Shown here in pieces: positions 1 through 21,298 of a stretch of DNA of 21,298 bases. The DNA lies in the IMG/VR virus record IMGVR_UViG_3300025138_000454, positions 1 through 21,298 of that record, one strand, 5' to 3'. The translations under genes were made by a program, and so were the position numbers. The DNA comes from a virus. The notes beneath the pieces were generated by a model that was not told the DNA's origin, ran no database searches, and saw nothing but the letters and a program-made list of their open reading frames with translations. Position 1 is the first letter of the stretch. Each line of letters opens with the position of its first letter.

Positions 1-200
1 GGCATTCCGGACATGAAAGACTCCAGCGCACCCATGTTTGGTCCTTGGGCTCTTGCTCGGATCTCTTCGACCTTGTTTTTCAAATATTCCATCATTGGGT
101 CTGCCGCAGGTGCTGCGGGACTGGGAGGAGAAACCGCATTGGGAGGTGCTCCTGCGACAGTTGTTTGGCCAGAGAACTTGGTTGGGTCAATTGGACCCAT
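1..200 (-). CDS. Partial unknown gene downstream of portal (N-terminal part)
   Basis: This reading frame opens with ATG (complement of 198-200), 17 bases after the portal stop, and stays open to the window edge. About 66 residues are visible. They begin MGPIDPTKFS, continue through a Pro/Ala-rich linker (around residues 16-34) and end in a charged, probably helical stretch containing EYLKNKVEEIRAR. An AAAGG lies 13 bases before the ATG, which is a rather long spacing. In tailed phages this slot after the portal often holds a head-assembly or scaffold-like protein. Nothing in the visible residues identifies one, so the function is unknown. The gene is truncated by the window, not by mutation. 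Confidence 0.6.
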   Translation of the reverse strand, partial: MGPIDPTKFSGQTTVAGAPPNAVSPPSPAAPAADPMMEYLKNKVEEIRARAQGPNMGALESFMSGM

Positions 201-216
201 GGGCAGTATGTTGCCT

Positions 217-2655
217 TTAAAGTTCACTCTTCATAGCCTCCATCTGAATTTTGGCTGCATTCTTTTCTCGTTCTATCTGAAGCTCTGCTTGGAGCTTTTG
301 AACCTTGCCTTCCAGCTCTGCTTGAACCTTGGCAGCTTGTATCTGCATGTTCTGGCGAGCCTTGGCCTGATCGATCTCGATGTCTGACTTGGCCTTGGCT
401 TGATCTGCGGCAATCTCGGATTGAGTGCGTTGTTGAAGAGCTTGAGCCTCCAGCTGTGCGAGCTGTTGAGCATATTGCAGAGGATTCTGTTGACCGCCTT
501 GTTGGCCTGCAGCTTGCAGAGCCTTGATCGGTTGCATCTGCGGAGCTGCTGCCACAACCTGAGCCGCACGCTGAGATATTAACATGTCCATCTCTGGATC
601 GATATCTTTCATGGCGAACTTTGGGTCTCTGAGATTCGGCAATGGTGGCAGCGGCATGTTGATGCTGGCCTCCATGCGCTGACGATACAACAACGCAACG
701 TGCTCGGCAACATGCGCAATCAATATAGGTTGCATGGTCTTGGCTGCTGGGTTGCCAGCCAATGAAGGATCTTGCATGAATTGGATGTGCACCGCAATGT
801 GGGCTTCGTGATCTTGCTCTGGGAAAGCCTTGATTGGCTTGCCATACATGATTGACATGTTCTCGTCGATTGGGTCTGTCCTCGGAGCCTCTTCTGGCTT
901 CTTCAAGATCTCGTCAATGTTAGGAATCCTGATTGCCTCATACATTCGCTTGTAGGCTTCGTAAAGATCATGCAGCTGCGGAGCTGACTGAGCCATCTGC
1001 AAGATTGCTTGGGCCTGAGCGATCCTCTGGGCAGTGCTGAAGATGTTGGGGTCAGAAACTGGGACGATGTCAACACGATCGTCAAAGTCAGCCGCAAAGA
1101 TTGTCTCGCTGGAGCCAGCAACCGAAAACTGGAACGACTCTTCGAGGTGCTCTGCATTCAGCTTGGCTAGCAGCTTGAACTCTTGGCCTTGGGCATAATG
1201 CAGACGCTTATGGATTGCGCTGAATGACTTGGAGCCTTGCTCAATCAGGGCGACAGTCGACCCAACAGGTGCATTCGGGTTGACGTCCCCAACATTGAGG
1301 TCAGAAGTCGAAGCGAACCTTTGGCCAGCCTGCACGATGAATCCGAGTAGGTTGAATAACGACTGGCTTGGTTCTTTGAACGGCAATGGCATGATTGCTT
1401 TGTTGACATCATCAACCGTAGCGTCCAGATCAACGAACTCTCCAGGATTGATGTCGATGTCTCCACCGCTGACTCTGCCCTTCAGCTTGAAGCCACCTTG
1501 CATATTCGCAAAGGCTGCGGAGTCCAAAAGTGCACGCAAAGAGCCTGTGGCTGCTCTGCCCAAACCGCCGATCATGTGGTACAGGCCGAAACCGTAAAAT
1601 CCCAATCCAGGCAAGAACTTATAGCTGACGAACCAATCTCTGCGCTTTTTGTCCTCGTCGTCTTCATCCCAGTTCCTGCGGATGGCGACGATCTTCTCAG
1701 AGTCATAGTCAATGGTGATGACGTAAGGCAACATGACCAGATTCTCAGACTCTTCGTCCTCAATCCCGTCGATGCCCTCAAAAGCCTCATAACAATGCAT
1801 CTCCAAAAGAGTCATAACATCATCGTCAGAGTCGTCGTCTTTGTCTATGCCTTCGATCTGCTGGCTTGTGAACCCATCATCGTCATCAGCCCCATCACCA
1901 GTGTATTCTGTCGGGAGGTACCAACCAGCCGCGACATATCTGTTGTAGTCGTTTTTTGGCATCTTGATGATGTGGGTGTAGCGTGGGGAGGTGTGAAGAT
2001 CTTTGCTCTCTGGTGCAACAACAAAATCTTCAGCTTTGACAAACTGGCTGCATTGGCGTTCCAAGTTTGCATCCCACCAAACCTTCTTGAATGTCTGGCC
2101 AACCAATGGCAGGTGAAATAACATCTGGTCAAGGTCTGGGAAGTATTCTGGCATCTGCTCCATGATCTGGTAGTTCATGAATTCTTTGACGCGACGTGCT
2201 TGGTTCTCTGTCTCTTCGTTTGGTTCGCCGATGATGGTGGTCTTGACTGGACCGCCAGCTGGATAAAGCTCTGCGATGGCTTTGGCGTTGAACTGGGTGG
2301 CAGCTTCTGCGATCAACGGATGAACGACTGTGCTGAGACCACGAACAGCTCGCTCTTCTTCGTTCTCGTCCATGCCACCTTCTGGGTCGAGTGTCATCAG
2401 ACCTTGTTTGTAGCGTTCTTTCCATTCAGAACGAGCTTGCTCATCGTTCTCGAAATATCCTGTGAGGATGCCAGCCTTGCGAGAAGCCTCTCTCTCATCA
2501 AGATCCTCAGCCAAGTTTATGTCGAAGTTGCTGTCTGAATCTTCGATGGTGTCCAAGATAGGATCACCAATCAACACATCACCATCAGGCAAAGTCTCAA
2601 CTTGCAGCTCATCAGGGGGAGAGCCTTCTGCGAATGGAATAACAGGTTCAGCCAT
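217..2655 (-). CDS. Phage portal protein (P22/SU10-like)
   Basis: An 812-residue protein that would form the ring at the portal vertex through which terminase pumps DNA and to which the tail attaches. The N-terminal 60 residues are acidic. The body has portal-type features, including the stretch STVVHPLIAEAATQFNAKA near residue 110, the segment LPLVGQTFKKVWWD near residue 180, and later GLGFYGFGLYHMIGGLGRA. Roughly the last 110 residues are rich in Q, A, K and E in heptad-like spacing and probably form a long coiled coil. The length fits large P22-type portals (P22 is about 725). The start overlaps the terminase stop by 8 bases, with AGGAAAAGG upstream. Terminase followed by portal is the standard order. 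The family call rests on pattern recall, length and context. Confidence 0.85.
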   Translation of the reverse strand: MAEPVIPFAEGSPPDELQVETLPDGDVLIGDPILDTIEDSDSNFDINLAEDLDEREASRKAGILTGYFENDEQARSEWKERYKQGLMTLDPEGGMDENEEERAVRGLSTVVHPLIAEAATQFNAKAIAELYPAGGPVKTTIIGEPNEETENQARRVKEFMNYQIMEQMPEYFPDLDQMLFHLPLVGQTFKKVWWDANLERQCSQFVKAEDFVVAPESKDLHTSPRYTHIIKMPKNDYNRYVAAGWYLPTEYTGDGADDDDGFTSQQIEGIDKDDDSDDDVMTLLEMHCYEAFEGIDGIEDEESENLVMLPYVITIDYDSEKIVAIRRNWDEDDEDKKRRDWFVSYKFLPGLGFYGFGLYHMIGGLGRAATGSLRALLDSAAFANMQGGFKLKGRVSGGDIDINPGEFVDLDATVDDVNKAIMPLPFKEPSQSLFNLLGFIVQAGQRFASTSDLNVGDVNPNAPVGSTVALIEQGSKSFSAIHKRLHYAQGQEFKLLAKLNAEHLEESFQFSVAGSSETIFAADFDDRVDIVPVSDPNIFSTAQRIAQAQAILQMAQSAPQLHDLYEAYKRMYEAIRIPNIDEILKKPEEAPRTDPIDENMSIMYGKPIKAFPEQDHEAHIAVHIQFMQDPSLAGNPAAKTMQPILIAHVAEHVALLYRQRMEASINMPLPPLPNLRDPKFAMKDIDPEMDMLISQRAAQVVAAAPQMQPIKALQAAGQQGGQQNPLQYAQQLAQLEAQALQQRTQSEIAADQAKAKSDIEIDQAKARQNMQIQAAKVQAELEGKVQKLQAELQIEREKNAAKIQMEAMKSEL

Positions 2656-4147
2656 ACATCGTCAACCTTTTCCTCATTGGCTCGTCTTCATCTTCATAGT
2701 CACCTGAATGGGTGACAAACCAGCCTTTGCGCAATCTCAACCACGCTTGCGTGCACGTGTCAACTATGTCGTCATTCTCAACCGCTGGGAATGCAGCACA
2801 GATATCAATTAAATTTTTAGCCCACTTCTTGTCTTTTGGAAAGTAAATTCTTCCATCCTCTAATAATGCGGAGCTTGCATGGGCACGAGCTTGCTTATCT
2901 CTGTCTGGAGAATACTCAATTACGGGGATGCCAGCCATGCGCAAATCTTGCAGCAAACTCTGGCCAGAAGCCTTCTTCTCGATCAACACAGCATCCGGAT
3001 CATACTCTTCATACGACTCTTGAGCGATCTTGCGCAGCTCTGGGTAAGTAACACGATCCCACCAAGCCTCAAGGACGATTGCGCACATTGCTCCTCTGTG
3101 TCGGAAAACACCCCACGTTGTGCGCGCAGAATAAGATGATTTCTCTTTGACGCTGAAGGCTGTGTCCCAAGACTGCAAGACATATTCAATCTCTGGGAGC
3201 TCTTTGCTCTCCCATGGAACCCACCACTCTGACTTCAAGATCCCACCACCTTTTGGGGCTGGCCTTTGTTGCAGCTGTCCGGCTGAAGCATATGACCCGA
3301 GGCTTCTCTCAAGATTGGACAAAGTCTTGTCATCAATTCGGTTTGGCCAAAGCAACTCTCCTTCTTTGGTGCGTGGGTCTGTGAACCCGAGACTTGATCT
3401 TGTTGCAGTCGGGTGGCCAACCTCGTATCTGGCTGGCAAGCACAGATGGTCCCACTCGTTGTCCATCTCATTGGCCAGTATGTGTCCTGTTAAGTCTCCC
3501 TCGTGCACTCTTTGCATGATAACGACGAATGCACCAGTCTTGGGATCGTTGAACCGTGACTGCATGGCTTGGTCCCACCATTCCAGAACACCCTCTCGGA
3601 CTGCTGAGGAATCTGCCTCCCGAACATTGTGTGGGTCGTCAATCACGATTATGTCGCCACCCTCCCCAGTCAATGCACCATCCACCGAGGTTGCGATCCT
3701 TTGGCCAGTGCGGTCATTCTCGAACCGCTGCTTCTGGTTCTGGTCACCAGTCAATCGGAAAGACTCTCCAAAATGAGTTTTGTACCATGGGCTGTCAATC
3801 AACCTTCGACACTTGACGCTGTCTCGAATCGAGAGTCCGGAAGCATAAGAAGCGTAAAGGAATTTCTTTGCAGGAGCGAACGTCCAAGTCCAAGCTGGCA
3901 TCGTGACCGCGACTGAGATAGACTTCATGTGTCTCGGAGGGATGTTGATGATCAGACGCTTGATGTCACCCTCAACAACAGCCTGCAGGTGCTCAGAGAT
4001 TGCATCGAGGTGCCAGTTGTCATTGAAGTCAGATCCTGGCTCAATCGTCGGCCATGAGCTCTTGGTAAACTCCTTCAAAGATCTCTTCATCTTCTCCGCT
4101 CGGATCTCTGTCAGTGATAGCGTGCTCAAGAACTCTTTCAATTGCAT
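2648..4147 (-). CDS. terL: Terminase large subunit
   Basis: ATPase and nuclease of the DNA packaging motor. In 499-residue numbering the ATPase half shows a Walker A variant PPRHMKS (70-76) and a Walker B IIVIDD (166-171). The C-terminal RNase H-like nuclease shows Asp328 in QSWDTAFS, the stretch VLIEKKASGQSL (387-398), and the acidic NDDIVD near 458-463. The order and length are typical of phage large terminases. The start is uncertain. This ATG has GGAG nine bases upstream but makes a 107-base overlap with the preceding gene. ATG at 4090 would shorten the protein by 19 residues and remove most of the overlap, but its GGAG is only three bases away. Neighbours are the putative small subunit upstream and the portal downstream, which it overlaps by 8 bases. 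Confidence 0.93.
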   Translation of the reverse strand: MQLKEFLSTLSLTEIRAEKMKRSLKEFTKSSWPTIEPGSDFNDNWHLDAISEHLQAVVEGDIKRLIINIPPRHMKSISVAVTMPAWTWTFAPAKKFLYASYASGLSIRDSVKCRRLIDSPWYKTHFGESFRLTGDQNQKQRFENDRTGQRIATSVDGALTGEGGDIIVIDDPHNVREADSSAVREGVLEWWDQAMQSRFNDPKTGAFVVIMQRVHEGDLTGHILANEMDNEWDHLCLPARYEVGHPTATRSSLGFTDPRTKEGELLWPNRIDDKTLSNLERSLGSYASAGQLQQRPAPKGGGILKSEWWVPWESKELPEIEYVLQSWDTAFSVKEKSSYSARTTWGVFRHRGAMCAIVLEAWWDRVTYPELRKIAQESYEEYDPDAVLIEKKASGQSLLQDLRMAGIPVIEYSPDRDKQARAHASSALLEDGRIYFPKDKKWAKNLIDICAAFPAVENDDIVDTCTQAWLRLRKGWFVTHSGDYEDEDEPMRKRLTMYG

Positions 4148-4610
4148 TTAGGTCGTCTCCGGAAAGTCTGCTGATGTCTAATACTTTACGCTCTTCAATC
4201 TGGGCTTTGACCTCCACAGCCTTCAGGTCTGGTACGCATTTGCCGAGGAGAGTCTTTGCCGCCATGACACGCAACTCTGGGTCAGCAGCTATGGCTCCAG
4301 CCTTTGTGGCCAGACCGTCTGCATCCTTAACGTAAACAGGGAACATCTCTTTGCCAGACATGACAGCCGAAAGGAACCCGACAGGGTCAGCTTGGCCCAT
4401 GATCCAGTTGATTGTTGCGTTGTGGTTCCACTTGTATTTGTTTTGTCGACCACGAGAAGCCTTTTGTTTGGCCATTGGCTCAACTGACTTGAATTTGCCG
4501 TCCCATGCCTCTGGCTTAACTGGTGGGCCATTGTTTATTGGCCTCTGCACTATGGTCTTCGGCTCCTTGGGCTTGGGAGGACGGCCTAATTTTTTCTTCT
4601 CTTTGCTCAT
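4041..4610 (-). CDS. Putative terminase small subunit
   Basis: A 189-residue protein directly upstream of, and overlapping, the large terminase, which is the classic place for the small, DNA-recognising subunit. The N-terminus is strongly basic, with an AT-hook-like KLGRPPKPK near residues 8-16. The middle contains a possible helical DNA-binding region (about 60-130, including PELRVMAAKTLLGKCVPD). The C-terminus is acidic, as expected for a segment that contacts the large subunit. I chose ATG 4610 over a TTG at 4646 because GAAAGG lies upstream at a usable distance. I see no diagnostic motif, so the name rests on position, size and charge pattern. An unrelated DNA-binding protein remains possible. 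Confidence 0.55.
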   Translation of the reverse strand: MSKEKKKLGRPPKPKEPKTIVQRPINNGPPVKPEAWDGKFKSVEPMAKQKASRGRQNKYKWNHNATINWIMGQADPVGFLSAVMSGKEMFPVYVKDADGLATKAGAIAADPELRVMAAKTLLGKCVPDLKAVEVKAQIEERKVLDISRLSGDDLNAIERVLEHAITDRDPSGEDEEIFEGVYQELMADD

Positions 4611-4685
4611 TTTCTTTAGCCTTTCAACCTTGCTTGCAGTGGTCAACTGGAAAATAACTGAGCCAACTATCGCTGATCTTTGGGC

Positions 4686-4734
4686 AAAAAGAAACCCTCC
4701 ATCTTTGCAGTGCGAAACCTAGCCAGATGGAGGG
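4686..4734 (-). terminator. Intrinsic terminator of the leftward cassette
   Basis: A perfect 10-base inverted repeat, CCCTCCATCT and AGATGGAGGG (4695-4704 and 4725-4734), encloses a 20-base loop. Read on the minus strand it is followed at once by TTTCTTTTT (4686-4694), the layout of a Rho-independent terminator. The long loop is unusual. It lies 34 bases after the stop of the 45-residue gene and about 75 bases before the small terminase start, so it would separate the two leftward groups. I see no convincing promoter between it and the terminase genes. Confidence 0.75.
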
Positions 4735-4767
4735 GAGCTGGGAGAAAGTAGTATGAATGAAAACAAG

Positions 4768-4905
4768 CTACTCTTTTTTGTTAACAAAAGCAACAGCTCT
4801 AGCCAGAAAAAGATTAGCGTCATGGACAGCGTGCATTATTCGCAGCTGCCTCCTGACCTCTTGTTGTTGGCGCAACAGCTCTTGGCGTTGTTGTTCAGGA
4901 CTCAT
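4768..4905 (-). CDS. Small Gln-rich protein, 45 residues, unknown
   Basis: A 45-residue reading frame starting MSPEQQRQEL and ending AFVNKKE. Its ATG shares bases with the TGA of the gene before it (an ATGA junction), which suggests translational coupling. The first 25 residues are rich in Q, E, R and L and would form a charged helix or short coiled coil. A hydrophobic stretch, LFLARAVAFV, follows. The intrinsic terminator lies just downstream, so this is the last gene of the leftward cassette. The function is unknown. Support comes from the exact overlap and the position before a terminator, not from homology. Confidence 0.55.
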   Translation of the reverse strand: MSPEQQRQELLRQQQEVRRQLRIMHAVHDANLFLARAVAFVNKKE

Positions 4906-5678
4906 TTGGCTGTCCCTTTTAATGGTGCATCATTTATTTTATCAGCCCTATCCCAAAATTTCTTTCTGTTTTTATAAAACAAAGGCATAGGATCATCTCG
5001 AAAAACCATCCCAGCACCGTAATTTAATATTGATTCTGAGAAGTCTTCTTTGCTTATGAGGTGATGTCTGATTTCTATTTTTCTCTCAGTCATTGGATGC
5101 ATAATAGCCATTGGGGTCAGAGGTGGGACTCTGAATGTCACTTCTTCTTTCTTTGGGCAAACAAGGTAATTCATTTCGAGAGATGATTGGTTTTTAAACT
5201 CTAATATTCCTGGCAAAAGAGTGAAATGTTCAAAAAAGTCTCTTTGGCTCCATGTTGGTTGGGTGTAGCTAAAATATATCATTTCCCGCATTTTTATTGC
5301 CCAGACAGAGACCAGTTTGATGCTGTGTCTTTTGTTTTGCGAGAAGCCTTCAAACTGTTCGCCAGCATGCTGCTCAGTGTTAAAATCTTTGTTTGAAAAT
5401 CTCCACTCATATTTGTTTTCTTCAATCGAAGTGACTTTTACCTCAAGCTCTCCCCAAAGAGGCACCACAATTCCTTTGCCGTAATATTCTGAGAATGCCC
5501 TGCAATTTTTTATTGTTGCACCTTTGGGGCACGTTTTTGGCGTGTCTTTCCACCAGTCAGGGATGTGGTTTTTGCCTTCAGATATTTTGGCGTGGTTATA
5601 CGCATATGTTGAATGCGTATAACAATCCATGATTAGAGGCTTATCCTCTTTCTTGAACAGACCCAACGAAAACTCCAT
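4902..5678 (-). CDS. Unknown phage protein, 258 residues, AT-rich gene
   Basis: A protein of unknown function with aromatic-rich, soluble character and no membrane segment. Visible patterns are IPDWWKDTPKTCPKGATIKNC near residues 40-60, a middle part rich in Trp, Phe and Tyr (WSQRDFFEHFTLLPG), and a Pro/Met-rich PPLTPMAIMHP. By recall it resembles a protein found in several aquatic phages, but I cannot name a family. I took ATG 5678, which overlaps the previous gene by 38 bases. ATG 5630, just after that gene's stop, is an alternative and would remove 16 residues. The gene is clearly richer in A and T than the terminase and replication genes, suggesting a different origin. It is coupled to the 45-residue gene by an ATGA overlap. 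Confidence 0.75.
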   Translation of the reverse strand: MEFSLGLFKKEDKPLIMDCYTHSTYAYNHAKISEGKNHIPDWWKDTPKTCPKGATIKNCRAFSEYYGKGIVVPLWGELEVKVTSIEENKYEWRFSNKDFNTEQHAGEQFEGFSQNKRHSIKLVSVWAIKMREMIYFSYTQPTWSQRDFFEHFTLLPGILEFKNQSSLEMNYLVCPKKEEVTFRVPPLTPMAIMHPMTERKIEIRHHLISKEDFSESILNYGAGMVFRDDPMPLFYKNRKKFWDRADKINDAPLKGTAK

Positions 5679-5907
5679 TGTTGAAGAACTTAGCAAAAGC
5701 GAAAGGATCACGCTTTTGACGACGACGCATCTCATCCGAGTAAGTCATACGCTGGTCGGCGTAATAGTTTTCCTTTTCAGGATTCCAACCACGCATTGCT
5801 TCCCCAGCTTCACGACAATCTTGAATGACAAAAGCCAACTCATCGTCAGTGCACTTCTTCGCCATGGATGTCCACTTGGCGAACTCAGCGGCTGTTGCCC
5901 CACTCAT
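5641..5907 (-). CDS. Small unknown protein, 88 residues
   Basis: An 88-residue, mostly helical, charged protein beginning MSGATAAEFAKW, with an Arg/Lys cluster (MRRRQKRDPFAFAKFF) near the C-terminus. No known domain is recognised. The ATG forms an ATGA overlap with the stop of the preceding gene, and GGAG lies eight bases upstream. It is the third gene of the five-gene leftward cassette. The basic C-terminal helix could contact nucleic acid, but that is speculation. Confidence 0.7.
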   Translation of the reverse strand: MSGATAAEFAKWTSMAKKCTDDELAFVIQDCREAGEAMRGWNPEKENYYADQRMTYSDEMRRRQKRDPFAFAKFFNNGVFVGSVQERG

Positions 5908-6092
5908 TGGGACAACTCCATGTGCTTTTGGTTCATCGCAATGAACAACCCAGAAACCTGCCCAGCATCTTCAGGGCCAAGACGAACATTCCAGACGCCA
6001 GCCCAATCAGTGGCACAAACAACTGTGGCCTTGCGACCGAAGTAAAAACAATCCTCATCACGGATGATGATCTTGTCGTTGCGATTAAACAT
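5904..6092 (-). CDS. Small unknown protein, 62 residues
   Basis: A 62-residue protein starting MFNRNDKIIIRDED. It has the look of a small beta-barrel (alternating hydrophobic residues in KIIIRDEDCFYFGRKATVVCAT, WNVRL), possibly SH3-like. The function is unknown. The start is set by a TGAGAAAGGA ribosome-binding site seven bases before this ATG. A start six codons earlier would put that site inside the gene. The TGA of that site is also the stop codon of the preceding gene, so the two genes are physically linked. Confidence 0.65.
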   Translation of the reverse strand: MFNRNDKIIIRDEDCFYFGRKATVVCATDWAGVWNVRLGPEDAGQVSGLFIAMNQKHMELSQ

Positions 6093-6099
6093 AAGCAGT

Positions 6100-6109
6100 T
6101 CCTTTCTCA
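6100..6109 (-). promoter_or_regulatory. Stereotyped ribosome-binding site TGAGAAAGGA
   Basis: TGAGAAAGGA is followed seven bases later by the ATG of the 62-residue gene and decides that start. Its first three bases are the stop codon of the upstream gene. Confidence 0.7.
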
Positions 6110-6490
6110 AAGGTCAGAATGAAGTGAAGCAGCAGTGTCATAGCTCAAAGCAATTATGTGCCAAATGAATGCATTGCGAACAATCTCAGAGATTTCGTCT
6201 GTGCCACCATTGTCAATCCAAGTCTCCGCAGCATTGTCTTCGATCATGGTTGCGACGAGGTCGTAATCTCCGTGAAAATCTTTTTTGATCTTTTTCAACA
6301 TCGCATCAGAACGATCCTGAAGTTCATAATATTTATTTTGAGCCGCATTTAACTTCTCTTGAATCGCATCCGCTGTATCAAAATCTTCAACACGCAGAGC
6401 GTCATCAATTTTATCGTCCAGCTCAGCACAATCAAATGCGAACCCATAATCTTCCTTGAGCTCTTTGATGAAAGTTTCTTGATAAGTCAT
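6107..6490 (-). CDS. Unknown acidic helical protein, 127 residues
   Basis: First gene of the leftward cassette. The 127-residue product begins MTYQETFIKELKEDYG, is acidic and strongly helical, and has a likely coiled coil around residues 25-70 (DAIQEKLNAAQNKYYELQDR). No catalytic motif is recognised. Start ATG 6490 was chosen over an upstream in-frame start at 6550 because TGAGAAAGGA lies six bases before it and the promoter hexamers fall inside the longer version. Small acidic early phage proteins of this type often act on host proteins, but nothing here shows that. Confidence 0.7.
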   Translation of the reverse strand: MTYQETFIKELKEDYGFAFDCAELDDKIDDALRVEDFDTADAIQEKLNAAQNKYYELQDRSDAMLKKIKKDFHGDYDLVATMIEDNAAETWIDNGGTDEISEIVRNAFIWHIIALSYDTAASLHSDL

Positions 6491-6496
6491 CTCAGT

Positions 6497-6506
6497 TCCT
6501 TTCTCA
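6497..6506 (-). promoter_or_regulatory. Stereotyped ribosome-binding site TGAGAAAGGA
   Basis: TGAGAAAGGA lies six bases before ATG 6490 on the minus strand and fixes that start. It is the same decamer used by rightward genes. Confidence 0.7.
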
Positions 6507-6518
6507 TTTCTTAATTGT

Positions 6519-6547
6519 ACTATGCCTGAAGTCCACGAATAAGGCAA
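6519..6547 (-). promoter_or_regulatory. Leftward sigma-70-like promoter of the cassette
   Basis: On the minus strand TTGCCT (complement of 6542-6547) is separated by 17 bases from CATAGT (complement of 6519-6524). The -10 is followed after 12 bases by the TGAGAAAGGA ribosome-binding site. The -35 is identical to those at 12190 and 20877, and the -10 context CAGGCATAGT is identical to the rightward promoter at 6891. No other leftward promoter is apparent for the five-gene cassette. Confidence 0.6.
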
Positions 6548-6774
6548 CAAAAAAGATTCCCAATGTTTCCAAACACTTGCAGAAGGTTCCCAGTATCTGG
6601 GTTCTCAACCCCAACCAAAACACGACTCTGGAAACCACTATTGTTATTTGTTTCCAATGGCTTGCAAGATTCGTAACCCACGTTCCCAGTCTTTTGCTGA
6701 TTTTGAACAACAAAAAAATAACCTGAAATATTCCCTTATAGTAAAGTAGAAAAGGACGGGTCAGAAAACAACTG

Positions 6775-6834
6775 CAACGAAAACATTGGGTTCGTTGGGA
6801 ACGCTGTTGTTATCAAACAACAATTTTTCTTTTT
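6775..6834 (+). terminator. Two stem-loops with T-run: terminator or small-RNA 3' end
   Basis: Stem 1 pairs CAACGAA (6775-6781) with TTCGTTG (6791-6797). Stem 2 pairs TGTTGTT (6805-6811) with AACAACA (6816-6822) around a four-base loop. It is followed by ATTTTTCTTTTT. Stem 2 plus the T-run has the shape of an intrinsic terminator, though the stem has few G-C pairs. It sits just before the rightward promoter and could insulate it, or end a short RNA starting near TATAGT at 6737. No good -35 is seen for that start. Confidence 0.4.
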
Positions 6835-6867
6835 CGCACAACGAGAGCTTTATTTGAAATTTTCTTG

Positions 6868-6896
6868 TTTTCTTTTGGATTCTTTGCAGGCATAGT
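6868..6896 (+). promoter_or_regulatory. Rightward promoter of transcription unit 1
   Basis: The -10 is CATAGT (6891-6896), within CAGGCATAGT, a ten-base word shared exactly with the leftward promoter. A weak -35, TTTTCT (6868-6873), lies 17 bases upstream. Ten bases after the -10 comes the TGAGAAAGGA ribosome-binding site (6907-6916) of the first rightward gene. The poor -35 suggests an activator or an upstream AT-rich element helps. Confidence 0.5.
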
Positions 6897-6922
6897 TAGG
6901 GCTCACTGAGAAAGGACACTTT

Positions 6923-7285
6923 ATGCCTAAAGTTTACGTCGTCAATCGACCTAGAGAAAACAAGTTTGGATGGACTCCTGACTTGAGTGACGCATCACGT
7001 TATGGTGCGTTGGAGATTGTGTTTGAGCCCGAGGACAAGCCACAGTTTGTCCCAGGACCATCCATCCAAAAAGCTCGTCGTATTATGAAAGATTTCGGGG
7101 CAGAGGATTACATCCTGTGGCCAGGAGGTGGTGACCCTATTGCTGTGATGGTGTGCTGCATGATCGCATCAGAAATGTCACCAGTCGTGCGCATCCTACG
7201 TTGGGAGCGCAATTTTGAGGAGGGAGACAGGGATCGGCGTAAAGGTTGGTATATGCCTGTTGCCCTCGAAATGAGAAAGGCTTAA
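6923..7285 (+). CDS. Conserved-looking phage protein of unknown function, 120 residues
   Basis: First gene of rightward unit 1. The 120-residue protein has an N-terminal beta-rich part (MPKVYVVNRPRENKFGWTPD) and a Gly-rich turn LWPGGGDPIAVMV near residues 65-77. The C-terminus is KGWYMPVALEMRK. By recall, similar proteins occur next to the following two genes in other phages, but I know no function. The start is supported by TGAGAAAGGA six bases upstream of the ATG. The stop is one base before the next ATG. Confidence 0.75.
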   Translation: MPKVYVVNRPRENKFGWTPDLSDASRYGALEIVFEPEDKPQFVPGPSIQKARRIMKDFGAEDYILWPGGGDPIAVMVCCMIASEMSPVVRILRWERNFEEGDRDRRKGWYMPVALEMRKA

Positions 7286-7286
7286 C

Positions 7287-7877
7287 ATGAAAGAGCAAGT
7301 AGATCTGCTGGAGGACGTGGCACCTGCGTCCAATGAATTAGGTGCAATTTCTGATATGGCTCAAAAGATGTTTAACATTCAAGCTGAGTGTGATAATCTT
7401 GAGATGCTGTTGAAGAACAGAAAGCTGGATCTAAAAGCAATCGCCGAACAAGACTTGCCTGATTTGATGCAAGAACTGAACATCAAAGAATTCACCCTCA
7501 CCAATGGTGCCAAGGTGGAGATCAAAGATGTTATCACAGGCTCAGTCCCGAGCGCAGGTGCAATCGCACGTGCCAAAGGTGACACCCAAGACGAGCTTGC
7601 GATACGGCAACAACAATGCTTTGAGTGGTTGCGCGGCAATGGTGCTGCTGACTTAATCAAGAGCAATGTTGAGGTCCAGTTTGGGCGCAATGAAGATGAC
7701 GAATGCAATGCCTTCACACAAGAGCTGCGTGAACGTCAACTTTATTACAAGCGTGCGATTGGTGTCCACCCGTCCTCACTCAACAGCTTTATCAAAGAGC
7801 GTTTGAGCGAAGGCAAAGACATCCCCCTAGACCTGTTCAGAGTTTACACAGGTCGTGCAGCCAACATCAGGAGATAA
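7287..7877 (+). CDS. Unknown phage replication-region protein, 196 residues
   Basis: A 196-residue protein with a likely helical or coiled-coil stretch near residues 20-65 (MAQKMFNIQAECDNLEMLLKN), then a small beta segment (EFTLTNGAKVEIKDV), and a C-terminal half ending in a basic tail (VYTGRAANIRR). No catalytic motif is seen. A TGAGAAAGG six bases before the ATG, overlapping the previous stop region, supports this start. It is followed four bases later by the SSB-like gene, and the pairing suggests a shared role in DNA metabolism. That role is inference from neighbours only. Confidence 0.75.
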   Translation: MKEQVDLLEDVAPASNELGAISDMAQKMFNIQAECDNLEMLLKNRKLDLKAIAEQDLPDLMQELNIKEFTLTNGAKVEIKDVITGSVPSAGAIARAKGDTQDELAIRQQQCFEWLRGNGAADLIKSNVEVQFGRNEDDECNAFTQELRERQLYYKRAIGVHPSSLNSFIKERLSEGKDIPLDLFRVYTGRAANIRR

Positions 7878-7881
7878 TCTA

Positions 7882-8676
7882 ATGGCGAAGAAAGAATTAG
7901 CGAAAAAAGAAGAAAGCAACGTCGTGCTCATGGACATGTTGCTTGAGGATGCAGGAACAGCCAGCGAGGGAATGTCCAAAGACGACATGATGATCCCACG
8001 TCTGTCCATCCTGCAACAAATGTCCCCGCAGATCAACAAGCGTGATGGCGCATATGTTGTTGGGGCTGAAGCTGGTCACATCTATGACAATGTTGCCAAC
8101 GAAGTCTATGATGGAGAGTTTGGGATCACAGTGGTTCCGATCAGTTATCGTCGCGCCCATATCGAGTGGAAAGCGGATCGTGGTGGCTTGGTAAATGACC
8201 ATGGCTCGGACAGCTCATGCTTAGACAATTGCACTCGTGGCAGTCGCGGTGAATACCTCACCGACGAAGGCAATGAGATTGTTCCCACAGGCGAATATTT
8301 TGTGTATGTTGTTGAGGATGATGGAAACTATTCCCCAGCAATGCTTTCAATGAGCAAGTCTCAGTTGAAGCGTGCACGCCAATGGAACTCAATGATCAAC
8401 CGTCTGCAGGTTCCTCACCCACAAGGTGGAGGCACAATCAATCCTGCGATGTTCTGGAACGCCTACACGCTGTCCACAGTCCCAGAAGAAAATGATCAAG
8501 GCTCTTGGTTTGGTTGGAATGTGAAGATGAAGTTTGACGCTAAGTCTGGCGGCATCTTGAAAAACAATCCCAATGGCACTGCTATTTACTTGGCTGCACG
8601 TGACTTCAAGCAACAGGTCGCATCTGGCATTCTTAAGCCAACAGGCACTGTCAATGAGGACGAGGTGCCGTTCTAA
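7882..8676 (+). CDS. Putative single-stranded DNA-binding protein with SSB-type tail
   Basis: A 264-residue protein. I do not recognise a classic OB-fold SSB. Its middle has alternating beta patterns and aromatic residues (FGITVVPISYRRAHIEWKAD near residues 80-100). The C-terminus ends NEDEVPF, closely matching the acidic tip of bacterial SSBs (DDDIPF in E. coli) that recruits repair and replication proteins. It lies directly upstream of the primase. ATG 7882 was chosen over an in-frame start at 7855 because AGGAG is eight bases upstream. Proteins starting like this (DMMIPRLSILQQMSPQINK) are common in phages as unknowns. The SSB role is an inference from the tail and context, and recombination mediator is an alternative. 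Confidence 0.6.
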   Translation: MAKKELAKKEESNVVLMDMLLEDAGTASEGMSKDDMMIPRLSILQQMSPQINKRDGAYVVGAEAGHIYDNVANEVYDGEFGITVVPISYRRAHIEWKADRGGLVNDHGSDSSCLDNCTRGSRGEYLTDEGNEIVPTGEYFVYVVEDDGNYSPAMLSMSKSQLKRARQWNSMINRLQVPHPQGGGTINPAMFWNAYTLSTVPEENDQGSWFGWNVKMKFDAKSGGILKNNPNGTAIYLAARDFKQQVASGILKPTGTVNEDEVPF

Positions 8677-8724
8677 AACAACCGACTGGTTGTTAGGCAA
8701 GCTGCACCACAAATGCAGCTTGCC
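8677..8724 (+). promoter_or_regulatory. Tandem hairpins between SSB-like and primase genes
   Basis: Directly after the TAA of the SSB-like gene lie two perfect stems. The first pairs AACAACC with GGTTGTT around four bases (8677-8694). The second is an 11-base stem, GGCAAGCTGCA with TGCAGCTTGCC, around seven bases (8696-8724). No T-run follows, so this is not a typical terminator. It could protect the 3' end of the upstream message or reduce downstream expression. Confidence 0.6.
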
Positions 8725-8745
8725 GACGAGTCAGAAAGGAAGAAG

Positions 8746-10278
8746 ATGCAGGACACAAAAAGATTCATGAAGCTGTTCCGTGGTTACGAACACGCACATG
8801 GACAATATCGAGTTCAGAAGACAGAAGCAGACGGCAAGATGTCGGGCCGTGCATTGACCATAAGCGAGCCAGCCACCCAAGCCAATTTTGAGTCACACCT
8901 GAATGGTGGCGACTACATCCTAGGCATCATCATGTTGCGAGAGAACAACTCATGCAATTTTGGGGTGATTGACATTGACATCCGAGGTGACGTAAAGCTC
9001 AACGAGAGTTTAGAGGCACTGGAAGAAAAGATACGCGCCACCCCATTGGTGCTGTGCAGGTCGAAGTCTGGTGGCGCACACTTGTATTTGTTTTGCGAGC
9101 CTGCCATAGCAGCCATTGACATGGTCGCCAAGCTCAATGAGTTTGCAGCTGGGCTAGGGTACGGTGGCGCTGAAGTTTTCCCCAAGCAAATAGGTCGCGC
9201 AAACGAACGTGATCGTGGCAACTGGATCAACCTGTGTTATTGGGATGGCGACAAGTCTGAGCGGCATGCAATCCATGAAGGCAAAAAGCTCAACCTGAAA
9301 AAGTTTTTAGATCTTGCGGAGAAGAAGCGAACCACCTATGAGGCTTTGGATAATTTTAAGCCTGACTTGACGAACAAGTTTGAGGATGGTCCACCATGCC
9401 TTCAACACATAATGACCATGGGCTTCCCAGAAGGTGGACGAAACATTTCTTTGTTCAATGTGGGCGTTTATTATCGCAAGAAGAACCCTGACGATTGGCA
9501 AGAAGATCTGATGAGGTTCAACTACGAAAGCATGAGCGAACCCCTGCCCTCTGGTGAAGTCAATGGCCTGATCAAGTCTGTCAGCAAAAAAGATTATGCC
9601 TACACTTGCAAGCAATCTCCAATTTGCAACTATTGCGAGAAGTCCAAGTGCATGAAGCGAGAGTTTGGCATTGGAGGCATTGGTGGCGGTCAAGCCATAG
9701 AGATAGACGCCATCACCAAGTACGAAACCGAAAACAGACAATCCGTGCGATGGTACATCGAGATAGGTGGTGAGCGCATAGAAGTCACGACCCAGCAGCT
9801 TCTTGATCAACGCCAGCTGCAAAAGCTGTGTGTTGAAAAGCTCAACAAGTGTCCGAGCACAATGCCAGGACAGCGTTGGGAACAGCGCATCAATGAGCTG
9901 CTGACCAGTGTTGAAGTGATCTTGGACCCAGACGATGCATCACCCCAAGGCCAATTTGAAAAGATGCTCGACAGCTTCCTGACTGGCAAAGTCCAAGCTC
10001 GTCAAAGAGACGAGATCATGAATGGCAAGCCATGGCACGACATTGACGATGGGAAGGTTTACTTCCGATCAGAAGACCTATTTATTTATCTTGAGGCTAG
10101 GAGGTTCCGATATCCATCCCAGCACCAAGTCTGGTCTTGGCTTAGGACTGTGGGTGGTGACCGCAAGGCATTCCGAATCAAGTCTAAGCCAGTGAAAGTT
10201 TGGTCTGTTCCTGCTCCAGACTTTTATCAAGACGACGATGACTTGGCAATACCAAGCAGTGTGACTGAGGAATTCTGA
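8746..10278 (+). CDS. TOTE-type archaeo-eukaryotic primase
   Basis: A 510-residue enzyme that would lay down primers for the phage polymerase. The N-terminal catalytic domain shows the AEP motifs. These are the metal-binding pair Asp76/Asp78 in GVIDIDIR and the SKSGGAH motif with His112 in a strand (HLYLF), followed by an acidic third motif in NLCYWDGD. Residues 288-302 hold four cysteines (C288, C294, C297, C302) in CKQSPICNYCEKSKC, a probable zinc site. The C-terminal 100 residues look like a winged-helix accessory domain. No helicase domain is fused. Start ATG 8746 has AAAGGA five bases upstream. ATG 8713 lies inside a hairpin and is unlikely. The next gene starts two bases after the stop. 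Confidence 0.85.
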   Translation: MQDTKRFMKLFRGYEHAHGQYRVQKTEADGKMSGRALTISEPATQANFESHLNGGDYILGIIMLRENNSCNFGVIDIDIRGDVKLNESLEALEEKIRATPLVLCRSKSGGAHLYLFCEPAIAAIDMVAKLNEFAAGLGYGGAEVFPKQIGRANERDRGNWINLCYWDGDKSERHAIHEGKKLNLKKFLDLAEKKRTTYEALDNFKPDLTNKFEDGPPCLQHIMTMGFPEGGRNISLFNVGVYYRKKNPDDWQEDLMRFNYESMSEPLPSGEVNGLIKSVSKKDYAYTCKQSPICNYCEKSKCMKREFGIGGIGGGQAIEIDAITKYETENRQSVRWYIEIGGERIEVTTQQLLDQRQLQKLCVEKLNKCPSTMPGQRWEQRINELLTSVEVILDPDDASPQGQFEKMLDSFLTGKVQARQRDEIMNGKPWHDIDDGKVYFRSEDLFIYLEARRFRYPSQHQVWSWLRTVGGDRKAFRIKSKPVKVWSVPAPDFYQDDDDLAIPSSVTEEF

Positions 10279-10279
10279 T

Positions 10280-10456
10280 ATGACAAAGTGGAATTTGGAG
10301 GATCTGAAATTGATACATCGGCATGAATATGAAAGAGTCTGCGAAGAGAATCGCGAGCTGAAGGAGAGGCTTGCTGAGTTGACAAAAGAGCTTTTTGTAG
10401 TTTACATGACAGCCAAGAAAGTTTTAGGGGGAGAAGATGCTGCTGGAAAAGAATAA
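10280..10456 (+). CDS. Mini-protein, 58 residues, coiled coil
   Basis: A 58-residue reading frame opens one base after the primase stop (TGATATG junction) and overlaps the next start by 20 bases. The product is MTKWNLEDLK at the start, then a charged helix (YERVCEENRELKERLAELTK) with leucine spacing typical of a coiled coil. No known family is recognised. The tight junctions on both sides argue that it is translated with its neighbours. Confidence 0.55.
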   Translation: MTKWNLEDLKLIHRHEYERVCEENRELKERLAELTKELFVVYMTAKKVLGGEDAAGKE

Positions 10457-10742
10457 ATTAGCCAAGGCCAAGTTTGCGGAGATCCTTGAAAGGAACCTGC
10501 AACCCAGACCAGAAGCATACCATTATGAAGAGGCTGTTGCTTGTGATTTTTGCGGTCAATACACACGTGGCAAGGTTTACAGAAAATGGCACCTCCACCA
10601 ACTGGCATTGCGCACAACAGTCGACTGCGACTCATGCTTCACAGAGCTCTTTGAGAAAGGAATAGAATATCATGAGGAAAGTCCAGATCATCCTCGGACC
10701 TCCAGGCACGGGCAAGACAACGAAGCTTCTGGGGATAGTTGA
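10437..10742 (+). CDS. Small four-cysteine putative zinc protein
   Basis: A 101-residue protein with two CxxC pairs, C36/C39 (CDFC) and C64/C67 (CDSC), which together look like a zinc ribbon. The first 30 residues are a basic helix. GGGGGAG lies just before the ATG, with only three bases between. The gene overlaps the helicase start by 71 bases in another frame, so the last 24 residues are read from the same bases as the helicase N-terminus, including its Walker A region. That tail is low in structure and probably dispensable. The function is unknown; nucleic-acid or protein binding is plausible for such ribbons. Confidence 0.65.
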   Translation: MLLEKNKLAKAKFAEILERNLQPRPEAYHYEEAVACDFCGQYTRGKVYRKWHLHQLALRTTVDCDSCFTELFEKGIEYHEESPDHPRTSRHGQDNEASGDS

Positions 10743-12132
10743 GGACGCACTCAAACGCGGCATTCCCCCAGAGCGCATTGCCTACCTAGCATTCACACGC
10801 AAAGCAGCCCACGAAGCTGCAGAGCGTGCAATGGATCAGTTTGGCTTCGATGAAGGAAGGTTCCCATACTTCCGGACATTGCACTCTTTGGCCTTCAAAG
10901 AACTAGGATTGCAGCGAGATGAGGTAATGACCAATAACCACTATCGCAAATTTGGCAAGGCCATGGGCATAGAGTTTAAAGGCATATATGATGAAGATCT
11001 TGGCATTCACACTGGTGATGGCTTGGGGGACAAATGCTCAAGAGTTGAGTCTCTGGCCAGAGTTGGCCTACGCACAGTCGACAAACAACATCAACTCTCT
11101 AAGATCAATGACCTGACTCTGCATGCGGTGCGGCAATATGATTCTGCCATGCGCGTATATAAAGAGGACAATGGCCTATTAGACTTCACTGACATGTTGG
11201 AGCAATACAATTCAGCACTGCCAGTTGACATCTGCATATTCGACGAGGCGCAAGACTTGAGCTCATTGCAATACCGCATGGCAATCTTAGCCAGCAGCCA
11301 AGCCTCAGAAGTCTACATCGCAGGAGACGACGACCAAGCCATCTTTGGTTGGGCAGGGGCAGATGTTTCCAAATTCCTGTCTTTGAAGGGAGAGCGGATA
11401 GTGCTGCCCCAAAGCTACCGCATCCCCAAGTCTGTGCACAATCTTGCGTTAGAGGTTGTCGGCCGAATCAAGAGCAGGTACGACAAACCATGGTCACCAC
11501 GCCAACAACAAGGTTCCGTTGAGTGGGTGGCAGACGAGCAACAAGCTGACTTCTCTGGGCATGGGACGTGGATGTGTCTCAGCCGCAGCAAGTACCTGCT
11601 CAACAGGTTCAAGCAATCCGCAAGGCAACAAGGCTATGCATACCTGTTGAATGGCAAGCACTCTTTAGACAACGAAGAGACCAAGGCAATCTTGAGTTGG
11701 CAAAGGTTGCGGTCTGGCAAGCCCCTGACTTTGCATGAAGCCAAAAACATTATCAAGTTTTTCTCTTTCACAGTTGAGCTGCCTAAAAAAGAGTCTTATG
11801 ACCTCAATGATCTGGGACTGCCAGACGAGGCAAAGAACCTAGATTGGATGACTATTCTGAAAGGCATCGCACCAGATGAAAGGGAATACTTGCGGTCTTG
11901 CCTACGCAATGGAGAGAAGTTTTCAGACAAGCCAAGAATATCAATCTCAACAATCCACCAGTCCAAAGGTGGTGAGGCTGACAATGTGGTATTGACCACC
12001 GACATGGGGCGTCTCAGCTGGGAGAACTCACACACCGACGAAGAGAATAGAGTGTGGTATGTGGCATTGACCAGAGCCAAAGAGAACCTTTTCATAGTTC
12101 GGCCTCGCAATTTGATGCACTATCAGCTATGA
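10672..12132 (+). CDS. UvrD/Rep-like superfamily 1 DNA helicase
   Basis: A 486-residue ATP-dependent helicase. SF1A motifs appear in order. They are Walker A GPPGTGKTT (9-17), Ia YLAFTRKAA (38-46), the TLHSLAF motif (69-75), II DEAQD (191-195), III GDDDQAIFGW (218-227), IV LPQSYR (245-250), V STIHQSKGGEAD (426-437) and VI VALTRAKENL (464-473). It is shorter than UvrD (about 720), mainly through smaller 1B/2B insertions. The start is supported by TGAGAAAGGA upstream with ten-base spacing. With no DnaB-type helicase in the window, it may unwind DNA for the phage fork or act in recombination. It is the last gene of unit 1. Confidence 0.92.
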   Translation: MRKVQIILGPPGTGKTTKLLGIVEDALKRGIPPERIAYLAFTRKAAHEAAERAMDQFGFDEGRFPYFRTLHSLAFKELGLQRDEVMTNNHYRKFGKAMGIEFKGIYDEDLGIHTGDGLGDKCSRVESLARVGLRTVDKQHQLSKINDLTLHAVRQYDSAMRVYKEDNGLLDFTDMLEQYNSALPVDICIFDEAQDLSSLQYRMAILASSQASEVYIAGDDDQAIFGWAGADVSKFLSLKGERIVLPQSYRIPKSVHNLALEVVGRIKSRYDKPWSPRQQQGSVEWVADEQQADFSGHGTWMCLSRSKYLLNRFKQSARQQGYAYLLNGKHSLDNEETKAILSWQRLRSGKPLTLHEAKNIIKFFSFTVELPKKESYDLNDLGLPDEAKNLDWMTILKGIAPDEREYLRSCLRNGEKFSDKPRISISTIHQSKGGEADNVVLTTDMGRLSWENSHTDEENRVWYVALTRAKENLFIVRPRNLMHYQL

Positions 12133-12146
12133 GTAAAGCATTGGAA

Positions 12147-12218
12147 ACATTGAGAGAAAAATTATTATGGTCAAAATTGAATTTTATTGTTGCCTTCTCC
12201 TGCAACATCAGCGATACT
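12147..12218 (+). promoter_or_regulatory. Promoter module A of unit 2 with inverted repeat
   Basis: The -35 TTGCCT (12190-12195) and -10 GATACT (12213-12218) are 17 bases apart. An inverted repeat, TGTTGC and GCAACA (12188-12193, 12202-12207), overlaps the -35 and looks like an operator. An AT-rich upstream part contains TCAAAATTGAA. The whole 72-base block aligns without gaps to 20834-20905. TTGGAAACATTG sits further upstream at 12141-12152. Confidence 0.65.
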
Positions 12219-12230
12219 ACGATTGTCAAC

Positions 12231-12240
12231 TGAGAAAGGA
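12231..12240 (+). promoter_or_regulatory. Stereotyped ribosome-binding site TGAGAAAGGA
   Basis: This site lies six bases before ATG 12247 and decides that start over a TTG at 12187, which falls inside the promoter. Confidence 0.75.
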
Positions 12241-12246
12241 AATGAC

Positions 12247-12900
12247 ATGAACAACCCAACCTTCGCCCTGAACATCAAGAGCCTCGTCGTCAAAGCTTAC
12301 GTTAGCAGCAAAGTTGCACAGTCGCAAGGCAACGGCGCGATCCTCTTCACCTCTGCTGAAGAGCTGCTGGCTGACCGCAACATCACAGGCAAGATCCTTG
12401 TGGACGCTTTCAACGAAGTCTCCCCTAAGCCTGTCAAGAAATTCGCTGACAACAAGACTGCTGCTCGTCGTTACATGGCTGCGATTGCTGATCTGCACGT
12501 CGACACTGGCAGAACACTAGTCATCAAAGGCACCAAAGTAACCTCCAAGCCAACCCCACAGGTTGCTGCACTCCCAGGAATGACACCACTCGGTCTCCCT
12601 GCAGACAAGTCAGCGCCAGCCATCAAAGGTGCTCTCTCCGAGATTGTCGTCACAACCACTGACATCACCCCACCAATGCCAACCAAGGCTCGTGGTGCAT
12701 TCGCTGGCAAGACAATCCGCGTGATTGAGCTTGACAATCCTCGCAAGGAAGGCACTCGTGCCCACAAGACATATAGCCTTTACGTCTCTGGTGGCAGCTA
12801 CGAAGATCTGGTTGCCAACGCTGCTGGCTGGAGCACCAAAGGTGGCGTCAGAGAAGATGTTGCCCATGACATTAAAAAAGGACGCATCGAGCTGATATGA
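12247..12900 (+). CDS. DUF3489-like protein with two small DNA-binding-like modules
   Basis: A 217-residue protein, first gene of unit 2. The N-terminal 80 residues (LFTSAEELLADRN, then KPVKKFADNKTAARRYMAAI) resemble by recall the N-terminal part of alphaproteobacterial DUF3489 proteins. A Pro/Ala/Thr-rich linker follows (about 95-145). The C-terminal part (DNPRKEGTRAHKTYSLYVSGG, ending AHDIKKGRIELI) resembles small phage proteins with a helix-turn-helix-like fold. Codons are visibly biased to C-ending ones compared with neighbours, which suggests high expression. A regulatory or DNA-binding role is inference. Its stop overlaps the next ATG as ATGA. Confidence 0.7.
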   Translation: MNNPTFALNIKSLVVKAYVSSKVAQSQGNGAILFTSAEELLADRNITGKILVDAFNEVSPKPVKKFADNKTAARRYMAAIADLHVDTGRTLVIKGTKVTSKPTPQVAALPGMTPLGLPADKSAPAIKGALSEIVVTTTDITPPMPTKARGAFAGKTIRVIELDNPRKEGTRAHKTYSLYVSGGSYEDLVANAAGWSTKGGVREDVAHDIKKGRIELI

Positions 12901-13070
12901 CCTGCAAAGATTGCTATAAGCCAAAACTCAGCGAGCAAGAAATTCTTATCTTGCTCGCTTCGCTTAATGCCTGTATATTTCCGATTGAACAATCCGTGCC
13001 ACAGGCAATAACAACCCATGCAGCGGCGAAGAGAGCCGAACGCAAACTGAGAAAAATGTTGGAGGAATAA
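12897..13070 (+). CDS. Mini-protein with CxxC, 57 residues
   Basis: A 57-residue frame starting MTCKDCYKPKLSEQEILILL. Its ATG overlaps the preceding stop (ATGA) and its TAA overlaps the next ATG (TAATG), so it exactly fills the space between two real genes. It has one CxxC near the N-terminus, a hydrophobic helix (EILILLASLNACIF) and a basic C-terminal helix (AAKRAERKLRKMLEE). Its function is unknown. A 57-residue product with a single CxxC could bind metal as a dimer or be a thiol partner of the flavoprotein next door, both speculative. Confidence 0.55.
   Translation: MTCKDCYKPKLSEQEILILLASLNACIFPIEQSVPQAITTHAAAKRAERKLRKMLEE
12930..12959 (+). promoter_or_regulatory. 11-base stem-loop inside the mini-protein gene
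   Basis: AGCGAGCAAGA (12930-12940) and its exact reverse complement (12949-12959) enclose eight bases. This is a strong hairpin inside a coding sequence at a unit's second gene. It is followed by no T-run. It could slow ribosomes, tune the ratio of upstream to downstream products, or bind a regulator. Confidence 0.5.
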
Positions 13071-14008
13071 TGGTAGCTATTTATGGAGCAGGTCTGGCAG
13101 GTTTGCTGGCAGCTAATATGTTGAGGGGGATGAGCCCAACTGTGTTTGAGGCCCAAGGCTCCCTGCCCAACAACCATGGTGCACTGTTGCGCTTCCGCAG
13201 CGACAAGGCTGGCACAGCTTGCGGCATCCCTTTCAAGAAGGTGCATGTGACCAAGGCAATCAAGTACGATGGCAAGATCACCACTGAGCCAAACCTGTTC
13301 CTGAGCAACATGTATTCCCAAAAGGTCACAGGCTCAATCATGAGCCGATCCATCAACAACCTCTCCGCAGCATCACGCTACATTGCCCCATGGCACCTGA
13401 TCAGAGACATGTCCATGGGCGCAGAAATATCTTACAACATGAGCTTGTCCGAATACTCAATCGCCAACACTTCCGGACCAATCATCTCGACCATACCAAT
13501 GCCAGTGTTGATGAAGATCGTCGGTTGGGACGAGATCCCAGACTTTCCCAAGCAAAAAATATACACCATCCGCGCAACCATTGACCAGCCTGATTGTGAT
13601 ATATACCAGACCATTTATTACCCAGACCCGACTGTCCCACACTACAGAGTTTCAGTTATTGGAAATGTTGTGATCTGTGAGGCTGCTATGCCAATAGACT
13701 CAAAACCAGCACCCCACATTATGAGCATCCTGATGGATGACTTCGGGTTCAGGCCTAGGAAGATAACCAACATCACCTCATCGACTCAAGAGTACGGCAA
13801 GATCCGCCCGATCGATGAGCGTCTGCGGAAAGAATTCATTTTCCAAATGACCACCCAACACAACATCTATTCAGTTGGCAGGTTCGCAACATGGCGACAG
13901 ATCTTGCTGGACGATGTGGTCGACGACATCAAAGTTGTCGAAGAATTCATTCGGGGGAAGTCTGACTACGCCCGATGGATGCACTCTCAGAAAGGAGAAA
14001 ATCAATGA
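13070..14008 (+). CDS. FAD/NAD(P)-binding Rossmann oxidoreductase-like protein
   Basis: A 312-residue protein with a clear dinucleotide-binding start. The strand VAIYGAG runs into GAGLAG (6-11) and ends at the acidic residue Glu27 (VFEAQ) that binds the ribose of FAD or NAD. A second flavin-type signature is likely at YSVGRFATWRQILLDD (267-282). The middle is beta-rich and probably forms the substrate domain. The exact reaction is unknown. The overall plan recalls flavin-dependent amine oxidases, UDP-galactopyranose mutase or protoporphyrinogen oxidase. GGAGG precedes the ATG at short spacing. Its stop overlaps the ThyX start (ATGA), so the two proteins are made together and may work on the same nucleotide pathway. 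Confidence 0.75.
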   Translation: MVAIYGAGLAGLLAANMLRGMSPTVFEAQGSLPNNHGALLRFRSDKAGTACGIPFKKVHVTKAIKYDGKITTEPNLFLSNMYSQKVTGSIMSRSINNLSAASRYIAPWHLIRDMSMGAEISYNMSLSEYSIANTSGPIISTIPMPVLMKIVGWDEIPDFPKQKIYTIRATIDQPDCDIYQTIYYPDPTVPHYRVSVIGNVVICEAAMPIDSKPAPHIMSILMDDFGFRPRKITNITSSTQEYGKIRPIDERLRKEFIFQMTTQHNIYSVGRFATWRQILLDDVVDDIKVVEEFIRGKSDYARWMHSQKGENQ

Positions 14009-14652
14009 AAGTGGAACTCGTAAATTATACCTCTGACGCTGTGGACCTGTTGTTGTTCACCAAGAACACAAGGCTTATGGACGATGAGGACGCCTATAGC
14101 AAAATTGCCGACTGGTCTGAAACAAAGAAGCAGGAGGAGCTGGACTACATGCTCCAGACAATCCGCTCGTCTTGGGAATTCATTGACTACACATTCAACA
14201 TACGTGACGTCAGCCGTGGGTTCACCCATCAGTTCGTTCGGACACGCCAAGCCTCATACGCCCAACAATCTCAGCGCACAGTTGACATGTTTGGCTTCAG
14301 CTATTACGTTCCAGAGCGCATTGAACAACATGCAGAGGCTCTGGAAGAATATGACAAAGCAATGACTGATATTGCCGACGCATATCAAAAGCTCCGTAAG
14401 TTTGTTCCCGCAGAAGATGCACGTGGCATCCTGCCAACCAACATCCACACAAACATTGTCGCCAAGTTTAACTTGCGCACATTGAGTGAGATGGCCAAGT
14501 CACGCCTCAGCCCAAGAGCTCAAGGTGAATATCAACAAGTTTTCAAGCTAATGGTTGAAGCTGTTGTTGCGGTGCATCCGTGGGCAGAACCTTTCTTGAC
14601 CCCCACTCAGTGGGCAGCACCATCAATGGGAAAGGCTCTGAATAAGCCATGA
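14005..14652 (+). CDS. thyX: Flavin-dependent thymidylate synthase, divergent
   Basis: A 215-residue ThyX-like enzyme, which makes dTMP from dUMP using folate, FAD and NADPH. The signature region reads RTRQASYAQQSQR (79-91), matching the ThyX motif RHRxxSxxxxSxR with His80 changed to Thr. Ser84, Ser89 and Arg91 are kept. The His of the usual FEHxxFTF motif is also absent (WEFIDYTF, 57-64). The C-terminal half, ARGILPTNIHTNI and RAQGEYQ, matches the family. AAAGGAG lies seven bases before ATG 14005, which decides this start over one ten codons upstream. The changed residues leave open whether the product is dTMP or a modified dUMP. Confidence 0.88.
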   Translation: MKVELVNYTSDAVDLLLFTKNTRLMDDEDAYSKIADWSETKKQEELDYMLQTIRSSWEFIDYTFNIRDVSRGFTHQFVRTRQASYAQQSQRTVDMFGFSYYVPERIEQHAEALEEYDKAMTDIADAYQKLRKFVPAEDARGILPTNIHTNIVAKFNLRTLSEMAKSRLSPRAQGEYQQVFKLMVEAVVAVHPWAEPFLTPTQWAAPSMGKALNKP

Positions 14653-14924
14653 GCAATAGATATGAAGATGACTTGATAATTGCTGTTCGGGAAGCCAAAA
14701 AGCACATGACTGTCAGAGAGCTTGTTGAGAAGTATAACCTCAAACGCCACCAAGTAACCTACATTCTTTATCACGAGTCTTGCAAGCTGACTGACGACAA
14801 ACCCATGCCAGTCGACTATGTTGTTGAGGATGCTGCTTTCGAAGATCCAGAAGACTTCGAAAAAGACGAGCTATCAATAGTCAATGGCTTCAAGAAAACA
14901 TTTAAAGGATTGTTCGAGAAATGA
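14649..14924 (+). CDS. Small putative helix-turn-helix protein, 91 residues
   Basis: A 91-residue protein starting at an ATGA overlap with the thyX stop. Residues 20-42 (MTVRELVEKYNLKRHQVTYI) have the spacing of a helix-turn-helix, with the VRELVEKYNL/KRHQVTYIL pair as the two helices. The second half is acidic and ends in a basic amphipathic helix (VNGFKKTFKGLFEK). It is the last gene of unit 2. It could be a regulator of the palindromic promoter that begins just behind it, but this is untested. No family is recognised with certainty. Confidence 0.65.
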   Translation: MSNRYEDDLIIAVREAKKHMTVRELVEKYNLKRHQVTYILYHESCKLTDDKPMPVDYVVEDAAFEDPEDFEKDELSIVNGFKKTFKGLFEK

Positions 14925-14927
14925 TGA

Positions 14928-14956
14928 TTTACTTCCCCGCACAGGGGAAGTATAAT
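14928..14956 (+). promoter_or_regulatory. Promoter of unit 3 with perfect palindrome in the spacer
   Basis: -35 TTTACT (14928-14933), exactly 17 bases, then consensus -10 TATAAT (14951-14956). The spacer holds a perfect eight-base inverted repeat, ACTTCCCC and GGGGAAGT (14931-14938, 14944-14951), around a five-base loop. The repeat touches both hexamers, an ideal site for a repressor. Ribosome-binding site TGAGAAAGGA follows after eight bases. Confidence 0.7.
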
Positions 14957-14964
14957 AACCGTGC

Positions 14965-14974
14965 TGAGAAAGGA
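14965..14974 (+). promoter_or_regulatory. Stereotyped ribosome-binding site TGAGAAAGGA
   Basis: This site lies six bases before ATG 14981. It decides that start over the in-frame ATG at 14921, whose first codons would read through the promoter. Confidence 0.75.
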
Positions 14975-14980
14975 AATGGC

Positions 14981-15469
14981 ATGAATATCTTTTATTTAGA
15001 TCACAGTCCTGTTAGGGCTGCTCAGATGCACTGCGACAAACATTGCGTCAAGATGATCCTCGAGACTGCCCAGCTTTTGTCCACAGCTCACAGAGAGCTT
15101 GATGGCAACTATTGGGCTGACAAGTTTGGCTTGTATAAGTCAACTCATAAGAACCACCCATCAGCTGTTTGGGTGCGGGAGAGCTCTGCCCACTACTGGT
15201 GGACTTGCGGATTGTATGTTCAGCTTGGCTTGGAATACACCAAGCGATACGGCAAGACTCACAAGTCAATGGGTCTGGCTCCATTCTTGTCTATATCTCC
15301 AATGTGGATCAATCGTTTGATATGGCGCGAACCACCTCAGTGCATGCCTGATGAATACAAGTCAGACTGCACTGTTGAGGCATACCGGAAGTATTACAAT
15401 GGTGCCAAGGCAAGGTTTGCAACTTGGAAAAACAAGGAGGCTCCAGAATGGTTCGGGACGGTGCAGTGA
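14981..15469 (+). CDS. Conserved phage protein, 162 residues, unknown
   Basis: First gene of unit 3. The 162-residue protein begins MNIFYLDHSPVRAAQMHCDK and contains HCVKMILETAQLLSTAHREL (16-35) and HPSAVWVRES, patterns I recall from many marine and cyanophage proteins of unknown function. The C-terminus, AYRKYYNGAKARFATWK, vaguely recalls the YYGKA end of T4 endonuclease V, so a DNA glycosylase-like role is a weak possibility. Conserved His, Cys and Trp residues suggest an enzyme. The last 22 bases overlap the next gene. Confidence 0.75.
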   Translation: MNIFYLDHSPVRAAQMHCDKHCVKMILETAQLLSTAHRELDGNYWADKFGLYKSTHKNHPSAVWVRESSAHYWWTCGLYVQLGLEYTKRYGKTHKSMGLAPFLSISPMWINRLIWREPPQCMPDEYKSDCTVEAYRKYYNGAKARFATWKNKEAPEWFGTVQ

Positions 15470-15882
15470 TTGTAGACATTGACGGCACTTTAGCTGATTG
15501 CCGTCACAGATTCCATTTGTATGAGTCAGGAGATTATGACGCATTCAATGCAGCCAGCAAGGATGACGAGCCGATTGATGCTGTTGCTGAGTTGGTGCGC
15601 AATCTGCCTAAGTGGACTTGGATTGTGATCATGACTGCTCGGGATGAATCATTTAGGAATGTGACCATGAGTTGGCTCAACATGAATGATATCCCATTCG
15701 ACCACCTGTTGATGAGACCAGCAGGTGACAAGCGCAGAGACGACATTGTGAAGCGTGAATTGTTCAATGTCAACTACAAAAAAGAACAAGTCTGGTTTGC
15801 TCTGGAAGACCGCAAAGTCTGCGTTGATATGTGGAGGGATGAAGGCATAACTTGCCTGCAGGTTCAGGAGGGAAATTTCTGA
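15448..15882 (+). CDS. Pnkp-type polynucleotide 3'-phosphatase (HAD family)
   Basis: A 144-residue HAD-family phosphatase that resembles the C-terminal 3'-phosphatase domain of T4 polynucleotide kinase. It removes 3'-phosphates from nucleic acid ends. HAD motif I is VDIDGTLAD with Asp10 and Asp12. Motif II is MTAR with Thr63. The Lys of motif III lies in DDIVKREL (Lys102). Motif IV is EDRKVCVDMWR with Asp121. The ending TCLQVQEGNF matches the T4 protein's ending style. The kinase domain is absent. Start ATG 15448 has AAGGAGG seven bases upstream and overlaps the previous gene by 22 bases. Repair of DNA or RNA ends is the likely job. Another HAD substrate, such as a nucleotide, is possible. 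Confidence 0.85.
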   Translation: MVRDGAVIVDIDGTLADCRHRFHLYESGDYDAFNAASKDDEPIDAVAELVRNLPKWTWIVIMTARDESFRNVTMSWLNMNDIPFDHLLMRPAGDKRRDDIVKRELFNVNYKKEQVWFALEDRKVCVDMWRDEGITCLQVQEGNF

Positions 15883-16061
15883 TGGAGCTCAGACTGGTTG
15901 GCAACGACATTGAATTCGACAGAGAGAAAGTAGCAAGGCTTTTTGACCTGAGTCCTGCCCTGCGGATGTCACTGGAGGAGGCTTTCAAAAAGTCCAACGA
16001 GCACGACGAATCCGTCGATGCAGCATATCAAGAAGGGAGAGCCGAAGGTGAGCAGTCCTAA
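15882..16061 (+). CDS. Small unknown protein, 59 residues
   Basis: A 59-residue protein starting MELRLVGNDIEFDREKV. AGGAGGG lies nine bases upstream and its ATG overlaps the preceding TGA by one base. It is acidic and mostly helical, with a possible DNA-binding-like ARLFDLSPALRMSLEEAF segment. No family is recognised. The end overlaps the next gene. Confidence 0.6.
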   Translation: MELRLVGNDIEFDREKVARLFDLSPALRMSLEEAFKKSNEHDESVDAAYQEGRAEGEQS

Positions 16062-16344
16062 AGACCCAGCAGACATCCTGCAAGAGATGGCAGAGACATT
16101 CCGAGAGCGCAACAAAGTCTACGGCGACAACTACAAGGCTGTCGGAGAAGTGATGATCAGCTTGTTCCCCAATGGGGTGCAGCTCAACACAGTCAGCGAT
16201 TACAACAGCTGGCACCTGTTTGAGTTGATGATCGTCAAGATCACTAGGTTCGCAAACAGCAATCTGAAACACAAAGACTCAATTCATGATGCAGCCGTTT
16301 ATGCGGCCATGGTTGAATATCTCATCAAGGAGGAGAAAAAGTGA
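16048..16344 (+). CDS. DUF6378-like small phage protein
   Basis: A 98-residue protein, starting at GTG 16048 with GGGAG eight bases upstream. The frame remains open to an ATG at 16018, but that has no ribosome-binding site. The helical pattern, FRERNKVYGDNY near residue 18 and later KITRFANSNLKHKDSIHDAAVYAAM, matches by recall the DUF6378 family of small helical phage and bacterial proteins. Its function is unknown. Conserved Lys, Arg, Tyr, His and Asp residues suggest a nucleotide-related role. Its stop overlaps the next GTG start. Confidence 0.65.
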   Translation: MSSPKDPADILQEMAETFRERNKVYGDNYKAVGEVMISLFPNGVQLNTVSDYNSWHLFELMIVKITRFANSNLKHKDSIHDAAVYAAMVEYLIKEEKK

Positions 16345-17018
16345 GCAACATTTTAATCACAGGCACAGGCAAAGGCTTGGGCAAGGCAATGAAAGAAAAG
16401 CTGGTAAGCCAAGGCCACAAAGTGATCAGCTTCAATCTTGAGGACGGCAGGGATGTCCGTAGTCCAGACATTTCTGACGTCTGGCGTCAAAAAATTGACG
16501 TGTTGATAAACAATGCTGGCGTCAACATAATCGACTGGCTGGAAAACTTCGAGGAATCAGACTGGGACAAAGTCATGGACACCAACGCCAAAGGCATCTA
16601 CATGATGACCAAGGCTTGCTTGCCAGGACTGATCAAAAGCAAAGGCACAGTTGTCAACATCGTCAGCAATGCAGCCCACATGCCCATGACTTGTTCGTTG
16701 GCCTACAATGCGTCCAAAGGTGCGGCTCACATCATGACTTTGCAGCTGGCCAGAGAGCTGACCAAGAAGCATGGCATAACAGTTTTCGGGATAGCCCCTA
16801 ACAAACTCTCCGGCACTGGCATGAGTGATGACATCGACAACCAAGTGGTTGCCACTCGTGGCTGGACCAAAGAGCATGCCCAGCAGTATCAACTCAATGG
16901 CCTTTTGGCAGGGGAAGAAACTCCACCAGAAAGACTGGCTGAATTCTTGGCCTATCTCTTGCAAGACAAAGACCACCACAAGTACCTGACTGGGTGCATC
17001 CTTCCATATGGAGCCTGA
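16341..17018 (+). CDS. Short-chain dehydrogenase/reductase (SDR)
   Basis: A 225-residue classical SDR using NAD(P)H. It has the nucleotide-binding TGTGKGLG (7-14), NNAG (57-60), Asn83 in TNAKG and the catalytic triad Ser109, Tyr122, Lys126 with the canonical 12-residue and 3-residue gaps (YNASK). Length is slightly under the usual 250. Translation starts at GTG 16341, overlapping the previous TGA, with AGGAGG seven bases upstream. The substrate is unknown. SDRs in phages may modify sugars, nucleotides or cofactors. Its place in a replication operon hints at nucleotide or cofactor chemistry, an inference only. Confidence 0.9.
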   Translation: MSNILITGTGKGLGKAMKEKLVSQGHKVISFNLEDGRDVRSPDISDVWRQKIDVLINNAGVNIIDWLENFEESDWDKVMDTNAKGIYMMTKACLPGLIKSKGTVVNIVSNAAHMPMTCSLAYNASKGAAHIMTLQLARELTKKHGITVFGIAPNKLSGTGMSDDIDNQVVATRGWTKEHAQQYQLNGLLAGEETPPERLAEFLAYLLQDKDHHKYLTGCILPYGA

Positions 17019-17019
17019 T

Positions 17020-17499
17020 ATGAAATTCCAAATTGAACAAATAGCAATCGTCCCGAAAGATCCCATCGCAGCAAAGAAGCTGCTGTCAGAGATTGGGGCA
17101 ACCGAATGGTCTGAAGATCACGTTGTCGCAACTGGCAATGTTTTCGGTGTTCGCGACACCAACGAAGCTGACTTGTCTTTCAACTATGACCTGTTCTCTG
17201 GGAAAGAATTCGAGGTTCTGGATTATACCTCTGGCCCTAATTGGGTTGACTCGAGAGGAGAAAGAAACACAGTCAGCCACCTAGGGATGCATTGCAGTGC
17301 AGAAGATCTTTTGCATTGGCGAGCATTCTTCGCGAACCGTGATATCGAAGTGGCGCAAGAAGTTTTCACCGACTCCCACACCAATCCCGTCATCGCAGGA
17401 AAACGCTCTTACAATTACGTCATATTCGACACGAAGAACATATTGGGCGTTGACCTGAAATTCATCGTTAGGATAAATAAAGATGCTAATAGTATTTGA
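17020..17499 (+). CDS. VOC (glyoxalase/dioxygenase fold) protein
   Basis: A 159-residue protein with two beta-alpha-beta-beta-beta repeats of the VOC superfamily. The starts of the repeats read QIEQIAIVPKD and SHLGMHCSAEDL. The metal-ligand positions appear to be Gln7, Glu65 and His87. The fourth, in GVDLKFI, reads Lys where Glu is usual, so the metal site may be incomplete. I judge this alignment by eye. ATG 17020 is chosen over ATG 17008 because GGAG lies six bases before it. The first base after the SDR stop is followed at once by this ATG. Its last 17 bases overlap dnaQ. Substrate unknown. Confidence 0.75.
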   Translation: MKFQIEQIAIVPKDPIAAKKLLSEIGATEWSEDHVVATGNVFGVRDTNEADLSFNYDLFSGKEFEVLDYTSGPNWVDSRGERNTVSHLGMHCSAEDLLHWRAFFANRDIEVAQEVFTDSHTNPVIAGKRSYNYVIFDTKNILGVDLKFIVRINKDANSI

Positions 17500-18019
17500 C
17501 CTAGAAACAACAGGTCTGCCAAAGGCTGAAGGTTCTGATCTTGACATGCAGCCCAAGATCATTGAATTCGGTGCGATCAAGCTTACTGAAGAGCTCATTG
17601 AGGTTGATCGCCTTGAATTCTTTTGCAACCCCAAGCACCTGCTCGACCCAAAGATCACCAAGATCACAGGCATAACCGACGACATGCTCAAAGACGAAAA
17701 GCCATTCATCGCACACCTCGACAGATTGAATGAATTCTTTTTGGGAACCAAGCGCATGTTTGCCCACAATCTTGGCTTCGACAGAAAGATCTTGAAATTC
17801 GAGCTTGAACGGCTAGACAAAGTCACCAGCTTCCCTTGGCCTTATGAGCACACCTGCACAGTTGAGGTTGGTCAGAGAGTCTGGGGGAAGATGCGCAAGC
17901 TGGGCGACATATATGAAGAGCTCTTCGAAGAGAAAATAGAAGGTGCTCACAGGTCGATCAACGACGTTGAAGCCACACTCAGAATAATCGAGTGGTACGC
18001 AAAGGAAGGACACATATAA
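17483..18019 (+). CDS. dnaQ: DnaQ-like 3'-5' exonuclease (Pol III epsilon type)
   Basis: A 178-residue DEDDh exonuclease that would proofread for the polymerase encoded next. Exo I is FDLETTG with Asp6 and Glu8. Exo II is AHNLGFD with Asp100. Exo III is HRSINDV with His156 and Asp161, and all five catalytic residues are present. It lacks the C-terminal extension that binds alpha in cellular epsilon (about 243 residues), so contact with the polymerase would need another surface. The stop is followed immediately by the dnaE ATG. It overlaps the VOC gene by 17 bases. Confidence 0.92.
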   Translation: MLIVFDLETTGLPKAEGSDLDMQPKIIEFGAIKLTEELIEVDRLEFFCNPKHLLDPKITKITGITDDMLKDEKPFIAHLDRLNEFFLGTKRMFAHNLGFDRKILKFELERLDKVTSFPWPYEHTCTVEVGQRVWGKMRKLGDIYEELFEEKIEGAHRSINDVEATLRIIEWYAKEGHI

Positions 18020-20833
18020 ATGTTGAACCTCAAGACACGCACAGAGTATTCGTTCCGCAAGGCATACGGCCCCATACAAAAGGTTGTTGAGTGTTTTGAA
18101 GGCAAGGCTGTTGGGATATGCGACACAGGAACATGGGGCCACGTCGCATTCTCCAAGCACTGCAAAAAGGCTGGCATCAAGCCTGTTTTTGGTGCCGAGA
18201 TATCTGTCGTCCTAGATGCCACAGACCGTTCCAAACAAGCCGACAACCCGATGGGATTTCTTGCTTGCAACAATGATGGGTTGGCTGAGATATATGAGCT
18301 TGTTTCCCGCAGCACATCCAAAGAGAATTTCTACTATTATCCACGCATAAGTTATTCAGACTTGTTCGATGTCAGCGACAATGTGATAATGTTGTCTGGA
18401 TCGCACCCAGACTGGTCGATGCTTCCTTTGACCAAAAAACACAATCTTTACGTTGAGCTTGGACCAATGAGTTCTCCGAAGTCAGCTGAGTGGGCTGCTA
18501 AAAAAGGATTCAAGACCATAGCCACCAGTGACAACTTTTATCCCAAGCCATCGGACAAGAAGGCTTACGAGGTTCTGTGTGGACGCAATAGGACAGACCG
18601 CAGTGGGCCCATGCACATACTCGACGAATGGGAATGGAAAGCTGCTGTGCCTTGGGGAACGCAAGAAGCAATCGACAACACCTACAAGGTTGCAGAGCTT
18701 TGCAATGCTGACCTGCCAGTTGCACAGATGATCGCATTCCACTCCAAAAAGACTTTGCGGGAGCTTTGTGAAGATGGCGCTCCAGCCTTAGACGTTGATC
18801 TGGAAGATCCAGTTTATGCAGCTAGGCTCAAGCGAGAGTTGGACATGATTGCAAGCAAGGAATTTGAGGATTATTTCTTTGTGATCGCTGACATGATCCG
18901 TTACGCCAAAGAGCACATGTTGGTTGGCCCTGCTCGTGGATCGTCTGCTGGTTCTTTGGTTTGCTATCTCACTGGCATAACTGACGTTGACCCGATTGTG
19001 CACGACCTGTTGTTCGAAAGATTCATCGACATCACCCGAGAAGACCTACCAGACATCGATATTGATTTCCAAGACGATCGCAGAGAGATGGTGTTCCAAT
19101 ATCTCAGGGACAAGTACGGTGCAGAAAAAGTTGCGCACCTCGGAACAGTCAGCCGCTACAAAGCCAAGAGCACAATAGCAGAAGTGGCCAAAGAGCTTGG
19201 CATCCCCGCATGGGAAGTCAACGACCTGAAAGGTGCGATCATCGAGCGTAGTGGTGGTGACTCTCGTGCTGCGTTCTGCATCCTAGACACATTCAACGAC
19301 CTCGACATAGGCAAGGCTGTCTTGGAGAAATTCCCGCAGATGAGAGTTGCGGCAAAGATGGAGAACCACGCACGACACGTTGGTGTGCATGCTGCTGGCA
19401 TTCTGGTGACTGAAGACCCAGTCAGCAAATATTGCTCCGTCAGCGCACAGACTGGTGCGGCCCAAATAGACAAGAAAGACGCTGAAGATCTCAATCTGCT
19501 GAAGATTGATGCATTGGGCCTCAGAACACTTTCCGTATTGCAGGACGTTCTAGATCAGGTTGGTTGGGTGCGAGACCAGCTGATCAAGTTTCCGCTAGAG
19601 GACAAGAAGGCATTCGCAATATTGAATGATGAGAAGTATGCAGGGATATTTCAGTTTGAAGGCTATGCGCTGCAAGGTGTTACCAGACAGATGAAAGTGC
19701 ACAACTTTGAGGACGTTGCAGCCATAACTGCCCTAGCTCGTCCTGGACCACTAAACTCTGGTGGCACAAGTCAATTCATCAAGCGGCACATTGGTGCTGC
19801 CCCAGTTGAATATTTGCACCCAATGACAGAGCCGATCACAAAGGTCACCCATGGCGTAGTCGTTTATCAAGAGCAGGTCATGACCATTGGTCGGGAGGTT
19901 GGGAAGCTGAGTTGGGAAGACGTTTCATTCCTGCGCAAAGCAATGAGCAAGTCTTATGGCAAAGAATACTTCGACACATTCTGGGAGAAGTTTAAGGTTG
20001 GTGCCGCAGAGAATGGCATACCAGAAGATGTGGCGCAAATGATCTGGGACAACATCAACACGATGGGATCTTGGGCGTTCAACCGCAGTCACGCAATATC
20101 TTACGGGATGGTGAGCTATTGGTGTTGCGTCCTGAAGAGCAGGTTCCCGCTGGAGTATGCTGCTGCTTGCCTCCGCAATGTCAAGGATGACGACCAAGCT
20201 GTCAAGCTCTTGAGAGAAGTGGTGTCCGAGGGATTGACTTACAAGCCATTCGACAAATTCAAGTCCAAGGCCAACTGGTCAGTCCAAGACAACGAATTGA
20301 TTGGCGGACTGATCGGGATCAAAGGCATCGGCCCCAAAATGGCAGAGGACATAGAAAATAGGCGCAACCTGTCCCAACCACTAACTCCACGGCAAGAAAC
20401 CCTCCTAAACACAGGCACCACACCCTACGACGATATTTTTGAGTGCGACAGAAAGTTTGGCCACATCAAGCAAGATCCCAAGGCCCACAACATCGGCTCA
20501 GCCATAACAGACATCCAAGACTTAGATGGGGACAATCCAGGAACATTCGTTTTCTTCGGCAAGCTGAAAGACAAGAACCTCAGAGATATGAATGAAGCTG
20601 TCAACTTGGCCAAACGTGGTGGTCGTAGAGTTGATCGCAACAACCTTTGGTTGAATGTAACAGCTGAGGATGACACTGGCGCAATCATCTGCACGGTGGA
20701 CAGGTTCAAGTACCAGAAGATGGGCAAGCCCATTGTGGAGGATGGAAAGCTGGGTGAATGGTATTTATTCAAAGGTGTTTTGAAGAGTGGCTTCAGAAAG
20801 ATCTATCTAGAAAAGATACGTAAGATGTTGTAA
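18020..20833 (+). CDS. dnaE: DNA polymerase III alpha subunit (C-family), short form
   Basis: A 937-residue replicative polymerase, against 1160 in E. coli. Residues 1-240 form an N-terminal PHP domain whose metal ligands are lost. The usual HLHVHSEYS reads NLKTRTEYS and TDHG reads CDTG. The palm has GPARGSSAGSL (303-313), PDIDIDF with Asp347 and Asp349, and the third Asp497 in KIDALGLRT. The fingers include VVVYQEQVM and AFNRSHAISYG (686-696). A helix-hairpin-helix, GIKGIGPKMA (766-775), and an OB-fold (about 841-930) follow. The tau-binding C-terminal domain is absent and no strong clamp-binding motif is seen. Its neighbour dnaQ would supply proofreading. Start ATG directly follows the dnaQ stop. 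Confidence 0.95.
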   Translation: MLNLKTRTEYSFRKAYGPIQKVVECFEGKAVGICDTGTWGHVAFSKHCKKAGIKPVFGAEISVVLDATDRSKQADNPMGFLACNNDGLAEIYELVSRSTSKENFYYYPRISYSDLFDVSDNVIMLSGSHPDWSMLPLTKKHNLYVELGPMSSPKSAEWAAKKGFKTIATSDNFYPKPSDKKAYEVLCGRNRTDRSGPMHILDEWEWKAAVPWGTQEAIDNTYKVAELCNADLPVAQMIAFHSKKTLRELCEDGAPALDVDLEDPVYAARLKRELDMIASKEFEDYFFVIADMIRYAKEHMLVGPARGSSAGSLVCYLTGITDVDPIVHDLLFERFIDITREDLPDIDIDFQDDRREMVFQYLRDKYGAEKVAHLGTVSRYKAKSTIAEVAKELGIPAWEVNDLKGAIIERSGGDSRAAFCILDTFNDLDIGKAVLEKFPQMRVAAKMENHARHVGVHAAGILVTEDPVSKYCSVSAQTGAAQIDKKDAEDLNLLKIDALGLRTLSVLQDVLDQVGWVRDQLIKFPLEDKKAFAILNDEKYAGIFQFEGYALQGVTRQMKVHNFEDVAAITALARPGPLNSGGTSQFIKRHIGAAPVEYLHPMTEPITKVTHGVVVYQEQVMTIGREVGKLSWEDVSFLRKAMSKSYGKEYFDTFWEKFKVGAAENGIPEDVAQMIWDNINTMGSWAFNRSHAISYGMVSYWCCVLKSRFPLEYAAACLRNVKDDDQAVKLLREVVSEGLTYKPFDKFKSKANWSVQDNELIGGLIGIKGIGPKMAEDIENRRNLSQPLTPRQETLLNTGTTPYDDIFECDRKFGHIKQDPKAHNIGSAITDIQDLDGDNPGTFVFFGKLKDKNLRDMNEAVNLAKRGGRRVDRNNLWLNVTAEDDTGAIICTVDRFKYQKMGKPIVEDGKLGEWYLFKGVLKSGFRKIYLEKIRKML

Positions 20834-20905
20834 ATGTTGAGATAAAAACTATTTCACTCAAAATTGAAAATAATGATTGCCTTTTCTGGCAATAACGACG
20901 ATACT
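20834..20905 (+). promoter_or_regulatory. Promoter module B with inverted repeat
   Basis: -35 TTGCCT (20877-20882), 17 bases, -10 GATACT (20900-20905). The inverted repeat ATTGCC and GGCAAT (20876-20881, 20888-20893) overlaps the -35. The 72 bases match 12147-12218 without gaps, about 52 of 72 by hand count. The leader to the ribosome-binding site is about 32 bases, longer than at the other promoters. Confidence 0.65.
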
Positions 20906-20954
20906 CTCTTTATCGGAAGGGAGAGGCCCTGACGGTTTGAGAAAGGAACTAACA

Positions 20955-21298
20955 ATGACACCGAATAAATCAAAGATCAAAGCGCGCATCGAAGAGCTTG
21001 AAGTAATGTTGGCTGACGCCACCCCAGAACAAATTGCAAAATCTAAATCCGACAGTGTTCGCATGGCTGAAATTCTTGATGAATTGAGAGATGCAAAAGC
21101 TAACAAAGATGACGTTTTGTCATATGATGAAATGAATGACGCAATCACTGATACATTGGTTGAAGAATTTAAGACGTTGGATCTTGCCTTGAACAACGCA
21201 TTTCATGAGCTGGAAAACTTTAAAGATACAATGGCTGCTGACCTGATGGTTGTTTCTACGCGCTACGTTGTCATCAACAACAAAGACCTTATCAGCCC
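20955..21298 (+). CDS. Partial gene, unknown acidic helical protein
   Basis: The frame opens at ATG with TGAGAAAGGA (20938-20947) seven bases upstream and continues past the window end, with about 114 residues visible. The protein begins MTPNKSKIKARIEELEVML, is acidic and helical throughout, and probably has a coiled coil in the first 60 residues (EILDELRDAKANKDD). No domain is recognised. It is the first gene of the next rightward unit. Confidence 0.7.
   Translation, partial: MTPNKSKIKARIEELEVMLADATPEQIAKSKSDSVRMAEILDELRDAKANKDDVLSYDEMNDAITDTLVEEFKTLDLALNNAFHELENFKDTMAADLMVVSTRYVVINNKDLIS

Follow-up and report, generated by a model that had tools for sequence, protein, structure and literature searches.

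The viral fragment analysed here carries a gene module, centred on a non-canonical ThyX and a flavoprotein that almost always precedes it, which we read as a pre-replicative modified-thymidine pathway yielding a candidate modified base; we put the probability of this reading at roughly 0.6. It is the best reading because the ThyX-flavoprotein pair is conserved, is tied to residue loss in ThyX, and occurs in two groups of carrier phages whose restriction resistance is unexplained. The gene set, its order and linkage, the residue losses, the predicted flavoprotein fold and the swapping of module parts were all computed. The window, meaning the whole stretch of DNA analysed, is a 21.3-kb linear viral fragment (IMG/VR record IMGVR_UViG_3300025138_000454). 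Judged from their sequences, one end carries terminase- and portal-like genes and the other a replication region encoding primase-, UvrD-, DnaQ- and DnaE-like proteins, and the 10-20 kb region has no DNA-level match among annotated phages.

The genes at 12247-14924 form one unit, bounded by a promoter-like site near 12190-12240 and by position 14924; like every window gene described below, they lie on the + strand. The first (12247..12900) encodes a 217-aa protein of no assigned function and no Pfam match, whose place upstream of the flavoprotein is common to relatives and whose sequence is weakly conserved. Four ORFs follow, at 12897-14924, with ATGA/TAATG overlaps at every junction: a CxxC mini-protein beginning MTCKDC (12897..13070, 57 aa), an FAD-type flavoprotein (13070..14008, 312 aa), the non-canonical ThyX of the Thy1 family (14005..14652, 215 aa), and, as last gene of the unit, a poorly conserved 91-aa protein with weak helix-turn-helix similarity (14649..14924). 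These overlaps bear out the coupling of CxxC protein, flavoprotein and ThyX described in the original prediction. The next gene (14981..15469) belongs to PHROG 624, annotated as a "DNA binding protein", has weak Pyr_excise similarity, and is found in most, not all, relatives; because a second promoter-like site lies at about 14935-14975, we prefer 14981 over 14921 as its start.

The window ThyX has R79-T80-R81 where RHR is expected and WEF where FEH is expected, and it keeps S84, S89 and R91, all as first noted from the sequence. It nevertheless belongs to the family, matching Pfam Thy1 at E=4.7e-40 (137.9 bits, cut-off 24.8) and passing the NCBIfam thyX equivalog TIGR02170 (101.5, cut-off 87.9). 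In canonical ThyX, His53 stacks on folate. Aligned to T. maritima ThyX, whose numbering is used from here on, the window protein shows H53 replaced by I, H59 by F, H79 by T and the lid tyrosine Y91 by T; the PDB chain has 12 extra residues, and the offset was taken from mutant chains, which we take to be H53A (4gtf) and Y91F (8rep). The same pattern is fixed across the 157 distinct ThyX sequences of the module, with I53 in 156, F59 in 155, T, S or N at position 79 in 154, and V, T, A or I at position 91 in all 157. The RHR(x7)S signature is thus broken at its histidine, retained in only 3/157 relatives, while S/T88 is mostly kept; R78, R80, R90, R147, R165 and R174 are invariant, and Q75 nearly so (156/157). 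The tyrosine of the lid, which is Tyr108 in M. tuberculosis and Tyr91 in T. maritima numbering, screens C5 of dUMP and N5 of the flavin, and flavin and dUMP are both contacted by the first arginine of RHR (PMC6514825). The pattern of lost and kept residues, with the dUMP-binding arginines retained, thus preserves the dUMP site and alters the folate/solvent side of the active site. The ThyX of Aeromonas phage Gekk3-15 (L009:7939-8700) has regained or kept RHR, yet has lost His53, His59 and the lid tyrosine, so the central change must lie elsewhere than in the loss of RHR.

Could this simply be a decaying ThyX held in place by linkage? The loss of residues normally thought essential would fit such non-functional drift, but we consider it very improbable, as it is already contradicted by conservation: the invariant arginines, the intact frames, the fixation of a new pattern in 157 diverged sequences and the conserved partner all point to purifying selection. 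Chance residue changes are ruled out by the same fixation.

The partner flavoprotein, which had been described as belonging to no known phage family, is in fact a member of PHROG 4828 (E=5e-69), a family without an assigned function that is present in 359 of 50,697 phage records and in about 290 viral contigs; when 84,980 bacterial and archaeal species were scanned by sequence pattern, no member turned up. A plain bacterial oxidoreductase was considered and set aside, with no relative in that pattern-limited scan and none in 14 control genomes. The AlphaFold2 model (pLDDT 93) finds UDP-galactopyranose mutases as its top PDB folds, at E of about 1e-11 to 2e-11, 12-14% identity, TM about 0.57-0.6 and rmsd 6-9 Å, with renalase and amine oxidases ranking behind. 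Motifs of the form GR-x-A-x-[YW] and xVP-x-x-R also look similar to those of the mutases. In contrast to them, the phage protein has a smaller substrate domain, has no sugar pathway near its gene, and matches no UGM family in Pfam, where it gives only a weak NAD_binding_8 match; against E. coli Glf, hhalign aligns the nucleotide-binding start alone. Going by its modelled fold, the protein is probably a flavoenzyme of the UDP-galactopyranose mutase superfamily and not the same enzyme. In the record of Vibrio phage PVA7 (L002:6113-7004), the flavoprotein and several other genes contain frame breaks, which are probably sequencing errors.

Of 163 non-redundant loci, 158 have ThyX after the flavoprotein on one strand, four are truncated and one lacks ThyX, giving 158 of 159 testable loci. 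The gene trio that the original prediction proposed to seek in other phages recurs as a pair: most relatives lack the CxxC mini-protein, which is confined to some of the close ones and is an optional neighbour rather than an essential member. The module order is flavoprotein, ThyX, HAD phosphatase, DUF6378, optional short-chain dehydrogenase/reductase (SDR) plus VOC, and DnaQ/DnaE, and of 111 loci extending as far as DnaE, 110 contain HAD or DUF6378. The module is carried by, among others, Pbunavirus, Wifcevirus, Carpasinavirus, Myosmarvirus, a family of Rhizobium phages, and podoviruses infecting Cronobacter and Vibrio. In the podoviruses (L001:7710-8390 and L011:7704-8372), ThyX is followed by a gene with a DUF3310 end in place of the HAD; DUF3310 may have a link to gp1.7, the nucleotide kinase of T7. 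Within the module itself, we recognised no kinase dedicated to a modified dNMP, which counts against the modified-thymidine reading.

The main rival to a modified base is a two-component route to plain dTMP, in which the variant ThyX still makes dTMP but, having given up its own reduction or handling of folate, relies on the flavoprotein as electron donor, and the other enzymes tune nucleotide pools. Membership of Thy1, a score above the thyX equivalog cut-off, retention of the dUMP-binding residues and S/T88, and the tie between flavoprotein and ThyX all fit this route, as does the finding that each of 14 carrier records tested has exactly one ThyX and no ThyA (PF00303). It leaves unexplained, however, the restriction resistance, the HAD phosphatase and the swapping of SDR+VOC and DUF6378, and the closest predicted fold of the flavoprotein is a redox-neutral sugar-nucleotide enzyme and not a dedicated NAD(P)H reductase. 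We regard dTMP supply as rather unlikely, at about one chance in five.

Phages with other ThyX types provide a comparison. Ten phages with canonical ThyX (RHR, His/Tyr53, Phe/Tyr91) carry neither PHROG 4828 nor PHROG 8720; those control runs that covered five phages each contained no positive of their own, the same flavoprotein models having matched in other runs. All four actinophages whose ThyX lacks RHR and His53 carry PHROG 8720, a flavoprotein of like general build, and phages of the one host genus Gordonia show the contrast too (JonJames, OneUp and Stormageddon versus GOATification). Like the module, these actinophage sets (clusters D, DV and EF, and the Microbacterium Krampusvirus) combine in each genome a flavoprotein, here of PHROG 8720, with an HAD phosphatase, an SDR and a non-canonical ThyX, joined in Sparcetus by VOC. 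Unlike it, they use another flavoprotein PHROG, keep the lid aromatic in 3/4 cases, and have more scattered genes. Their HAD phosphatase has weak similarity to deoxypyrimidine 5'-nucleotidase and their SDR is FabG-like. We looked for direct sequence relationship of PHROG 8720 to PHROG 4828 and rejected it; because only the nucleotide-binding start aligns, plus one weak match, we call the two related by architecture only. In the actinophage sets (L286:5794-8459, L284:185-2268 and L290:3197-7249) ThyX has RQR or RSR, and oxidoreductase plus thymidylate synthase is the usual annotation.

Downstream of PHROG 624, the window encodes a PNKP-type HAD phosphatase (15448..15882; Pfam HAD_PNKP 1e-31) with the DxD and other HAD residues conserved, which is the predicted nucleotidase of the pathway, and then a DUF6378 protein (16018..16344) with a four-helix fold and invariant K74, R77, D87, S88 and D91. 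DUF6378 matches 360 phage records, with host genera that are nearly those of the 359 flavoprotein records. Its K..R...DS..D motif recalls, on our assumption, a MazG-type pyrophosphatase, an assignment we dropped for want of Pfam or fold agreement. Next come the SDR of PHROG 3142 (16341..17018), which keeps the catalytic N-S-Y-K, and a VOC/glyoxalase-like protein (17020..17499), so named from the annotation of an Aeromonas relative; both are facultative and paired, the loci that extend to DnaE, 111 in all, having both in 48 cases, neither in 59 and a single one in four. Pbunavirus lacks the pair and Wifcevirus has it. A DnaQ-like proofreading exonuclease (17483..18019) and a DnaE-like replicative DNA polymerase (18020..20833) adjoin the module.

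The type of DUF6378 and the presence of SDR+VOC are inherited together and make up a modular sub-cassette next to the genes for the polymerase. On the DUF6378 tree the SDR+VOC trait changes four times, against about 33 with shuffled labels, whereas it changes 22 times on the ThyX tree, 19 on that of the flavoprotein, 18 on HAD, 22 on DnaQ and 14 on DnaE. A modular pathway would be expected to show such tracking. Part of the match is explained by linkage, since DUF6378 and SDR are neighbours and can be transferred jointly, but a functional match is favoured, because HAD and DnaQ, though close by, do not track SDR+VOC. In the window (15448-17499) and over loci L013-L276, gains and losses of the SDR+VOC pair are numerous, and the DUF6378 type matches in nearly every case.

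Published restriction observations were not designed to test the module and cover two carrier groups. Wifcevirus phages resist nearly all restriction systems tried, and the authors of BASEL saw in them none of the known mechanisms of protection. DNA of Pbunavirus JG024 is not cut by ScaI, NdeI or BsaI and is cut by XbaI, a resistance that its authors put down to methylation (PMC10913387); digestion by SacII is also reported. These cuts imply that any thymidine replacement would be partial or small. For JG024 DNA from yeast, removal of RM systems in the hosts was needed to start infection (PMC10913387), a result that is confounded because yeast-made DNA also lacks host methylation. DNA of one PB1-like phage is cut incompletely by EcoRI and HindIII (PMC3634792). 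A literature search found no paper reporting a modified base in carrier phages. The module might instead serve nucleotide pools or host takeover, with a product that acts outside DNA, for example a modified nucleotide inhibiting the host or a defence, and with resistance arising from unrelated anti-restriction genes or methylation. The restriction data for two groups only, the methylation favoured for JG024 and the generic nature of the HAD and SDR proteins leave room for this; the module's location next to the replicative polymerase, seen in loci of podoviruses and myoviruses and on environmental contigs, and the failure to find a known protection mechanism in Wifcevirus, speak against it, and we judge it improbable, more so than dTMP supply.

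The modified-thymidine reading has precedents to which the module can be compared. In phages M6, ViI and PhiW-14, hypermodification by way of 5-hydroxymethyl-dUMP shares with our proposal a C5-modified deoxyuridine (here predicted), restriction resistance and tailoring enzymes, but the module starts from ThyX, and no ThyA-type hydroxymethylase was present in the 14 carriers. In Bacillus phage SP-15, thymine is hypermodified to dihydroxypentyl-uracil. There the divergent ThyX gp130 overlaps an SDR, gp129, of the same PHROG 3142 as the module SDR; because this PHROG is broad, with matches in 14/14 control genomes, the pairing is only a hint. SP-15 differs in that no PHROG 4828 or 8720 flavoprotein was found, and its own ThyX-SDR pathway is putative. 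It is a natural test case for ThyX-based hypermodification. Its two ThyX proteins (L287:5512-6348 and L288:30026-31911) are gp9, nearer canonical, and the very divergent gp130, for which reading residues at the ThyX positions was abandoned owing to a poor alignment.

What would a ThyX do without its folate-side residues? The original prediction of a modified-thymidine gene set stands as our best reading, minus the role it gave to the CxxC protein, and we infer a substrate, a product, an order of steps and a role for each enzyme as follows. The variant ThyX would bind dUMP and add a carbon substituent at C5; lacking the folate-site histidine and the lid, it may leave or accept a substituent other than the finished methyl of dTMP. 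The mutase-like flavoprotein would use flavin chemistry to supply or process this substituent, acting perhaps on the donor or on the product of ThyX, or it may serve as a reductase. Nucleotides might be cleaned up or discriminated by the HAD phosphatase and DUF6378, for example by removing dTMP, and SDR+VOC would tailor the side chain in about half of carrier phages. The neighbouring DnaE/DnaQ would then place the product instead of some thymidine, blocking restriction enzymes. More speculatively, and with the odds against it, the ThyX and flavoenzyme may join C5 of dUMP to a carbon unit that does not come from folate, for instance one derived from a sugar or an aldehyde, as the SP-15 chain might be; this would be a nucleotide C-alkylation new to description, with DUF6378 types and SDR+VOC defining at least two bases in widespread phages, including therapeutic Pbunavirus.

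If the pathway exists, hundreds of sequenced phages, among them therapy-used Pbunavirus and the Wifcevirus phages of E. coli, would hold an unrecognised thymidine modification that starts from ThyX and not ThyA. It would explain the restriction resistance of carriers, give a function to PHROG 4828, PHROG 8720 and DUF6378, and warn against annotating variant ThyX genes as plain thymidylate synthases, and phages in existing collections would allow an immediate test.

The promoter-like sites of the module belong to a promoter-plus-leader block that recurs through the window, at 12190-12246, 14935-14980 and 20880-20955 (+), at 6560-6480 (-) and at 6870-6922 (+). Each consists of a -10-like ATACTA, ATAGTA or TATAAT followed by TGAGAAAGGA directly ahead of the start codon, and these blocks are likely the phage's own operon leaders.
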